64,000 nucleotides of DNA from Cytophagales bacterium (lineage in GTDB: Bacteria > Bacteroidota > Bacteroidia > Cytophagales > Thermoflexibacteraceae). A program made the translations under genes and the position numbers. The notes below the pieces were generated by a model. The model ran no database searches. It had not been told where the DNA came from and saw only the letters and a program-made list of their open reading frames with translations. The stretch covers positions 1 through 64,000 of the forward strand of contig JAAFKA010000018.1 in the NCBI GenBank assembly GCA_013299115.1. Direction: 5' to 3'. Shown piece by piece: positions 1 to 64,000 of this stretch; position 1 is the first letter of the stretch; every line of letters starts with the position of its first letter.

Positions 1-1
1 A

Positions 2-187
2 AAAGCTGGCTTAGTGAAAATCTCTGTAACAGACGTGGTGGGCAAAGAGGTGTACCAATTCACTGAAACAGCTACCGCAGGTGCTTACGAACACAAATTG
101 CATTTGCAGCACGTAGCCGCAGGGGTCTATGTTATCAGCCTAAGCACTGATGGCAAAACGGCTACGAAGAAAACGGTGAAACAGTAA
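2..187 (+). CDS. C-terminal end of a T9SS-secreted protein (type A sorting domain), partial
   Basis: Only the last 61 residues are inside the window; the gene begins to the left. The visible part reads as a compact beta-sandwich typical of the type A sorting domain: a VTDVVGKEVYQF strand-turn, a short variable middle, then GVYVISLSTDGKTATKK and a basic end before TAA. The family signal (GxYxVxL...G...xKxxV/I near the C terminus) directs cargo through the outer membrane by the type IX secretion system, where it is normally cleaved. The catalytic or adhesive part of the protein is not visible, so its function is unknown. A hairpin terminator follows about 55 nt downstream. Confidence 0.85.
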   Translation, partial: KAGLVKISVTDVVGKEVYQFTETATAGAYEHKLHLQHVAAGVYVISLSTDGKTATKKTVKQ

Positions 188-240
188 AAACAGTTATCAG
201 TAACTCTATTAAATATTTTTCTAAAAAGTTAACAAACAAA

Positions 241-273
241 AACCGAAAAACTTTTAAAGTCTTTCGGTTTTTT
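241..273 (+). terminator. Rho-independent terminator of the T9SS cargo gene
   Basis: The arms AACCGAAAAACTTT and AAAGTCTTTCGGTT pair over about 14 positions with one mismatch and a very tight loop, followed directly by a run of six T. It sits 53 nt after the stop codon of the cargo gene. Confidence 0.8.
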
Positions 274-278
274 AACTA

Positions 279-305
279 TTGGCAGGGTCTATCGACCACT
301 GCCAA
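279..305. repeat. REP-like palindrome R1, copy A
   Basis: A 27 nt palindrome beginning TTGGCAGGGTC and ending GACCACTGCCAA. It is the same family as three copies at 5558-5669 and one at 19977-20013 (core TTGGCAATGGTCGCAGACC). It lies between the terminator of the cargo gene and the end of clpC, which converge here. Confidence 0.7.
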
Positions 306-324
306 AGTTAAGAATATAAAACCA

Positions 325-2853
325 CTAATTTGTTTGCATCATTTCCTTGCGGACACTCAAAGTCAATTCATCGCCTTCGCCTTTGTAGTCTGCCAAAATG
401 GTATCTCCTTCGGCTACCTCACCTTTTAGCAACTCTTCAGCTATGGGGTCTTCCAAGAACTTTTGAATAGCCCTGTTCAGAGGTCTTGCACCATATTGGG
501 CATCATAACCTCTTTCTGCAATGAAATCTTTTGCTTTTTCGGTTAGCTCTATTTGGTAGCCCAAACTTGTAATTCGAGCAAACAATTTACCTAACGAAAT
601 ATCTATGATTTGGTGAATATGCTCTCTTTCCAAAGAATTAAACACAATCACATCATCAAGACGGTTCAAAAATTCGGGTGAAAAAGCCTTGCGAAGTGCA
701 TTTTGAATGGTGGACTTCATCATATCGGCTTGATTTTCAGATTTGTTTTTGGTAGCAAAACCAATGCCTGTACCAAAATCTTTCAAATCACGCACCCCAA
801 TATTGGAAGTCATAATGATAATGGTATTTCTGAAATCTACCCTGCGACCCAGCCCATCAGTCAAAATACCATCGTCAAGCACTTGCAACAAAATGTTGAA
901 CACATCGGGGTGTGCTTTTTCTATTTCGTCCAGCAAGACCACGCTGTAAGGTTTGCGGCGAATTTTTTCGGTTAGTTGTCCACCTTCCTCATAGCCTACA
1001 TAACCTGGAGGGGCGCCGACTAATCTGGATACCGAAAACTTCTCCATATATTCACTCATGTCTATCCGCACCAAAGCATCTTCCTTGTCGAAGAGATAAG
1101 TAGCCAAGACTTTAGCCAATTCGGTTTTACCTACGCCAGTCGGACCTAAGAACACAAAAGAGCCAATAGGTTTTTTGGGGTCTTTTAATCCTACTCTTGT
1201 CCGTTGAATAGCTTTTACCAATTTTTTGATAGCCTCCTCTTGTCCTATCACTTTGCCTTGCAAGGCTTTGTTCATGTTTAGCAATTTTGCACCTTCTTTT
1301 TGGGCTACTTTGCTCACAGGAATACCTGTCATCATGGCTATCACTTCGGCTATGTGTTCCTCCGTTACAGGATAGGTCATTTTGCGAGTTTCCTCCTCCC
1401 AACGGCGTTTGGCTGCCTCCAACTGCTCTCCTAATTTCTTTTCCTTATCACGCAATTTGGCAGCTTCTTCGTACTGTTGGCGTTTCACTACCTCCGATTT
1501 TTGCTCTTTTACGCCTTCTATCTGTTGCTCATATTGCAAAATGTCCGATGGCACTTTTATGTTGTTAATGTGTACCCTTGCCCCTGCCTCGTCTAATACG
1601 TCTATGGCTTTATCGGGCAAAAACTTGTCGGTAATATAACGGTCAGACATCTTGACACAAGCCACAATAGCTGCCTCGTCATAGCTTACGTGGTGGTGGT
1701 CTTCGTATTTGTTTTTGATATTTTTCAATATCTCAATGGTTTCCTCTGGCGAAGTAGCCTCTACCATTACAATTTGGAAACGGCGAGCCAAAGCCCCGTC
1801 TTTCTCTATGTATTGGCGGTATTCGTCTAAGGTCGTAGCCCCTATACATTGAATGTCGCCACGCGCCAATGCAGGTTTGAAAATATTGGAGGCATCGAGA
1901 GAACCCGAAGCACCGCCCGCACCTACAATGGTGTGTAGTTCGTCTATAAAGAGAATGATGTCGGGAGATTTTTCCAACTCATTCATTACGGCTTTCATTC
2001 TTTCCTCAAATTGCCCTCTGTATTTGGTGCCAGCCACCAAAGAAGCCAAATCTAAGGTTACAACTCTTTTGCCAAACAGCACCCTCGACACTTTCTTTTG
2101 TACGATACGCAAAGCCAATCCTTCGGCTATGGCAGTTTTGCCTACACCAGGTTCACCTATCAACACAGGATTATTTTTCTTGCGTCTGCTCAAAATTTGG
2201 GCTACCCTTTCTATCTCTTTTTCGCGACCAATGATAGGGTCTAACTTGCCATCTTCTGCCATTTTGGTCAAATCTCTACCAAAATTGTCTAAAACAGGAG
2301 TCCGAGATTTTTCGGATTTGTTACCTTCACGACTACTATTGCCAAACATACGGGCTTCGTCATCGTCATCATCTGCCATAGGAGCTTCTGCCCTGATGGT
2401 CAGTGGATTTCGCATCATATATTCTAAGAGTTCTTTTGCCACTTCGTAAGAAATTTCGAATTTTTCTAAAATTTGATTGCCCAAATTGTCTTCATGACGC
2501 AAAATAGAGAGCAACAAATGTTCACTTTCTATGGTGGCAGTCTTAAATATTTTGGCTTCTAAATAGGTGCTTTTCAATACCCTTTCTGCTTGTTTGGTCA
2601 GTGGAATATTGGCTTCTAAACTTGTGGTTTTGAAAGTAGCCGTACCTTGTGTAGTCCGTTCTATTGTTTCTTTGAGGTCGTCTAAGGGTACACCCATACG
2701 CGAAAGCATTTGCAATGAGGTACATTCACCTTCTTTAATCATACCTAACAAAAGATGTTCTGTTCCTACATAGTCATGCCCCAGCCGTATAGCCTCCTCG
2801 CGGCTCAATGAAATAATATCTTTGACTTTATTTGAAAATTTTGCTTGTTCCAT
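325..2853 (-). CDS. clpC: ClpC-type AAA+ unfoldase (ATP-dependent Clp protease ATP-binding subunit)
   Basis: An 842-residue class I Clp/Hsp100 ATPase that unfolds proteins and threads them into ClpP. The order of parts is typical for ClpC: two N-terminal Clp repeats (starting KFSNKVKDIISLSREEA), first AAA+ module with Walker A GEPGVGKT, a short UVR-like coiled middle domain (YEEAAKLRDKEKKL), second AAA+ module with Walker A GPTGVGKT and a C-terminal D2-small domain. GTGIGFATK carries an IGF tripeptide, the known ClpP-docking loop, so it should work with ClpP rather than as a ClpB disaggregase. An acidic DDDDDE stretch links the N-domain to D1. The open frame extends 45 residues further upstream, but that part is hydrophobic and unlike the family; the ATG at 2853 gives the normal MEQAKFS start. 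No clpP or mcsA/mcsB gene is in the window. Confidence 0.95.
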   Translation of the reverse strand: MEQAKFSNKVKDIISLSREEAIRLGHDYVGTEHLLLGMIKEGECTSLQMLSRMGVPLDDLKETIERTTQGTATFKTTSLEANIPLTKQAERVLKSTYLEAKIFKTATIESEHLLLSILRHEDNLGNQILEKFEISYEVAKELLEYMMRNPLTIRAEAPMADDDDDEARMFGNSSREGNKSEKSRTPVLDNFGRDLTKMAEDGKLDPIIGREKEIERVAQILSRRKKNNPVLIGEPGVGKTAIAEGLALRIVQKKVSRVLFGKRVVTLDLASLVAGTKYRGQFEERMKAVMNELEKSPDIILFIDELHTIVGAGGASGSLDASNIFKPALARGDIQCIGATTLDEYRQYIEKDGALARRFQIVMVEATSPEETIEILKNIKNKYEDHHHVSYDEAAIVACVKMSDRYITDKFLPDKAIDVLDEAGARVHINNIKVPSDILQYEQQIEGVKEQKSEVVKRQQYEEAAKLRDKEKKLGEQLEAAKRRWEEETRKMTYPVTEEHIAEVIAMMTGIPVSKVAQKEGAKLLNMNKALQGKVIGQEEAIKKLVKAIQRTRVGLKDPKKPIGSFVFLGPTGVGKTELAKVLATYLFDKEDALVRIDMSEYMEKFSVSRLVGAPPGYVGYEEGGQLTEKIRRKPYSVVLLDEIEKAHPDVFNILLQVLDDGILTDGLGRRVDFRNTIIIMTSNIGVRDLKDFGTGIGFATKNKSENQADMMKSTIQNALRKAFSPEFLNRLDDVIVFNSLEREHIHQIIDISLGKLFARITSLGYQIELTEKAKDFIAERGYDAQYGARPLNRAIQKFLEDPIAEELLKGEVAEGDTILADYKGEGDELTLSVRKEMMQTN

Positions 2854-3118
2854 AGCCAATCTTAGCTTGTTAAGGTTTTGTATGTAAAGATAAGGATTGC
2901 AACTAAAAATCCTAATTCTTTTAGAATTTTTATAATAAATTCTTGTAAAAAATATAGTCAAAAGTATTTCCAAATTGTATGTAGCCACAAATAATTGTCA
3001 AAATGGCAGGAAATAAGGTTTTGTGGCAATTACTATGCAAAAATGGCATACAAGTTTACTGTGTCGCACCTACTAAAATAAATTCAAAGACAATGTTAAT
3101 TTTAATGTGGAAAACCTA

Positions 3119-3126
3119 TATTTTTG
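3119..3126 (+). promoter_or_regulatory. Candidate -7 box (TATTTTTG) of the DinB-fold gene
   Basis: Matches the Bacteroidota TAnnTTTG -7 consensus exactly and lies 18 nt before the ATG at 3145. No good TTTG -33 element is seen 19-20 nt upstream, so the call rests on one box. Confidence 0.45.
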
Positions 3127-3144
3127 TAGAATAAACGAACTAAA

Positions 3145-3657
3145 ATGGAAACTACCAATTTATTAGCTGCACTCAAAGCTACAGAGCAAGCTTTTTTTGC
3201 CGAACTACAAAACTGCACAGAAGAACAGGTTAAACAGAAACTAGATGAAAAAACATGGTCTTTGTTGGAGTGTGCTGAGCATATTTTTATTGTGGAAGTG
3301 GGTTTAGTACGTATGTTGCGTGCAGAGGCAGCTCCCACCGCACCCGAAGGCACAGCCAGCACTATCAACAGAGAAAAGTTAGATAAAATTCTCCAAAATA
3401 GACAAACCCCAATACCAGCACCTGATACAGTAGCCCCCAAAGGCAGATTTGCCACGTTGGCAGATTTGTTAAAAGCCTTTCAGAAAACTCGCAATGAGAT
3501 GTATCAACTCATAGAAGCAAGTAATTTAGTTGATGGTGTGCTTGTTAAACACCCTATGTTAGGTGATATGACCAAAGCAGATTGGGTTTATTTTATACCA
3601 CGTCATACGGCAAGGCATATAGAGCAATTGAAAGAGATTAAGCAAAAAATAGAATAA
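3145..3657 (+). CDS. DinB-like four-helix bundle protein
   Basis: 170 residues, all-helical, resembling the DinB_2/YfiT-like superfamily. These small metal-binding proteins are often thiol transferases or stress-induced proteins of unknown substrate. The family's three-histidine metal site is present: His46 in WSLLECAEHI and the pair His154/His158 in PRHTARHIEQL near the C terminus. There is no signal peptide, so it is cytoplasmic. It is transcribed alone, away from clpC and convergent with the membrane-protein operon that ends 14 nt after it. Substrate cannot be inferred. Confidence 0.75.
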   Translation: METTNLLAALKATEQAFFAELQNCTEEQVKQKLDEKTWSLLECAEHIFIVEVGLVRMLRAEAAPTAPEGTASTINREKLDKILQNRQTPIPAPDTVAPKGRFATLADLLKAFQKTRNEMYQLIEASNLVDGVLVKHPMLGDMTKADWVYFIPRHTARHIEQLKEIKQKIE

Positions 3658-3671
3658 TTTGGCAGCATAAG

Positions 3672-5855
3672 TTACTCATACAAAACAACAAACTGTTCCC
3701 CACTTTTTTCGTCTGCTATTGTCATTTTGCTATTTTTTTGGATAAACTTTTGCAATTCTGGTCGTATCATAGCCTGTTTGGAAAGTACCAAAAAACCAAG
3801 TTGGTAGTGCAGAATACAGTCCACTTGGCTCTGCCCTATGCTTACGAATTGCTGGTTGCGTTTTTGCTTTGCCACAAATTGATAAAATTCACTGTTAGCT
3901 AAACTACGTGATTCAAATAATTGATGTATAGGTTGTGGACTTGTTGGTATGTCAAAAATTTCTATATTAATCACCGTATAAAATTGTGGTAGAACTGCTA
4001 AGTAGGTAGCTGGCACATTGTATCTGCTTCCTTTTGAATATAAATTGTGTGGATAAAACTCTTTGCCATATAAAAAAGCCCCAAATTGTTGTCTTTGTGT
4101 GGGTGGTGCAGGCAGTTGGCTTATTTTTTCTAAATAGGTGGTGCTATATAATTCTTCTTCTTTAATTTGACTGTATTTTACCAAAATAGAAAAATAAAAT
4201 TGGTAAACTACTAACAATCCAAAAATAAAAGTAAGACTTCTGGTAAATTTTTTTTGCAAAAAACCAACTAAGAAAAAATGTGCTAAGGCAAGGTTTAAAA
4301 AAGGCACTAAGACATTTGTGAGGAGTTGATGAGAATCAGGGTGAAGTTGCAAGAGCCACATAGCAGCAGTTCCCAATAAAGTTATACAAAATAGAATAGT
4401 TAAAAAGGGGCTAAAATTTAGTTGCCACCAGTCCCTGTGAGGTTGTAAACTATACTCTCCAAGTTTAAAAAACTTGTAAAGCATAGAGAAGTTGGTAAGT
4501 ATAATGTTTTCTCCTCTCCTCTGCATTTGCAACAGTACAGCCAACAACACAAATGGCAAATAAAGTAAGGCTATTTTGCCCAAATAGAGTCCAAAAACTA
4601 TAAATATTCCTTTTCCTAAAAACCACAAGGCTTGCCCCCACGAAAATTGCCGAAAAGCATAGACAGGCAATACTTCATTGAAAGAAAAAATAGCAGTTTG
4701 CTGTATTCCCAAAATCCAATAAAAAATGACTATTGCAATTATTAATAAAAACATTGTGATAGCAAATGGTAGGAAAATCTTTACTTTTCGCCTACAATAC
4801 CCTTTGTCTATGATGTGCCAAAACATATAGGCTACTCCTATACCTAACACACCGACCAAGGTAGTAATGGAAATTAACGGAATTGCGAACAGAGCCAAAA
4901 ATGCTATATAATATTTTCTTTGTTTCCACAATAAAAATGTAGCTATCAAAAAAGGTTCTACCAAGCCGAAGGTAAGCAAGGTATTGTTGTGCAGGTATTC
5001 TGTCCCTTTCAGAAAAGGAACTACTTGATAAGCAGGAAAATAACAACCACCAACTAAGAGTAAAGTCAAACAAAACAAACCTCTTGCCCAAAGAGTCGGC
5101 ACAACGCCACAAGGGTTTAAAACACTTGTGGCGTTAAAGCTGAAACTTGCTAAATTTTTGAAACTTAGCAAGTTGGTTGTTCTATAATTCCTAACTTGTG
5201 CATATTCACAAACAGCCATTGCCCCACACCAAATAGTGAGATAAAACAAGGGATAGGTTACTAACCAATAACTTGTAAGTGGCTGAAAACCAAATAGTTT
5301 TGAAAAAAAAGCAGCCAACCAAAATTCGTAAAAGTGATAAGGTGAACAACCATGAAATTGAGCTTCGAAGTAATTAGCAGAAAGACAATGGTAGTTTTCT
5401 TGCCCTGTCAAAAGTAGCATTTCTACATAACGACTATAAGCAGCCAAATCTTTGGATGGTAGCCAATAAGCAAAATTTACGTCTTCACCCCAACGAAAAA
5501 CCATAGCGGCATTGGCAAGCCAAAACAAAAAAATGACGAAAACAAGAAACAATACGTTTGTTAAGGTCTGTGACCATTTCCAATGTATAGGAGCTAATAT
5601 ATTGGCAATGGTCGCAGACCTTGACAATCGTATATGGGCTACGTTGGCAATGGTCGCAGACCTTGACAATCGTATAGCCGATTTCTTTTTATTTTTTTTC
5701 ACTACTTGATTGCCAACCCAAAGCAAGAGTAAAAGCAAATTCAGGCTTAATACGGTCTTGCCTTGTGTTTGCCACAAAGCAAAGGCAGTAGCACTAAACA
5801 AAGAGCCTAACCAAAGAAGAAAAAAGAGATGGGTAAAAAAACGAGGAAGAAACAT
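3672..5855 (-). CDS. Large polytopic membrane protein with GT-C-like topology
   Basis: 727 residues, with roughly a dozen hydrophobic segments followed by a soluble C-terminal domain of about 150 residues. No family motif is certain. The arrangement and the aromatic-rich loop containing PYHFYEFWLAAFF recall GT-C membrane glycosyltransferases, but this is inference. The ATG at 5855 lies one base after the TGA of the upstream sulfatase-like gene (TGA-T-ATG), which suggests coupled translation; upstream in-frame ATGs at 5876 and 5891 would give a 20-35 nt overlap instead. Residues near 57-90 are encoded by three copies of an inserted palindromic repeat, producing the repeated peptide IRLSRSATIAN twice. 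Homologues probably lack that part. Confidence 0.7.
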   Translation of the reverse strand: MFLPRFFTHLFFLLWLGSLFSATAFALWQTQGKTVLSLNLLLLLLWVGNQVVKKNKKKSAIRLSRSATIANVAHIRLSRSATIANILAPIHWKWSQTLTNVLFLVFVIFLFWLANAAMVFRWGEDVNFAYWLPSKDLAAYSRYVEMLLLTGQENYHCLSANYFEAQFHGCSPYHFYEFWLAAFFSKLFGFQPLTSYWLVTYPLFYLTIWCGAMAVCEYAQVRNYRTTNLLSFKNLASFSFNATSVLNPCGVVPTLWARGLFCLTLLLVGGCYFPAYQVVPFLKGTEYLHNNTLLTFGLVEPFLIATFLLWKQRKYYIAFLALFAIPLISITTLVGVLGIGVAYMFWHIIDKGYCRRKVKIFLPFAITMFLLIIAIVIFYWILGIQQTAIFSFNEVLPVYAFRQFSWGQALWFLGKGIFIVFGLYLGKIALLYLPFVLLAVLLQMQRRGENIILTNFSMLYKFFKLGEYSLQPHRDWWQLNFSPFLTILFCITLLGTAAMWLLQLHPDSHQLLTNVLVPFLNLALAHFFLVGFLQKKFTRSLTFIFGLLVVYQFYFSILVKYSQIKEEELYSTTYLEKISQLPAPPTQRQQFGAFLYGKEFYPHNLYSKGSRYNVPATYLAVLPQFYTVINIEIFDIPTSPQPIHQLFESRSLANSEFYQFVAKQKRNQQFVSIGQSQVDCILHYQLGFLVLSKQAMIRPELQKFIQKNSKMTIADEKSGEQFVVLYE
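5558..5669. repeat. Three REP-like R1 palindromes inside a coding region
   Basis: Copies at 5558-5583 (inverted, more degenerate), 5602-5627 and 5644-5669. The last two share TTGGCAATGGTCGCAGACC followed by TTGACAATCGTATA and are spaced 42 nt apart, exactly 14 codons. All three keep the frame of the membrane-protein gene open. The same family occurs at 279-305 and 19977-20013. Confidence 0.85.
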
Positions 5856-5856
5856 A

Positions 5857-7353
5857 TCACTTATAAGGAATATCATCAGGCAAAACAACAATAGTATCTG
5901 GTAAATAACTAATTTTTTTGTCTAAGGCGTTGTTTATCACTGCCTTAAACAAATTGACCGAAGACAAACTATCGTGCAAATTTTCATATTTTTGATTTGG
6001 AAAATAAAATAATGTGGTTGTGGAGTAACTCTCCTTGAGTCTTTCTTTATCTTTCCAAAGCCTTGCCCCATGGTCACCTGTGATGAGTACAATAGCAGGA
6101 CGGTTGCTATGTTTTTCAATAGAACTTATTAAATCTAATAAGACAGTGTTGAGATATTTTATTTGGTCTAAATAAAGTACTTGATACTGTTCTATTGTAT
6201 TGTCTTTGTAACATTCCGTTGTTAAACCGCCATTAGCTGTAAATATAAAAGGGTAATGTGATATGAAAAGATGTAAATAAATCAATTTTGGTTTAGCTGT
6301 TGGTATGCTAATCTGTTCTTTAAACTTGTTTAAGACTCTAAACGACATATTTTTATGCATTTCGATAGAAACCATTTTTTCGCCTTTATGAAATAGAGAA
6401 CTGAGTGCAAATTTCAAAAAAGTTTTGTCTAAATAATGAAGATACGAATGTTCAAAAGCTATATCAAACTTCAAAGTCCAAGTGTTGCTATATAAATTAT
6501 CTGTTTTTCTATTAAACACAAAAGGTGAGATAGCTGTTGTCTCATAGCCATTTTGTTCTAAATAATTTCCAAACGCATTGTGATTGATTGTTTGATTACA
6601 AAATTCCAAATCCTTTTCTTCAAAATATTCAGGCAAATACTGCCCGTTGAGCAAAGCAGCCAACGTCCGTTTTGTATAAAAATAATTTGATTTAGCATTT
6701 TTAACCACATAATAATCATGTTTTTGCACAGAGTCAAGAAAGGGCTGGTTATCATAGCCCCAATACTTTTTTAAATTGTTGCTATTGGTGTAACCATCTG
6801 TTAAAATAAAATAAATATTGGGTAACGAATCTGTTACGACTGTCTGGCTTTTGTTAGGTAATATTGAATTGCCAATTTTGGTAAGTCTATCAGCATGATA
6901 ACTATGCTGAATAATTGCAAGAATTTCTATCAGGCAAAAGCCAAATAAAACACAATTCAGATATAAATTTAGCGTAAAAAGCTTTTTTCTATAGGTGTTG
7001 AAAATCAAAATAGAGAATAACACTGCAAAAATAAGTATAAAATACACTATGCGGGCGTGGGCTAACCAAGAGGGTATGATTTCAACTACTGTTGCTTGTA
7101 GATTATCTCCAAAAAATATGAACCCAAATAAAAAGGTAAGCCACAAACCCAACGAATATTTATGTGTGGCGGGGGAAAAATATAAAAATAGTAGAATAGG
7201 GCATATAAAAGTCAGGGCAATGAGCAAAGAACTCAAAAAGTAGCTTGGAATAGCCACAAAATTTAACTTCTGCTCTGTCAAAACAAAAAGGAGGACAACA
7301 AAATAAGGGTGTAAAATATATTTTTCTCGCAATTTTGCTATCAATACATGCAT
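5857..7353 (-). CDS. Membrane-anchored sulfatase/phosphatase-fold protein
   Basis: 498 residues. About five N-terminal membrane helices (to about residue 150) are followed by an extracytoplasmic domain of the alkaline phosphatase/sulfatase superfamily. The metal-site signatures are visible: IYFILTDGYTN, with the first metal Asp and a Thr in the nucleophile region, and IVLITGDHGARLWKD (GDHG) near residue 430. This layout resembles LtaS/EptA-type phosphoglycerol or phosphoethanolamine transferases, but the substrate is unknown. The gene is followed without gap by the polytopic membrane protein, so the two probably act together in modifying a surface polymer or lipid. Confidence 0.75.
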   Translation of the reverse strand: MHVLIAKLREKYILHPYFVVLLFVLTEQKLNFVAIPSYFLSSLLIALTFICPILLFLYFSPATHKYSLGLWLTFLFGFIFFGDNLQATVVEIIPSWLAHARIVYFILIFAVLFSILIFNTYRKKLFTLNLYLNCVLFGFCLIEILAIIQHSYHADRLTKIGNSILPNKSQTVVTDSLPNIYFILTDGYTNSNNLKKYWGYDNQPFLDSVQKHDYYVVKNAKSNYFYTKRTLAALLNGQYLPEYFEEKDLEFCNQTINHNAFGNYLEQNGYETTAISPFVFNRKTDNLYSNTWTLKFDIAFEHSYLHYLDKTFLKFALSSLFHKGEKMVSIEMHKNMSFRVLNKFKEQISIPTAKPKLIYLHLFISHYPFIFTANGGLTTECYKDNTIEQYQVLYLDQIKYLNTVLLDLISSIEKHSNRPAIVLITGDHGARLWKDKERLKESYSTTTLFYFPNQKYENLHDSLSSVNLFKAVINNALDKKISYLPDTIVVLPDDIPYK

Positions 7354-7388
7354 AGTAAATAGATATGAAATAAGAGGTTTGAAATATA

Positions 7389-7648
7389 GGTTATTACGAT
7401 AAATTATGATGCAAATTTAGGATTTCTGGAATAGTTACGTAAATTGTGTAAAGCTGCGGCTACATACGCCACAGTGTATCTCTTACTAATTCGCCTTTAA
7501 TTCTAATCGTATCCCTGACAATTCTTAGGGTTTGAAAAGTTCCTTCTAGACTGGTCAAAGCCAAAAAACGACTCTCATTTTGATAAATAATGGCGAAAGT
7601 TTGCATAAAAGAAAAATTTTGGCAAGGTAGATAAATTATCGTAATAAA
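7389..7648. repeat. Segment bounded by inverted TTATTACGATAA ends
   Basis: TTATTACGATAAATT at the left and its inverted counterpart AAATTATCGTAATAA at the right enclose about 230 bases. The same end sequence, preceded by AGAGG, bounds a second shorter segment at 28835-28935. No transposase is inside. The right end lies immediately next to the relic methylase, so the insertion may have truncated it. Confidence 0.5.
7460..7606 (-). CDS. Small hypothetical protein (48 aa)
   Basis: A 48-residue frame starting MQTFAIIYQNESRFLALTS and ending RDTLWRM before TAG, inside the segment bounded by TTATTACGATAA ends. The composition looks protein-like, with alternating hydrophobic and charged residues, but no family is recognised. 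It could be a short gene carried by the repeat or the remains of a longer one. Confidence 0.3.
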   Translation of the reverse strand: MQTFAIIYQNESRFLALTSLEGTFQTLRIVRDTIRIKGELVRDTLWRM

Positions 7649-7650
7649 CT

Positions 7651-8265
7651 CTATTGTAAGGTTTCTTTTTCTTTGCTCAACTCAAAAATACAAACCTCCA
7701 ACTTTACATCTTGCCATACTTTACCACAATCTACCAATGAATAAAGAGTAGCTAAGGTAAATTCTCTAATTCGTTCATAATTAGAGGCGGCGGATTACCC
7801 ATCACCACATCAAAGCCCACAAAATCTCCTTCCTCGTTTAAAACTGCAGGAAACTCAAGCCGCCATTCAAAGGCATTTTCAAAAATTCGGTTTGCCTTCA
7901 TTTCCTCTATTGCTGCCACTGCCTCCTCGTCTATATCTACACCAAAAATATGACGAACTAAAATTGCTTTTCTTTCTACCAAAGTCAAAAGTTCATTTCC
8001 TTTGTGTTGTTGATAAACTTCCAATAAAAACCTATATATTGCTACCAAAAAGCAACCTCCTCCGCAAGCTGGGTCTATAATCGTAAGTTGTTGAATTTCC
8101 TCCCAAGTTTTGCCTTCCATTGCTTTTTTCAACGTAGTTGCTACCATGTACTTCACCACGTAATCAGGTGTATAAAAAGCACCCAACTGTTTGCGATAGT
8201 GTGGGTTTGAAGCCAACACCTGCTCATACAACCCAATTGCATTGTTCAGGCTTATTTTGTTCCAT
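7651..8265 (-). pseudogene. Remnant of a second Eco57I/PglX-type DNA methyltransferase
   Basis: The frame reads from about NKISLNNAIGLYEQVLASN through GAFYTPDYVVKYMV to methylase motif I (DPACGGGCFLV), GVDIDEEAV and FVGFDVVMGNPP, then goes out of frame and stops at 7752. In the next frame the segment 7651-7790 continues as ERIREFTLATLYSLVDCGKV, then WQDVKLEVCIFELSK, which looks like a C-terminal piece of the same family. So the gene lacks its N terminus, the region after NPPY and its C terminus. FEWRLEFPAVLNEEGDFVGFD closely matches the intact RM gene directly upstream (FEWRFEFPEVLDDEGDFVGFD), so it is a decayed paralogue. The longest open part (7752-8231) would start at a TTG. Confidence 0.75.
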
Positions 8266-11200
8266 TCTCCACTATTTTGATTTCTTCGGCTGTCAAATCA
8301 TACAGTTTGTAAACGAGGTGGTCTATTTCGGTTTCTAAATCTAAGGTGTTGATTTGTTTAGTTTTATTCGCTAAAATTTGTTCTACTAACCGAATAAAAG
8401 GTTTTTGTTTTTGTTTGTCTATTTTTGGAAAAGGTATTTTACTCAAATAAATGTCGTCCATAACTCTTGATGTTTCGGTTGTATCACTAAAAACAGTTTT
8501 ATTGAAATAAAAAGAAACTAATTTTGAATTAACAAGAGCTAATGTAAAACGTAAATCTACTTTTTCCACAACTAAATTGATTAACTTTTCAGTAGTCAAA
8601 ATATGTTTAGGGCAAATGGTAGCTTGCAATCTTGCACCACGCAAAACTTTTATTATTACCCTGTCTTGCGACAATTTACCAATTTTTTCAGTTGGTTGCT
8701 TAGGTAAAAAAGACAAATCTATATTTCTTACCAACTCAATAGCATACCGAGAAACATCTGGTACTTTGTTGATATACAGCGTAGTACCTTTGTCTAAATG
8801 CAATGCTTTATAGTCATCAGGAATATACAAACCTCTAAATACTTGTCTTTCAAAATCTTTTAGGAAAGTTTTTTTACGAATTTTATCAAAAATATTTTTG
8901 ATAACAGGTGAAACGGCAGCAATAGTTAAAATTTCACTTTCTACAAAAATACTTTGTGCTACCTCTCCTAAATCTTTTAGTTTTTTCTTTTCTGCATATC
9001 TTTTTAAGGGTATAAAATGATGAAGGTTTACATTGTGATTGCTTGGCATTTGCCCATGTTGCATCACATAAATTACAGTTTCTAAATCAACTTCTGCAAA
9101 AGAAATTCCTGTATCAACCAAATGATAAATAACATTAGCCAACAATAATTTACGAGAATGTAGCCACGCATTGGCAAATAAAATAGACTTTGGTAAGATA
9201 GCCGAACAAAAACTATCTACTGTTGAAATCTTTTTTGACAAAACCATAAAGGCTTCGCTACTATCTGTAAAAATTTCAAAACCTTGTGTAGAGGCAACTT
9301 TATAGTTAAATTTTACACCATACGGAGGATTTCCCACCACCACATCAAAACCCACAAAATCACCTTCGTCATCTAAAACTTCGGGGAACTCAAACCGCCA
9401 TTCAAAGGCTTTGCGATAAATTTCGGTTTTTGCCTCCCATTTTTCTTTGGCTGTTTCAAACTCTGTTTGCAATTTTTCCAATACTTCGGAACTTTGGTGC
9501 AGCGAAAGTTGGGCTGTTACCCATTGGTTTTCCAATTCTCTATACGCCTGATAATCAGCATCTTTTGGATTAAACATTTTAAGAAATGTTTGTCTGTATG
9601 TGTCCAACAGAGCTACAATTTTGCGTTTGGCTGCCTTGTCCGTTACACCTTTATACAAACCGACTTGCTTTTTATAGTCGGGCATCAACCGCCGAATGGT
9701 TTGGCGTTGGGCATTGGTAAATTGGTTGAGGCTGTCGTTTAGTTGCAATTTGGAGATTAAACTGTTGCCCACCTTGATATTGATGTCAATATTGGGTAAA
9801 ACTTCAAGTCTAAGTCCAAGCCCCCCACCCCCCAAAGGGGGAGTTTTTGACGTATTTACGTCAGTTCCCCCTTCGGGGGTTAGGGGGCTTGTTTTATAGT
9901 ACGCATTTTTCAGCAACTCAATCCACAACCTTAGCCGACAAATTTTGACCGAATTGGGGTTGATGTCCACCCCAAACAAGCAATTTTCTATCACGGTTTG
10001 CTTTTCGTGAAAAATAGCTTCTTGTATGCGTTGTTTTTCTGCATGGCGAGGATTGTACTTAAAATATTCGTTTTTTTCTAAATCTATTACCATCAACTCA
10101 TCATTTTCCACCACCGCCTTGTAATCCCTTAATTTCTTGCCTTTGCGGTCAAGCAAAATGTCCAATTCACTTTTTATGGCTATCATTTCATTGAGAGCAG
10201 ACACCAAAAAATGCCCTGAACCTACTGCGGGGTCGCAAATTTTTACGCTATTCACAATGTCGTTTGCCTCTTTATTGTCTTTAATTTGGTTGTAAATTTC
10301 GGTCAAGTTGCTGCAATTCCATTGTTTGACTTCGTTAAATTTGGCTACCACCGCCCTGTGTATGGTTTCCCTGCACATATACATGGTGATGAACCCTGGC
10401 GTGAAAAAAGAACCTTCTTGGTAGCCATTGATTTTTTCAAACACCAAGCCCAGCACCGAAGCCGTAATGAGGGGTTTGTTACTTTCCTGAATGTCGCCTT
10501 TGCCCTCTGCCCCAAAATCGTAGGCATCGAGAAAAGCAAACAAATAATCTAAGGTCTTTAAATTTTGGGTTTGCCTATTGCCTTTGCGGTCTTTTAGCAC
10601 CGTTTGTGGATAAAGAGGTAAAATTTTATCTGTATTCAGGTTGCCAATCAAAACAGTTTGGTGTTCCAAATCCGTTATCTCAAACAAAGACGAATTGAGA
10701 TAAGGGATTTTTTCATACAAGACTTGCGTATCGGGGTGGCGGTTTTCGGGTTCTTTTGCCAGCACCTCAAAAAACAGCACGTCTAAACCACTTGCACACC
10801 TAAATTTTTCTGCCGATAAAAAACTGTAAGTTCTGTCGCCTTTATGATAACTTTCTAATTGAGCTTCCAATAATTTGAGGAACAAAATCCGATTTATCCA
10901 CGTAATGGTCAATTCCAAAGCCACACCAAAAAGTTGTTCCTCACGAGTAGCACCAAAATCACTAAGATTGGCTATTCGGTCTAATTTGTTCAGACTTTCT
11001 ATTCTCAAAATAGTTTCCTCCAAAATACTTCCGTTGTGCCTTTCGTGTTCAGGATTTCGCTGTATCAATTTTTTGCCACTTGCCTGCACCTCTTTCAAAC
11101 CCATAAGGTGCAGCAACTCAAAATAAAAACCACTATCTAAGGTATTGCTGTCATTGACAAAAGGCAATTTTAGCAAATATTCAGGCGTAAACACTCGGTA

Positions 11201-11878
11201 CAAAGGCAGGAGTTTTTTGTCCTCTTCGGGGTTATTTTGGCGTAGCAAACCCTCAAAATCTTTGATACGGAAGTGAGTAAATTCCAATTCCTCTTGCAAA
11301 TTGGCAACAAAAGGCTCGGCTATTTGGCGGTAGAAAAAATCTGTTCGGTTGTCTGCCAACCTGCCCTCCGAAAAATCCTGAAATTGCTGCACCAAATTTC
11401 GGTTTTGGGCAAAAATTCTATCAATGGTTTGGGCATCAAAAATAAACCAATCATAGACATTAGTAATGATTAAGTACTTGATTTCCAAGTTTTTATTTGC
11501 AATTCTCTCCCGCAAATAATAGAGCAACAATTCGTGAAAAGCCTTGCAATTCAGGTTTTCAGGCGTGGGCATTTCGGCAGTATTGGTAGGCTTTTTTGCC
11601 TCAATGAGTACGCCCACAGGAGATTTTGCGGCTTCTCCGTTGTGGATTACCAAATCATTACGCCCCTTGGTGTTGATATAATGCTTGTTTTGAAAGTAAG
11701 TTGTTTGCAAAAACTTACTCACCAAATTTTTGTGAAATTCCTCTGTTTCGTTTTCGTTAATCGTATCTAATAGCTGCACAGCCTGCGTTTTGAACAAATC
11801 CATTTGGATACGCAGCACAGTCAGTCGGCGATAAACACCACTAAGGGCAAAGGCAAGGGTTTGGGGCAGAAATGGCAT
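8252..11878 (-). CDS. Single-chain restriction-modification enzyme (type IIG/Eco57I-like)
   Basis: 1208 residues combining nuclease and adenine methylase in one chain. A PD-(D/E)XK-type site is near the N terminus (NDLVIHNGE, then VGVLIEAKKP; Asp75, Glu93, Lys95). N6-adenine methylase motif I is DPAVGSGHFLVSAL (about 549-562), motif II region GVDINPNSVKICRLRLW, and motif IV NPPYG (about 849-853). The last 300 residues are a TaqI-like target recognition region. Between motifs II and IV, residues 664-687 are encoded by an inserted palindrome. The ATG at 11878 was chosen because the upstream start is TTG and a -7 box lies 25 nt upstream; an ATG at 11803 is also possible. A broken paralogue follows at once. 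Confidence 0.85.
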   Translation of the reverse strand: MPFLPQTLAFALSGVYRRLTVLRIQMDLFKTQAVQLLDTINENETEEFHKNLVSKFLQTTYFQNKHYINTKGRNDLVIHNGEAAKSPVGVLIEAKKPTNTAEMPTPENLNCKAFHELLLYYLRERIANKNLEIKYLIITNVYDWFIFDAQTIDRIFAQNRNLVQQFQDFSEGRLADNRTDFFYRQIAEPFVANLQEELEFTHFRIKDFEGLLRQNNPEEDKKLLPLYRVFTPEYLLKLPFVNDSNTLDSGFYFELLHLMGLKEVQASGKKLIQRNPEHERHNGSILEETILRIESLNKLDRIANLSDFGATREEQLFGVALELTITWINRILFLKLLEAQLESYHKGDRTYSFLSAEKFRCASGLDVLFFEVLAKEPENRHPDTQVLYEKIPYLNSSLFEITDLEHQTVLIGNLNTDKILPLYPQTVLKDRKGNRQTQNLKTLDYLFAFLDAYDFGAEGKGDIQESNKPLITASVLGLVFEKINGYQEGSFFTPGFITMYMCRETIHRAVVAKFNEVKQWNCSNLTEIYNQIKDNKEANDIVNSVKICDPAVGSGHFLVSALNEMIAIKSELDILLDRKGKKLRDYKAVVENDELMVIDLEKNEYFKYNPRHAEKQRIQEAIFHEKQTVIENCLFGVDINPNSVKICRLRLWIELLKNAYYKTSPLTPEGGTDVNTSKTPPLGGGGLGLRLEVLPNIDINIKVGNSLISKLQLNDSLNQFTNAQRQTIRRLMPDYKKQVGLYKGVTDKAAKRKIVALLDTYRQTFLKMFNPKDADYQAYRELENQWVTAQLSLHQSSEVLEKLQTEFETAKEKWEAKTEIYRKAFEWRFEFPEVLDDEGDFVGFDVVVGNPPYGVKFNYKVASTQGFEIFTDSSEAFMVLSKKISTVDSFCSAILPKSILFANAWLHSRKLLLANVIYHLVDTGISFAEVDLETVIYVMQHGQMPSNHNVNLHHFIPLKRYAEKKKLKDLGEVAQSIFVESEILTIAAVSPVIKNIFDKIRKKTFLKDFERQVFRGLYIPDDYKALHLDKGTTLYINKVPDVSRYAIELVRNIDLSFLPKQPTEKIGKLSQDRVIIKVLRGARLQATICPKHILTTEKLINLVVEKVDLRFTLALVNSKLVSFYFNKTVFSDTTETSRVMDDIYLSKIPFPKIDKQKQKPFIRLVEQILANKTKQINTLDLETEIDHLVYKLYDLTAEEIKIVENGTK
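9818..9890. repeat. In-frame G/C-run palindrome inside the RM gene
   Basis: A 73 nt near-palindrome. Outer arms AAGCCCCC and GGGGGCTT enclose further C-run/G-run pairs, with TGACGT-ATTT-ACGTCA at the centre. Its base composition is strikingly richer in G and C than the gene around it. It encodes a Pro/Gly/Thr-rich peptide (SPLTPEGGTDVN, then TSKTPPLGGGG) in the surface loop before LPNIDINIKVGNSL. Confidence 0.85.
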
Positions 11879-11902
11879 GGCAATAAATTGCAAGTAAAGT
11901 TA

Positions 11903-11910
11903 CAAACATA
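11903..11910 (-). promoter_or_regulatory. Candidate -7 box (TATGTTTG) of the RM gene
   Basis: On the minus strand TATGTTTG fits TAnnTTTG and lies 25 nt before the ATG at 11878, which supports that start over the downstream ATG. No clear -33 element. Confidence 0.4.
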
Positions 11911-12033
11911 CATTTTTATTGCTAAAAAACATAATTTTGTGAAAAACTTGTAATTGTCTGACAATTTTTGTGTAAAGATAGAAACTGTCCGAAAAGACAG
12001 CCTTTTTTTGCTTAGTCAAATCTTAAAGCAATC

Positions 12034-12756
12034 CTATTTTTGCAAGCTATACCCCACTGCCCCAAAGTCTTCTGCGGTTACGGTTTGTTTGCCGTCATCT
12101 ATAATCAAACCATCTTTCAGGCGTATGACCCGTTGGGTTTGGGCTGCCACTTCGTTTTCGTGAGTAACAATGATAACCGTCATGCCTTGCTGGTGTACCT
12201 CCTTAAATAAATCCATAATTTCATGCGAGGTTTTAGTATCCAAAGCCCCCGTAGGCTCATCAGCCAAAATAATTTTTGGTTTCGATATCAAAGCCCTTGC
12301 AATAGCTACCCTTTGTTTTTGCCCACCTGACATTTCATTTGGCGAATGTTCTGCCCACTCTTTTAAGCCCACTTTTTCCAAGTATGCCATTGCCAATTTA
12401 TTCCTCTCTTTGCGACTTACTTTTTGGTAATACAAAGGCAGAGCCACATTTTCCATTGCATTTTTGAACGAAAGCAAATTAAAAGATTGAAACACAAAGC
12501 CAATAAATTGGTTGCGGTAATAAGCAGCCTTCGATGCCGAAAGATTTTTGATAAGGGTGTTATTCAGTTGATACTCCCCTATGTCATAGTCGTCTAAGAT
12601 ACCCAAAATATTGAGTAGCGTGGATTTGCCTGACCCCGAAGACCCCATAATAGAAACCAATTCGCCTTCTTTTATCTGCATATCAATCCCTTTCAGCACA
12701 TGGAGTTTATTATGCCCTACTTCGTAGAATTTTTGAATATTTTGTAGCTTTATCAT
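12034..12756 (-). CDS. ABC transporter ATP-binding protein, MacB/LolD class
   Basis: 240 residues with all ABC signatures: Walker A GSSGSGKST, Q-loop, signature MSGGQKQRVAIARAL, Walker B IILADEPTGALD and switch His in VIIVTHENEVAA. Sequence style (FQSFNLLSFKNAMENVALPL) is that of the MacB/LolD group, which power FtsX-like permeases moving lipoproteins, peptides or antibiotics across the envelope. No permease is adjacent. The MacB-type permease at 23701-24948 is a candidate partner, but it is 11 kb away on the other strand, so pairing is only inferred. Transcribed alone. Confidence 0.9.
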   Translation of the reverse strand: MIKLQNIQKFYEVGHNKLHVLKGIDMQIKEGELVSIMGSSGSGKSTLLNILGILDDYDIGEYQLNNTLIKNLSASKAAYYRNQFIGFVFQSFNLLSFKNAMENVALPLYYQKVSRKERNKLAMAYLEKVGLKEWAEHSPNEMSGGQKQRVAIARALISKPKIILADEPTGALDTKTSHEIMDLFKEVHQQGMTVIIVTHENEVAAQTQRVIRLKDGLIIDDGKQTVTAEDFGAVGYSLQK

Positions 12757-13006
12757 GGTGCTTTGGTCTTATTCTTTTATGTATCAAATTTTATACCTAT
12801 TCCCTATTGTTTTGATTTTCAGTAGCTTACAAAAATATATTTTCAAAAAATGTTCATTTTCGCACAACTTAATTTCTTATCAATCACAAAAACGAACAGT
12901 ACATTGTATATCCGTCTTCAGGCAAAGGTGTTAATGCCTGTATACTCCCCTTTATGCGAATTATTTTTACCTAAAACAAAATTTATAAAAAAATATGCCT
13001 ATTTTA

Positions 13007-13037
13007 TTTGCAATCTGTTTTCTATTCACTACCTTTG
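13007..13037 (+). promoter_or_regulatory. Promoter of tRNA-Cys (TTTG-N19-TACCTTTG)
   Basis: TTTG at 13007-13010 and TACCTTTG at 13030-13037 are separated by exactly 19 nt, a complete match to the Bacteroidota primary sigma consensus. The tRNA begins 22 nt after the -7 box. Confidence 0.85.
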
Positions 13038-13058
13038 TGTTCTAATTTTAAAGCAAAT

Positions 13059-13132
13059 GGTTTCATGGCCGAGTGGCTAGGCAGAGCTCTGCAAAAGCTC
13101 CTACAGCGGTTCGAATCCGCTTGAAACCTCCA
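13059..13132 (+). tRNA. tRNA-Cys (anticodon GCA)
   Basis: 74 nt cloverleaf. Acceptor arms GGTTTCA and TGAAACC pair over seven bases; D arm region TGGCCGAGTGGCTAGGCA; anticodon stem GAGCT/AGCTC with loop CTGCAAA (anticodon GCA); T arm AGCGG-TTCGAAT-CCGCT; discriminator T and an encoded CCA. The U73 discriminator is the expected cysteine identity element. A strong promoter and a terminator flank it, so it is a one-gene transcription unit. Confidence 0.97.
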
Positions 13133-13167
13133 AGTGCCTTTTCAACCCTGAAAAGGCACTTTTTTTG
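13133..13167 (+). terminator. Terminator of tRNA-Cys
   Basis: AGTGCCTTTTCA and TGAAAAGGCACT form a 12 bp perfect stem around ACCC, followed by seven T. It starts within one base of the mature tRNA 3' end. Confidence 0.93.
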
Positions 13168-13229
13168 TGGTTTTTTTGGTGCAAACCATTTTGACCCCTC
13201 CAAAATTTGTGTAAATTATTAATTATAAG

Positions 13230-14564
13230 ATGAAAAAGATTTTAATTTTGGGTGCAGGCAGGTCTTCGCACCATTTGATAGGTTATTTGCTTGCTCATGC
13301 CCCGCAACAAAATTGGCAACTAACTATTGGAGATTTTGACCAACAAGCAGCCCAAGAAAAGATAAAAGGGCATGAAACAAGGGCAAAAGCTATTTTTTTC
13401 GATGCCAAAGATACCACCTGTTGCGAACAGCACATAGGGCAGACAGATTTGGTCGTTTCTTTGTTGCCACCAGCCTTACACATTCACGCAGCTAAAGCCT
13501 GTATCAAACTAAACAAAAGTATGTTTACGGCTTCTTACGTTTCGCCCGAAATTAAAGCCTTAGACGCAGAGGCAAAAGCAAAGGGCTTGTTGCTGATGAA
13601 TGAATTGGGCTTAGACCCAGGCATAGACCACTTGTCGGCTATGAAAATAATCCATCATTTGCAAGCACAAGGTGCTGAAATTCAGAGTTTTAAGTCTTAC
13701 ACAGGCGGACTCATAGCCCCTGCTTACGACACCAATCCTTGGAACTATAAGTTTACATGGAATCCTCGCAATGTGGTCTTGGCAGGACAAGGCACAGCCC
13801 GTTATATCCAAAACGGCAGCTACAAATATGTGCCTTATCATCGGTTGTTTCAAGACGTTGTAACCATTAACGTAGCAAATTACGGCAATTTTGACGGCTA
13901 CCCGAACAGAGATTCATTAAGTTATCGCAGTGTGTATGGCTTAGACACCATACCCACCATGATAAGAGGCACACTTCGCAAGCAAGGTTTTTGTCAGGCG
14001 TGGGATACTTTTGTGCAGTTGGGCATGACAGACGACAGTTTCAAAATGGAAAACAGCGAAAACCTAACGTATCGGGACTTTCTCCATGCTTTCTTGCCCG
14101 AATTGCCCTCAAAACCGCAAGCCACCACAGAAGAAAAATTGGCTGCTTTCCTCAAAGAAACACCACAAGGAACTGTTTACAAAAAAATAGAATGGTTGGG
14201 GTTGTTTGCAACCACCCAAGCTAATTTGCCCCAAGCCTCACCTGCCCAATTGTTGCAACATTTATTGGAAAGTAAGTGGCAATTAGCCCCACAAGACCAA
14301 GATATGATAGTGATGCAGCATTTGTTTGAGTACCAATTAGGTGGCAAAAACTACCAATTAACTTCGTCTATGGTTGCCATGGGAGATGACCCACAGGCAA
14401 CTGCCATGTCCAAAACCGTAGGCTTGCCCTTAGCCATTGGTGCAAAACTGTTTTTGGAAGGAAAAATCAACTTAACAGGTGTACATATTCCTATACAACC
14501 TGCCCTATACGAACCTATTTTGGCTGAACTGGAAACTTTGGGAATTACTTTTGTTGAATGTTAA
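13230..14564 (+). CDS. Saccharopine dehydrogenase/reductase-like enzyme (LYS9 type)
   Basis: 444 residues. The N-terminal Rossmann motif ILGAGRSSHHL binds NAD(P), and the chain continues as a saccharopine reductase: LVVSLLPPALH, ASYVSPEIKALD, NELGLDPGIDHLSAM, SYTGGLIAP and NPWNYKFTWNPRNVV are all characteristic of the LYS9/SDH half of lysine metabolism. The reaction is interconversion of saccharopine with glutamate and aminoadipate semialdehyde. In Bacteroidota it is normally catabolic. A protein resembling the partner activity (lysine-ketoglutarate reductase/LYS1) is encoded at 54995-56215. The start ATG follows an AT-rich leader after the tRNA terminator. Confidence 0.88.
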   Translation: MKKILILGAGRSSHHLIGYLLAHAPQQNWQLTIGDFDQQAAQEKIKGHETRAKAIFFDAKDTTCCEQHIGQTDLVVSLLPPALHIHAAKACIKLNKSMFTASYVSPEIKALDAEAKAKGLLLMNELGLDPGIDHLSAMKIIHHLQAQGAEIQSFKSYTGGLIAPAYDTNPWNYKFTWNPRNVVLAGQGTARYIQNGSYKYVPYHRLFQDVVTINVANYGNFDGYPNRDSLSYRSVYGLDTIPTMIRGTLRKQGFCQAWDTFVQLGMTDDSFKMENSENLTYRDFLHAFLPELPSKPQATTEEKLAAFLKETPQGTVYKKIEWLGLFATTQANLPQASPAQLLQHLLESKWQLAPQDQDMIVMQHLFEYQLGGKNYQLTSSMVAMGDDPQATAMSKTVGLPLAIGAKLFLEGKINLTGVHIPIQPALYEPILAELETLGITFVEC

Positions 14565-14719
14565 ATATTGAATTTTAGTTGGTACTAGAGAGGGGCAGAA
14601 GTCAAAAATTTGGAATTTTAATGAATATATCTTATTGAAAAACAATTATCTATATTTATTTTTTCCATTTTTTGACTCTTTGAATGACCTCTATTGAACT
14701 AAACATTCAAAATTTAACC

Positions 14720-15193
14720 TTACTTCCAACTTGCCCCCAATACTTGAGTCCAGTATTTTCCACTTCTGCCTACGCCCATTTCTTTGAAATGCCAATTCAT
14801 CATATTTTCGCAATGCCCATCACTTTGCAGCCATTGTTTGAAAGTTTTGAGTTCGTTATCATGTCCTACGCTAAGGTTTTCACCTGCACATTGGAAGTTA
14901 TAACCAATCATTTTAAGCCTATCTTTTAGTTCTTTTCCATCAGGGCTGGTATGCGAAAAAAACTTTTTTTCGTTCATTTGCTCACTATGTTTGGATGCTG
15001 CCACCGCCAATTTTTCATTCCACCGCACCGCAGGCACAGGTTTCATTTTTTGGTTGCCACAGTTGCAACCTTTTTTACGAAGTCCATTGACTAAAATTAA
15101 CCACTTGTCTTGGTCTGTTGGGTCTGCCAAACGACTGCTGTGGTTGATAAATAAAATAGCGAGCAAACAAAAAGAGGTAAAAAGTCTTTTCAT
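14720..15193 (-). CDS. Secreted CAP-domain (SCP/PR-1) protein
   Basis: 157 residues with an N-terminal signal peptide (MKRLFTSFCLLAILFINHS). The CAP fold signatures are clear: NEKLAVAASKHSEQM, FFSHTSPDGKELKDRL, CAGENLSVGH and the terminal HFKEMGVGRSGKYWTQVLG. The conserved His residues (FSHTSPDG and the NWHFKEMGVG region) line the CAP cavity. Four cysteines could form disulfides, fitting export to the periplasm or outside. Function of bacterial CAP proteins is mostly unknown; protease, lipid-binding and wall roles have been proposed. It is convergent with the saccharopine enzyme. Confidence 0.88.
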   Translation of the reverse strand: MKRLFTSFCLLAILFINHSSRLADPTDQDKWLILVNGLRKKGCNCGNQKMKPVPAVRWNEKLAVAASKHSEQMNEKKFFSHTSPDGKELKDRLKMIGYNFQCAGENLSVGHDNELKTFKQWLQSDGHCENMMNWHFKEMGVGRSGKYWTQVLGASWK

Positions 15194-15474
15194 TATTATA
15201 GTCTGTTATTAAACCTTTTGCTGCAATTTAATATTTTTCGGTAACTTGCTAAAAAATTGTGGTTTTATTTGTATGGTTTTAAGAGCTAATTTTAAAATTT
15301 TTTGAAGTTGTAAGACAATCTTTTACTAATTACAGAAATATTTGGCTTATAAATTTGTCAAACCATTATTTTTTTATAATTTTAGCTTGTCGTTTGCTAT
15401 TTTTGGCGAATCATTGTCAATTCATTAACAAATATTGTGTGTGGCTTTTCGTAACTACAAAAAAGTAAGCTAAG

Positions 15475-16365
15475 ATGAAACCTATTACTATCTTTTTGGG
15501 AGTGAGCCTGTTACTCTTTAGCAGCCATTGTTTGGGTGCTATGGGCATTTCGTTGATAGATTTGGACACCCTCACCATTCTTGACGCAAAGGCACAAGGC
15601 AAATTGAGTTTTGCTGCACGTGGGGCTTTTAATCCGAACAAAACCCAGCCTGAACTCAAAAGTTCGCACTATGGCGAATGTATAGATGTGCGTATCAAAA
15701 ATAATTCGCCTACAGCGTTGGTAGTCAAGTTAGAAAATGGCACAGTATTGCACTCACAAATTAGTCATACCCAAAATATGTTAGTTACCAAAACAGCTTA
15801 CTATACACTAAAACCTAACGAAAAATATTTAGGTCGCATCACTGCTATTTGTGGCGAATTACACAAGAATGCACCCGATATTTATGTGAGTTATGAGGTT
15901 GGAAAATTGGCTTCTCCTGAACTTTGTCGTTTGACAGCAGCCATAGAAACCACCAACGAGCAAAATATGGCGGGACAATATGCAGTATGGGCAGTGAGTG
16001 ATAAAGCTACTTCCAAAGAACTGGGCGAAAATTTTGAGATATTAAAAAAGAGCCAAGAATTATTGCAACAAGCCCAAATAGTTTTTAATATTTTTGGTAC
16101 TGCCAATGACAAATTTGCTACTTTGCCTACTCAACCCAAACGTAATGCACCTACCGAAGAACAATATGCTCAAAGACAAGTGGTTTTAGATACAACAGAT
16201 TTGACCGTAGAAACCATAGCAGTACAACAAACAGGTGGTAATGAAGGTATTAGAATTGGCGAAACTTCGTGGCAAGACGACTCTGACCACCTGTGGCTTG
16301 CCTTAGCAGGTGCTATGTTGGTATTGTTCTTGGTTCTTTTCTTTACTCTCAATAGAAAATATTAA
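15475..16365 (+). CDS. Exported or membrane-anchored protein of unknown function
   Basis: 296 residues. A signal peptide (MKPITIFLGVSLLLFSSHCLG) and a single C-terminal hydrophobic helix (LALAGAMLVLFLVLFFTLNRK) place a roughly 240-residue domain outside the cytoplasmic membrane. The visible domain has paired cysteines (YGECIDVRI, TAICGELH, PELCRLTA) and reads as beta-rich in its first half and helical in the second. No family is recognised. A TATTTTTG box at 15398-15405 could be its promoter, about 70 nt upstream. It stands alone. Confidence 0.7.
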   Translation: MKPITIFLGVSLLLFSSHCLGAMGISLIDLDTLTILDAKAQGKLSFAARGAFNPNKTQPELKSSHYGECIDVRIKNNSPTALVVKLENGTVLHSQISHTQNMLVTKTAYYTLKPNEKYLGRITAICGELHKNAPDIYVSYEVGKLASPELCRLTAAIETTNEQNMAGQYAVWAVSDKATSKELGENFEILKKSQELLQQAQIVFNIFGTANDKFATLPTQPKRNAPTEEQYAQRQVVLDTTDLTVETIAVQQTGGNEGIRIGETSWQDDSDHLWLALAGAMLVLFLVLFFTLNRKY

Positions 16366-16461
16366 TTTTTTAGCCAATCCTCAGACTTTGGCAAGTTGTG
16401 AAAGTGCAAAGTTTGGTTTGATTTAGTTAAACGGAGTTGTACCCAACACCCTTACAAATTC

Positions 16462-16839
16462 TCAAAACAATGTTTCTAATTCTGTTTTAGTCAATTTTAC
16501 AAAACTGTAAAAAAGCATATCTACATATAATTTGCCACACTTTTTGCCATTTTTATCTAATTTGTGCAAAACCAAAATATAACTATTAGGCAAAACATGG
16601 GAAAATGCAGTGTTTTCTGTCCGAAAACTTTTCATAATTATCAAATTAACAGCATCAGCATCATATAAACCAAATGGGAAAGTCCAATCGTAAAAAACGC
16701 CACCAAATAAATATGTTCTTTCGGTAATACCAACACGACGCAATGCAGAAGTAGGGTAAATAACAAAATGTCTTTCCCAATAGCCACCCAAATCTTCATC
16801 ATTGCTAAAATACTTTTTTGTTTGTTGGTGTAATTTCAT
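16462..16839 (-). CDS. Hypothetical protein downstream of an RM gene
   Basis: 125 residues, soluble, with no signal peptide, no membrane segment and no recognised motif (begins MKLHQQTKKYFSNDEDLGGY, aromatic-rich middle). It lies 78 nt downstream of the RM gene on the same strand, separated only by a short palindrome, so co-transcription is possible. It could be an accessory, but nothing in the sequence shows this. Confidence 0.6.
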   Translation of the reverse strand: MKLHQQTKKYFSNDEDLGGYWERHFVIYPTSALRRVGITERTYLFGGVFYDWTFPFGLYDADAVNLIIMKSFRTENTAFSHVLPNSYILVLHKLDKNGKKCGKLYVDMLFYSFVKLTKTELETLF

Positions 16840-16893
16840 TTGTGCTAATTCTTTTTTTCGGACTTTTTCTTTTTTCTGTTCCTGATAAATTAA

Positions 16894-16917
16894 AACGGAC
16901 TAAAGTCCGTTCTACAG
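16894..16917. repeat. Palindrome R2 (ACGGACTAAAGTCCGT core), single copy
   Basis: AACGGACTAAAGTCCGTT followed by CTACAG, directly abutting the RM stop codon. The same unit occurs at 23371-23485 and 37169-37342. Confidence 0.8.
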
Positions 16918-19839
16918 TTAAAAATCTTGTTTCAGTTCTCTCAAAACCACTTCATACAATTTTGGCAAAATCTCGTTAATTTCGCCTTTTTTGTAGCCCA
17001 AAACCTCCAAAATAGCCATATCCATCTGCACCCTGCCCGAAAACCGTTTTTCTATCTGCTCTACAATGCTCGGAAATTCCAAACTTTTCAGGCTATCAAA
17101 AACTACTAACAATTTTTCTATCTCTTTTTTAATTAGGTTTTCGTAGTTAAGGAGTTGGAAATTGAGTAAATCTGTTTCTGTAATGGCGTGATAGCCTCCA
17201 GCAGTGGTTTGTTGGCGATTGGTTATAAATTGCAAAAGATTAACAATGCTATTCAAAAATAAACATAAGATTTTAGCTTTTTCGGTGCTTAAATTAGGAT
17301 AAACTTTTAGGCTATCCGTAGCAATCATAGGTTCTTCGGAATAAAAGGCAATGAAAGAAGTATTACGAGAATACAAGTCAAATTTGGTGGCAGAAACCAA
17401 ATGTACCATTTTTTTGGGGTAGGTTTTTTGCACATATTCCCAATCAAATATTTTGTTTTTGTCATCAAATTTTGACACACCTAATATTTTCGCAAAGTCG
17501 GGGAAGTAATTGGTTACCAAATAATCTCCATCAGGTACTTCAATAGTTCGCAAGCCAGTGATGGTGCGAATAGCTTTTTTACATACTTCACGAGGAACTT
17601 GATAACGCAATTCAGTTTTAGCTATTCTTACATTGAGATAATCAGATTTTACACTTTCCAAAATCATTAAAGCCCTTTCGGTACGAGTTTTTTGCTCTTG
17701 TGGCGAGGTAATAAACACTGCACTAATTACACCTTTGGTATAAGAATGAAAACCCTCTCTTACTAAACCTTGCGGAAAATTGATTAGTTTTTTATTCTGA
17801 AAAGTCTTATAAAATTCCTGAACAGTTACACAATCTGCTGCATTTTTTGCCCACAAAAAGTACATTAAATTGTTTTGCTTTTCCTCCAAAGTTTGCTGTG
17901 TTACAGCCAATATATCAAAAGTTTCGGTTGAATAAATCCCTTTTTCTTTTTTCAGGAGGTCTGAGGCTTTCAAATTTCGTAATTGGTTATACAATTTGGG
18001 CATTTCCTCATTTTTGAAGTTTTTTATACTTTTTTTGAAATATACAATTTTACAAACGTCATCTTTACTTGGTTTTTTCTTTTCTGTAACCAATAAAATA
18101 TCTTTGAAAATTGCCCCTTCTGAAAAAGCTATATCTCCCACAGGTTTTATAATATAACGCAAGGTGTGATTTTGGAGTGTAAACTCTCTAATTTTTTCGG
18201 TAGCTGCTCCTCTGGCAAAGTTTATTGGAATTACCGAACCGACTAAACCTCCTTCTTTGACTAATAAATCTCCCAAAATCATAAAATAACCCCATAAATT
18301 TATCAAATTTCCACTGTATTTATTCAGCACTTCGTTGGCATTTAGTTTGTCTTTCCATACTTTGGGCATTTTTTCCCTGTCCGAATAAGGCGGATTCATT
18401 ATCACTGCGTCAGATAAAATCAACTTAAAACCTGCACTTACACCTTCTGCGTTGATAGCCCCTTGTTTAATTGCCTTTTGCTCATACATCTGAAAAATAG
18501 TACCTTGTATGGTTTCGGTGTATGCCTCTATGTCTATTCCAAAATTGTGTTCCTCTCTGGTGGTATTGCTTTTGTTCAATGGTGCAGCCAACTGTAAAGA
18601 GTCACGCGTAGCAAACCTCACCACATTGGTAACTTGTTCTATGTTTTGCATAGTCAAGTTAATAGTGCTAATATGGGCAGCAAAAGGCATGATGTCTATG
18701 CCTGTTATTTCTTTCTCTATAAAATCTTTGTGCATTTGGGCTTGGTTGGCAAAGCCAAACATTTTTTCATAGAGCCATTGTTTGCGTTTGTAGCCCGCCA
18801 CCAACAAAGTCCCCGAACCACAAGCAGGGTCAATAATGGTGTCGTTGGGGCTGTCTATCAGCAAACCCGCCAACAAATCAGCTGCGTTGGGGTGCGTATA
18901 AAAAGCTGCCAACACTTTGCGGACTTCGTGAGGGATGAGTTCGTGAAAAAACCTACCTGCCAAGTCGTGGGTAATATGCTCTGCCCGCAAAGATTTGATA
19001 AGCAAGATTAAGCTATTGAGTTCCGAAATGCAATAATGTTCGTTGGGGATATGCCCCAAAATATTTACTTTGTAAATAGATTTGTAATCAATTTGTAAAA
19101 TAGCATCAAAATATTGTTGCACTTCTTTTGGTGATTTAACTTCTTGAATTTCAGGTACTTTGACCTCTGTTTTTTTATGAAAAATATGGTAAAACAGGAT
19201 TTGGTTGAACAGCAAGAACGAAGCTAAATTGAGTACCTGCACCGAAGCACTTTCTTTGTCCTTGAAATCGCCAATAGCCGAAAATAAATCTAATTTGTCC
19301 ACAACTTCCTTCGCCAGTTCCTCTCTGTTTGCATAAAATAAAACAGCATTAAAGTCTGTAATAGCTTTATTTACCCTCGTTACAACACTATCAAAATCTA
19401 TGGTAGGTTTTTCTTTGACAAAGTTCTCTTTTAAAGCCTCTACAAATTGTAAAAAAGTAATTTTGTTGGTGCTTTTTGACCATTTATCTGTAGCAACGTG
19501 AGTAAATAGAGGAGTTTTTAGCACAATTTCCTTAAGTTGTTGGCTGTTAATCACAGGTTGTCCTTTGAGGTTTTTGGGATAAACTAATACAATTACGTTA
19601 GTTGTACCTAATTTTTCTGCATAACGCCAAGCTTGACTCACTGCATTGGAGGTCAATTCTACTTTTATCTCATCTATTTTCACCTCCACCACAAATTTTT
19701 GCCCTGCATAACTAAACAAAATATCTGGTCTGGTTTGGTTGTCTGCAAATTTTGTTTCGCCAATGGCATCAAAGCCTTGCGAAATAAGGTATTGCACCAA
19801 ATCGGGGTAGAGTGTACTTTCTTGTATGTGGGTGTGCAT
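16918..19839 (-). CDS. Second single-chain RM protein (PD-(D/E)XK nuclease plus N6-adenine methylase)
   Basis: 973 residues. The N-terminal 130 residues look like a type I R-subunit/HsdR-N or PD-(D/E)XK nuclease domain: PDILFSYAGQKFVVEVK places Asp39, Glu52 and Lys54. A HsdM-like methylase follows: FYTHPNAADLLAGLL, motif I DPACGSGTLLVAGY (about 337-350), GIDIMPFAAHIS, and motif IV NPPYSDR (about 482). The C-terminal 350 residues, including a helical end, should hold target recognition. The upstream frame begins at TTG; the ATG at 19839 yields the natural MHTHIQES start and leaves a TACTTTTG box 21 nt upstream. No separate R or S subunit is seen, so it is treated as self-contained. Confidence 0.85.
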   Translation of the reverse strand: MHTHIQESTLYPDLVQYLISQGFDAIGETKFADNQTRPDILFSYAGQKFVVEVKIDEIKVELTSNAVSQAWRYAEKLGTTNVIVLVYPKNLKGQPVINSQQLKEIVLKTPLFTHVATDKWSKSTNKITFLQFVEALKENFVKEKPTIDFDSVVTRVNKAITDFNAVLFYANREELAKEVVDKLDLFSAIGDFKDKESASVQVLNLASFLLFNQILFYHIFHKKTEVKVPEIQEVKSPKEVQQYFDAILQIDYKSIYKVNILGHIPNEHYCISELNSLILLIKSLRAEHITHDLAGRFFHELIPHEVRKVLAAFYTHPNAADLLAGLLIDSPNDTIIDPACGSGTLLVAGYKRKQWLYEKMFGFANQAQMHKDFIEKEITGIDIMPFAAHISTINLTMQNIEQVTNVVRFATRDSLQLAAPLNKSNTTREEHNFGIDIEAYTETIQGTIFQMYEQKAIKQGAINAEGVSAGFKLILSDAVIMNPPYSDREKMPKVWKDKLNANEVLNKYSGNLINLWGYFMILGDLLVKEGGLVGSVIPINFARGAATEKIREFTLQNHTLRYIIKPVGDIAFSEGAIFKDILLVTEKKKPSKDDVCKIVYFKKSIKNFKNEEMPKLYNQLRNLKASDLLKKEKGIYSTETFDILAVTQQTLEEKQNNLMYFLWAKNAADCVTVQEFYKTFQNKKLINFPQGLVREGFHSYTKGVISAVFITSPQEQKTRTERALMILESVKSDYLNVRIAKTELRYQVPREVCKKAIRTITGLRTIEVPDGDYLVTNYFPDFAKILGVSKFDDKNKIFDWEYVQKTYPKKMVHLVSATKFDLYSRNTSFIAFYSEEPMIATDSLKVYPNLSTEKAKILCLFLNSIVNLLQFITNRQQTTAGGYHAITETDLLNFQLLNYENLIKKEIEKLLVVFDSLKSLEFPSIVEQIEKRFSGRVQMDMAILEVLGYKKGEINEILPKLYEVVLRELKQDF

Positions 19840-19976
19840 AGCATTGGTTGCTGAATAGGCAAAAGTAAATAAAAAATGTATTTTTATAGTAGAGTCTATC
19901 AATTATTTTTTGAAAATGCTAACGAAACAAACACCCTACAAAAGTTTAAAACTTTCATAAGGTATTTTTCGTTTTT

Positions 19977-20013
19977 GTACGATTGGCAAGGTCTGCAACC
20001 ATTGCCAACGTAC
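19977..20013. repeat. REP-like palindrome R1, copy E (complete 37 nt form)
   Basis: The most complete copy. GTACG at the left and CGTAC at the right flank ATTGGCAAGGTCTGCAACC and ATTGCCAA; the two halves can fold into one long hairpin. It lies 8 nt from the stop codon of the hydrolase gene. Confidence 0.8.
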
Positions 20014-20021
20014 TTTTATTG

Positions 20022-22211
20022 CTATTCCTTTCCCATTACCTTCGCCACTTCTCTCTTGGCATTGTCCAAACAGTTTAGCGTAAAAATCCAGACCGAAGTA
20101 GCCATAAAACTAAGCAAAGTCAAGACATTGAAAAAGCCGTAGCCCGAACCTTCTTCTTCTTGTTGTTCACGTTGGTAGTCTAAAAACTGTTCTTCCATAC
20201 TTTCGGGTATTTTGTTGGCAGTTTCTTGGAGTTCTATCAGGTCGGCTTTGAATGGATTAACCAACTCAAAAAGAGAATTGAGGGGATTAAATTCAAAATA
20301 AGTGAGCAAAGCAATGACACCTATCAGCAAAGTAACAGACCCCAATGTGCCATTATCTACGGTCAAACCAAATTTGATTTTGTATTTGGTGCGGGGTTTA
20401 TACAAAAATTTGTGGTAAAAGAAACTACCAATTAAGCCCAGCCCTATCACACTTCCAAAGTCGTACACGTGGTGTTGCCAATCAAATTCACCGAGTTTAA
20501 TAAGCATAGTAAAATAGCTTGGAATGTAGAGCAAAGAAAAACCTACCAAACCAAACAAAATCACATTGCAAAAAGCCCTAAATCTTTTCGACCTATGGTT
20601 GAGGATATATTCGCCTGCTGCTGCATCGGGATTGATGTTTTTTGCCTTCAAGATTTGTCGCCACCAAATAGACAATTTAATCAGTCGGCGAAACAAAAAT
20701 GCGGAGGCTATCAAGCCTATGCTTGCCATAGTGCTGCCTGTTGAGCCTTTTGCCTCCCAACCCCACAAGACGAAAAACGAACAAATTAAGGTCATGAGCA
20801 AAGGCAAGATGCCATAAGAAAACCACATTACTTTTTCGTAAGTGCCTTCTTTGTCGGCAAAGTCCTTAAAAATTTCTTGTTGGGCTACTTCTGCCACAGG
20901 TTTGCTGTCTATGGTGCATTGCACAATACGGCTAAACAGCTCATAATCAGTCCAATAGTCCACGTGGGCTTTACCCGGTACTGCATAACGGTTATAGACA
21001 ATATCCTCTTGTTTTGTAAAGAGTCGGCTGTAAACAGGTTTGGTTTCAAAATGGTCGAGCAAATGCCCTACGGGGTCTTGCTCATCACAGTAATTGAAGT
21101 GCTTGATTTTGTGAGTGCGGTTTTGAAACAAATCTGCATAGTCGAGATATTGGTAATTTTGCCACCAAATGACCAAAAACTTGTCTATTGGCGAACCTAA
21201 GGTAACAAAATTGGCTACATTGTCTATCCAATTTCCGCCTATGTGTTCTCCCTTTTGGCTCAATATATACTGTATAGAATCACGCCGCCATTTGCCTTGC
21301 TCTGTTTTTGCATCTTCGTCATCATATTCATTGGCGTATTGCGGAAAAGGCAAATTTTCTAATTCACTTGCGAGTTTTTTGTCTGTATAAATTTTTTTGT
21401 CTAAGTGAGCATAAAGTAGTGTGTCCATCGTCATCACTGTTCCCAAACTATGGGCAATGAAAGTATAGCGAGGTTTTACAATGGCATTGCCATTGCTATA
21501 CGCCACTGTTTGGTGAAATTGGCACTCTCTTTTGATATGTTCCCTTTCTATTTTGTTCATCAAGTCGTGAAAACGTCTAACGGCTTTGCTGCGGATAGGC
21601 AAATATTCACCATAGAGCTGCACATCGCCGAGAAACTGGTCGAAAATCATGTCGCTAATCTTTTTGGTCTTGATAGACAACACACTTTTCAAAAAGATAA
21701 GAGTTTCTTCCACTTGATACAACACAGGCAACACCCACTTAGACTCCATATCTTTGTGGTTTTTTGGCAAATTTTTGTCCTTTATTTCCTTCATTTCCAA
21801 CCTATCGAGCAGGGTATCTGTCCATGCTTCGGTTGCTTGCCCCACTTCGCCAAATTCGCCTGACATGATGTCTGCCCAGTTCATGTCCACAAAACGGATA
21901 TTGTCGCCATTGTAAGATGGTTCTCCCAAAAAAAACTCTGTTTGTTCTCTTGGGCGTGCAGGTATGTTTTTAAATTCACTCCACGCTTGGCAGTTGGTAT
22001 AGTCTGTTACGCCATTTATCTTTTCAGGCTTGCCCGACTGGGAGGAAATCATACCCAATGAAACCACCTCCCTGTTTTTGGGTAGGCGTTGCTGTTGGCG
22101 TACCTCCGCAAAACGGTTAATAACAGGCAAAACAGTTTCGCTGGGGCGTTGGCTACCAATGCCATGCACCGTAATCACGTACTCTATGTATTTGATGGGT
22201 AGTTGGTTCAT
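20022..22211 (-). CDS. Membrane alpha/beta-hydrolase, putative effector
   Basis: 729 residues. The first 430 residues form a serine-hydrolase-like domain: VHGIG (oxyanion region, residue 15), nucleophile elbow FIAHSLGTVM (Ser255), VTLGSPIDKF, CDEQDPVGH (candidate Asp379) and KAHVDYWTD (candidate His416). The remaining 300 residues hold about six membrane helices, beginning VMWFSYGILPLLMTLICSFF. Lipase or esterase activity at the membrane is the likely reaction; substrate unknown. The open frame starts 25 codons earlier, but those codons come from a palindromic repeat, so the ATG at 22211 is preferred. It lies downstream of a SLATT-type membrane gene on the same strand and next to two RM genes. 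Confidence 0.75.
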   Translation of the reverse strand: MNQLPIKYIEYVITVHGIGSQRPSETVLPVINRFAEVRQQQRLPKNREVVSLGMISSQSGKPEKINGVTDYTNCQAWSEFKNIPARPREQTEFFLGEPSYNGDNIRFVDMNWADIMSGEFGEVGQATEAWTDTLLDRLEMKEIKDKNLPKNHKDMESKWVLPVLYQVEETLIFLKSVLSIKTKKISDMIFDQFLGDVQLYGEYLPIRSKAVRRFHDLMNKIEREHIKRECQFHQTVAYSNGNAIVKPRYTFIAHSLGTVMTMDTLLYAHLDKKIYTDKKLASELENLPFPQYANEYDDEDAKTEQGKWRRDSIQYILSQKGEHIGGNWIDNVANFVTLGSPIDKFLVIWWQNYQYLDYADLFQNRTHKIKHFNYCDEQDPVGHLLDHFETKPVYSRLFTKQEDIVYNRYAVPGKAHVDYWTDYELFSRIVQCTIDSKPVAEVAQQEIFKDFADKEGTYEKVMWFSYGILPLLMTLICSFFVLWGWEAKGSTGSTMASIGLIASAFLFRRLIKLSIWWRQILKAKNINPDAAAGEYILNHRSKRFRAFCNVILFGLVGFSLLYIPSYFTMLIKLGEFDWQHHVYDFGSVIGLGLIGSFFYHKFLYKPRTKYKIKFGLTVDNGTLGSVTLLIGVIALLTYFEFNPLNSLFELVNPFKADLIELQETANKIPESMEEQFLDYQREQQEEEGSGYGFFNVLTLLSFMATSVWIFTLNCLDNAKREVAKVMGKE

Positions 22212-22259
22212 AAGTTTTTTGGTGTATGTTTTAGGAAAGTTGCCTTTAGGAAACTTATA

Positions 22260-22402
22260 ATGTAGTGTGGACTTTAGTCCACACATGACTTAACTCCAAT
22301 TACTAAGTTGCCTAATTATTGGCTTGTACATATCATTGTCATACAATTTGTTGTATGACAATGATAAATAAGACTTGTGTGGACTGAAGTCCACACTACA
22401 CA
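22260..22402. repeat. Nested palindrome between the SLATT and hydrolase genes
   Basis: Outer units TGTAGTGTGGACTTTAGTCC and its inverted counterpart at 22378-22401 (GTGTGGACTGAAGTCCACAC) are themselves palindromic. Between them TATCATTGTCATACAA (22331-22346) and TTGTATGACAATGATA (22351-22366) form a perfect 16 bp stem. The whole 199 nt gap between the two genes is taken up by this element. Confidence 0.85.
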
Positions 22403-22410
22403 CTAAACTT

Positions 22411-23070
22411 TTACTGTTCTGCGGGTGGTTGTTCAGTTTCTGAGTTTGCCACTGTTTCCTCTTTTTTCTTTTGCTTGCTGTCGGGTATGCCATCACCGTC
22501 TTTGTCCTCGTCTTTATTGGCTTGCTTTTCAGTATTAGTCGAAGCATTGAGCCATTGGTTTTGCTCCCTTGCCAATAAACCTTCTATTCTTTCTACAAAA
22601 ATGGCATCACGTCTTTTGCCATTTGCGTATTCGCCTACACCTGCTTCGTACAAAAATTTTTCTCTGTTTATCATTTCGCAAACAGCCCTTGTAATAGTCC
22701 AATTTTCTTGATATTTGAAAGTTTTGAGGGCAGCAGCCAATACACTTACCACAAAAGAAGTAGTTAGTGTAACAAAATAGACCATGTTGTGCAACAAGCC
22801 TTTCTCACCGAGCAAATTGCTTTCGGAAACAGAAACCAAAATAGGGGTTAAGGAGGAGCAAATAATCAAAGTCCATTGGTAATTAAAATACTTATTCTTC
22901 TCAGCACTAGATTTGCTATTAAAATATTGGAGTTGTCCTTTTATTCTCTTATCGAGATATTCTTTCATATTAAAACTCTCCGAAGCTATATACCAACCAT
23001 GTACTTCTTCTTTGGGAGGTTGTGGTGGTAGATTCGTTGCATTGGTTTGTGTGTTTTGTGTGTCTGCCAT
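22411..23070 (-). CDS. DUF4231/SLATT-type two-helix membrane protein
   Basis: 219 residues. After a proline-rich leader, YLDKRIKGQLQYFNSKSSAE starts the SLATT helix, followed by two membrane helices (WTLIICSSLTPILVSV and VYFVTLTTSFVVSVLAAAL) and the conserved NWTITRAVCEMINREKFLYE segment. SLATT proteins are predicted pore formers or membrane sensors in bacterial conflict systems, usually paired with an activating enzyme. The C-terminal tail contains DKDGDGIPDSK, a Ca-binding-loop-like sequence of thrombospondin type 3 style, which is unusual for the family. The membrane hydrolase gene lies 199 nt downstream on the same strand. Confidence 0.8.
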   Translation of the reverse strand: MADTQNTQTNATNLPPQPPKEEVHGWYIASESFNMKEYLDKRIKGQLQYFNSKSSAEKNKYFNYQWTLIICSSLTPILVSVSESNLLGEKGLLHNMVYFVTLTTSFVVSVLAAALKTFKYQENWTITRAVCEMINREKFLYEAGVGEYANGKRRDAIFVERIEGLLAREQNQWLNASTNTEKQANKDEDKDGDGIPDSKQKKKEETVANSETEQPPAEQ

Positions 23071-23105
23071 AAGATTAGTAATTTCGTTTTAGGTTTTTAT
23101 TCGCC

Positions 23106-23150
23106 ATTCGCCTAAAGGCTAATACACTGTATTTTCGCCTTTAGGCGAAT
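23106..23150. repeat. Hairpin with ATTCGCCTAAAGGC arms
   Basis: ATTCGCCTAAAGGC (23106-23119) and GCCTTTAGGCGAAT (23137-23150) are perfect inverted repeats around 17 nt. Each arm is itself partly palindromic. It is in the 630 nt non-coding stretch upstream of the SLATT gene. Confidence 0.8.
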
Positions 23151-23350
23151 GTGTTGAATGTCGTTAAAGTTATAAACTGTATTTGATTTTACAAAAATTA
23201 GTGTTCATTTTTATCAAAAATTTGCAAATAGGTGTTCATTATTGCACATTTTTTTTAGAAACAAAGCAACAAGTTTTTGATAATCAATAAGTTGCAAATA
23301 AGGAACAAAAATTGCTGTTTTTAATTCTTAATTGTTAATGCTTAATTTTT

Positions 23351-23511
23351 AATTAACGTAAGTTGTGTAGTATCTGTAGAACGGACTTTAGTCCGTTTCT
23401 TGTGTATGAAAAACTAATTTTCGATGTTAAAGACACATTTTTGTGTTGGGAAAGCCCCAAAAACGGACTAAAGTCCGTTCTACAGCAGGTACTACGCAAC
23501 TTACATTAATT
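23351..23511. repeat. MITE-like element with long inverted ends and two R2 palindromes
   Basis: 161 bp. The left end AATTAACGTAAGTTGTGTAG and the right end (inverted AATTAATGTAAGTTGCGTAG) continue inward through GTAGAACGGACTTTAGTCCG for about 45 bases with few mismatches. The centre of about 70 bases is unrelated. The same end sequence begins elements near 28001 and 41444. No gene is inside. Confidence 0.85.
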
Positions 23512-23524
23512 AGAAAAAATATGT

Positions 23525-23557
23525 AGCAATAACATTTCTTTGAGAAATGTTATTGCT
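23525..23557. repeat. Palindrome R4 (AACATTTCT / AGAAATGTT)
   Basis: AGCAATAACATTTCT and AGAAATGTTATTGCT pair perfectly over 15 bp around TTG. Relatives are at 33583-33615, 45965-45995 and 58208-58265. Confidence 0.8.
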
Positions 23558-23579
23558 AAGAAGTTGTATGAATGTAGTA

Positions 23580-23635
23580 TATGCTTTAGCGTGTGATTTT
23601 TTTCCTCAATATAAAAAATCACACGCTAAAGCGTA
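23580..23635. repeat. Palindrome R3 (GCTTTAGCGTGTGATTTTTT)
   Basis: A 23 bp stem with one mismatch around 10 nt (left arm 23580-23602, right arm 23613-23635). The GCTTTAGYGTGT core recurs in the element at 28002-28148. Nothing else is recognised in the remaining part of the 23071-23700 gap. Confidence 0.8.
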
Positions 23636-23700
23636 TGTTACATACTATCCAATAATTTTTAATTCACAATTAAAAATTCAAAACTCAAAATTAAAAAAAG

Positions 23701-24948
23701 ATGTTTGATTTAGACAAATGGCAAGAAATCATTGCCACCATGAGTAAAAACAAACTCCGCACAGGGCTTACGGCTTTTGGGGTTTTTTGGGGCATTTTTA
23801 TGCTCATTTTGCTGTTGGGTTTTGGCTCTGGTATGGAAAATGGCGTAAAGTCGAACTTTGCACAGGAGTCAATCAACAGCATTTGGGTTTGGCAGGGCAA
23901 AACCTCTATGGCAAGTCATGGCTTGCAACCAGGGAGGGTCATAAACTTCACCAATGACGATTTGGCAGCCCTCCAACAGCAACTCACAGGCTTAGAATAT
24001 GTAGCCCCACGCAACAGGCTCACAGGCGAATATGCCATTGTGTATAAACAAAAAACAGGTTCTTTTCAGGTTTTTGGCTCTGTCAAAGAGTTTTTTATGA
24101 TGAATGGCGAAAGGTTGGAAACAGGTAGATTTCTCAATGCTTTGGACAACAAAGAGCAAAGAAAAATATGCGTCATTGGCGATAGAGTTCGCAAAGTGAT
24201 GTTTGGCGAAGAGAAAACTGATGTTTTGGGAGAATACCTGAACATCAAAGGTATGTATTTTCAGGTCGTTGGCACTTTCAAGACCGAAAGCAACGGAGGA
24301 CGCAACGAGGAGAGAATTTATATTCCGTTGAATACGTTGCAAGCTATTTACAACCAACGCAATATTATCCAAAACTTTGGGGCAGTGGCAAATAATCAAG
24401 TGTCTTCGGCAGATGTGGAGGCAAAAGCACGCCAAATTTTGGCTGCAAAACACAAATTTGACCCTGCGGACAAACAAGCTATTGGTGTTTGGAACAATGG
24501 CGAGGAGTTTAAGAAATTTACAGGCTTGTTTGCAGCTATCAAAATCTTTGTGAGTGTGGTCGGGTTGCTTACCTTGTTTGCAGGAGTGGTGGGTGTGAGC
24601 AATATTATGTTGATAATAGTAAAAGAAAGAACCAAAGAAATTGGTGTTCGCAAGGCAATAGGGGCAACACCTTGGTCTATTGTGAGCCAAATTTTGCAAG
24701 AATCTATTGTCATCACCAGCCTGTCGGGTTATTTGGGTTTGGTTTGCGGTGTAGGCTTGCTTGCCCTAATGGAATATGCTATTGAAGCTTCGGGGGCAAA
24801 TCTGCCGTTTTTCACCCGACCAGAGGTCAATGTTTGGTTTGCCTTTGGTGCAGTGGCGGTGTTGGTGGTGGCGGGTGCATTGGCGGGGCTGATGCCTGCC
24901 TTGCGTGCTGCACAAATTAAACCCATAGAGGCGTTGAGGGCTGATTAA
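23701..24948 (+). CDS. ABC transporter permease, MacB/FtsX family
   Basis: 415 residues. Typical four-helix MacB plan: helix 1 (TAFGVFWGIFMLILLLGFG) followed by a periplasmic MacB-like domain of about 240 residues, then three C-terminal helices in the FtsX domain starting IFVSVVGLLTLFAGVVGVSN and containing ERTKEIGVRKAIGATPWSIV, the signature of the coupling region. It needs a separate ATPase; none is adjacent, while MacB/LolD-class ATPases are at 12034-12756 and 53581-54207. Likely exports a small molecule, peptide or lipoprotein. The ATG directly follows an A-rich leader after a long repeat-filled gap. Confidence 0.9.
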   Translation: MFDLDKWQEIIATMSKNKLRTGLTAFGVFWGIFMLILLLGFGSGMENGVKSNFAQESINSIWVWQGKTSMASHGLQPGRVINFTNDDLAALQQQLTGLEYVAPRNRLTGEYAIVYKQKTGSFQVFGSVKEFFMMNGERLETGRFLNALDNKEQRKICVIGDRVRKVMFGEEKTDVLGEYLNIKGMYFQVVGTFKTESNGGRNEERIYIPLNTLQAIYNQRNIIQNFGAVANNQVSSADVEAKARQILAAKHKFDPADKQAIGVWNNGEEFKKFTGLFAAIKIFVSVVGLLTLFAGVVGVSNIMLIIVKERTKEIGVRKAIGATPWSIVSQILQESIVITSLSGYLGLVCGVGLLALMEYAIEASGANLPFFTRPEVNVWFAFGAVAVLVVAGALAGLMPALRAAQIKPIEALRAD

Positions 24949-24977
24949 TAACATAAACACAACACAACCCTGAACAG

Positions 24978-25026
24978 GTTGAACAACAGGAGTCCTACGT
25001 TGCATATAGGGCTACTGTTGTTCAAC
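24978..25026. repeat. Hairpin GTTGAACAACAG between convergent genes
   Basis: GTTGAACAACAG at 24978 and CTGTTGTTCAAC ending at 25026 frame a smaller inner stem (AGTCCTA / TATAGGGCT). Downstream, 25058-25086 carries TTTCTTAGCTTAATAGCATT, a sequence also present at both ends of the 41.6-41.9 kb repeat. The gap separates the permease and symporter genes, which converge, so the hairpin may act as a two-way terminator. Confidence 0.7.
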
Positions 25027-25089
25027 TCACAATAGAATTGCTCTTCGGGGTTAGTTTGGAATTTCTTAGCTTAATAGCATTGGGCTAAC

Positions 25090-26508
25090 CTACACCTCCT
25101 CAAATTCATTTTCCCATTTGGCAATGACCACCGTAGCCAAACAGTTGCCAATCACATTGACCGAAGTACGAGCCATGTCCATCAGGGCATCTATTCCCAA
25201 AATGACCATAATAGGCTCTGGGGGTAGGTTAAACGAACTTGCCAAACCCGACAAAATAACCAATGATACACGCGGAACTCCTGCCACGCCTTTGCTGGTG
25301 AGCATCAGCGTAAAGACCATGAGGAGTTGAGTTTCTATTGGAAACTGCTCTTTCCAACCTGCACCGTAGGCTGCTTGTGCCACAAAAATAGCTGCTAAGG
25401 CTAAGTACAGCGTAGTGCCGTCGAGGTTGAAACTATAACCAGTCGGCATCACAAAGGACACAATTTTGCGAGGAACACCAATGGATTCCATAGCTTTCAT
25501 AGCTTTGGGTAGGGCAGCCTCCGAACTTGCCGTAGAAAAAGCCAACGAAACAGGCTCGGCTATGGCTTGTATGAATTTTTTGAGAGGTACACGCAACACA
25601 AGGGCAATGGGCAACAAAACTCCCGCCAAAAATACCAACAAAGCACAATAAAGAGTTACCAAGAGCATAGCCAAATTTTTGAAAACTTCTATACCCATTT
25701 TGCTCATCGTAACGGCAATGGCAGCACCTACGGCAAATGGTGCCAAATACATGACCACAGCCGTAAACTTAAACATGACCTCCGATAAACTTTCTAAGGC
25801 ACTAAGCATCACGTGTTTGTGGCGTTGGTCTTTGAGCATAGCCAAACCAATGGCAAAAATGATACTGAACACCACAATTTGCAATACTTCGCCTTGAGAG
25901 ATAGACTTTGCTATGTTTTCGGGGAAGGTGTGCAAAACAATTTCTTCCCAAGACTGCGGTTTTACCTTTGCCAACGCCTCTTGATTGCTGGCTGCACTCG
26001 ATAAATCTATGCCTACGCCTGCTTCGGTCAAGTTGATAGCTGCCAAACCAACAAATAAGGCTACGGTGGTTACGATTTCGAAGTAAACCAGTGATTTCCA
26101 GCCCATTCTGCCGACTTGCTGCATATCTGAATGTCCTGCAATACCCACTATCAATGTACCCATGAGCAAAGGGGCAATGATACACTTAATTAGTTTCATA
26201 AACACATCACTCACCACTTTGAGATGCACAGCAAAGGCTGGAAAAGTATAACCCAATTCTGCTCCCACAAACATACTGACGACAATCCAAGTAGTCAAAT
26301 CTCGTTTTTGCACTACGGCAAAGGCAAAAAGTAAGCCCACAAATGCCCAACGAAAAAAGAGCAATAGGGTAGGGGAGAGGGCAAGCAGTTGGTAGCCTTG
26401 CAAGAGGTGTAAAAATGCTGCTACCGAAAAAAGTCCTATTAGTGAGTATAACCAAGTAGGCGGAATGGTTTTTCGAGGTGCGGAGGTTGTATTGGTGATT
26501 TCTTTCAT
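25090..26508 (-). CDS. Dicarboxylate/amino acid:cation symporter (DAACS, GltP-like)
   Basis: 472 residues. An inner-membrane sodium- or proton-coupled carrier for glutamate, aspartate or C4-dicarboxylates. Family marks include FMKLIKCIIAPLLMGTLIVGI, the serine-rich re-entrant loop AFSTASSEAALPKAMKAMES, the FVMPTGYSFNLDGTTLYL segment and the NVIGNCLATVVIAKWE ending (the DxxxTxxNVxGD/N region, here RTSVNVIGNCLA). The N terminus has two or three extra helices compared with minimal GltP. Monocistronic; the next gene upstream is an ABC ATPase. Confidence 0.93.
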   Translation of the reverse strand: MKEITNTTSAPRKTIPPTWLYSLIGLFSVAAFLHLLQGYQLLALSPTLLLFFRWAFVGLLFAFAVVQKRDLTTWIVVSMFVGAELGYTFPAFAVHLKVVSDVFMKLIKCIIAPLLMGTLIVGIAGHSDMQQVGRMGWKSLVYFEIVTTVALFVGLAAINLTEAGVGIDLSSAASNQEALAKVKPQSWEEIVLHTFPENIAKSISQGEVLQIVVFSIIFAIGLAMLKDQRHKHVMLSALESLSEVMFKFTAVVMYLAPFAVGAAIAVTMSKMGIEVFKNLAMLLVTLYCALLVFLAGVLLPIALVLRVPLKKFIQAIAEPVSLAFSTASSEAALPKAMKAMESIGVPRKIVSFVMPTGYSFNLDGTTLYLALAAIFVAQAAYGAGWKEQFPIETQLLMVFTLMLTSKGVAGVPRVSLVILSGLASSFNLPPEPIMVILGIDALMDMARTSVNVIGNCLATVVIAKWENEFEEV

Positions 26509-26595
26509 GGTTTAATTTGGTTTTGGTTTAAAAGCCTTTGCGTTCAAAGTTGCAAAATAGCAAACGAAAAAGAAAGAAATACCAACAAAATTGTT

Positions 26596-27279
26596 TTAGT
26601 CCAATAAATCTTTTATCAAGTCCATTTGGTTTTGCTCTTTGAAAATGCGGTGTTCCAGCCCCGCAAATTCGGCTTTGCCTGTTGTAAATTCTACTTTGCC
26701 CTCTTTCAAATAACTGATAGAATCGCAAATAGTGGTCAAAGACTCCATAATGTGCGAAGTGATTAAGATAGTTTTTTGTTTTTCTCTCAACTGCTTGATT
26801 ATCAGTTTCATTTGTTGGTTGGTTTCCATATCCAAACCATTAAAAGGCTCGTCAAGCAACAAAATAGGCTTGTCTAAACACAAAATAGCCATAAAAGCCA
26901 ACTTCTTTTTCATGCCCGTAGAGTAACCTTCTATGAGTTGGTGGAGAGGCAACATAAAAATTTCATTCCATTTGGCTATATCAAATGCAGGGTTTTGCGA
27001 TTGGAACAAAGCCAGATATTCTTTGCCTGTGAGGTAGGCATAAAAATAATTTTGAGTTTCTAAATAGGCAATAAACTGGTTTCTCAGTGGCTGTTTTTGG
27101 TAAGTCATGCTGCCTTGTTGAGCATTCAATAAGCCAAACAAAGTATTAAACAAGGTCGTTTTGCCTGACCCATTTAGCCCCACCAAACCGTGAATAGTGC
27201 CTGTTTCTATGCGGAGTGATAAATCGTGTAGCACTATTTTGTGTTGAAACTGCACAAATAAATTTTCTATTTCAATCAT
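26596..27279 (-). CDS. ABC transporter ATP-binding protein, ABC-2 exporter class
   Basis: 227 residues. Walker A GLNGSGKTT, signature EGYSTGMKKKLAFMA, Walker B PILLLDEPFNGLD and switch His in ILITSHIMESL. The STGMKKK signature and the C-terminal regulatory tail are typical of ABC-2 exporters and of Bacteroidota transporters whose permeases are large six-helix proteins. No permease is next to it, so it is an orphan ATPase here. Confidence 0.88.
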   Translation of the reverse strand: MIEIENLFVQFQHKIVLHDLSLRIETGTIHGLVGLNGSGKTTLFNTLFGLLNAQQGSMTYQKQPLRNQFIAYLETQNYFYAYLTGKEYLALFQSQNPAFDIAKWNEIFMLPLHQLIEGYSTGMKKKLAFMAILCLDKPILLLDEPFNGLDMETNQQMKLIIKQLREKQKTILITSHIMESLTTICDSISYLKEGKVEFTTGKAEFAGLEHRIFKEQNQMDLIKDLLD

Positions 27280-27354
27280 TAAAATACAAGTACCATTTTA
27301 TAAAAAACAAGTGACCCCTTAGCAAACTACGATACAAAATCTTAATAATGTCTA

Positions 27355-27981
27355 TTAAATGTTCAATTCTTTGTCAATTTTATCTGCATATTCTTTCACT
27401 ACTTCTGCATTACAAATTGGGGCTTTATCTATGCTGCCCAACAAGGGGTAAGGACTATGTTTTAATATGATTTCTCTCGATGATAAAGTTTGTTTGCCAT
27501 TGAATAGCAAACCCTTGACTTTCAAACCTTGTTGTTCTTTTTGTTGCAAAACTGCCAAAGATAATAAAGTATGGTTGATACTTCCCAGATAAAAATTTAC
27601 CACCAAAATCACTTCGGCTTGAAATTGCAGAGCAAGGTCTATCACAAAATCCTTTTCGTTCAGAGGGACTAACAGCCCACCTGCACCTTCTATAATAAGG
27701 TGATTAGAAGTTTGCGGTTTTTGAATAGCAGCCAAATCAACTACAACACTGTCTATTTTTGCAGCAGCATGCGGAGATAAAGGTTGTGTGAGCAAATAGG
27801 CTTCAGTATGCAACTTAGATTTGGAATTCGTGAGCAAAGCTGCTATGGTGTCTGTATCTCTGGGCAGACCCGCCTGCACAGGTTTCCAATAGTCTGCCTG
27901 CAATGCCTCAGTCAATACGGCACTCACAAAAGTTTTGCCACAATCTGTACCAATGGCAGTGATGAAGTATGTTTTCGGCAT
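27355..27981 (-). CDS. bioD: Dethiobiotin synthetase BioD
   Basis: 208 residues. It carboxylates 7,8-diaminopelargonate with ATP and CO2 to form dethiobiotin, the step before biotin synthase. Family motifs: the P-loop region TAIGTDCGKTF, the substrate Lys in ADYWKPVQAGL, the Thr/Ser loop LTQPLSPHAAA and the second nucleotide element IIEGAGGLLVPL. The P-loop is unusual in carrying Ala where the first Gly normally is and Cys before GKT. No other biotin gene is in the window. A palindromic element occupies the gap upstream of it. Confidence 0.92.
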   Translation of the reverse strand: MPKTYFITAIGTDCGKTFVSAVLTEALQADYWKPVQAGLPRDTDTIAALLTNSKSKLHTEAYLLTQPLSPHAAAKIDSVVVDLAAIQKPQTSNHLIIEGAGGLLVPLNEKDFVIDLALQFQAEVILVVNFYLGSINHTLLSLAVLQQKEQQGLKVKGLLFNGKQTLSSREIILKHSPYPLLGSIDKAPICNAEVVKEYADKIDKELNI

Positions 27982-28001
27982 GATGACAATGAAACATTAA
28001 T

Positions 28002-28148
28002 TAACCTAAGTTGCGTAGAATGTAACATATGCTTTAGTGTGTAACTTTTACCGAATTTGTAAAGCAAATTCAGTAAAAAAATGCCTATTACACAGAATTT
28101 TATACAATAACCACATGCTAAAGCCATGTTACATTCCAGCAAGCTACC
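28002..28148. repeat. MITE-like palindrome with GCTTTAG core
   Basis: Left end TTAACCTAAGTTGCGTAG then AATGTAACATATGCTTTAG; right end is the imperfect inverted copy. A smaller hairpin (GAATTTGTAAAGCAAATTC) is in the centre. The outer sequence matches the ends of the 23351-23511 element although the inner core is different. Confidence 0.75.
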
Positions 28149-28151
28149 TAA

Positions 28152-28679
28152 TTATTTTATCTTTGCAATAGTGGTAAGGTCAAATTTTTGCAACCACTGC
28201 TCACGGTCTGCTTCTGAAAAATCTTTGTTTTTTGACCGAACTTGTACTTGAAAACGGTTAGCTACCAATACAGCACTGCCTAAATTCCCTTTGGCTACGG
28301 CAGGAAAACCGCCAATTTGTTTGCTACTGCTGCTATAATCTGTAACAGCCTCGCCATTCTTGATAACATCAGCCACTGACAAGGTAGCTACTTCGTTGCC
28401 ATCTTTTTTCAACTTGGCTTGGGCAAAACCATCTTTTTCTTGGGTAAATACCACTTCAAAATTTCCCTCACTTTTTGGAAAAAATTTGTTAAACGAACTG
28501 CCATCGACAACTTCTTCCACAGGTGCGGGTGGGGCTGGCGGTTGATTGTTGTCGGTTACAGTTTTGTTGGGTTGGCTGCTGTCTATGGGCTGGTCTTTAT
28601 CGGCTTTTTTAGACGAACAAGCTGCGGTGGTTGCCACAAGCAACACCAATAGCGTAATTTTTTTTAGTAAGCTAAACAT
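28152..28679 (-). CDS. Lipoprotein of unknown function
   Basis: 175 residues starting MFSLLKKITLLVLLVATTAAC, a lipoprotein signal with the acylated Cys at position 21. A Ser/Lys/Asp and Pro-rich linker (to about residue 55) leads into a small domain of about 120 residues with FNKFFPKSEGNFEVVFTQEK and SSKQIGGFPAVAKG. No family is recognised; the pattern resembles small periplasmic domains of unknown function in Bacteroidota. The longer frame upstream is rejected because the ATG at 28679 creates the signal peptide. Confidence 0.72.
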   Translation of the reverse strand: MFSLLKKITLLVLLVATTAACSSKKADKDQPIDSSQPNKTVTDNNQPPAPPAPVEEVVDGSSFNKFFPKSEGNFEVVFTQEKDGFAQAKLKKDGNEVATLSVADVIKNGEAVTDYSSSSKQIGGFPAVAKGNLGSAVLVANRFQVQVRSKNKDFSEADREQWLQKFDLTTIAKIK

Positions 28680-28834
28680 AAATTGGGTGTTTAAAAGATA
28701 GAAAAATAACAGGAAAGTTGTCTTTGGGCAGTTTTTAACTCTTACCCTCAATTGAGTTGCAAAGGCAACTTTCCTTTTTTGCAAGGTATAAAAAAATATC
28801 ATACTATTCAACATTAAACAAAAATATCAACATT

Positions 28835-28935
28835 AGAGGTTATTACGATTTGTACCGTACCCTTTAGGGTGCAGGGTCAATTAGTTGAAAATCAAGAAGT
28901 TATTTTTCTATACAAAAATTATCATAATAACCTCT
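28835..28935. repeat. Short element with AGAGGTTATTACGAT inverted ends
   Basis: Left AGAGGTTATTACGAT and right ATCATAATAACCTCT frame about 70 nt. The same end motif bounds the 7389-7648 segment. It also contains a small stem TACCCTTTAGGGT. Confidence 0.7.
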
Positions 28936-28944
28936 ATTCAAAAT

Positions 28945-29916
28945 TTAGTTAAAAATAGGACATTCCACGCCATAAAATTGTCTATGTTTTTTGGTAGCAG
29001 TTTCAAAGACCAAACTAATTTCGTGTGAGCCACCCGAAGCTGGTGTTAAGCCTGAAATGGTGATGTCGTAGCTATAAGTGGCTGTTAAATCTCCAAATTT
29101 CCAGCCTACAGAAAAGGCTAAGGCATCACGATAGGTGTTTTGTATGACCAAATCTCGGTAGTAAGCCCCCAAAATCAAAGGCAAATTGTCGAAACCTACT
29201 CTGGTGTTAATATCAAATTGTTTGGCTGCACCTTGCATTTTATAGAGCAAGGCAGGCATAATTTTAAGTTTGGTGTAGCCACTTTTTACAGTAAAATTAG
29301 CTCCGCCATGTACAGAAACACGCATAGGCAAAGGAACAGCATAGTTATAAAAATCCGAAATATTAGGATTAGTGATGTGATGTACGGCAAAGCCTCCCCA
29401 AAAAATCTTGTTGTAAGCTACAGCCCCACCTGAAAAATCCACTACCCACCGATTGGCAGCATTTGCACCTTCCCAAACAGGAGGCTCATTTTGTAGGAGT
29501 TGGCTCACAAAAACCAAGTTAGAGAAATCACGACTTTGGTAGGTCAGCGTAAATTGCCCACCCAACCGCACATTCCACTTGCCAAAAGGTATGAGGTGCG
29601 ACACCAAACCAGAAACAGAAGTATTGAGAAACCTATCTTTGCCCGCCAAGTCGTGGGTAAACAACACACCAAAGCCCGACCGCAAGGCTACGGCATTAAA
29701 TTCGCCACTTAAATTGGTACTCAAAAACTGGGCATCTATTGCCAACCATTGGCTGCGGTGCAGCAGGTTTGCTCGCCACTGCTCGGTAGTGCCTGTAAGG
29801 GCAGGGTTGATATAGACAGGTGTATTAAAAAATTGGGTAAATTGAGCATCTTGCCCCCAAAGAGGCAAGTGCAAAATTAGCCAATTACAAAATAAAAAAA
29901 TGAGTTTTTTCATCAT
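28945..29916 (-). CDS. PorP/SprF family type IX secretion-associated outer membrane protein
   Basis: 323 residues with a signal peptide (MMKKLIFLFCNWLILHLPLWG) and a beta-barrel pattern. Family marks include QDAQFTQFFNTPVYINPALTG at the start of the mature protein (the classic PorP/SprF opening), FGVLFTHDLAG, and a C-terminal GSHEISLVFE strand. PorP/SprF proteins sit in the outer membrane and help T9SS export or anchor specific cargo such as SprB. The gene starts 3 nt after the stop of rseP, so the two are one transcription unit. Confidence 0.92.
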   Translation of the reverse strand: MMKKLIFLFCNWLILHLPLWGQDAQFTQFFNTPVYINPALTGTTEQWRANLLHRSQWLAIDAQFLSTNLSGEFNAVALRSGFGVLFTHDLAGKDRFLNTSVSGLVSHLIPFGKWNVRLGGQFTLTYQSRDFSNLVFVSQLLQNEPPVWEGANAANRWVVDFSGGAVAYNKIFWGGFAVHHITNPNISDFYNYAVPLPMRVSVHGGANFTVKSGYTKLKIMPALLYKMQGAAKQFDINTRVGFDNLPLILGAYYRDLVIQNTYRDALAFSVGWKFGDLTATYSYDITISGLTPASGGSHEISLVFETATKKHRQFYGVECPIFN

Positions 29917-29919
29917 TGT

Positions 29920-31269
29920 TTAAAAAACCAATTTATACAAATCATTGCCAAAGGCAAAAGCCATGAGGCAGAGCAAAATCAACATTCCAAACTGTTGCGA
30001 CCTTTCCAAAAACTTTTCGGAAGGGGCTTTGCCCGCCACCATTTCATAGCACAAAAACAAAGCATGACCTCCATCGAGGGCAGGAATGGGTAGCAAGTTC
30101 ATAAATGCCAAGACCATAGACAACATGGCAGTCAAAGACCAGAATTTCAACCAATTCCAAGAGCCACCAAATATTTTTGCTATGCCAATAGGTCCACTAA
30201 GGGCTTTTTGAGGAGAAATTTCGCCTTTGAATATTTTAGCAAAACCTATTAATTGCAAGCCTACTACACCAAAAGCATCGCCTGTACCTTTGACCACTGC
30301 CTCGCCAAAAGAATAACTGCGAATGGCGGGTTCTAACAAAAATTTGGGTTTAATACCAATTCTACCTTCTGCCGATACGTTGGCTGTCAAAGTTCTTGTA
30401 TTGCCTTTATTTTCAACGGTCAAGGTTACTGTTTTGCCTTTTTTGCCTGCCAATGCTTTTTGCAAATCTTGAAAATAAGGCGTAGGCAAACTGTCCACAC
30501 TCAATACTTTGTCGCCAGTAGCCAAACCTGCTGCTTTGGCGGGACTATCAGGCGTAACTTCTTCTACCTCAAATGGATACAAAGGTTCTATGAAATTCAT
30601 ATCCTCTTTTTTCATATCACTCAATTTGTCCATCATATTGCTTGGAATAGCCACTGTTACTTCTTGCCCATTCCTGTCTATGGTGTAGGTACTGTTGTCG
30701 CCTAACAAAACCTTAGAACTCCGCACCTCATCAAATTTTTCGAAGGTTTGTCCGTTGATTTTCAATATCTTGTCCCCATTTTTCAAGCCGATTTCCTCTG
30801 CAAATTGATTGACCGCAATACCGTATTTGTTTACTTCTGCATTTTTATAGTAGGCTTCGCCTGTAACCATAGAAAGCACAATAAAAATCAAGATTCCCAA
30901 AACTACATTGACAATAATTCCGCCCAACATCACTATCAGGCGTTGCCATGCGGGTTTAGACCGAAACTCCCAAGGCTGGGCAGGGGCAGCTAAGGCTTCT
31001 TTGTCCATAGATTCGTCCATCATGCCCGCAATTTTCACGTAGCCACCCAAAGGAAACCAACCTAAGCCAAACTCTGTATCTCCCATTTGCTTTTTGAACA
31101 GGGCAAAGTTTAAGACATTGGGCAAGGGAAAAAGAAAATCAAAAAATAAATAAAATTTTTCTACCTTGATTTTAAACAGACGGGCTGCCGCATAGTGTCC
31201 CCACTCGTGCAAGCCTATCAAAATAGTGAGAGCAAGCAAGACCTGCCCTGTCATTATTAATGCTTCCAT
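29920..31269 (-). CDS. rseP: RseP-type site-2 membrane metalloprotease
   Basis: 449 residues. It cleaves transmembrane segments of anti-sigma factors in envelope-stress signalling. Zn-site motif HEWGHY (His21, Glu22, His25) lies in the first helix; the third ligand is the Asp in PIPALDGGHALF near residue 400. One or two PDZ domains lie between (NGDKILKINGQTFEKFDEV; SPAKAAGLATGDKVLSVDSL). Its start codon is divergent from the PorE-like gene, with a TACTTTTG box at 31322-31329 on the minus strand. The downstream gene porP is co-transcribed, linking it to T9SS. Confidence 0.93.
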   Translation of the reverse strand: MEALIMTGQVLLALTILIGLHEWGHYAAARLFKIKVEKFYLFFDFLFPLPNVLNFALFKKQMGDTEFGLGWFPLGGYVKIAGMMDESMDKEALAAPAQPWEFRSKPAWQRLIVMLGGIIVNVVLGILIFIVLSMVTGEAYYKNAEVNKYGIAVNQFAEEIGLKNGDKILKINGQTFEKFDEVRSSKVLLGDNSTYTIDRNGQEVTVAIPSNMMDKLSDMKKEDMNFIEPLYPFEVEEVTPDSPAKAAGLATGDKVLSVDSLPTPYFQDLQKALAGKKGKTVTLTVENKGNTRTLTANVSAEGRIGIKPKFLLEPAIRSYSFGEAVVKGTGDAFGVVGLQLIGFAKIFKGEISPQKALSGPIGIAKIFGGSWNWLKFWSLTAMLSMVLAFMNLLPIPALDGGHALFLCYEMVAGKAPSEKFLERSQQFGMLILLCLMAFAFGNDLYKLVF

Positions 31270-31338
31270 TGAAATTATAATTTTTTCGTAAAATTAGGTA
31301 AATTTATTGTGTTACTTTTCGCAAAAGTAATTTATTTT

Positions 31339-31370
31339 TTTGCAAAGTCTTTCGATTTACTCTATTTTTG
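31339..31370 (+). promoter_or_regulatory. Promoter of the PorE-like gene (TTTG-N20-TATTTTTG)
   Basis: TTTG at 31339-31342 and TATTTTTG at 31363-31370, separated by 20 nt. The ATG of the gene is 24 nt after the -7 box. It supports the trimmed start at 31394. Confidence 0.8.
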
Positions 31371-31393
31371 CCCAAACAAAATATACTACCTCG

Positions 31394-33433
31394 ATGAAAA
31401 AAATACTTGCAGTTGTTTTTACTGCTTTGCTTTTAGTTGGTTGCCGCAACCTACCCAAAGAAGGCAAGACTTTTTTTGACCAAGCCAAATATGAGCCTGC
31501 CATTAACACCTATAAACAAATACTCGGTATTAAAACTGCCACAGAACAGCAAAGAATCAATGCTAATTTTATGTTGGCGGAGTGTTACAGGCTTTCAAAC
31601 AGGCAAAAAAATGCTGTCAATTATTACAAAGCTGCCATAGATTTGGGTAAAACCAACGATAATGTCTTGTTTCACTATGCCAATGCCCTCAAAGCCAGTG
31701 GAAATTATGAGGAAGCTGCCAAATATTTTGAGCAGTATTTTATGGGTGGTGGCAAAGACGAATATGTGAAATTGGCAAAACAAGAAAAAGACCAAGCCAA
31801 AGCCATTCGCACCATTATCAGCACACCTTCTTTTTCTACCATTCAGAACTGCGATGGTATCAATACGCCCACAGGAGATTTTGGGGCAACTATTTTGCAA
31901 AAGAAATTGGTCTTTGCAAGTGCCAGAAGAAACGAAAAGGTTTTTCAGACCAATGGCTTGGGTTTCAACGACTTATACGTCTATAACTTCACCGACTCGG
32001 CAAAATGCCAAGGAGATATTGTGCCTTTTTTCAACCAAAATATCAATAGTTTAGGCTCACATGAGGCATCAGCCACGTTTAGCCCCGATGGAAAAACTAT
32101 GTTTTTTGCTCGCAGCAACAAAGGCGAAAAAGGCGAAACCTTAAAACAAGTGAAAATTTTTAAATCCACTTTCAACGGCACAGAGTGGACAGATGCCACT
32201 ATTTTGTCGCCAATTTCTACCGACACCTTAGATATTTGGGACGGCTGCCCCTCGTTGTCTGCCGATGGCAAAACTTTATACTTTGCCTCTAACCGCAGCA
32301 ATGATACTTACGGCGGCATAGATATTTTCAAAGCTACCAAAGATGCAACAGGTGGTTGGGGCAATATCCAAAACTTAGGTAAACCTTTTAACACCGAAGG
32401 AGATGATATGTTCCCCTACCAAAATGCAGCAGGAAGGTTGTTTTTTGCCTCCAACGGACACACAGGTTTGGGCGGATTGGATATTTTTACAGTAGATACC
32501 ACCAAAGTTATAGACCCTACGACCCAAAAAGAAAAATTGGAGTTCAAAATTCGCAACGTAGGTGTGCCTATCAACAGCCCATCAGATGATTTTGGTATGG
32601 TGTTTAGCAACAAAACTGATGGTTATTTCTCCTCCAACCGCACTACAGACGGGGCAAAAGGTGATGACGACATTTACTTGTTCAAAAACGACTCTATTTA
32701 CCAAAAGAAAGTTACCTATTATTTGCAAGGCATAGCCTACGGAAAAAATATTAAAGGTGTAGAAAGTGTGTTGGCTGGCACGCAACTTACGCTGAAAAAC
32801 GACAAGGGCGAAGTGATAGACCAAGCCACTGCCGATGAAAATGGTAAGTTTAAATTCCCTAAAAAAGTGGAAATAGACAAAGTATATGGTGTTTTTGCAA
32901 CCAAAGGCAAAGAATATTTAGACAACGACACCTTGTTTAGCAGCGTGGGCAAAGGCGTAAAAGACATTACAAAATTGCCCAAAAAAGACAATGATATTTT
33001 CTTTGATACCCGAATTACACTAAGAGAAAACTTTTTGGTGGAAAAAAGGGACAAAAAAGGCAAACTCATTATTCCTGAAATCACCATTTTGTACGACTAC
33101 GACAAGGCAGACATTCGCCAAGATGCAGCCGTAATTCTCGATGAATTCTTCGGATTTTTGAAAGAATACTTAGACGAATACCCAAATCAAGTGGTAGAAA
33201 TGGGTTCTCACACCGACTCCAGAGGTAACGACAAGTATAACCAAAAATTGGCACAACGCCGCGCCGACTCTGCCGTTGCGTATTTAGTGAAAAAAGGAAC
33301 TCCAATGGACAGAATCAGGGCAAAAGGCTACGGAGAATCTGAGCCTAAAATCAAAAATGCCAAAACAGAACCCGAACACCAACAAAACAGACGGACTACT
33401 GTAAAAACAATAGACAAGAGTTTGGTGAAGTAG
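31394..33433 (+). CDS. porE: PorE-like T9SS protein (TPR, PD40 propeller, CRD, OmpA domain)
   Basis: 679 residues. Lipoprotein signal MKKILAVVFTALLLVGC. Domain order: TPR-like helices (to about residue 150), a WD40-like PD40 beta-propeller with blades such as SPDGKTMFFARS, SADGKTLYFASNRS and YFSSNRTTDGAKGDDDI (about 190-440), a carboxypeptidase regulatory-like domain (about 450-520), then an OmpA/MotB peptidoglycan-binding domain with GSHTDSRGNDKYNQKLAQRR. This is the architecture of PorE (PG1058), which ties the T9SS machine to peptidoglycan. The symbol rests on architecture, as other OmpA proteins share parts of it. It has its own promoter, divergent from rseP-porP. Confidence 0.82.
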   Translation: MKKILAVVFTALLLVGCRNLPKEGKTFFDQAKYEPAINTYKQILGIKTATEQQRINANFMLAECYRLSNRQKNAVNYYKAAIDLGKTNDNVLFHYANALKASGNYEEAAKYFEQYFMGGGKDEYVKLAKQEKDQAKAIRTIISTPSFSTIQNCDGINTPTGDFGATILQKKLVFASARRNEKVFQTNGLGFNDLYVYNFTDSAKCQGDIVPFFNQNINSLGSHEASATFSPDGKTMFFARSNKGEKGETLKQVKIFKSTFNGTEWTDATILSPISTDTLDIWDGCPSLSADGKTLYFASNRSNDTYGGIDIFKATKDATGGWGNIQNLGKPFNTEGDDMFPYQNAAGRLFFASNGHTGLGGLDIFTVDTTKVIDPTTQKEKLEFKIRNVGVPINSPSDDFGMVFSNKTDGYFSSNRTTDGAKGDDDIYLFKNDSIYQKKVTYYLQGIAYGKNIKGVESVLAGTQLTLKNDKGEVIDQATADENGKFKFPKKVEIDKVYGVFATKGKEYLDNDTLFSSVGKGVKDITKLPKKDNDIFFDTRITLRENFLVEKRDKKGKLIIPEITILYDYDKADIRQDAAVILDEFFGFLKEYLDEYPNQVVEMGSHTDSRGNDKYNQKLAQRRADSAVAYLVKKGTPMDRIRAKGYGESEPKIKNAKTEPEHQQNRRTTVKTIDKSLVK

Positions 33434-33551
33434 GTTTTGTAGCGTAGAATGTGAGGGAGTTTATGGATAATTATTTGAAGGAGACATCTTTTTTCAAGTC
33501 TCAACAAATTTCAAGTCCTAGCAAAAAATTATTCATAAATTCTATTGTTTC

Positions 33552-33655
33552 TAAATTTGGTAGTGCCACAAATGTAATGCTCAGCACTAACATTTCTTTA
33601 AGAAATGTTAGTGCTAAGGTAGTTACGGCATAACTTGTATGGCACTACCCTAAAT
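33552..33655. repeat. MITE-like R4 element
   Basis: Outer arms AAATTTGGTAGTGCCA and TGGCACTACCCTAAATTT enclose the perfect 15 bp stem AGCACTAACATTTCT/AGAAATGTTAGTGCT (33583-33615). The order TTGGTAGTGCC...TGTAATGCTCAG...CTAACATTTCTTT recurs inverted at 58208-58265. Confidence 0.8.
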
Positions 33656-33700
33656 TTTTGGTACTCGCAAAATTACAAGGATTACTAATTAGATGTAGCA

Positions 33701-33771
33701 AGAAACATAATTTTATTGTTTTTGTGGATGCTACCCAGTTGCAAACCAAAATTACAAAAAATTATGTTTCT
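33701..33771. terminator. Hairpin downstream of the thiolase gene
   Basis: AGAAACATAATTTT (33701-33714) and AAAATTATGTTTCT (33758-33771) are perfect 14 nt inverted repeats separated by 43 nt. It follows the thiolase stop on the minus strand and may help to terminate it, but the long loop argues for a repeat instead. Confidence 0.4.
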
Positions 33772-33821
33772 TTGTTTTCCCTTTCTAAAATATTACTCTT
33801 ATTAATTTGCAAAAATAATCC

Positions 33822-34997
33822 TTAATTCAGCAACTCGTAAATTCCTGCCACCCCTTGTCCGCCACCTACGCAAGCCGAAACCATGCCGTATTTTTTACCT
33901 TGACGGCGGAGTTCGTTGAATAACTGAACAGAAAGTTTTGCACCCGAACAGCCCAACGGATGCCCTAATGCAATGGCACCACCATTGACGTTAATTTTGC
34001 TCTGGTCTAAGTTCAACTCTTTGATAACCGCCAACGACTGGGCTGCAAAAGCCTCGTTGAGTTCTATCAAATCTATATCGTCTATTGTCAAACCTGCTTG
34101 TTTCAAGGCTTTGGGAATGGCTGCAACAGGACCTATGCCCATAATACGAGGATTTACGCCTTCGGCTGTGTAAGCCACTAAACGAGCAATAGGTTTTAAG
34201 CCTAATTCATTGACCATTCTTTCAGACATGACCAACACAAAAGCTGCCCCATCAGAGGTTTGCGAACTGTTGCCTGCGGTTACGCTGCCTGTTGCCGAAA
34301 AAACAGGTTTCAATTTTGCCAACGCCTCTATGGTTGTATCTGCCCTTGCTCCTTCGTCTGTTTCTACTACAAATTCTTTGGTTTTTTTCTTGCCTTTTTC
34401 ATCTACAAAAGTTTCGCTAACTTTTACAGGCACAATTTCGTCTTTAAATTTGCCTGAATTAATGGCAGCTACGGCTTTTTTGTGCGAATTGTAAGAAAAA
34501 GCATCTTGTTCTTCTCTACCAATTTTAAAATCTACCGCCACTTGCTCCGCAGTTAAACCCATCCCAATATAATAGTCGGGATTTTTTTCGGCAATTTTCC
34601 AATTTAGGGCAGTTTTGTAGCCCATCGTTGGCACCATAGACATAGATTCTGTGCCGCCCGCAATGATACATTCGCCCATACCAGCCTTGATTCGGGCAGT
34701 GGCAATGGCAATGGTTTCTAAACCAGAGCCACAATACCGATTGACAATCATACCCGGTACGTTGATAGGCAAAGAAAGCAAAGAAATCATACGCCCCATT
34801 TGCATACCTTGTTCGGCTTCGGGTACGGCATTGCCCACAATGAGGTCATCGATGCGGGTTGCGTCTAAATTGGGGACAGCAGCCACCAAATGTTTAATCA
34901 CTTCGGCTGCCAAGTCGTCTGGTCGGGTAAAACGGAAACCGCCACGTGAGGCTTTTCCTACGGCTGTGCGGTAGCCCGCCACAATATAAGCATTCAT
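33822..34997 (-). CDS. fadA: Acetyl-CoA acyltransferase (thiolase)
   Basis: 391 residues, the normal length for degradative thiolases. It cleaves 3-ketoacyl-CoA to acetyl-CoA and a shortened acyl-CoA, or condenses acetyl-CoA. Catalytic Cys89 is in [12 protein letters not shown], the His in [15 protein letters not shown] (about 347) and the second Cys in [12 protein letters not shown] (about 377). [15 protein letters not shown] and [16 protein letters not shown] are also family marks. The frame is open for 42 more codons upstream, but the ATG at 34997 gives [15 protein letters not shown], the family start. No FadB or acyl-CoA dehydrogenase partner is adjacent, so the choice between beta-oxidation and other thiolase roles is open. 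Confidence 0.92.
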
Positions 34998-35206
34998 GGA
35001 TTTGATATTTATGTTTTTGAGTGTAGTTTCAATTTTTTTATTTCGGCAATAAAGGTAATAAAAAAAACTATGCAAGCATAATAATTTTGAAAAAAAATTA
35101 TTCAAATTAGCAAAGGTATGCACAAAGTCTTAGCATCATGATTTGTTATAATTTTTTCTGCTAACTTCGCAAACCAATTTTTTTCTATTCTATTTTCTTA
35201 AAACAG

Positions 35207-35773
35207 ATGCAACAAGAAACTCTTTACATCAAAAATATGGTCTGTCCACGCTGCAAAAGTGTGGTGCAGACTGTTATGCAAAAATTAGGCTTGCAAGTGG
35301 TCGACATAGAATTGGGCGAAGTGAAAGTATTGGTTGAAAAAAGTACAGATTTAGAAAATCTCAATCAACAGCTAAAAAATGAAGGGTTTGAACTCATTTT
35401 TGATAGAGAAAAACAAATAGTAGCCCAAATTAAAACCTATTTATTGGAATATTTAGAAAAAATAGAGTTTCTTCATGTCAAACTTTCGGATTATTTGGCT
35501 ACCAAAACAGATTTAAACTACATCTATTTGAGCAAAATTTTTTCTGCCAATGAAAATATCACAATAGAAAAGTTTTTTATTCTACTCAAAATAGAAAAAG
35601 TAAAAGAACTTTTGACCTACAAAGAACTTTCGTTGAGTGAAATTTCCTACCAATTAGCTTACAGCAGTGTGCAGGCACTGTCCCGCCAATTCAAAACCAT
35701 CACAGGTTTGACTGTTTCCGAATTTAAAGAGCAAGCAAACAACAGCCGAAAATCATTAGACAAGTTATATTAA
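35207..35773 (+). CDS. HMA-domain/AraC-type HTH regulator, probably metal-responsive
   Basis: 188 residues. The first 65 residues form a heavy-metal-associated (HMA) ferredoxin-like domain with CPRC at Cys13/Cys16; the C-terminal 100 residues are an AraC-family double HTH (LNYIYLSKIFSANENITIEK, then LSLSEISYQLAYSSVQALSR and RQFKTITGLTVSEFK). Binding of a soft metal at the CxxC could directly alter DNA binding. It heads the cluster with GNAT, HMA-DUF4396 and a TonB receptor, which it likely controls. A TAACTTCG box at 35162-35169 is a weak promoter match. Confidence 0.85.
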   Translation: MQQETLYIKNMVCPRCKSVVQTVMQKLGLQVVDIELGEVKVLVEKSTDLENLNQQLKNEGFELIFDREKQIVAQIKTYLLEYLEKIEFLHVKLSDYLATKTDLNYIYLSKIFSANENITIEKFFILLKIEKVKELLTYKELSLSEISYQLAYSSVQALSRQFKTITGLTVSEFKEQANNSRKSLDKLY

Positions 35774-35876
35774 ATAATTTTGTGGTATTTCTACAAAATC
35801 TTATACAACTTAGACAAAATTGTATAACAGATTTTCGGATGTTGCTGCTTACCTTTGCCCTAATAAACTAAAAAAC

Positions 35877-36413
35877 ATGGACATGATAGAAATCCAAAGA
35901 ATTGGATTGTTGGCAGCTGAGCAACTCCAACTAATTGGTAAACAGACTTTTGCCGAAACTTTTGCAGATACTAACACCGAAGAAAATATGCAAAAATATT
36001 TAGAAGAAAGTTTTTTAACAACTAAATTATTGTCAGAATTGACAAATCCAAACTCCGAATTTTATTTTGCTTTGTTGCATAAAAAAGTAATTGGTTACTT
36101 AAAAATAAATTTTGGGGAAGCTCAAACAGAAATTAAAGACTCAAATGCACTGGAGATAGAAAGAATTTATGTGTTAAAAGAATTTCAGGGCAAAAAAGTC
36201 GGGCAACTTTTATATGAAACAGCACTGAACAGAGCCAAACAAATAAATGTTGATAGTTTGTGGTTGGGAGTTTGGGAGAAAAACTCCAAAGCAATTAATT
36301 TTTATAAGAAAAATGGATTTGTCGAGTTTGACAAGCATATTTTTCAGTTAGGTGATGATGCACAAACAGACATCATGATGAAATTGCAACTTAATGAAAG
36401 CACCAAAAGATAA
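35877..36413 (+). CDS. GNAT family N-acetyltransferase
   Basis: 178 residues with the acetyl-CoA binding signature LKEFQGKKVGQLLYETALNRA and the C-terminal SLWLGVWEKNSKAINFYKKNGF pattern of ribosomal-protein or small-molecule GNATs. The longer frame begins at TTG; the ATG at 35877 (or one two codons on) is used because a perfect TACCTTTG -7 box lies at 35850-35857. It is followed after 5 nt by the HMA-DUF4396 gene, hence one operon. Its substrate is unknown; in this setting acetylation of a metal ligand or protein is possible but not shown. Confidence 0.85.
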   Translation: MDMIEIQRIGLLAAEQLQLIGKQTFAETFADTNTEENMQKYLEESFLTTKLLSELTNPNSEFYFALLHKKVIGYLKINFGEAQTEIKDSNALEIERIYVLKEFQGKKVGQLLYETALNRAKQINVDSLWLGVWEKNSKAINFYKKNGFVEFDKHIFQLGDDAQTDIMMKLQLNESTKR

Positions 36414-36418
36414 ACAAG

Positions 36419-37144
36419 ATGAAAACACTAACATTCAAAACCAATATCAACTGTGGAGGTTGCGTAGCAAAAATTACGCCTTTTCTAAACGGAAATGCAG
36501 CCATTCAGTCGTGGAAAGTAGACACTCAAAACCCCGATAAAATTCTAACTATAGAAGGACAATTAGATGAAAATCAGGTAATTGATTTAATAAAACAAGC
36601 AGGTTTTGAGGTCAAAGAAAGTTTGCAAAACTACACGCAAGAGAATAGACAAAATAATACGCAAAATAATACGCAAAATAATACGCAAAATGATACGCAA
36701 AACAGTTTTTGGCAAGACCAGACTGTGTGGAAAAAAGCAAGTTTCAATACGCTAAATTGCTTAATTGGCTGTTCTATTGGTGATTTTGGAATGATTATTT
36801 ACTTGCAAATTTACCAACCACATAGCCCTTTGTGGCTTACGATGATTTTAGCCATTGTTGCGGGTTTGTGTACTTCTATCTTATTGGAAACCAGTATTTT
36901 ACGTTACAAAGAGCAGCTTTCTTGGAAACAATCTTTGCATACAGCGTTGGGAATGTCTTTAATTTCTATGGTGGCAATGGAAATTGCAATGAACATCACC
37001 GACTTTATGCTCACAGGAGGAAAGGCAGATTTTCATTCCCACACCTATTGGTTGGCTTTTGCGGTGGCTTTGGTAGCAGGTTTTTTTGCCCCACTTCCTT
37101 ATAATTATTTCAAACTCAAAAAATATAACAAGGCTTGCCACTAA
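36419..37144 (+). CDS. HMA-domain plus DUF4396 membrane protein
   Basis: 241 residues. N-terminal HMA domain with CGGC (Cys12/Cys15), then a Gln/Asn/Thr-rich linker of repeated NNTQ units, then a DUF4396 membrane domain of four helices beginning NTLNCLIGCSIGDFGMI. A His-containing loop (DFHSHTYW) precedes the last helix. DUF4396 proteins are found with copper and heavy-metal genes and are thought to take part in metal transport; the HMA domain may deliver the metal. The linker is encoded by a 12 nt tandem repeat, so its length may vary. Confidence 0.82.
   Translation: MKTLTFKTNINCGGCVAKITPFLNGNAAIQSWKVDTQNPDKILTIEGQLDENQVIDLIKQAGFEVKESLQNYTQENRQNNTQNNTQNNTQNDTQNSFWQDQTVWKKASFNTLNCLIGCSIGDFGMIIYLQIYQPHSPLWLTMILAIVAGLCTSILLETSILRYKEQLSWKQSLHTALGMSLISMVAMEIAMNITDFMLTGGKADFHSHTYWLAFAVALVAGFFAPLPYNYFKLKKYNKACH
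36649..36703 (+). repeat. 12-nt tandem repeat coding for an NNTQ linker
   Basis: Four units of GCAAAATAATAC (36649-36696, first and last with one substitution) plus a partial fifth. Twelve bases keep the reading frame, so gain or loss of units changes linker length by four residues. Confidence 0.9.
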
Positions 37145-37168
37145 ATAATTTTGAGTTTTTAATTTTTA

Positions 37169-37342
37169 CTGTAGAACGGACTTTAGTTCGTTTTTTGAAG
37201 TTTCGGAGATAAAATATTTTTGATTTTCAATCACAAGAAACAGACTTTAGTCCGTTTTTTGAAGTTTCGGAGATAAAAAGTATCTTTTAAAATCTAAATT
37301 TTGATTTTCAATCACAAGAAACGGACTAAAGTCCGTTCTACA
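37169..37342. repeat. Duplicated R2 element upstream of the TonB receptor
   Basis: Bounded by GTAGAACGGACTTTAG and its inverted copy CTAAAGTCCGTTCTAC. Inside, a segment with TTTTTTGAAGTTTCGGAGAT and GATTTTCAATCACAAGAAAC is repeated directly, giving three R2 palindromes in a row. It fills most of the gap between the DUF4396 and receptor genes. Confidence 0.85.
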
Positions 37343-37376
37343 AATTTTAAACTAATTGCTTTATTTTCAACAACTT

Positions 37377-39824
37377 ATGAAATATTACCAAAAATTCTTA
37401 CTTAAAAAGCTTTGTTTCTTATTTAGTTTTTTGCTACTCCTTAGCCCCCAACTCCACGCCCAAACTTCTCCCACACAAAAAATTTGGATAACAGGCAAAG
37501 TTTTTCAGACCAACGACAAGGGTGAAAAAGAACCTCTCACAGGGGCTACGGTCTTGTGGGCAGCTGCGCCCTCGCCTCATGGTGTGGTAACAGACACCGC
37601 AGGTGCTTTTCGGATAGACAGACCTAATTCAGCCCATAAACAGTTGATAATCAGTTTTATAGGTTTCAAAGCAGATACTATAACTTTGCCCGACTCGCAA
37701 GAAAATATAACCTTACCCGAAGTTATTTTGACAGGTAGCAGTGAATTGGCAGCCGTTGAGGTTACTTTCCGCCCTCCTTCCACTTTTATAGACGGTATGA
37801 CGGCACTCAAAACGCAGACCATGACCAAAAAAGAATTAACCAAAGCAGCTTGTTGCAATTTATCAGAAAGTTTTGAAACCAATCCTGCCGTAGATGTGGC
37901 GTTTACAGATGCCCTCACAGGCACAAAACAGATAGAAATGTTGGGTTTGGCGGGGATTTACACCCAAACCACCACCGAAAATATGCCTTCGTTGCGGGGG
38001 TTAGCAAGCAATTTTGGGCTGAATTACATACCAGGTTCTTGGATACAAAATATTTACGTTTCCAAAGGCACAGGCTCCGTAGTCAATGGCTACGAATCCA
38101 TAGCAGGGCAAATCAACGTAGAACTCAAAAATCCTGAAACGACTATCAAGGAATGGGAAAGATTTTTTTTCAATGCTTATGTGAATGAGGCAGGAAGAAT
38201 GGAAGGAAATGCAAATTTTACACTCAATCTTACACCTGAAAAAAAGATAATTTTGCTACCAAATGGCAAAAAAACTTGGCAAAATTTGCCCGAAAGAAAG
38301 ATGACTTGGGCTACTACTACCCTTTTACACGTAAGTTCCTTGCCTTTTCAACAAGACATGAACCATGATGGTTTTATGGATATGCCTACTTATAGCCAAC
38401 TCAATGCTGCCAATCGGTGGAGTTTTAGGCACAAAAAAGGCTGGGAAGGACAGTTTGGTTTCAAAGTTTTGCAAGATAATAAAATAGGCGGACAGACAAA
38501 CGGACACCACAGCATTGTTCACGACATGGATACGCATACCGACACGAAAATGCCCTTGTATAGGTTGGGTATGGACACACGCCGCATGGAGGTATGGTCG
38601 AAAATTGGCTTGGTATCGCAAAAAAAGCCTTATCAAAGCTCTGGTTTGCAGTTGTCTGCCATTAATCACGATTTCAACACGTATTTTGGCAACACCCAAT
38701 ACAATGCCAAACAACAAACTTTGTACGGAAATTGGATTTTCCAAAGCATCATTTCCAATACCAACCACACGTGGAAAGCAGGCATGAGCCAACTCATAGA
38801 CTACTATGACGAAACTTTTAAGGGCAAACTCCGCAACTATGATGTGGTGGGCAAAGACACCATTTCTTTTGGGCAAAACCAGTTTCTTCGCACCGAGTCG
38901 GTTACAGGTATTTTTGGTGAGTACCAATATACCTACCTCACCAAATTTAGTTTGGTGGCAGGTTTGCGAGCCGACTATCACAACATTTTTGGCTTTTTTC
39001 TTACACCACGTTTGCACCTGCGTTATGCACCTACGGAAAACACCATTTTCAGGGCTTCGTGGGGCAGAGGACAACGGACAGCCAATGTATTTGCTGAAAA
39101 TACACCTATTTTTGCAAGTTCACGAGTGGTGCATATCATAGGGCAGCAACAAAGGGACAGAGTGTATGGATTAAGTCCCGAAGTAGCTTGGAATTTTGGT
39201 TTGAATTTTACGCAAAACTTCAATTTTTTGTATCGTGAAGGCAGCGTAGGCATTGATTTTTACCATACCAATTTTACTAATCAAGTCGTAGTGGATTTGG
39301 ATAGAAACCCCAAAGAAATTTGGTTTTATAATTTGGCGGGCAAGTCTTATTCCAACAGTTTGCAGGTGGAGGCAAACTACGAAGTGCTTAAAAATGTAGA
39401 GGTCAAAGTAGCTTATCGTTGGCTTGATGTGCAGACTACATTTCATGGTAATTTGTTAGCAAAACCTTTGGTAGCACCCAACCGTTTTTTCGTAAATATA
39501 GGTTATGAGGCAAGACGCAAATGGAAATTTGACGTAACTTTGCAGTGGTACGACCAAAAAAGGTTGCCACAAACCACAGCCAGCCCCGAAGCCTACCGCC
39601 AACGGGCTTATTCACCCAACTTTTTTATGCTCAATGGGCAAATTTCTAAAACTTTTGGCAATAACTTAGACGTTTATCTCGGTGGCGAAAACTTGTTGAA
39701 TTTTACTCAACACAACCCTATTGTGTCTGCGGATAATCCTTACAGCCCTTATTTTGATAGTTCTTTTGTTTGGGGCAATGTGTTTGGGCGTATGTTGTAT
39801 GCAGGTGTAAGGTGGAAATGGTAG
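37377..39824 (+). CDS. TonB-dependent outer membrane receptor
   Basis: 815 residues. Signal peptide (KLCFLFSFLLLLSPQLHAQ), carboxypeptidase regulatory-like domain (GKVFQTNDKGEKEPLTGATV, about 30-120), plug domain (ENMPSLRGLASNFGLNYIPG, then VSKGTGSVVNGYESIAGQIN) and a 22-strand barrel ending FGRMLYAGVRWKW with a terminal aromatic. It imports a ligand across the outer membrane using TonB energy. Position after the HMA genes suggests a metal or metal complex such as copper, but the ligand is not readable. The ATG at 37377 gives the signal peptide; the earlier start is TTG in a repeat. Confidence 0.9.
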   Translation: MKYYQKFLLKKLCFLFSFLLLLSPQLHAQTSPTQKIWITGKVFQTNDKGEKEPLTGATVLWAAAPSPHGVVTDTAGAFRIDRPNSAHKQLIISFIGFKADTITLPDSQENITLPEVILTGSSELAAVEVTFRPPSTFIDGMTALKTQTMTKKELTKAACCNLSESFETNPAVDVAFTDALTGTKQIEMLGLAGIYTQTTTENMPSLRGLASNFGLNYIPGSWIQNIYVSKGTGSVVNGYESIAGQINVELKNPETTIKEWERFFFNAYVNEAGRMEGNANFTLNLTPEKKIILLPNGKKTWQNLPERKMTWATTTLLHVSSLPFQQDMNHDGFMDMPTYSQLNAANRWSFRHKKGWEGQFGFKVLQDNKIGGQTNGHHSIVHDMDTHTDTKMPLYRLGMDTRRMEVWSKIGLVSQKKPYQSSGLQLSAINHDFNTYFGNTQYNAKQQTLYGNWIFQSIISNTNHTWKAGMSQLIDYYDETFKGKLRNYDVVGKDTISFGQNQFLRTESVTGIFGEYQYTYLTKFSLVAGLRADYHNIFGFFLTPRLHLRYAPTENTIFRASWGRGQRTANVFAENTPIFASSRVVHIIGQQQRDRVYGLSPEVAWNFGLNFTQNFNFLYREGSVGIDFYHTNFTNQVVVDLDRNPKEIWFYNLAGKSYSNSLQVEANYEVLKNVEVKVAYRWLDVQTTFHGNLLAKPLVAPNRFFVNIGYEARRKWKFDVTLQWYDQKRLPQTTASPEAYRQRAYSPNFFMLNGQISKTFGNNLDVYLGGENLLNFTQHNPIVSADNPYSPYFDSSFVWGNVFGRMLYAGVRWKW

Positions 39825-39856
39825 CAAAGTCCCTTTGCTACGCCCTGAGGAGCTAC

Positions 39857-39883
39857 TATCGGACATTTTGAAAGTGTCCAATA
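39857..39883. repeat. Palindrome R5 between convergent genes
   Basis: TATCGGACATTTTGAAAGTG then TCCAATA; a slightly degenerate copy of the perfect 29 nt palindrome at 48176-48204. It lies between the stop codons of the receptor and RNA ligase genes and could end both transcripts. Confidence 0.75.
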
Positions 39884-39895
39884 AATTTTGCCTAC

Positions 39896-40912
39896 CTACT
39901 TATCCTCTGCCATTCGATAAGCCTTAGCAAAAATAGGTTTCAGCAACTTCCAAATCAAAGGTGCGTAATTTTTTTGGTCGAGCATAGCAAAAAGCACAGC
40001 AGGATAAGCACAAGTTCGAAAATACAGGGCAGTGGCTTTGCGGTCTTCCAAGACCTTAAAATCTTGCTTACATTGGTTTTCTATCACTTCATAACGACTT
40101 TGCAAATCGCCAACAGTGTGCTGCACCCATTTATAAAACTCATCAGGCACTTTTTCCAACCACGAGTCGAGGGGAATATTCTCTTTTAGGTGTTCCCAAA
40201 TCATTTGGTTAGAAATGCCTGTCATAATCCTATGCAGTCGCACATAATCCGCAAACTTGATTTTCAACCGAAAACCATTTTGGAATTTGATAACAAATCC
40301 TTCGCTGTTGTCCCAATTTAGCTTTTTGAGGGCTTGCAAGTCTGTCAAACCGTCATATTTTTTCACTTGCGGAAATCCAGTCGTTGCTAAGGGTAATTCT
40401 TGCCCTGTTTGGGTGTCTATCATTGCCAATAAAACCAAATCCTCTTGGTTGCCATAATCTACTACTATTTTGTTTTGTGGATAGATAATTTCGAACAAAT
40501 AAGTGTAGTTTGGATTGAGGTGTGCAAAGGTATGGGCATAACGACTATTCAAAATTTCGTTGGCTTTTTCGGCTTGCTCACTCTGAAAAGAGCCTCTGGT
40601 GGCTATAAAAGGCTGATTTTGCCACCAATATAAAATCCCTAACGACCCATCTAATTTTTCATAAACCTCAAAAGGCAGCAGAGGTAAATCTTGGTTGGCG
40701 TGTTCTTCGAGATTAAAAAACTTTTTAAAAGGTTGGGCAACTACTTGTCCTTCGGCATCGAGGATTAAACCTCGGCAACGCAAAGTAAGGTCATTCCAAA
40801 TAGCATCGTATTGGCATTTGGCTGTGTAGTTGTAGATAAACAAGGGGGCAGTGGGGTGTTTTTGCACCACTATATATTGAGATTCTATCAGTGATTGGAG
40901 TTCTTGTAACAT
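39896..40912 (-). CDS. T4 Rnl1-like RNA ligase
   Basis: 338 residues with all nucleotidyltransferase motifs: RCRG (45-48) before motif I KLDGS with lysine nucleophile Lys86, motif III YLFEIIYP (138-145), motif IV EGFVIKF (204-210) and motif V LKIKFADY (216-223). It should ligate 5'-phosphate to 3'-hydroxyl RNA ends with ATP. The C-terminal 115 residues are helical and resemble the Rnl1 extra domain. No kinase-phosphatase or anticodon nuclease gene is nearby, so it is an orphan. Such ligases repair tRNA cut by phage-triggered nucleases, but a housekeeping RNA role is equally possible. Confidence 0.88.
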   Translation of the reverse strand: MLQELQSLIESQYIVVQKHPTAPLFIYNYTAKCQYDAIWNDLTLRCRGLILDAEGQVVAQPFKKFFNLEEHANQDLPLLPFEVYEKLDGSLGILYWWQNQPFIATRGSFQSEQAEKANEILNSRYAHTFAHLNPNYTYLFEIIYPQNKIVVDYGNQEDLVLLAMIDTQTGQELPLATTGFPQVKKYDGLTDLQALKKLNWDNSEGFVIKFQNGFRLKIKFADYVRLHRIMTGISNQMIWEHLKENIPLDSWLEKVPDEFYKWVQHTVGDLQSRYEVIENQCKQDFKVLEDRKATALYFRTCAYPAVLFAMLDQKNYAPLIWKLLKPIFAKAYRMAEDK

Positions 40913-41012
40913 GATTATTTTTTTAAAAACAACAAAAACCTATAAGTTTTATTACATCTTATAGGTTTGAACCAATTATTGTGTAAACCAAATAGGTTTA
41001 TTGCGTTGGTAG

Positions 41013-41393
41013 TTATTCCAAAACAGAATTGATAGGCATTTCGGTTTCTCTCAAAATATCCTCCACTTCCTCCTGCATATCGTCATCTTCTCTGTCTATA
41101 AACCAATTGACAATCACTTTTCCGCCCTCGTCTTTGTAGTTTTTGAGAATTTTAAGCATGACCAAAATACATTTCGAGCTACTGGTGTTCATGTAGCGAA
41201 GTTTGATATTGAAAGTAAGAGAACCTTTTTTTGTACCAATGTATTCTTTCAACCATTTATAAAGAGGGTCGTAGAAAGCATAAGTTTCCTCTAAGTAAGA
41301 TTCGCCTGCAATTTCGCAAGTGCCTGTTGCAGCGTCAAATTTTACTTCGGGGGTAAAATAGACTTCACTACCTTCTATAAAAATATTTTCCAT
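41013..41393 (-). CDS. SiaC-family regulatory phosphoprotein (DUF1987), copy 1
   Basis: 126 residues. In Pseudomonas the SiaC protein is phosphorylated on one threonine by SiaB and dephosphorylated by SiaA; the unmodified form activates a target. The phosphosite context is present: YMNTSSSK with Thr70. Other marks are YFTPEVKFDAATGTCEIAGE, FYDPLYKWLKEY and WFIDREDDDMQEEVEDI. The earlier TTG start is rejected in favour of ATG at 41393. It is the last gene of the Sia set, split from copy 2 by a 520 nt repeat region. Confidence 0.92.
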   Translation of the reverse strand: MENIFIEGSEVYFTPEVKFDAATGTCEIAGESYLEETYAFYDPLYKWLKEYIGTKKGSLTFNIKLRYMNTSSSKCILVMLKILKNYKDEGGKVIVNWFIDREDDDMQEEVEDILRETEMPINSVLE

Positions 41394-41443
41394 AATCAAC
41401 TGTTTTTACAAGATGAAAAGTGTAGTTTGAAATTTTGTTTATA

Positions 41444-41905
41444 TTTAATGTAAGCTGTGTAGTATTGTAGTTATGGACTTTAGTTTGTAGTGTGGACTTT
41501 AGTCCACATATTTCAATTTAAACTTTAGTCCACACATTTTAATTTAAACTTTAGTCGACACATTTTAATTATACAAGACTATATTTTGCACAAACTTACA
41601 CAAAAATTGATTTTTAAAAATTTAGGTGCGGACTAAAGTCCAATGCTATTAAGCTAAGAAAGTGTTTTTTAGTGCCGTTAGGCACGAAATATTTATAGTA
41701 TAGACATATTCCCACCCTCCAAAGTGCCGTAGGCACGACATATTTCGTGCCTACGGCACTTTGGAGGAGTCGGTACTTACTTTTCCTATAAATATGTCGT
41801 TCCTAACGGAACTAAAAAAATAATTACTTGATAATCAATTAATTAGCAATATTACAATTTTACTTTCTTAGCTTAATAGCATTGGACTAAAGTCCACACT
41901 ACAGT
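41444..41905. repeat. Nested palindromes between the two siaC-like genes
   Basis: Layers from outside in: GTGCGGACTAAAGTCC with CAATGCTATTAAGCTAAGAA (41627-41663) and its inverse (41862-41899); GTGCCGTTAGGCACGAAATA and its partial inverse near 41790-41815; and a perfect 23 bp stem CCTCCAAAGTGCCGTAGGCA (41716-41767). To the left, 41444-41464 repeats the TTTAATGTAAGCTGTGTAG end seen in other elements, followed by direct repeats of AATTTAAACTTTAGTC. No gene is seen in this stretch. Confidence 0.85.
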
Positions 41906-41915
41906 AAACAATGTA

Positions 41916-42302
41916 CTAATTAATGCTTACTAACTCTATGGCTAACCCTGTTACTAAGGTAAAATCCTCTATTTCTTCTCTCATGTCTTCGTCTAATTTT
42001 CTCAAAAACCAACGCACTTTTACTTCGTTTCCACTTAATTGGTATTTTTTGAGTAATCTTAGCATATCTAAGACAAATTTAGAACTACTTGTATTAAAAT
42101 ACGTCAATTTAATATCAAAAAACAAGCCACCTCTCACTTCTTTTATATAAGTTTCTAACCAATCGGAAAGAGGTTTATAAAAGAAATAAGGTTGCTCCAT
42201 GAAAGCCTCGCCAGATAATACACATACACCTGTTTTTGCATTAAATTCTACATTAGGTGTTGAAGAATCTGTATGGTTATTGATAATATATAAGTCTTCC
42301 AC
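41916..42302 (-). CDS. SiaC-family regulatory phosphoprotein (DUF1987), copy 2
   Basis: 128 residues. The same fold as copy 1: STPNVEFNAKTGVCVLSGE, FYKPLSDWLETY, the phosphosite YFNTSSSK with Thr71, and WFLRKLDEDMREEIEDF. Identity to copy 1 is clear but moderate, so it is an old duplication. The start is GTG at 42302; an in-frame TAG lies 15 nt upstream and no ATG is available. It follows the siaB-like gene by 114 nt. Confidence 0.9.
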   Translation of the reverse strand: MEDLYIINNHTDSSTPNVEFNAKTGVCVLSGEAFMEQPYFFYKPLSDWLETYIKEVRGGLFFDIKLTYFNTSSSKFVLDMLRLLKKYQLSGNEVKVRWFLRKLDEDMREEIEDFTLVTGLAIELVSIN

Positions 42303-42416
42303 TTTGTTGAATTGCTAGCTTGTAAAATGAATGGGTAGTTGCTTTGGTGCTATATTTTTTACAATATGATAGTTGAAATATTTTTTCAATGTAAAGATAA
42401 ATTAAGCAATAATTTT

Positions 42417-43016
42417 TCAATCATCATCTCCATTGGAGGCTGCATAAGACTTCTGCAAGTTTACCGACAGAGAAAAGAATGAATGTTTGTCTGTTAAGGG
42501 TGTTATTTTTACGTCTAATTGGCTTTTGGCTGTTAGTGCTATTTGTATCAAACCAATGTTACCTTTTTGGAGGTTATCTCCGCCGTCGCCTCGCATCTTG
42601 CGTTTGTATTCTCTCAAACCATCACGGTCTAAGGAATTGACTGTTTGCGACTTTACAAAAATTTTGGCTGCGTCTTCGTTTGTTACTACATTTCCACTTA
42701 TGATTTGGTAGTGTGTAGCAAATTCTTTGATAATGACTGTACCAATTCCTGAGCCGTATTGTTCTGCACCTATATAGTTTCTTTCGTAAGAATAATAGGC
42801 TATGTTTTGTGCCAATTCTATGAAAATTGAGAACAATTTGCGGTTAATTTGTGGGTTGGCAGTGAGGTATTGCCTAACGGTTTGGCTTATCTCTCCCAAT
42901 ACCAAATGCGTAACTGAGCCTTTATAGGCTATCAGTACAACCCCATCTTCTTGTTCATCGAATTTGGTAGGGTGATAATCAAATAAAATAAAATGATGCC
43001 CGTTAGTAACTGTCAT
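42417..43016 (-). CDS. SiaB-family protein kinase (HATPase-like fold)
   Basis: 199 residues. In the SiaABCD system SiaB is the threonine kinase acting on SiaC and is opposed by SiaA. The expected ATPase-like N-box pattern is visible as IFIELAQNIAYYSYERN (Glu67, Asn70). QYGSGIGTVII and GGDNLQKGNIGLIQIA are glycine-containing segments like the family's lid. The C-terminal HSFFSLSVNLQ strand completes the fold. It is directly downstream of the SiaA-like phosphatase gene (88 nt), same strand. Typical HATPase G-boxes are degenerate, as in the family. Confidence 0.88.
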   Translation of the reverse strand: MTVTNGHHFILFDYHPTKFDEQEDGVVLIAYKGSVTHLVLGEISQTVRQYLTANPQINRKLFSIFIELAQNIAYYSYERNYIGAEQYGSGIGTVIIKEFATHYQIISGNVVTNEDAAKIFVKSQTVNSLDRDGLREYKRKMRGDGGDNLQKGNIGLIQIALTAKSQLDVKITPLTDKHSFFSLSVNLQKSYAASNGDDD

Positions 43017-43104
43017 AATAAAAAAAATAATTGCAATGCAAATTAAATAAAACTTCTGTTAAATTAACAAATAAAATTGTTTTTTTGTTAAGCAATTTCA
43101 AAAA

Positions 43105-45387
43105 TTATACCTCTATTGCCATCATCGTAATATCATCTCGTTGTAGTGCTTCGTTTTGGTGGTTGATAAGCAACTGTTCAACTAAGATGTATTGGTTGGG
43201 CAAGGCAAGGTGGTGATTTTTTTGTATCAATTCTGCCAATCTGTCTATTCCCAGTTTGTCGTGTACAGCGTTGTTTTGGTCTGTGATGCCGTCTGTCATC
43301 AGATAAATTCGCCCGCCGTCTTCCAAAATAAGTTCGTTATTGGTAAAATCTGTTTGTTTTTTCTGATTTCCGCCTATTGATTTTCTATCTCCCTTGATAA
43401 CAAAGAAAGTTGGGTCGTCTTTTTTCACGAAATACAAAGGTCTTTTTGCTCCTGCAAACAAAACTTTGGTGTTGCCGTAGTACAAAGTTTCTAAACGACA
43501 GAGGCAAATATCCATACCATCGTCATTCGATTTGTCTTGTTGGTGGAGAGAAATCTGTATGCTTTTGTGCAGTTCGTCTAAGATAGTAGCGGGGTCGAAA
43601 ATATGTTTTTGATTGACTATTTCCTTGAGCAAAGTATTGCCGACCAACGACATAAAAGCCCCTGGCACGCCATGCCCTGTGCAGTCTATTACGGCTGCAA
43701 AGATGTAGCCATTGATAACAGATAGCCAATAAAAATCTCCCGATACAATATCTTTTGGGCGGAAGAGCAAGAAATGTGATTTGAAAGCCTCGCGCATATC
43801 TTTATCACTTGGCAAAACGGCTGCCTGAATGGTTTGGGCATACCTGATGCTGTCTGTGATGTTGCGAGTTGATTCTTGTATGATTTCGTAGGCTTTTTCT
43901 ATTTCGTGTTTAGATTTTTCCAAACTGTGTGTTTTAGCCTCAATTTCTTTTTGTTGTATCGTAATTTCTTGATTTTTGGTTTCCAATTCGGAGTTTATTT
44001 GTCCCAAATAATCACGTTGTGCCTCGATTTCCTCTTTTTGTTGTTGAATTTCGGCTGTTCTTTCTTTCACCTTCGATTCGAGGCGTACATTTTCTTGGCG
44101 TTGTACGTCAAGCAGTTGCTCTTGCACTTTTTTACGTTCAGTACGCATTTGGGCGTATTTATCTGCAAGGGCTAAGGCAAGCAACAAGACCTCGATAACT
44201 GCACCTACTTCTGCCCCATGTGCGGTAAAAGCATTGGCGGGTAAAATACCAATGGTTTTGAAACCCAACATGAGCAAACCTATCAAGTAAAAAGTCCACG
44301 CCAATACAAAATATTTTGCGGTGCGAATACCTTTGAAAAAACTATGAATACCACAAATTACCAATAAAAACACAACACTAATGGTGGTTATTGTGGAAAG
44401 ACGAGTCATAATATTGTAATCCAAACCAAAGATAAGGGCAAGAGTCAAAAAGCCCATGCCTGTCAAGCCCCACAAAACTTTGTTCCAGACTGGGGTATAT
44501 CTTTTGGTTTCTAAAAAGTTTTTGGCAAAAAGCACCGAACCAATCAACCAAACTTGCATAGAAATATTGACCATATTGGCTGCTATTTTAAGCTGCGTAG
44601 GGAAAATATGTTGGAAAATATGCCCACTCAACGTAGCAATAAACAAGGTTGAGCCTAAGATAGAAATACTGTAATAGAGATAGTTGGAGTCGTTGAGAGA
44701 AAAATACAACACAATATTGTAAAAGACCATCACAAGCATGATGCCGTAAAAAATACCATACAATAACTCAGAAGTTGTGTTTTGTTTGTAATAATCTTTT
44801 GCCCTGACAATTTCCATTGGCACTTGCACTGCCCCTTTGGTTTGCACTTTTAGGAAATAAGTACGAGTTAAAGTGTCGTTTTGCTGCAAAGGAATGATAA
44901 AATTGCGGTAAGTAATTTCTCTTTCGGCAAAGGGCAACATATCTCCCAATTGAGTCATGCCCCAAGTGCTGTCGGCTTTGGGGTAGTAAAATTCTATGTG
45001 GTCTAACAAAGGGTAGCTAATTTCGAGAAACCAAGGCTCTTCGGAATTGAGGTTCTTTACATCAAATTTTAGCCAAAAGTTAGACATAGAGTAGCCAAAA
45101 TTGATACTTCTTTTGGTTATATTCTGAAACCTGTGCGTATAAGCAGGTTGCGAAACTTCATCTACTATTAAATTGCCTTCTTTGTCTTCCAAATAAACCA
45201 CTTGCTTGATTAAAGAATAGGCTTTGTGTTCGGGGCGAAGAACTACCAAATTGGGGTGAAAATAGTCAAGGGTGTCCTCCTCCACTTCGTTATCTTGAGC
45301 ATAAACCGCCAACGGCAAACCCACGAAAAGGAGCAAAAGAAAACAAGTAAGGTATAGTAAAGTGCTTCTCGATAAACAGCAAAACAT
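43105..45387 (-). CDS. SiaA-like membrane PP2C phosphatase with 7TMR-DISM sensor
   Basis: 760 residues. Signal peptide to about residue 30, an extracytoplasmic 7TMR-DISMED2 sensor (about 35-200; YSMSNFWLKFDVKN), seven membrane helices (about 205-410), a long coiled coil (410-510) and a SpoIIE/PP2C phosphatase (about 520-760). Metal residues: SGDFYW (Asp551), DCTGHGVPG (Asp568), DGMDICLC (Asp624-627), LMTDG (Asp699) and QRDDITM (Asp751/752). It should sense an extracellular, perhaps carbohydrate, ligand and dephosphorylate the SiaC proteins. First gene of the module. Confidence 0.93.
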   Translation of the reverse strand: MFCCLSRSTLLYLTCFLLLLFVGLPLAVYAQDNEVEEDTLDYFHPNLVVLRPEHKAYSLIKQVVYLEDKEGNLIVDEVSQPAYTHRFQNITKRSINFGYSMSNFWLKFDVKNLNSEEPWFLEISYPLLDHIEFYYPKADSTWGMTQLGDMLPFAEREITYRNFIIPLQQNDTLTRTYFLKVQTKGAVQVPMEIVRAKDYYKQNTTSELLYGIFYGIMLVMVFYNIVLYFSLNDSNYLYYSISILGSTLFIATLSGHIFQHIFPTQLKIAANMVNISMQVWLIGSVLFAKNFLETKRYTPVWNKVLWGLTGMGFLTLALIFGLDYNIMTRLSTITTISVVFLLVICGIHSFFKGIRTAKYFVLAWTFYLIGLLMLGFKTIGILPANAFTAHGAEVGAVIEVLLLALALADKYAQMRTERKKVQEQLLDVQRQENVRLESKVKERTAEIQQQKEEIEAQRDYLGQINSELETKNQEITIQQKEIEAKTHSLEKSKHEIEKAYEIIQESTRNITDSIRYAQTIQAAVLPSDKDMREAFKSHFLLFRPKDIVSGDFYWLSVINGYIFAAVIDCTGHGVPGAFMSLVGNTLLKEIVNQKHIFDPATILDELHKSIQISLHQQDKSNDDGMDICLCRLETLYYGNTKVLFAGAKRPLYFVKKDDPTFFVIKGDRKSIGGNQKKQTDFTNNELILEDGGRIYLMTDGITDQNNAVHDKLGIDRLAELIQKNHHLALPNQYILVEQLLINHQNEALQRDDITMMAIEV

Positions 45388-45496
45388 ACGAAGTAAAAGT
45401 TTATTTTGGGGTTGCCCAAAAATTATTGGTTTGGCTTGTCAAAGTAGAAAAATAAAATGGAATAACAAAAAAAAATAGATTTATTCTTTTTATTTT

Positions 45497-45504
45497 TATA
45501 TTTG
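45497..45504 (+). promoter_or_regulatory. Candidate -7 box (TATATTTG) of the Fur-family gene
   Basis: Exact TAnnTTTG match 21 nt before the ATG at 45526; no clear -33 partner. Confidence 0.5.
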
Positions 45505-45525
45505 TGGTAGCAAAGCACCAACACC

Positions 45526-45957
45526 ATGCACGAAAATAAAACCACTACCGACCTCTTGCTCAAACATTCTTTAAGGCGTACCAGCATCAGAATAGCCATT
45601 TTAGATGTTTTTGTAATCTATCCTTATGCTTTGACTCACGCCGAAATAGAGGCAAAAATCAGCAATGCGTTTGATAGAGTAACAATTTATAGAACCTTGA
45701 AATCTTTTGAGGAGCAAGGGCTGATTCATCGGGTTTTAGACGATTCGGGGGTGGCTAAGTATGCCCTTTGCTCTCACGAACATTGCGAAACGCACAAGCA
45801 TCACGATAAGCACATTCATTTTAACTGCGTGCAGTGCGGACACACTTTTTGTTTAGACCACGTGCCTATTCCTGATATTCAACTGCCTAAGCAATACCAA
45901 CTTCAAAAAATTGACTTTTTGGCACAAGGGATTTGTAAGAATTGTAGTATTGTCTGA
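45526..45957 (+). CDS. Fur-family metal-dependent transcriptional repressor
   Basis: 143 residues. Winged-helix DNA-binding part (THAEIEAKISNAFDRVTIYR then TLKSFEEQGLIHRV) and a metal-binding half with HEHCETHKHHDKHIHFNCVQ, the CVQCGHTFCLDH site and a terminal GICKNCSIV. The two CxxC pairs form the structural Zn site. The unusually His-rich run HEHCETHKHHDKHIH resembles Zur/PerR-like members; which metal is sensed is not decidable. Single gene, ended by a strong hairpin. Confidence 0.92.
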   Translation: MHENKTTTDLLLKHSLRRTSIRIAILDVFVIYPYALTHAEIEAKISNAFDRVTIYRTLKSFEEQGLIHRVLDDSGVAKYALCSHEHCETHKHHDKHIHFNCVQCGHTFCLDHVPIPDIQLPKQYQLQKIDFLAQGICKNCSIV

Positions 45958-45964
45958 TATAAAA

Positions 45965-45995
45965 AAACTAACATTTCTCAAAGAAATGTTAGTTT
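45965..45995. terminator. Bidirectional terminator, R4-type hairpin
   Basis: AAACTAACATTTCT and AGAAATGTTAGTTT form a perfect 14 bp stem around CAA, with an A-run on the left and a T-run on the right. It sits between the convergent Fur-family and lipoprotein genes. The core is the same as the R4 palindromes at 23525 and 33583. Confidence 0.8.
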
Positions 45996-46017
45996 TCTAT
46001 TTTGACTTGAGCAGCAA

Positions 46018-46863
46018 TTATTTAATCACTTTAATATCAAATACAACATCTGTACCTGTTCCATTGGGTGGCAAACTTTTTACTCTAATCAAACCACGTT
46101 TGTTACCTGTGGTCTGGAAAAAATATACGCCTCCTACTACTACATTTTGTACTACTAAATTTTGTATTGTAGGCGGATTAACATTATTTAGTTCGGTTGC
46201 TGTTACGTTGTCAAAATTTAAGGTAGAGGTAGAAAAAAGTGTTCTTGTCCAGCCTGTTTTGCCACCTACATTGAGGTTGTTGGCAACACGAGCATCAGGT
46301 GATACAAAAGAGGGCTGCAAAGTTACTATACCAAAAGTAATATCTACTTTCGCAGGGTCTGCCTCTGCCGTATTTTGTACTCTATTCTCAGCACTAATGT
46401 AGAAACTACCCGTAGCCGTACCTACTGTAACGGTTGCTCCTTGATTCAACAACCGAACATCAGTGTTGGTGATTAAGCTAACATTGCTGGTTACGTTCAC
46501 TGTATAGGTAGCAGATTTTGAATTACCTTTGGCATCTTCTGCCAAAAATATAAAGTTCAAAGTTTGTCCTGCATCTTGTGCCGTAACAGTGTAGTTAAAA
46601 TTATAGGTCAAGGTAGCACCAGTAAAGGTGGGTACATTGCCAATGGAAGACGAACCTTTGCGAACCTCAAACTTGGTTAGCGTATTAGGTGCTGCCACAT
46701 TGACTGCAAAAGCCAAAGCATCACCTACTTTGGCTGTGCTGGGGGCTGTGCTGGGTACGGTTACTGTAAAAGCAGTTTGGGTAGGCACAGGGTCTGTAAT
46801 GCCACCGCAGCTATACAAGAAACTTAACAAAACAAAAGCAAAGAAATATGCTGTTTTTTTCAT
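46018..46863 (-). CDS. Lipoprotein with an Ig-like domain
   Basis: 281 residues. Lipoprotein signal MKKTAYFFAFVLLSFLYSC, then an Ig-like beta-sandwich (about 30-125, AQDAGQTLNFIFLAEDAKGN) and a second beta-rich domain (about 130-281) with ITNTDVRLLNQGATVTVGTA and a final GLIRVKSLPPNGTGTDVVFD. It is probably exposed on the cell surface or in the periplasm. No enzymatic motif is seen; similar repeat-sandwich lipoproteins in Bacteroidota are of unknown function. Confidence 0.75.
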   Translation of the reverse strand: MKKTAYFFAFVLLSFLYSCGGITDPVPTQTAFTVTVPSTAPSTAKVGDALAFAVNVAAPNTLTKFEVRKGSSSIGNVPTFTGATLTYNFNYTVTAQDAGQTLNFIFLAEDAKGNSKSATYTVNVTSNVSLITNTDVRLLNQGATVTVGTATGSFYISAENRVQNTAEADPAKVDITFGIVTLQPSFVSPDARVANNLNVGGKTGWTRTLFSTSTLNFDNVTATELNNVNPPTIQNLVVQNVVVGGVYFFQTTGNKRGLIRVKSLPPNGTGTDVVFDIKVIK

Positions 46864-47007
46864 TTTTAAGAATAATTTAAAAGTTGAACAAGGTTAATTT
46901 GCTTTGCAGCAAATTAATTGCGTATAATAATTGATACGCAAAAGTAATACTTTGGTTTTTTCTTGACAAGCCGAATAGAGTTAATGATTTGTTAAAGTCA
47001 AATAGGA

Positions 47008-48156
47008 TTACAAAATTTTTTGGTAATACGCCGCCAATCTATCGCCATAATGCTGCCAAGTATAAAATTGGCTCACTGTTTCTTGTGCCAATTTGCCCAT
47101 TTTTGCTGTCTGTTCTGGGTTTTCATAGCAATACAATAGTTTTTCCTTTAAGGTTTCTATGGCATGAATCGGAATTACAAAACCTGTTTGGTGGTCTTTT
47201 ACCAAATCTGCCCCGCCTACATTTTGCGTACAAATAACAGGCAAACCGCAAGCCATAGCCTGTGGCACTACTTGTGCAAAACCATCTTCTATCGAATTAA
47301 TCACAAAAACATGGGCTGCTGCCAATTTTTCCTTTAACGCAACTTGCGAAACTGCACCATGATAAACCACCTGTCGGCTATATTGTACCAAAAAAGGCTT
47401 GATTTCCTCCTCTATATGCCCAACCAAATGCAACCAAGCATGAGGTAAACGAAGTTGGTGAAATGCCTGCAACAAACCTATAATTCCTTTGCGTACACTC
47501 AACTGTCCTGCATAAATAAACTGAAAATCAGTACGTTGCATTTTATTTACTTCTTGAGGTTGGTAAAAAAGTTGCAAATTAACCCCCAACGGTGCATACA
47601 ACAATTTATCGGAACTGATGCCTTGCGAAATAAAACTTTGAGCCACAAACTGCGAAGGGACTTGCAAATAATCTGCATTGGCATACTCAAAGGCTGTTTG
47701 TTCGAGGCGGGCGGGGCTGAAAATTTTATCAATTTTGGTAGTGCCTAAACCCAATTTGTCGTAAGCCTCACGCAAAAGTTGGCAATGCACCACATCATGA
47801 GCAGAGGCTTGCGTGATAAATGTCTTGATTTTCAGTGCTTTGGCTCTTTCCAAAATAGGCAAAGCAATTAAAGGAAAAGTAATAATAGCCTGTTCGTCTT
47901 GTAATTGGCTGGCTACCCACTGCCCAAAATGGCGAAAAGCCGACAATTTTTCTGTTTTGAGAACATAAAATAAAAAGGCAGCCCCGTAATGGGTACTTAC
48001 CAAATCAGGCGAAATAGTAAAATCCTGTGCGTTGTTTTTATGCAAAAATTTTCCATAAAAAGAAGTGTAAAGTCGGTGCAACAACCCTCGTTCATAGAGT
48101 TGTTGAGCCAAGTGAAAAGCATGAAATTTAGTGCGAACAGCTACGGAGATTTTCAT
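47008..48156 (-). CDS. Glycosyltransferase family 4-like protein
   Basis: 382 residues, GT-B fold. The C-terminal half has the GT4 elements FIYAGQLSVRKGIIGLLQAF, VVYHGAVSQVALKEKLAAAH, and the EDGFAQVVPQAMACGLPVIC donor-binding helix with Glu at the E-x7-E site changed (EDGFAQVVPQA, where the second Glu is Gln). The N-terminal half (MKISVAVRTKFHAFHLAQQL) is the acceptor side. It likely adds a sugar to a surface polysaccharide or lipid. It stands alone except for the TPR gene upstream; an R5 palindrome separates them. Confidence 0.9.
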   Translation of the reverse strand: MKISVAVRTKFHAFHLAQQLYERGLLHRLYTSFYGKFLHKNNAQDFTISPDLVSTHYGAAFLFYVLKTEKLSAFRHFGQWVASQLQDEQAIITFPLIALPILERAKALKIKTFITQASAHDVVHCQLLREAYDKLGLGTTKIDKIFSPARLEQTAFEYANADYLQVPSQFVAQSFISQGISSDKLLYAPLGVNLQLFYQPQEVNKMQRTDFQFIYAGQLSVRKGIIGLLQAFHQLRLPHAWLHLVGHIEEEIKPFLVQYSRQVVYHGAVSQVALKEKLAAAHVFVINSIEDGFAQVVPQAMACGLPVICTQNVGGADLVKDHQTGFVIPIHAIETLKEKLLYCYENPEQTAKMGKLAQETVSQFYTWQHYGDRLAAYYQKIL

Positions 48157-48175
48157 AAAAAGGACATAAAATTAA

Positions 48176-48204
48176 TTATCGGACACTTTTAAAGTGTCCG
48201 ATAA
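48176..48204. repeat. Palindrome R5, perfect copy
   Basis: TTATCGGACACTTT-T-AAAGTGTCCGATAA, 29 nt perfect. It lies between the stop of the TPR gene and the start of the glycosyltransferase. Other copies at 39857-39883 and 60528-60559. Confidence 0.85.
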
Positions 48205-48219
48205 CTTTGTTCACTTAAC

Positions 48220-49710
48220 TTACTTCAACTCAAAATACTCGGCAAACAATTTGGTAGCTATTGGATTATTTTGTTTGGTGGAGGCAAAATACAGAGCATC
48301 TAAGGCTTCGTTCATTTTGTCTAAACGCAGACAAAGCAAAGCATAGTGCAAAACGGCATCTTTGTCATTGTTGCCACCCACTTGCAAGGCTTTTAGCGTA
48401 AAATCAAAACTTTGCTCATATTGCTGTTCGTCATAACTATTCAAAGCCTTGTAAAACAGGTACTTATAGTTTTGCGGATAGACAATCAAGGCTTTGTTTA
48501 TTGTTTCGTCGCGTTGCGTAGTTTTCTTTTGCTTGTTATAAACCTCTGCCAAAACCAACAAATCTGTTTCCTCTTCGGCTATTTTCAACTTGCGAAGTAG
48601 CACTTCTTCGGCTGCTGCATACTCCTCATAGACCAAGTGAATAAAAGTCAAGTTTGTATAAATTTGTGCTTTTTCGGGGTTTTCGGCAATAGCTTTGCCA
48701 AAAAAAGTTTTGCCATCTGCCACTTTCCCTTGCAAAAAATAGATTAATCCCAACGAATTATAGATAAAACTTTTGCTGCCTTTGTGCTGTTTTGACAATT
48801 TTTCAAAATAACCTTGCAATTCTGTTAGGCGTGGGTCTTTGCTTACCAATTTTTGCATAGTCTTTTTCAGTTCTTTGCTGTCTTTAATTTTTTCGTTTTG
48901 GTTTGCAAAGTTCATAAAAATCTCATAAAAAGTTTCCAACAACAAAGTCGTCTGGTACAACGTAGCAAATTCCTTTTGCAAAGGATATTTTTTTGCAGCC
49001 TCTGCTATATATTTTTTCTCTATTTGCAAAGGCGTACTGCTCGAATCAGCTATTTTTTTGTGCATAGCCGTAAAAAAATCAGCCGTAACTGCCGTAATAT
49101 AGTAGTCGAGTATTTTGTCATTGCGTTTCAGGGCTTCCTTCGCCTGTCGACTGGCGTTGGCGTAGTCCCCCAACACATTGTTGAGTACGGCTAATTGGTG
49201 GTAAGTTTTGGCACTATCGGGCATAGCATTTTTGCCCGCTATAGCCCAATCAAAAGCCTTTACATAGTCTTTTAGCTCCATCGCACATTGGGCTAATTGG
49301 TAAAAAACTTCGCCTTGCTTGTCATTTTTTGCCAATTTTTCCTCATATTTTTTTACCAATGTTCGGTAGGCGTTGTAATACGTAGCCGTATCTTTTGGGT
49401 TTTTGTAATAATATAAATGATGCAACAGCCTGTAACTTTCCAAATCTTCGGAATTGGCTTTTAGCAATTTTTGATATTTGAGAGTATCTTTTAGTTTTTC
49501 TGTTTTGGGTTGATAAGTCGGGGCATTCATGTCTTTGCTCTCAAACCAATAACGCATCTCCGCCTGTGCAGGTGGCGAAACATCTTTTGCCAACGAATCT
49601 ATTTGGTTGGTATCTGCTTTTTTGATTTGGGTATAAGTTTGCGAAAAAGTATCTCCAATTGCTCCCAAGCAGAGAGCAAAAAAGATAAAAATAAATAGCT
49701 TTGTTTTCAT
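48220..49710 (-). CDS. Exported TPR-repeat protein
   Basis: 496 residues with signal peptide MKTKLFIFIFFALCLGAIGD. At least six TPR-like helix pairs are visible, for example GEVFYQLAQCAMELKDYVKA, AKTYHQLAVLNNVLGDYANA and SFIYNSLGLIYFLQGKVADG. No enzyme domain. TPR scaffolds of this kind hold protein complexes in the periplasm or at the outer membrane. The family is not further resolved. Confidence 0.8.
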   Translation of the reverse strand: MKTKLFIFIFFALCLGAIGDTFSQTYTQIKKADTNQIDSLAKDVSPPAQAEMRYWFESKDMNAPTYQPKTEKLKDTLKYQKLLKANSEDLESYRLLHHLYYYKNPKDTATYYNAYRTLVKKYEEKLAKNDKQGEVFYQLAQCAMELKDYVKAFDWAIAGKNAMPDSAKTYHQLAVLNNVLGDYANASRQAKEALKRNDKILDYYITAVTADFFTAMHKKIADSSSTPLQIEKKYIAEAAKKYPLQKEFATLYQTTLLLETFYEIFMNFANQNEKIKDSKELKKTMQKLVSKDPRLTELQGYFEKLSKQHKGSKSFIYNSLGLIYFLQGKVADGKTFFGKAIAENPEKAQIYTNLTFIHLVYEEYAAAEEVLLRKLKIAEEETDLLVLAEVYNKQKKTTQRDETINKALIVYPQNYKYLFYKALNSYDEQQYEQSFDFTLKALQVGGNNDKDAVLHYALLCLRLDKMNEALDALYFASTKQNNPIATKLFAEYFELK

Positions 49711-49793
49711 GGCTTGCGTGTAAATGTATAAAAATAGGAAAAAATATTGATTTTCCTTTCTAAAAGTAGATTAAAATTTTTATAAAGTAGCAA

Positions 49794-49825
49794 TTTGCAA
49801 ATACTATCAAAAAAGTGTATTTTTG
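49794..49825 (+). promoter_or_regulatory. Promoter of the first AAA-ATPase gene (TTTG-N20-TATTTTTG)
   Basis: TTTG at 49794-49797, then 20 nt, then TATTTTTG at 49818-49825; ATG at 49842. The leader is only about 10 nt. No equal promoter is visible before the second gene 51 nt after the first, so they may be co-transcribed. Confidence 0.8.
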
Positions 49826-49841
49826 TTATTATTTAGCAATT

Positions 49842-51545
49842 ATGCAAAAATTCCCCTACGGAGAAAGCAACTTTGCCAAAGTTAGCTTAGAAAATTATGT
49901 GTATGTGGACAAAACTCCCTATTTGGAAGTGATGGAAAATCTACATACCTCTTATCACTTTTTTCTCCGCCCCCGCAGGTTTGGCAAAAGTCTGTTTGCG
50001 TCTTTGCTTTCCTATTATTATGGTGTAGAACACAAAGCAAACTTCGATAAATTGTTTGGTAGGTTTTACATTGGCAAAAATCCCACGCCCAAAGCCAATA
50101 GTTATTTGGTTTTGAGTTTTGAGTTTTCAGGCATCAATACCAGCACCTATGAGAGTACATACAACGGATTTTTGAAAAACACCAAAGATGGTGTTAGGTT
50201 TTTCTTAGGTAAGTATGAAACTTTGTTTAGTGCTTCTCAACAAGCAGAAATCATAGCAGAACAAAGCCCTGAATCTATACTAAAATCTTTATTTGTTTTT
50301 CATAAAATCAATAAAATTGCTACCCCAATTTATTTAGTCATAGACGAATACGACCATTTTGCTAATGAAATTATAGCCTTCAACCTCACAGATTTTGGCG
50401 ACATTATCAGTCGCAATGGTTTTGTCCGCAAGTTTTATGAGGTCATTAAAACAGCCACTATGGAGGGTGTGGTAGATAAATTGTTTGTAACAGGGGTAAC
50501 GCCAATTACCTTAGACAGCCTAACCAGTGGCTTTAATATTGCGACAGACTTGACTATGGAACGTCAATTCAACGCCATGACAGGTTTTACTTTTGAGGAA
50601 GTGCAGGGTTTGGTGGACATAGCTTGTGCAGACCAAACTTGCGACAAACCCCGAATCTACAACGACTTACGAGCATGGTACAATGGCTATTTGTTTTATG
50701 GCAGAGCAAAAGAAAGAATATACAACCCAAACATGGTCTTGTCTTTTTTAAGGCAGTTGCAAACGAACCGAGAATATCCTGAAAAAATGTTAGATGTAAA
50801 TATTGCTTCGGATTACAAAAAAATAAAGAACTTTTTTGCTCTCAAAAATCCGCAACAAAACTATGAAGTTTTAGACGAGCTGCTTACAATAGGCAACATT
50901 CAATCGGCAATTACAGAAAAATTTAATTTTGAACGGGAATTTACTGCTACAGATTTTGCAAGTTTATTGTTCTATATGGGTTTTGTAAGTATTAGACAAC
51001 AAAAAGGCTTAACTTATATTCTCCAAATGCCAAACTACGTGATACAAGGTTTGTATTTGGATTTCTTTGCTGAACTCCTAAAAAATAAAAGTGAAACCTT
51101 ACTAGATACTAAACCCTTACAAAAAGCCATAGAAGCCCTTGCTTATAAGGGTAATGCCCAACTTTTTGCCAATGAAATACAGCAAAATCTAAAAACTTTT
51201 TCTAATCGTGATGCTATCAAATTTTCGGAAAAACATCTTAAAGTAGTTGTTTTGACTTTGCTCAATATTTCCAAACTCTACTTTGTAAAAAGTGAGTACG
51301 AAACAGAGAAAAAATATGTGGATTTGCTGCTCTTAGAAAGATTACCTTTTCCGGTCAATTACCAATATGCCATAGAACTCAAATATTTGCCCAAAGAAAG
51401 GGCAAACGAGGTAGAAAGTTTGAAAGAACAAGCAATTTTGCAACTACAAGGCTATTTGCAAAGTCCTGAATTGCAGCAACTTAGCAACCTCAAAGCCTTT
51501 ATTTGGATTGTGGTGGGAGATGACTTGGAAATGGTGGAGTTGTAA
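49842..51545 (+). CDS. AAA-ATPase-like/PD-(D/E)XK protein, tandem copy 1
   Basis: 567 residues of the large Bacteroidota family with an AAA-ATPase-like domain and a C-terminal PD-(D/E)XK nuclease-type domain. Walker A-like RPRRFGKSLFAS (about residue 45), Walker B ATPIYLVIDEYDHFANE (about 165), and sensor-like region VTPITLDSLTSGFNIATDLT. C-terminal DLLLLERLPF and YAIELKYLPKE give the Asp and Glu-x-Lys of the nuclease site. Members are abundant, multi-copy and of unknown role; a link to defence or mobile DNA has been suggested. The earlier in-frame start is TTG; ATG at 49842 matches the start of copy 2. Confidence 0.88.
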   Translation: MQKFPYGESNFAKVSLENYVYVDKTPYLEVMENLHTSYHFFLRPRRFGKSLFASLLSYYYGVEHKANFDKLFGRFYIGKNPTPKANSYLVLSFEFSGINTSTYESTYNGFLKNTKDGVRFFLGKYETLFSASQQAEIIAEQSPESILKSLFVFHKINKIATPIYLVIDEYDHFANEIIAFNLTDFGDIISRNGFVRKFYEVIKTATMEGVVDKLFVTGVTPITLDSLTSGFNIATDLTMERQFNAMTGFTFEEVQGLVDIACADQTCDKPRIYNDLRAWYNGYLFYGRAKERIYNPNMVLSFLRQLQTNREYPEKMLDVNIASDYKKIKNFFALKNPQQNYEVLDELLTIGNIQSAITEKFNFEREFTATDFASLLFYMGFVSIRQQKGLTYILQMPNYVIQGLYLDFFAELLKNKSETLLDTKPLQKAIEALAYKGNAQLFANEIQQNLKTFSNRDAIKFSEKHLKVVVLTLLNISKLYFVKSEYETEKKYVDLLLLERLPFPVNYQYAIELKYLPKERANEVESLKEQAILQLQGYLQSPELQQLSNLKAFIWIVVGDDLEMVEL

Positions 51546-51596
51546 GTTAATTTGTAACTATTTTTATATGTAATATTTCATATTTATTACCAAACT

Positions 51597-53300
51597 ATGC
51601 AAAAATTTCCCTACGGAGAAAGCAACTTTGCCAAAGTTAGCTTAGAAAATTATGTGTATGTGGACAAAACTCCCTATTTGGAAGTGATGGAAAATCTACA
51701 TACCTCTTACCATTTTTTCCTCCGCCCCCGCAGGTTTGGCAAAAGTCTGTTTGCTTCGCTGTTATCCTACTATTATGGTGTGGAACACAAAGCCAACTTC
51801 GATAAATTGTTTGGCAGGTTTCATGTTGGCAAAAATCCTACACCGAAGGCGAATAGTTATTTGGTGTTGAGTTTTGAGTTTTCGGGTATAGACACCAGCA
51901 CCTATGAAAATACTTTGCAAGGTTTTCTGAATAACACCAAAAAAGGTGTAGAGTTTTTTCTGAAGACATACCAAGCCTTTTTTTCAATCACTGAAAGAGA
52001 AAAAGTATTGACAGGCACTTCATCACATGAAGTCCTACAAAGTTTGTTTCAACTTTGGCGAATGCAAAAAGTTGAGACACCTATTTATATTATCATAGAT
52101 GAATACGACCATTTCGCCAATGAAATTATAGCCTTCAACCTCACAGATTTTGGGGACATTATCAGTCGCAATGGTTTTGTTCGCAAGTTTTATGAAGTAA
52201 TTAAAACAGCCACAATGGAGGGCGTAGTAGATAAATTGTTCGTAACAGGGGTAACGCCAATTACCTTAGACAGCATGACCAGTGGCTTTAATATTGCCAC
52301 CGACTTGACTATGGAACGTCAATTCAACGCCATGACAGGCTTTACTTTTGAGGAAGTGCAAAGTTTGGTGGACATAGCTTGTGCAGACCAAACTTGCGAC
52401 AAACCCCGCATCTACAACGACTTGCGAGCATGGTACAATGGCTATTTGTTTCATGGCAGAGCAAAAGAAAGAATATATAATCCGAATATGGTCTTGTCTT
52501 TTTTAAGGCAGTTGCAAACGAACCAAGAATATCCTGACAAAATGTTAGATGTAAACATTGCTTCGGATTACAAAAAAATTAAAAACTTTTTTGCCCTCAA
52601 AAATCCAGAACAAAACTATGTGGTGTTAGACGAATTATTAACCAAAGGTACTATTCAATCAGCAATCACTGAAAAATTTAATTTTGAAAGAACTTTTACA
52701 AGAACAGATTTTGCAAGTTTGTTGTTTTACATGGGTTTTGTAAGCATTCAATCTCGAAAAGGCTTAGACTATGTGCTGCAAATGCCCAATTACGTGATAC
52801 AAGGCTTGTATTTTGATTTTTTTGCAGATATTTTGGAAACTAAAACCCAACAAATTTTGGATACGGACAACTTGCAAACAGCTTTTCAAGCCTTAGCCTA
52901 CGATGGCAATGCCCAACTTTTTGCCAATGAAATACAACAAAACCTGAAAACTTTTTCCAATCGTGATGCTATTAAATTTTCGGAAAAGCACCTCAAAGTG
53001 GTTGTTTTGACTTTGCTTAATATCTCCAAACTCTATTTTGTGAAAAGTGAGTACGAAACAGAGAAAAAATATGTGGATTTGTTGCTCTTAGAAAGATTGC
53101 CTTTTCCTGTCAATTACCAATATGCCATAGAACTTAAATATCTGCCCAAAGAAAGGGCAAACGAAGTGGAAAATTTGAAAGAACAAGCAATTTTGCAACT
53201 CAAAGGTTATTTGCAAAGTCCTGAATTGCAGCAACTTACCAACCTCAAAGCCTTAATTTGGATAGTAGTGGGAGATGACTTGGAAATGGTGGAGTTGTGA
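51597..53300 (+). CDS. AAA-ATPase-like/PD-(D/E)XK protein, tandem copy 2
   Basis: 567 residues, the same length and start (MQKFPYGESNFAKVSLENYV) as copy 1. Walker A and B and the nuclease residues are conserved. The DNA of the two copies is nearly identical in three blocks (start, centre, end), but differs strongly in a window around residues 105-165 and more mildly around 335-430. This mosaic pattern suggests gene conversion between the copies with selected variable parts. It is followed by decayed gene pieces. Confidence 0.88.
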   Translation: MQKFPYGESNFAKVSLENYVYVDKTPYLEVMENLHTSYHFFLRPRRFGKSLFASLLSYYYGVEHKANFDKLFGRFHVGKNPTPKANSYLVLSFEFSGIDTSTYENTLQGFLNNTKKGVEFFLKTYQAFFSITEREKVLTGTSSHEVLQSLFQLWRMQKVETPIYIIIDEYDHFANEIIAFNLTDFGDIISRNGFVRKFYEVIKTATMEGVVDKLFVTGVTPITLDSMTSGFNIATDLTMERQFNAMTGFTFEEVQSLVDIACADQTCDKPRIYNDLRAWYNGYLFHGRAKERIYNPNMVLSFLRQLQTNQEYPDKMLDVNIASDYKKIKNFFALKNPEQNYVVLDELLTKGTIQSAITEKFNFERTFTRTDFASLLFYMGFVSIQSRKGLDYVLQMPNYVIQGLYFDFFADILETKTQQILDTDNLQTAFQALAYDGNAQLFANEIQQNLKTFSNRDAIKFSEKHLKVVVLTLLNISKLYFVKSEYETEKKYVDLLLLERLPFPVNYQYAIELKYLPKERANEVENLKEQAILQLKGYLQSPELQQLTNLKALIWIVVGDDLEMVEL

Positions 53301-53360
53301 TTTCTTTTTCGTTTTTCTCATTCACCCACTAACACAAAAACACCCCAATAATACGGGTGA

Positions 53361-53495
53361 CTATAATTTTTTTCTGCCGAAACTTTTGCCCGAATCAATG
53401 TGCAAGATTTTTGGGCTGTTGGTAGCTTTTAGTTGTTCTTCGGCTGCTTCTGCTCCTGTATAATAGCCAAAGGATTTGATAATGACATGATTGTA
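53361..53495 (-). pseudogene. Fragment of a CHAT-protease-like gene
   Basis: A minus-strand frame reads SFGYYTGAEAAEEQLKATNS then PKILHI before breaking into DSGKSFGRKKL and a stop. GxxASExxLK...PKILHI is the stretch directly before the catalytic His (ATHGFF) in CHAT caspase-like proteases, and here the sequence ends just before that His. It has no start, no catalytic residues and no downstream part, so it is a relic. Confidence 0.5.
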
Positions 53496-53561
53496 GAACT
53501 CACAGGTTTGGAAATTGAACAAATAGAACAACTAAGAAAAAAGGGCAAAACAAAGAAATAA
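53487..53561 (+). pseudogene. C-terminal relic resembling a PD-(D/E)XK/Rpn-type protein
   Basis: A 24-codon frame, MIVELTGLEIEQIEQLRKKG then KTKK and TAA. The ELTGLxIEQIExL ending is typical of the last helix of PD-(D/E)XK (Rpn or transposase-like) proteins. Nothing of the nuclease core is present. It is too short to be a gene on its own. Confidence 0.35.
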
Positions 53562-53580
53562 CAAACTAACTGTTACTTAC

Positions 53581-54207
53581 CTACAACTGCAAAGTTTTTT
53601 CAAAATGGGCAACCAAACGGCTGTCGTGTGTAGCCACTACTAAGGTCGTATGGTGTTGAGCAGCTTGAGTTTTTAGCAAGTTGATAACAGCCGTTGCATT
53701 TTGGTCGTCTAAGGCTGCGGTGGGTTCGTCTGCCAAGAGGAGTTGAGGGCTGTTGGCTAAGGCACGTGCTATGCAGACCCGTTGGGCTTCACCTGTGCTT
53801 AGTTGGTGTGGATACTTGTGTTGGAGGTGGGTGAGGTGCAGACTTTCTACCAAATGCAAGAGGTGAGGGTGGTCTATTTTTTTGCCTGCCATGTTTTGTG
53901 CCACCCGCAAATTGTCTATCAGGTTAAGAGTTTTTATCAAATAAGGTTGTTGAAAAACAATACCTATATTTTGTCCTCGAAAAGTGTCTAACTGTGTGCC
54001 TTTCAAGGTCGTAATCACTGTATTTCCAATTTTTACCTCTCCTGCGGTGGGCGTAAGCAAGCCTGCCAAGATGTGCAGCAAAGTAGTTTTCCCACTTCCA
54101 GAGTTACCACGCAGCAGCCATTGTTCTTCGGCTTTTGCCTCCCAGTAGGCAAGAGCAACAACAGGCTGATTGTGGTAACGATGGACTATGTTTTGTAAGG
54201 TAATCAT
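53581..54207 (-). CDS. ABC transporter ATP-binding protein, LolD/YbbA class
   Basis: 208 residues: Walker A GNSGSGKTT, signature LSTGEAQRVCIARAL, Walker B LLLADEPTAALD, switch His in LVVATHDSRLVAHF. The signature has Thr-Gly-Glu rather than Gly-Gly-Gln, a variant common in this class. Its ATG overlaps the stop of the XRE-family gene upstream by the ATGA arrangement (4 nt), so the regulator and the ATPase are translated together. No permease is present beside it. Confidence 0.88.
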   Translation of the reverse strand: MITLQNIVHRYHNQPVVALAYWEAKAEEQWLLRGNSGSGKTTLLHILAGLLTPTAGEVKIGNTVITTLKGTQLDTFRGQNIGIVFQQPYLIKTLNLIDNLRVAQNMAGKKIDHPHLLHLVESLHLTHLQHKYPHQLSTGEAQRVCIARALANSPQLLLADEPTAALDDQNATAVINLLKTQAAQHHTTLVVATHDSRLVAHFEKTLQL

Positions 54208-54575
54208 TCTTTGGGTCTATTTTGTTGAAGTTCTTTTTCCAAAAAATCTACTTTTTCTTCGAGTAATTTAATTTTGTCTAACAAAGTTTTGACATATTCC
54301 TCCAATAATTTTTGTTCGTTGCCTGCACTGCTGGCAGCAGTTGGCGGTGTGGGCAACAACAAGTTTTCGTCGAGGTCTAAAATCTCTTGCATAGTCATAT
54401 TAAAAACTTTGGCTATGCTTGCAAATTTGTTCAGAGTCAATTCGGTTTGCCCTCTTTCTATTTTGCTATACCCATTTTGAGTAATATGCAGTGTAGTAGC
54501 AACTTTCTCTTGTGTTAAACGATACAACTCACGCAATTTGCGTATTTTTTGGATAGTTTGTTGGTTTGGGGTCAT
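54204..54575 (-). CDS. XRE-family helix-turn-helix regulator with a C-terminal coiled coil
   Basis: 123 residues. HTH of the Cro/C1 type (RELYRLTQEKVATTLHITQN then GYSKIERGQTELTLNKFASI; about 12-65), a Pro/Ala-rich linker, then a coiled coil of about 40 residues (LLEEYVKTLLDKIKLLEEKV) that probably makes it a dimer. The ATG at 54575 starts MTPNQQTIQKIRKL; the longer frame upstream is AT-rich and implausible. Upstream DNA has repeated TTGGTTTA motifs that may be its binding sites. Confidence 0.87.
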   Translation of the reverse strand: MTPNQQTIQKIRKLRELYRLTQEKVATTLHITQNGYSKIERGQTELTLNKFASIAKVFNMTMQEILDLDENLLLPTPPTAASSAGNEQKLLEEYVKTLLDKIKLLEEKVDFLEKELQQNRPKE

Positions 54576-54660
54576 AAAAATGAAAAAACTTTTAGAAACT
54601 TTTGTTAATTTATTTTGTTTAATTTTTTTATACAAAAGACGATATTTTATTACTGTCGTT

Positions 54661-54809
54661 TTGGTTTAAACGACTAATACAAGATAAAATCCGATAGAAT
54701 GATGTTTTTATAAGTTAAAGTTTTTGACTGCAAAAATTGTTTTGATTTTTTAACTCTTTGATAATCAATAAACTAAATTGGTTTATGTTTAAACCTAATT
54801 GGTTTAAAA
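54661..54809. promoter_or_regulatory. Repeated TTGGTTTA motifs upstream of the XRE gene
   Basis: TTGGTTTAAAC at 54661-54671, ATTGGTTTATGTTTAAACC at 54777-54795 (containing the palindrome GTTTAAAC) and AATTGGTTTAAAA at 54797-54809. Three related motifs in an otherwise plain 420 nt gap upstream of a regulator suggest an operator, unproven. Confidence 0.35.
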
Positions 54810-54913
54810 AAATAACAACTTTGTTGGTTACTTATTCGTTTTAGGCTTTTTTGTTTGATTTGTTGTTCTTCTTTAAGGAAGGTGTATGAAAAATTTACTT
54901 AATCAGTTGCATA

Positions 54914-54965
54914 AAAAAACACCAATTAGTAGTCTCTTTGAAGAGTTTGCTAATTGGTGTTTTTT
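54914..54965. terminator. Bidirectional terminator
   Basis: AAAAAACACCAATTAG (54914-54929) and CTAATTGGTGTTTTTT (54950-54965) make a perfect 16 bp stem with a 20 nt loop containing CTCTTTGAAGAG. T-runs are on both strands. It lies 29 nt after the stop of the oxidoreductase gene on the minus strand. Confidence 0.88.
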
Positions 54966-54994
54966 ATTTTTGCAAGCAATCTATTATAACAAAA

Positions 54995-56215
54995 CTACGC
55001 CATTTGCATTACATAATTTTCCAGATACATAAAATTAGGTTGCAACACACCTTTTTTGGTAACAAAAGCATTGGCTATAATTTGCTCTTTGTCCTCAATT
55101 AAAAGGCTGGGCAATACCCTGTTTATCAGGTCTTTACCAAAATCTACCGAAGCATCTCTTGGCATTTCGCAGGGCAAATTATCTACTGCCATCACCGTAA
55201 TATGGTCGGGATTGGGTGCAAAAGGTTGGGTTTGTAGGCTGTTGCAATCAAAATCATACAAAGGTTCTATGATAGTCGAAGCCTTTGTAGTGGTTGGAAT
55301 AGAGCCGTTGATGTCGCAAGTAACGTCTGCAATGAGGCGAATTCTGAAATCTTTTTTTTGCGTATCAGCCGTTTGGAACAACAAAGGTGCTTTCGGATTC
55401 CAATAGGCGGTGGCTATCAGCACATCTGTTTGGCGGTAAAAAGGCGAAAAATCAGCCCCATAATTTTCAGGATTGGTATAAAAATCTGACCCAAAAGAAG
55501 TGCCATCGGTTTTACTTTCTCCTTTGCGGAAGTGGTAGTCTGCCGACCTCAACTGCACATATACAGGTGCGTCAAAAGTTTTGGTTAGGTAGTCTTGCTT
55601 GTCCACTTTTCGGATTTTCATAGCTTCGAGCATCTCTATTGCCCCTTTGGTAACTCTACCGTTGCCTGTTAAGGCTATTTTTATGGGTGGCAAGTTTATT
55701 TTTTGCAGTTCCTTGTCCAATTCCTTGCGGTCAAAAAGTTGGTGGGCAGGTTTGAGGTCAAAAAGTTGATACTTTTTGCCATAAGCCAACACTGCATTGT
55801 AAGCCCCCACCAAACCTGCATAACGACCAAAAGCCACAATTCTTTCGCCTTGCGGATTTTTCAGGGTTTCGTAGTCTATGAGGTTTATGTTTTTGGCTAA
55901 AATAGTTTGCAATAATTTTCTATTATACGGCTGTTTTTTTATGGTATGCGAAAAAAATAAATAGGTTTTGTCAGCAATGAGTTGGGCAATAGGCACTTCT
56001 TTTATACCCATTAAAACATTGCAATCGTCGAGATTTTCGGTTACTTGGCAACCTTCGGCTGCATATTCCTCGTCTTTGAAACAACGGACAGGGCTGGGCT
56101 GCACAGCTATCTGCACAGTAGGATATTGCTGCATAACTTCTTTGCATTGCGTAGGCGACAGTGCTACCCGTTTATCAGGCGGATTTTTGCCTTCTCTAAT
56201 GATACCTATTTTCAT
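54995..56215 (-). CDS. Lysine-ketoglutarate reductase/saccharopine dehydrogenase (LYS1)-like oxidoreductase
   Basis: 406 residues. The N-terminal AlaDH/PNT-type domain opens KIGIIREGKNPPDKRVALSP, with LMGIKEVPIAQL and YLFFSHTIKKQPYN typical of the LYS1/LKR group rather than alanine dehydrogenase. The NAD(P)-binding centre is IKIALTGNGRVTKGAIEMLE. VTCDINGSIPTTTKAST and VDNLPCEMPRDAS are also LKR/LYS1 marks. The reaction would be lysine + 2-oxoglutarate to saccharopine or its reverse. The expected partner (LYS9-like) is encoded at 13230-14564. Exact assignment within the family is inferred. Confidence 0.85.
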   Translation of the reverse strand: MKIGIIREGKNPPDKRVALSPTQCKEVMQQYPTVQIAVQPSPVRCFKDEEYAAEGCQVTENLDDCNVLMGIKEVPIAQLIADKTYLFFSHTIKKQPYNRKLLQTILAKNINLIDYETLKNPQGERIVAFGRYAGLVGAYNAVLAYGKKYQLFDLKPAHQLFDRKELDKELQKINLPPIKIALTGNGRVTKGAIEMLEAMKIRKVDKQDYLTKTFDAPVYVQLRSADYHFRKGESKTDGTSFGSDFYTNPENYGADFSPFYRQTDVLIATAYWNPKAPLLFQTADTQKKDFRIRLIADVTCDINGSIPTTTKASTIIEPLYDFDCNSLQTQPFAPNPDHITVMAVDNLPCEMPRDASVDFGKDLINRVLPSLLIEDKEQIIANAFVTKKGVLQPNFMYLENYVMQMA

Positions 56216-56366
56216 AAAAATGCGGTGTGAATAGTATGTAAGTAGTATTATTGGTTAAAGTTCCGCAAAGGTAACACTTTTTATAAAGGTTTCTTAAAGA
56301 TAGGAAGGAAAATTTAGAAGATTAGAAACCGCAACTTTTCTATTGATAGAATAAACAATTCTCTTA

Positions 56367-56984
56367 TCAAAGTCTTCCTTGAAAATTGCCAATTTCCCAG
56401 ACGTCAAACGTAAAAAGTTGTGAAGTTCCTTGTTTTGCCTCTTTTACCATAATCATTCTGCCATCAGTCAGAATTGTATTGCGTGAGTAACCTTCGGCAA
56501 CAGGACGAACAGAAATGGCACATACCCCATCTGCAAATTTGCCCTCTTTTGAGTAATTAAGCAAATATACATTGATAGTTTCGCCTTGCGAGTCTGCCAC
56601 CAACAAACTATAAAAATTTGGGTGCAAATTGACTTGGGCTATGGGATAAAAATTTTCAGGTGTTGGTATAGCTTCTTTTTTTAGATTATTTACCCAAATT
56701 TTGTTGTTTGCAATAAATTGTTTGATTAATTGCGGTGGCAAAGGCTCTGTTTTGGGTTTCTTCAGTAACCAAACTTTTCCTACTGCAAAAGGCATAGGTT
56801 TGGTTTCTGGTGCAAATAATTTGGCAAAATCCTCAATAGTAGCTACATTTTTTGAGGAAGTTGTAGCTGGCGAAGGCGAATTATTGGGAGTTGGCGTTGT
56901 CTGTGCTTGTGTGTAATTGCTTGCAACTATCCCAAAAAAAGTTACTAAACTAAACAAGAAATAGAAAGAATTAAGCATTTTCAT
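56367..56984 (-). CDS. Exported protein of unknown function
   Basis: 205 residues with a signal peptide (MKMLNSFYFLFSLVTFFGIV, cleaved near TQAQ), a low-complexity Thr/Pro/Ser linker (to about residue 48) and one globular domain with IAQVNLHPNFYSLLVADSQG, VYLLNYSKEGKFADGVCAIS and a terminal FDVWEIGNFQGRL. It looks like a small beta-propeller-like or sandwich domain; no family recognised. Single gene. Confidence 0.7.
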   Translation of the reverse strand: MKMLNSFYFLFSLVTFFGIVASNYTQAQTTPTPNNSPSPATTSSKNVATIEDFAKLFAPETKPMPFAVGKVWLLKKPKTEPLPPQLIKQFIANNKIWVNNLKKEAIPTPENFYPIAQVNLHPNFYSLLVADSQGETINVYLLNYSKEGKFADGVCAISVRPVAEGYSRNTILTDGRMIMVKEAKQGTSQLFTFDVWEIGNFQGRL

Positions 56985-57154
56985 AGCTGATAATTTGTTA
57001 TATTTGCCTGTTGTAAATTTACAATAAAAGTGCCGTTTTTATGTAATTTTACTAATAATTTTTTACAACTGTTTAGAATAGTTGCCTAAAGATAATTATT
57101 CTAAATAATTAATGAATTTTAAAACTAAAAAATTAAAACTAAAAATTCCAAGCC

Positions 57155-57532
57155 ATGTTTCCAAAAGATAATATTTTTCTCCGTTTTGCCTTAGTTGTTA
57201 CCTTGCTTGCCCATAGTTTGTTAGGTATATTCAACAATGGTATCAATAATTTTGGTAATCTTTACCTAAATCAGATAGGTTTTGCTCCATTTGGTTTGTT
57301 TTTGGCATGGGCTATCAAGTTGTCGCACATAGCCAATGCAATAAGTTTAATAACAGATAAATATGTAAAAATTACATCAAGCATTACCATTTTTATTTTG
57401 TTGGTTGGCATCTACCTTATTCATTTTGAGGCAGGTTGGTTTGTTGTGGGTGGTGGTCGCAATGGTATGGAATTCAATTTTTTACTTATTTTTGCTCTTT
57501 TGAATGTTATGTTTACAACCAAAGAAAAATAA
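57155..57532 (+). CDS. Small four-helix membrane protein, DoxX-like
   Basis: 125 residues, four hydrophobic helices. The opening FLRFALVVTLLAHSLLGIFN and the ending HFEAGWFVVGGGRNGMEFNF followed by LLIFALLNVMF match the DoxX/SURF4-like pattern of Bacteroidota. These inner-membrane proteins have been tied to quinone or thiol redox, but the role here is unknown. pth follows after 9 nt, so they probably share a transcript. Confidence 0.72.
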   Translation: MFPKDNIFLRFALVVTLLAHSLLGIFNNGINNFGNLYLNQIGFAPFGLFLAWAIKLSHIANAISLITDKYVKITSSITIFILLVGIYLIHFEAGWFVVGGGRNGMEFNFLLIFALLNVMFTTKEK

Positions 57533-57541
57533 AACGCAAAA

Positions 57542-58102
57542 ATGAAATATCTTATCATTGGGTTGGGTAATATAGGACAAGAATATGCAGCCACCCGCCA
57601 CAATATTGGCTTTATGGTGGTTGATAAATTGGCAGCAGACCACAAGACTGCGTGGGAAATAGACAAGTTGGCTTTTCATACCGAAATCAAACACAAAGGT
57701 CGGGCTTTGCACCTCATTAAGCCTACGACTTACATGAATTTGAGTGGCAAGGCTTTTAATTATTGGTTGCAAACCCTCAAAATACCTATCGACAATACGC
57801 TAACGATTGTAGATGACTTGGCGTTGCCTTTTGGCATACTTCGAATGAAACCACAAGGCAGCAGTGCAGGACACAATGGATTGAAAGACATAGAAGCCGT
57901 TTTGGGCAATCAAAACTATGCAAGGTTGCGTTTTGGCATAGGCAATGACTACCCCAAAGGCAAACAAGCAGATTATGTTTTGGGCAAATTTAATCCAAAC
58001 GAGCAAGCAGAACTCCCCTTAGCCATTGACAAAGCTGCCGATATGGTGCTTGCATTTGCTGCGGTAGGTATCAATCAAACAATGAATTTGTATAATCAAT
58101 AA
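57542..58102 (+). CDS. pth: Peptidyl-tRNA hydrolase
   Basis: 186 residues. It releases peptide from peptidyl-tRNA that drops off the ribosome. The family's opening [20 protein letters not shown] contains the catalytic His (RHNIGF, His20) and Asn; [13 protein letters not shown] and [26 protein letters not shown] hold the other active-site residues. Full length, no odd features. Encoded 9 nt after the DoxX-like gene. Confidence 0.96.
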
Positions 58103-58140
58103 CTCTCGGCTGTGAGCTACCGAAAGCACATAACTGAAAG

Positions 58141-58166
58141 ACTTGCGGGTTTGAGAACCCGCAAGT
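58141..58166. repeat. Perfect hairpin ACTTGCGGGTT/AACCCGCAAGT
   Basis: An 11 bp perfect stem around TGAG, 38 nt after the pth stop. There is no T-run after it, so it is either a weak terminator or another repeat. Confidence 0.6.
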
Positions 58167-58207
58167 ACGTAGTACGCAAACACCTCAAAAAAATACTACA
58201 TTATAAC

Positions 58208-58265
58208 TATAACATTTTATCAAAGAAATGTTAGTTCTGAGCATTACACAGGAGGCACTACCAAG
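58208..58265. repeat. R4-type element, inverted and partial
   Basis: Contains AACATTTTATCAAAGAAATG, then GTTCTGAGCATTACA and GGCACTACCAAG. Read on the other strand it repeats the order TTGGTAGTGCC - TGTAATGCTCAG - ACTAACATTTCTTTG of the 33552-33655 element. Confidence 0.7.
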
Positions 58266-58394
58266 TTAGCAACTTATATTTGTAGTTACTTATACAAAGC
58301 TAACAAATATTTTGTATAAATTTAATTCCTTGCATACAAAATAATTAACTATTTTTTTATATTGCCACACAAAAATTTTAAACCACTAAATTTT

Positions 58395-60512
58395 ATGTCC
58401 ACCCCTGTTAAACCTATTGTATCAAGTTCACGAGCTAATGTGAATGTTACATTGCAAGTAGTAAGAGGAAAAGTACCAACCGACCTCTATGGCTATGCTT
58501 TCTTAAATACGCCTTCGGGAACAGTTAATTCGGCTCTGCCTTATCCTAAAAACTATCCTGATGGTGGGCTGAATCAAGAATATGGTAGTTCCTCTTTGGG
58601 TGGCGATGCTTACGTGATGCGTTTTGATTTTAGCAAGGCAGGCAGTATTCAGTTGAAAGCAAGTATCTTAAAAACCTTTCCTGCTTATCAAATGGATGAG
58701 GCAACTAAATATGGTACAGATGGACACAAATTATTAGGTTTTCGCAATTTTGGTATAGCTCGTATTTCGCCTGCTTTGGGGGCAAGAGACCAAGCTGCCA
58801 CAGCCTTTGTGCCTGTTCTCTACAAAGGTGAAAATGCTTATCGGTTGTATGCAACCTCTGACATGGGACGAGCTTATGAAGTTGACCCTGCAAGTCTTAA
58901 CTGTTTGACGCCAGTGGGCAAACTATCAGATTTTGTACCAGCTACACCTTCTTATGTTCCTTGGATTTTTCCTTTATTCCAAACTACTGCTCATCCTGTT
59001 TTCGACCCTGTTAGTCAAATTTACTATACGCTGAACTATACCAAATCAATGAGTGATTTATTGAGTTCGGTAAATTTTATACAAAAACTCAAAAGCCTTG
59101 AAGATATACAAGCCTACGAAAAAGTGTTAGTAAATAAAATTCGTGAAATCAAATCTTCTCGAATGAGTAAAGAAGACCAAATAGCTGATTTGGTAAAGTT
59201 TATTCACCAGCCAACCGACAACACTTCTGCTGATGATACCGTTGAAAGCCGTAAAGACGCAAGTATGATTAACGCAGTCTATGTGTTGGCATACAACGGA
59301 CAAGGCAATTTTCAACGATGGAATATTACTGACCAAAATGGCAATAACATAGAAATCGTACAGTGTGTACACCAAATGGGTTTCAGCCAAGATTATTTGC
59401 TGTTTTCAGACTCGGCTTTCAAAATAACCTTAGATATTTTAAGCCCCTTTGCTTACAACGAAGAAATAGACAACTTCATTCGTTATGCTACCTCTGTCCC
59501 ACAAGAATCATTTACGAATTTGTATATAATCAAAAAATCGGATTTGGTGGCAGGCGTAACTAATGTAAAAGCTACTTTGATTAAATTAACCCCTGAATTT
59601 GTCCACTTTACTTGCGACTACCTCAATCCTAACCAAACCATTACGGTTTATTCTGCCAATAACAGCGCAGCTTGTTTGGCAGAATGGATAAGATTTTATG
59701 ACGAGTTGATAGACGGAAGCAAAGCCGACCCTTCTTCAGCAGGTATTTTAGCAACAGGTGCTATGGACGTAAGCCGTATGGGAAAAGCAATTATCAACGG
59801 ACCTTCGCAAAAAGTCGATGTTACTTACTTACATCTAACAGGTACAGAACCCAATGGAGGTGGTGCGCATACATGGATAGCTGGTTTCTATACCTACAAT
59901 GGTATGTTATCTCCTTATAAACCTCTTAATCAAATCAAAAATTTATATTGGCAGTGTTCAGGTTTAGAAACTCGCCGTTTGTCTAAGTTTATTTATCAGT
60001 TGTATGAAAACTATCCCAACCGTATTGTGCCTACCAATCAAGTAGTTGGTTATACAGAAATAGGTATTCCTTTTCAAGTCAGTAGGTTAAATACACAAAC
60101 CATGCAGATAGAAGACCACTATTCGCTGCCCAAGTCTTGCGAAATAATGTCTTTGCACTTTGTTCCTCGCAAACGTCCTTCTGCTGCCCCCGTAGTAGAT
60201 GAGAGTATGGACGGTTATATTATTTGTGCAGTCATTAACGAAGTAAATCCTACTTATTTTCAACGGGAAATTTGGCTTTTTGACGCAGGAAACTTGGCAC
60301 AAGGGGCTATTTGCGTATTGACACACCCACAAATGGATTTTTCTACTACTTTACACTGGGTGTGGCTGGAAACAGCACCAGCAAGGCGAATACCCATCAA
60401 AGAATACAAAAAAGAATTAATAGATTCGGCAAATAATTTGGTTGGTGAACTCAAAAAGGATATTTTGCCACTTGTTCGTTTGTTTGGGCATAAAAAAATT
60501 CGCAATAAATAG
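58395..60512 (+). CDS. Carotenoid cleavage oxygenase family protein
   Basis: 705 residues, longer than typical bacterial carotenoid oxygenases (about 480-500). The N-terminal GKVPTDLYGYAFLNTPSGTV and SLGGDAYVMRFDF are family marks. Candidate Fe(II)-binding histidines: AHPVFDP (about 199), VHQMGFSQDYLLF (about 325), GGAHTWIAGFYT (about 491) and LHWVW (about 653), which is the four-His spacing pattern expected. No signal peptide. It would cleave a carotenoid double bond to aldehydes, such as retinal or apocarotenals. The earlier start is TTG, so ATG at 58395 is used. The extra length includes an insertion around 240-290 (KEDQIADLVKFIHQPTDNTS). Confidence 0.83.
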   Translation: MSTPVKPIVSSSRANVNVTLQVVRGKVPTDLYGYAFLNTPSGTVNSALPYPKNYPDGGLNQEYGSSSLGGDAYVMRFDFSKAGSIQLKASILKTFPAYQMDEATKYGTDGHKLLGFRNFGIARISPALGARDQAATAFVPVLYKGENAYRLYATSDMGRAYEVDPASLNCLTPVGKLSDFVPATPSYVPWIFPLFQTTAHPVFDPVSQIYYTLNYTKSMSDLLSSVNFIQKLKSLEDIQAYEKVLVNKIREIKSSRMSKEDQIADLVKFIHQPTDNTSADDTVESRKDASMINAVYVLAYNGQGNFQRWNITDQNGNNIEIVQCVHQMGFSQDYLLFSDSAFKITLDILSPFAYNEEIDNFIRYATSVPQESFTNLYIIKKSDLVAGVTNVKATLIKLTPEFVHFTCDYLNPNQTITVYSANNSAACLAEWIRFYDELIDGSKADPSSAGILATGAMDVSRMGKAIINGPSQKVDVTYLHLTGTEPNGGGAHTWIAGFYTYNGMLSPYKPLNQIKNLYWQCSGLETRRLSKFIYQLYENYPNRIVPTNQVVGYTEIGIPFQVSRLNTQTMQIEDHYSLPKSCEIMSLHFVPRKRPSAAPVVDESMDGYIICAVINEVNPTYFQREIWLFDAGNLAQGAICVLTHPQMDFSTTLHWVWLETAPARRIPIKEYKKELIDSANNLVGELKKDILPLVRLFGHKKIRNK

Positions 60513-60527
60513 CAGACTTGAAAGCTA

Positions 60528-60559
60528 CTTATCGGACACCTTTCAAGATGTCCGATAAG
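60528..60559. repeat. Palindrome R5 after the carotenoid oxygenase gene
   Basis: CTTATCGGACACCTTTCAAG followed by ATGTCCGATAAG, a near-perfect stem 15 nt after the stop codon. Same family as 39857 and 48176. The gap to the next gene shows nothing else. Confidence 0.8.
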
Positions 60560-60700
60560 TTTATTCGACTACATAAAATTACTAAAACTTATAGGTTTAA
60601 AATTCATTACTTATAATTTTACTTTTTCAATCCTATTGCTTAACTTTCGTGGCAATTTAATTATTGTCTTCAACAATAACCATTTATCTTTCTTTTAACA

Positions 60701-63700
60701 ATGAGTGTTACTACAAATCTTGTGGACATAGCTACGGCACAAACTCTATATAAAAGCAACCGTACAACTGTTTTGCTTGCTACGCTTGAAGGTACGGACA
60801 GTAAAGTTGTGGTAAAAACTACGACCAATGCCTTCCCACCAACAAGTGAAATAGAAATGTTGCAGTCAGAATACGACTTAGCAAAGGATTTAGACCACCC
60901 CCATATTGCCAAAATTACAGACTTACAAGAACATAACCGTACCTTCATATTACTGAGAGAATATGTAGATGGGTTTACGTTGGCTAATTTTATAAAAAAT
61001 AGTCGTCAGCTAAAACTAAAAGAAAAAATAGAGATAGCTATTCAAATCACACAAGCTATTAAGTATTTTCATGCCCAAGACATTATCAACAAAGACATCA
61101 ATGCAAATAATTTACTAATAGAATCGCAAACTTTGACAGTAAAGTTGATAGATTTTGGTATTGCAACAAAAAATATTCGCCAAACTAATGAGTTATTGAA
61201 TCTCAATCAATTAGAAGGTACTTTGGAGTATATTTCTCCTGAACAAACAGGCAGAGTCAATAGGTCGATAGATTATCGCAGTGATTTGTATTCTTTGGGA
61301 GTTGTCTTGTACCAACTATTTACAGGGAGATTACCTTTTAGTTCAGAAGATGCCTTAGATTTGGTGTATGCCCATATAGCTTTGCAGCCCGAAGCACCAC
61401 ATTTGGTTAATCCTGAGATACCCGAAACCATAACAGCCATTATAGCCAAACTGTTAGAAAAAAATGCAGAAGATAGATACCAGTCTTCTTTAGGTTTATT
61501 GTACGACCTTACCCTCTGTAAAGAAAGTTTGGCAGCAACAGGTTTGGTAGGCAACTTTGAGATAGCTACTACAGATTTTTCTACCCGTTTACAGATTCCA
61601 CAAAAACTCTACGGCAGAGAAACTCAACGCCAGCAATTACTTTCTATTTATGAGCAAGCTACCAACAATTATAAAGCGGAAGTTGTATTAATTTCAGGAA
61701 GTTCAGGTATAGGTAAATCTTCACTTATCAACGAACTCCACAAGCCTATTACACAAAACAACGGTATTTTTATCAAAGGAAAATTTGACCAACTCCAACG
61801 CAACATACCTTATTTAGCTTTGCTCAAAGCTTTTGACGATTTAATAGACCAACTAATTACAGAAAGTGCTACCAGATTAGCTATTTGGAAAGACCTTTTA
61901 GTAGAGGCTTTGAGCATCAATGCAAAAGTAATGACAAACCTACTCCCTCGCCTCGAACTTATCATAGGAGAACAGCCCGAAGTAGAAATTTTGCCTGTCT
62001 TAGAAGCACAAAATAGATTAGAAAATACCCTCAATAACTTTATTAAAGCTATTGCAAGTCCAGAACACCCTCTATGTTTATTCATAGACGACTTACAATG
62101 GGCAGATACCTCGAGCTTAAAATTTTTGGAAATTATTACCCAAGAAACACTTGGAAAAGCCTTAGTGATTATTGGGGCGTATAGAGATAATGAAATAGAC
62201 TTGGCACACCCTTTATTGAGTACGTTGAAAATACTAAACCAACAACAAGTAACAGTTACCACTATTCAATTAACTAATTTGGCAGAAAGTGACGTCTATC
62301 AACTTATAGACGATACACTGCAAAGGAAAAATAAAACAGCTATACAAGGGTTGGCTAAATTGATTTTTCAAAAAACACAGGGCAATCCGTTTTTTGTCAA
62401 TCAGTTTCTCTTAGGATTATACAATGATAGGCATCTGAACTTTGATTTGCAACTCAAAAAATGGGTATGGGACATCACAAGTATCAGCCAACTAAACCTT
62501 ACAGAAAATGTAGCCGAATTTATAGCGGATAAGATGAGACGTCTGCCCAGTGAAGTTACAGAATTATTAGGTTACGCAGCAGCCATTGGACATAGTTTTG
62601 ACGAAAACTATTTAGTAGCTTGTACAGGATTTAGCAACCAATCTGTAAAAAAAGGACTCAATGCTGCTATACAAGAAGAAATTATCTTGCAACGAAAAAA
62701 TGGCTATCAATTTGTGCATGACAAAGTGCAGCAAGCTGCCTACTCCTTAGTATTAGACAGCCACAAACCTGCTTTGCACCTGCACATAGCCCAAAACATG
62801 GTGGCTACACCAACTAATGATTCGAGTGAAAAAAATGTTTTTAGTATAGCCAACCAATACAATTTGGGTTTGACTGCTATCCATGATGATAGGGCAAGAC
62901 AACAAGCCATTACCTATAACTTGTTAGCAGGCAACAAAGCCACTGAAGGCAATGCTTTTGCAAGTGCAAGAACCTACTTACTAACAGGCTACCAATTATT
63001 GCCTGCCAATGCTTGGCAGACCAATTATCAACAAACTTTTGACTATGTAAGTGCCTTAGCAGAAACAGCGTATCAAAATGGAAATTTTGAACAAGCCTCG
63101 CACTATATTGATTTAGTTATCAACAATGCCAAAACGCCGCAAGAAAAGGCAAATATTTACAATAGATTGATTGTACAGTACACTTTAGTTCAGGACTTTG
63201 ATAAAGCAGTAGAAAGTGCAAAAACAGGTTTGGCTTTATTAGGTTTTGATGTACCTGAAGACGAAAACTTAGGTGCCATGATTGGGGCAGGTATTGGCGA
63301 ACTGATGCAAAGTTTGGCAGGTAGAAACATTGCAACTTTGATAGACCAATCTGATATGACAGATGAACAAGACCAACTCATTATGAAACTCCTCATTAAT
63401 GCAGCGTCGCCTTGCTTTTTAAGTGGCAAACAGACTTTGTGGACATTTATCATAGTTAAAGCCACTACCTTGTCTATGCAAAAAGGAAATACGCCAGAGA
63501 GTTGCACAGCTTACAGTTCTTTTGGTATTTTATCAGGTGCTATTTTTTCAGACTATCATTCAGGCTATGAATATGGAAAGTTGGCAGTAGAGTTAGCTAA
63601 TAAATACAACAACCTGCGTATGAAATGTGCAGCACTTTTTGTGTTGTCTGCTTTCACACAGCCTTGGGTGGGTTCTATCAAAGAAACATTTGGTTTAATG

Positions 63701-64000
63701 AATGAAGGGATAAGGAGTGGTGTGAATTCAGGAGAAATGCAGTTTGCCTCCTATATTGCAGGGAATATAATTACCAATATTATACAGACTCATCGTCCTA
63801 TTCGTGAAGTCATTTCTCATATCAACACAGGTATTGCTATCACTCAAAAAGCCAAAAACTTTTTCTCTGAAGGTACTTTATTGGTAATGGCTATGTTTTA
63901 TTATGCTATGGCAGAAACCAAGACAGACGAAGTACAAATTTCTTATCTCAACCTATCTTTTGACCAGATAAGGGAAAAATATGTAGATATAACCCCCACA
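60701..64000 (+). CDS. Multi-domain Ser/Thr kinase-AAA ATPase signalling protein, N-terminal part
   Basis: The frame is open for 1100 codons to the window edge. Kinase domain (1-270): Lys39 in VVVKTT, Glu57 of helix C, catalytic loop INKDINANN (Asp132, Asn137), DFG at 151-153, GTLEYISPEQTGR activation end and APE-like region. The usual His of HRD is Asn. A second part (about 290-700) is an AAA/STAND-like ATPase: LYGRETQRQQLL, Walker A GSSGIGKSS (333), Walker B CLFIDDLQWAD (about 461) and NPFFVNQFL. Helical repeats of AAA_16/predicted-ATPase type follow. The family usually ends in GAF and histidine-kinase or cyclase domains. Its output domain is outside the window. Confidence 0.88.
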   Translation, partial: MSVTTNLVDIATAQTLYKSNRTTVLLATLEGTDSKVVVKTTTNAFPPTSEIEMLQSEYDLAKDLDHPHIAKITDLQEHNRTFILLREYVDGFTLANFIKNSRQLKLKEKIEIAIQITQAIKYFHAQDIINKDINANNLLIESQTLTVKLIDFGIATKNIRQTNELLNLNQLEGTLEYISPEQTGRVNRSIDYRSDLYSLGVVLYQLFTGRLPFSSEDALDLVYAHIALQPEAPHLVNPEIPETITAIIAKLLEKNAEDRYQSSLGLLYDLTLCKESLAATGLVGNFEIATTDFSTRLQIPQKLYGRETQRQQLLSIYEQATNNYKAEVVLISGSSGIGKSSLINELHKPITQNNGIFIKGKFDQLQRNIPYLALLKAFDDLIDQLITESATRLAIWKDLLVEALSINAKVMTNLLPRLELIIGEQPEVEILPVLEAQNRLENTLNNFIKAIASPEHPLCLFIDDLQWADTSSLKFLEIITQETLGKALVIIGAYRDNEIDLAHPLLSTLKILNQQQVTVTTIQLTNLAESDVYQLIDDTLQRKNKTAIQGLAKLIFQKTQGNPFFVNQFLLGLYNDRHLNFDLQLKKWVWDITSISQLNLTENVAEFIADKMRRLPSEVTELLGYAAAIGHSFDENYLVACTGFSNQSVKKGLNAAIQEEIILQRKNGYQFVHDKVQQAAYSLVLDSHKPALHLHIAQNMVATPTNDSSEKNVFSIANQYNLGLTAIHDDRARQQAITYNLLAGNKATEGNAFASARTYLLTGYQLLPANAWQTNYQQTFDYVSALAETAYQNGNFEQASHYIDLVINNAKTPQEKANIYNRLIVQYTLVQDFDKAVESAKTGLALLGFDVPEDENLGAMIGAGIGELMQSLAGRNIATLIDQSDMTDEQDQLIMKLLINAASPCFLSGKQTLWTFIIVKATTLSMQKGNTPESCTAYSSFGILSGAIFSDYHSGYEYGKLAVELANKYNNLRMKCAALFVLSAFTQPWVGSIKETFGLMNEGIRSGVNSGEMQFASYIAGNIITNIIQTHRPIREVISHINTGIAITQKAKNFFSEGTLLVMAMFYYAMAETKTDEVQISYLNLSFDQIREKYVDITPT

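Follow-up and report, generated by a model that had tools for sequence, protein, structure and literature searches.

A REP-like palindrome that has most probably been copied in frame into a membrane-protein gene of a Cytophagales bacterium

Three palindromes lie within a gene for a polytopic membrane protein, and the locus raises the question of whether a dispersed repeat has become protein sequence there, or whether the coding sequence came first. The gene (3672..5891, minus strand; an ORF of 739 codons, whose true start may be an ATG 11 codons further in) is located in a stretch of 64,000 nucleotides from a Cytophagales bacterium, which we refer to as the window. All three copies of the palindrome, which we call REP-A, are read within the 739-codon frame. 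Copy 1 (5640..5674, minus strand) has no substitutions relative to a 35-nt consensus and codes for (I)RLSRSATIANV, copy 2 (5598..5632, minus strand) has 2 substitutions, and copy 3 (5553..5587, plus strand) is inverted and degenerate, with 5 substitutions, and is read by the gene as HWKWSQTLTNV. The initial annotation had described the direct copies as 26 identical bases (5602-5627 and 5644-5669) encoding IRLSRSATIAN twice in frame, and the degenerate inverted copy as 5558-5583. All of these were found, the true unit being longer (35 nt). Both direct copies encode the peptide and, as they are spaced by 42 nt, or 14 codons, they share the same reading frame. Together, copies 2 and 3 make up an inverted pair of 80 nt (5553-5632), and the RNA of 5550-5680 is predicted to fold at -54.1 kcal/mol (z -8.6), with none of 200 shuffles equally good.

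A Pfam search with the protein returned no family at 0.001, its homologue family gave scattered single Pfam matches only (E 0.016 or worse), and tblastn against plasmids found no match. The top fold matches were oligosaccharyltransferases, and these were weak (E 4.3e-3, TM about 0.3); judging from the predicted fold, the product is perhaps a GT-C glycosyltransferase.

We defined the REP-A unit from an alignment of 116 copies, which gave a 35-nt consensus, TACGaTTGTCAAGGTCTgCGACCATTGCCAACGTA. Conservation begins at TACG and stops at CGTA with sharp edges; beyond the unit no position is well conserved, the left flank being T-rich and the right flank A-rich. That the palindrome is a repeat, as the initial annotation had it, is borne out by its number. 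In the genome (5,499,092 bases, 5.5 Mb, in 74 contigs) the 26-mer, with up to 3 mismatches allowed, was found 146 times and its reversed control 0 times, and the exact 19-nt core GGTCNNNGACCNTTGNCAA was found 125 times, again with 0 matches to the reversed pattern. The core is present in 7 of 59 genomes, this one counted: besides the 125 copies here, there are 59 in the sole genome of the same genus, 2-7 in four genomes of the same family and 1 elsewhere in the order. Single matches in other genomes carry little meaning, because the reversed control there reached 2. An intergenic copy lies in the window at 19978..20012 (plus strand, 2 substitutions), in agreement with one of two intergenic positions reported earlier (19977). 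The other, at 279, turned out to be a mere degenerate look-alike with 4 substitutions and 1 insertion relative to the 26-mer, and the 35-mer is absent from that region even at 10 substitutions.

As expected of REP or BIME sequences, REP-A is a multi-copy palindrome within the range of ~20-40 bp, mainly extragenic and often in closely spaced inverted pairs: of 77 groups, 18 are inverted pairs in the order '-+' and 49 are single copies. It lacks the GTAG or CGTC tag and has no conserved tetranucleotide alongside its TACG/CGTA ends, which sets it apart from the GTAG and CGTC superfamilies. Tandem arrays of REP-A with periods of 60 and 94 nt were seen at C38:26339-26769, C38:30-236 and C53:18119-18238. 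The same-genus genome (G001) contains thirteen REP-A pairs of identical spacing (cores 33 nt apart, plus then minus) on contigs C3, C85, C99, C111, C175, C180, C209, C228, C229, C247 and C310, some of them near contig ends; the pairs may bound a larger repeated element.

We analysed the DNA surrounding 117 of the 146 copies, which make up 74 clusters; the sample is slightly uneven in that a copy on contig C18 entered through the search for another palindrome, family 2. A copy was taken as deep in an ORF if the ORF was 200 aa or longer and 60 codons or more separated the copy from either end, a rule under which the counts, for REP-A and for family 4 below alike, include frames running off the stretch examined. 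Only 5 of the 117 copies, or 3 of the 74 clusters, are deep by this rule: the three copies of the window gene, one in a 527-aa membrane-protein-like frame on C18, and one on C24, which is ambiguous as an intragenic case because a signal-peptide-like stretch comes after the repeats. In the C18 frame a family-2 palindrome is closely followed by REP-A (one mismatch), in frame, ahead of a hydrophobic stretch. By a looser count, 23 of 100 listed copies fall within any ORF of at least 100 aa. These could not all be accepted as truly intragenic: of eight places inspected, several proved to be N-terminal extensions ahead of a signal peptide or of a start further in, or short frames spanning tandem arrays.

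We compared the window protein with 45 non-redundant homologues, of which the closest, that of the same-genus genome, shares 34% identity with it. The segment T46-Y152 comprises 106 residues in the window protein and 61-90 in the homologues, as would be seen if residues of about 57-90 were an insertion, the possibility raised in the initial annotation. Two other segments are also expanded: residues 219-285 (66 residues versus 31-40) and 436-522 (86 versus 50-76, the truncated homologue L130 excluded). Distant homologues carrying the same peptide, which the initial annotation had regarded as the sign that the coding sequence came first, were sought, and RLSRSATIAN at up to 3 substitutions was found in 0 of 45. 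As the peptide is absent from all 45 and the loop is longest in the window protein, the repeat came second; the earlier proposal that a dispersed repeat became coding sequence with the frame intact is thus upheld. The DNA of the same-genus homologue that matches the loop has no inverted repeat of at least 7 pairs, although its own genome holds the 59 REP-A cores; its loop, of 90 residues, is among the longest of the homologues. Ten columns are invariant across 12 family members, the window protein included, and all are kept.

In a structure model of the window protein (12 sequences, mean pLDDT 67.4, pTM 0.74) pLDDT falls below 50 at residues 70-93, 95-100, 240-266 and 457-493, which are the three expansions, and in five short stretches elsewhere. 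Low values at the expansions are expected anyway, because the homologues have no columns there. The model agrees with the earlier placement of the REP-A copies after the second predicted helix (residues 70-93 and 95-100).

The second expansion (approximately aa 231-264) contains two palindromes, both members of further dispersed families with more copies in the genome: family 2, AACTTGCTAAGTTT...AAATTTAGCAAGTT, at 5144..5174, and family 3, AACGCCACAAG...CTTGTGGCGTT, at 5103..5135. The third (aa ~463-494; 4410..4505, minus strand), also longer than in homologues, has a decayed palindrome near 4455-4481, of which 24 nt match palindromes in two other loci (L160 and L081) at 92%; the match is weak (E 0.016), and on sequence grounds a palindromic origin of this expansion is suggestive only. 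The gene has therefore taken up, in frame, palindromes of three, perhaps four, families. Family 2 was also seen in ORFs on two further contigs (L158 and L159; C60:7151 and C4:3493), where both its frame and the peptide around it are the same. Another palindrome family, TAACATTTCTNNNAGAAATGTTA, has three copies in the window, at 23524-23558, 33583-33615 and 45964-45996, outside the listed ORFs.

We searched for an enzyme that could mobilize REP-A. No strict REP-A core was found in stretches of ~8 kb around each of the three Y1_Tnp genes of the genome, and look-alikes at 3 mismatches were seen, for example at L108:1258-1276, about 2.5 kb from a RAYT-like gene. This gene (L108:3711-4399), the sole RAYT-like gene of the genome, scores 54.1 bits with NF047646, under the curated 80, and has another palindrome, ACCTATCGGGTGGCTTNGAGCCACCCGATAGGT, a further repeat of the genome, on both sides. 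The link between REP-A and these transposase genes was thus not substantiated, and, since the palindrome of the RAYT-like gene is not REP-A, the enzyme copying REP-A cannot be pinned to it. Elsewhere, right behind an IS200-like transposase gene, we noted short tandem repeats (L106:4413-4745) that encode FFDLISDSRAL several times in one frame.

Another palindrome of this genome, family 4, is mostly found inside ORFs. In the window it forms a 73-nt inverted pair (9818..9890, minus strand), in frame in the ORF 8252-11893, a restriction-modification gene (DUF7149, DUF7814, Eco57I), and is read as SPLTPEGGTDVNTSKTPPLGGGGL. With up to 3 mismatches allowed, the genome has 77 copies of the unit AGCCCCCTAACCCCCNAAGGGGGAACT, versus 0 for the control, and 62 of the 77 copies (50 of 62 clusters) are deep in ORFs, 36 in number and mechanically defined (L262-L301, L190). 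When 27 of the host ORFs were scanned, 21 matched a Pfam family at 1e-8 or better and 6 matched none. Hosts include SMC, acetyl-CoA synthetase, two AcrB-type pumps, two methylmalonyl-CoA mutases, an ABC transporter and restriction-modification enzymes; LeuRS, ValRS, pyruvate carboxylase and MetH were recognized as hosts in separate analyses. Residues 294-321 of LeuRS correspond to 4 residues in the solved homologue 2v0c, and residues 498-546 of ValRS to 15 residues in 1gax. The insertion in pyruvate carboxylase is less clear-cut, because the phmmer alignment partly runs through the element, and a further extra segment of LeuRS relative to 2v0c (145-204) is not obviously palindromic. The site in the restriction-modification gene of the window is likewise occupied in a paralogue in this genome (L288), holds a different palindrome-like peptide in genome G025 (L327) and is empty in L316.

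The deep copies of family 4 are read in few phases. Of the 62, 41 use the frame fwd0 (SPLTPEGGT) and 15 use rev2 (VPPSGVRG), followed by fwd2 (4) and rev0 (2); forward and reverse units within one pair are not independent in these counts. All 76 distinct copies have fwd0, rev2, fwd1 and rev1 open within the 27-mer, compared with 22 copies for fwd2 and 20 for rev0. Thus 56 of the 62 deep copies use two of the four always-open frames, and fwd1 and rev1, open yet used by 0 of 62, argue against stop codons alone as the explanation of frame use. In the 72-nt family-4 composite of the window a stop interrupts fwd1 while rev1 stays open, and stops outside the 27-mer may explain part of the bias. Either targeting in frame or selection acting on the peptide could account for the phase preference.

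This genome has a single match to the DUF559 endonuclease domain (L295/L196), situated in frame within MetH and bordered on either side by family-4 peptides. Across the 59 genomes we found 36 DUF559 matches in 22 genomes, this one included. The domain and family 4 are not simply coupled, as family 4 is present in 25 copies in one genome that lacks DUF559 (G041), and DUF559 without family 4 is found in many genomes. By a mechanical rule (at least 120 residues on one side), 16 of the 30 matches examined with DNA lie in a longer frame; weak among these 16 are L324 (masked bases downstream), L321 (147 residues upstream) and L304 (at the very C-terminus). The ten hosts scanned were LeuRS in four cases (L305, L306, L307 and L310), MutS in the same-genus genome (L311), MetH (L325), GATase_5 (PurL-like) and three restriction-modification enzymes. 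Palindromes of the form CCCC...GGGG occur within 350 nt of DUF559 on both sides in 13 of the 30 matches, and 20 have them on one side or both; counted by side, they are present on 33 of 60, as compared with 7 of 116 control 350-nt windows of the same loci.

Orthologous sites were found in different states. LeuRS site 1 is empty in G015, contains family 4 here, short extra segments in G046 and G031, and DUF559 in G035 and G009; in G009 the frame continues into LeuRS downstream, the stretch examined ending 58 residues before the domain. LeuRS site 2 is empty in G035, G009 and G015, holds palindromes only here, and DUF559 in G046 and G031. MetH site B is empty in G035, contains family 4 here and DUF559 in G046. 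All three sites are hence empty in some genomes and filled in others, as is expected of a homing element, and these states, as read from the sequences, suggest traces of an in-frame mobile element with long and short forms.

Parts of this picture have counterparts in the literature. In PMC3733652, the GTAG- and CGTC-tagged intragenic REPs are described as short palindromes, mostly intergenic and often in inverted pairs, that in some species lie in frame in genes, often as dimers or groups coding for 20 to 30 amino acids, and RAYT transposases are proposed for REP/BIME elements. REP-A resembles that description in being short, mostly intergenic, arranged in inverted pairs and present as an in-frame group. 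It differs in carrying neither tag and in having no RAYT of its own among the three Y1_Tnp genes checked, and the window gene differs from the cases given there in holding palindromes of three, perhaps four, families. The palindromic elements of Rickettsia (RPE), as outlined in PMC10969869 and PMC3733652, are palindromic repeats lying in frame in many unrelated genes, with a length of about 150 bp (PMC10969869). By that description family 4 is RPE-like, with 62 of 77 copies in frame in 36 ORFs, and REP-A is not, with 3 of 74 clusters deep in ORFs; RPEs are further set apart by their phylum and their ~150 bp, compared with 35 nt for REP-A and 73 nt for the family-4 pair. According to PMC6006769, palindromic structures flank a RAYT-type gene in the Bacteroidetes TnpA-REP subclass 2.6; L108:3711-4399, from the same phylum, is similar in this respect, its palindrome not being REP-A.

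PMC9403480 assigns a DUF559 gene to the EDxHD family of homing endonucleases. The DUF559 elements described here resemble these endonucleases in occupying, in frame, one and the same position within conserved genes and in having empty and occupied forms of that site. They differ in that Pfam scans found no splicing domain between their ends, in their flanking palindromes and in the existence of palindrome-only forms at the same sites. In the literature DUF559 also appears beside inteins in Thermosynechococcus and as a mutation hotspot in Legionella. Among the titles and abstract openings brought up by searches of the open-licence PMC literature, none names palindromes-in-coding-sequence elements of Cytophagales, which is weak evidence of absence. 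The in-frame REP-A copies are a fresh case of a known phenomenon, and the stacking of families is unusual.

Taken together, REP-A, a 35-nt REP-like and mostly extragenic palindrome, has most probably been copied into the membrane-protein gene at the linker that joins helices 2 and 3, and the open frame now passes through it. The converse, that the peptide is an ancient feature of the protein family and was the source of the dispersed palindromes, would fit a segment that is in frame in an intact gene; it is extremely improbable given that 0 of 45 homologues have the peptide, all with a shorter loop, and that the palindrome has 146 copies and is common to the genus and family. A dead or dispensable gene, its frame open by chance, might also collect palindromes, and the presence of palindromes in all three expansions of one gene (in one of them weakly), together with a nearest homologue as distant as 34% identity, is compatible with such decay. 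We consider this quite unlikely, as the frame is kept through all three expansions over 739 codons and so are the ten invariant columns of 12 family members. It is likewise unlikely, if somewhat less so, that the inverted pair acts in the mRNA or DNA of the gene, as a hairpin that slows ribosomes, attenuates or stabilizes, with the peptide a by-product retained on that account: the stability of the fold, unmatched by the shuffles, speaks for it, but any inverted pair folds so, and copy 3 has accumulated 5 substitutions relative to the consensus.

A different mover is also conceivable, namely a DUF559-like endonuclease system instead of a RAYT-like transposase, since the gene holds palindromes of several families and DUF559 domains, which often have palindromes beside them, occur in frame within other proteins. 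For REP-A this is very unlikely, given that the only DUF559 of the genome is flanked by family 4 and not by REP-A, and that REP-A is deep in ORFs in 3 of 74 clusters versus 50 of 62 for family 4. Under the preferred reading, in which REP-A was copied into the linker, the palindrome would have spread in the Cytophagales lineage singly and in small groups, mainly outside genes, presumably copied by single-strand transposition of the REP/RAYT type. Its arrival between helices 2 and 3 would have produced a BIME-like cluster of two direct copies and one inverted copy: an inverted pair was probably inserted, one 42-nt unit was then duplicated locally, and the inverted copy decayed. The insertion would have kept the frame, the linker tolerating about 30 extra residues, and the segment is presumably translated, its peptide serving as neutral filler. 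Several genes of this genome, the membrane-protein gene among them, have gained coding sequence from palindromes of unrelated families.

A wider reading, to which we give somewhat less than an even chance, is that Cytophagales carry palindrome-ended mobile elements that insert into conserved genes in frame, with a preference for phase, and are translated; the full form would contain DUF559 between its palindromes, and the palindrome-only forms would stay as permanent linkers. These shorter forms may be relics of the full form or independent arrivals. Intragenic REPs and RPEs are in print (PMC3733652 and PMC10969869) and are known from few species. Here one genome provides a built-in comparison between a palindrome rarely found deep in ORFs (REP-A, 3 of 74 clusters) and one found mostly there (family 4, 50 of 62), to which the membrane-protein gene adds a place where several families have gathered in frame. 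The phases of family 4 and the three-state sites of LeuRS and MetH make both the path from selfish DNA to protein and the enzyme responsible open to test. If the wider reading is true, other palindrome families of the genome, REP-A for instance, are likewise turned into coding sequence, and selfish DNA would steadily supply protein linkers in these bacteria.
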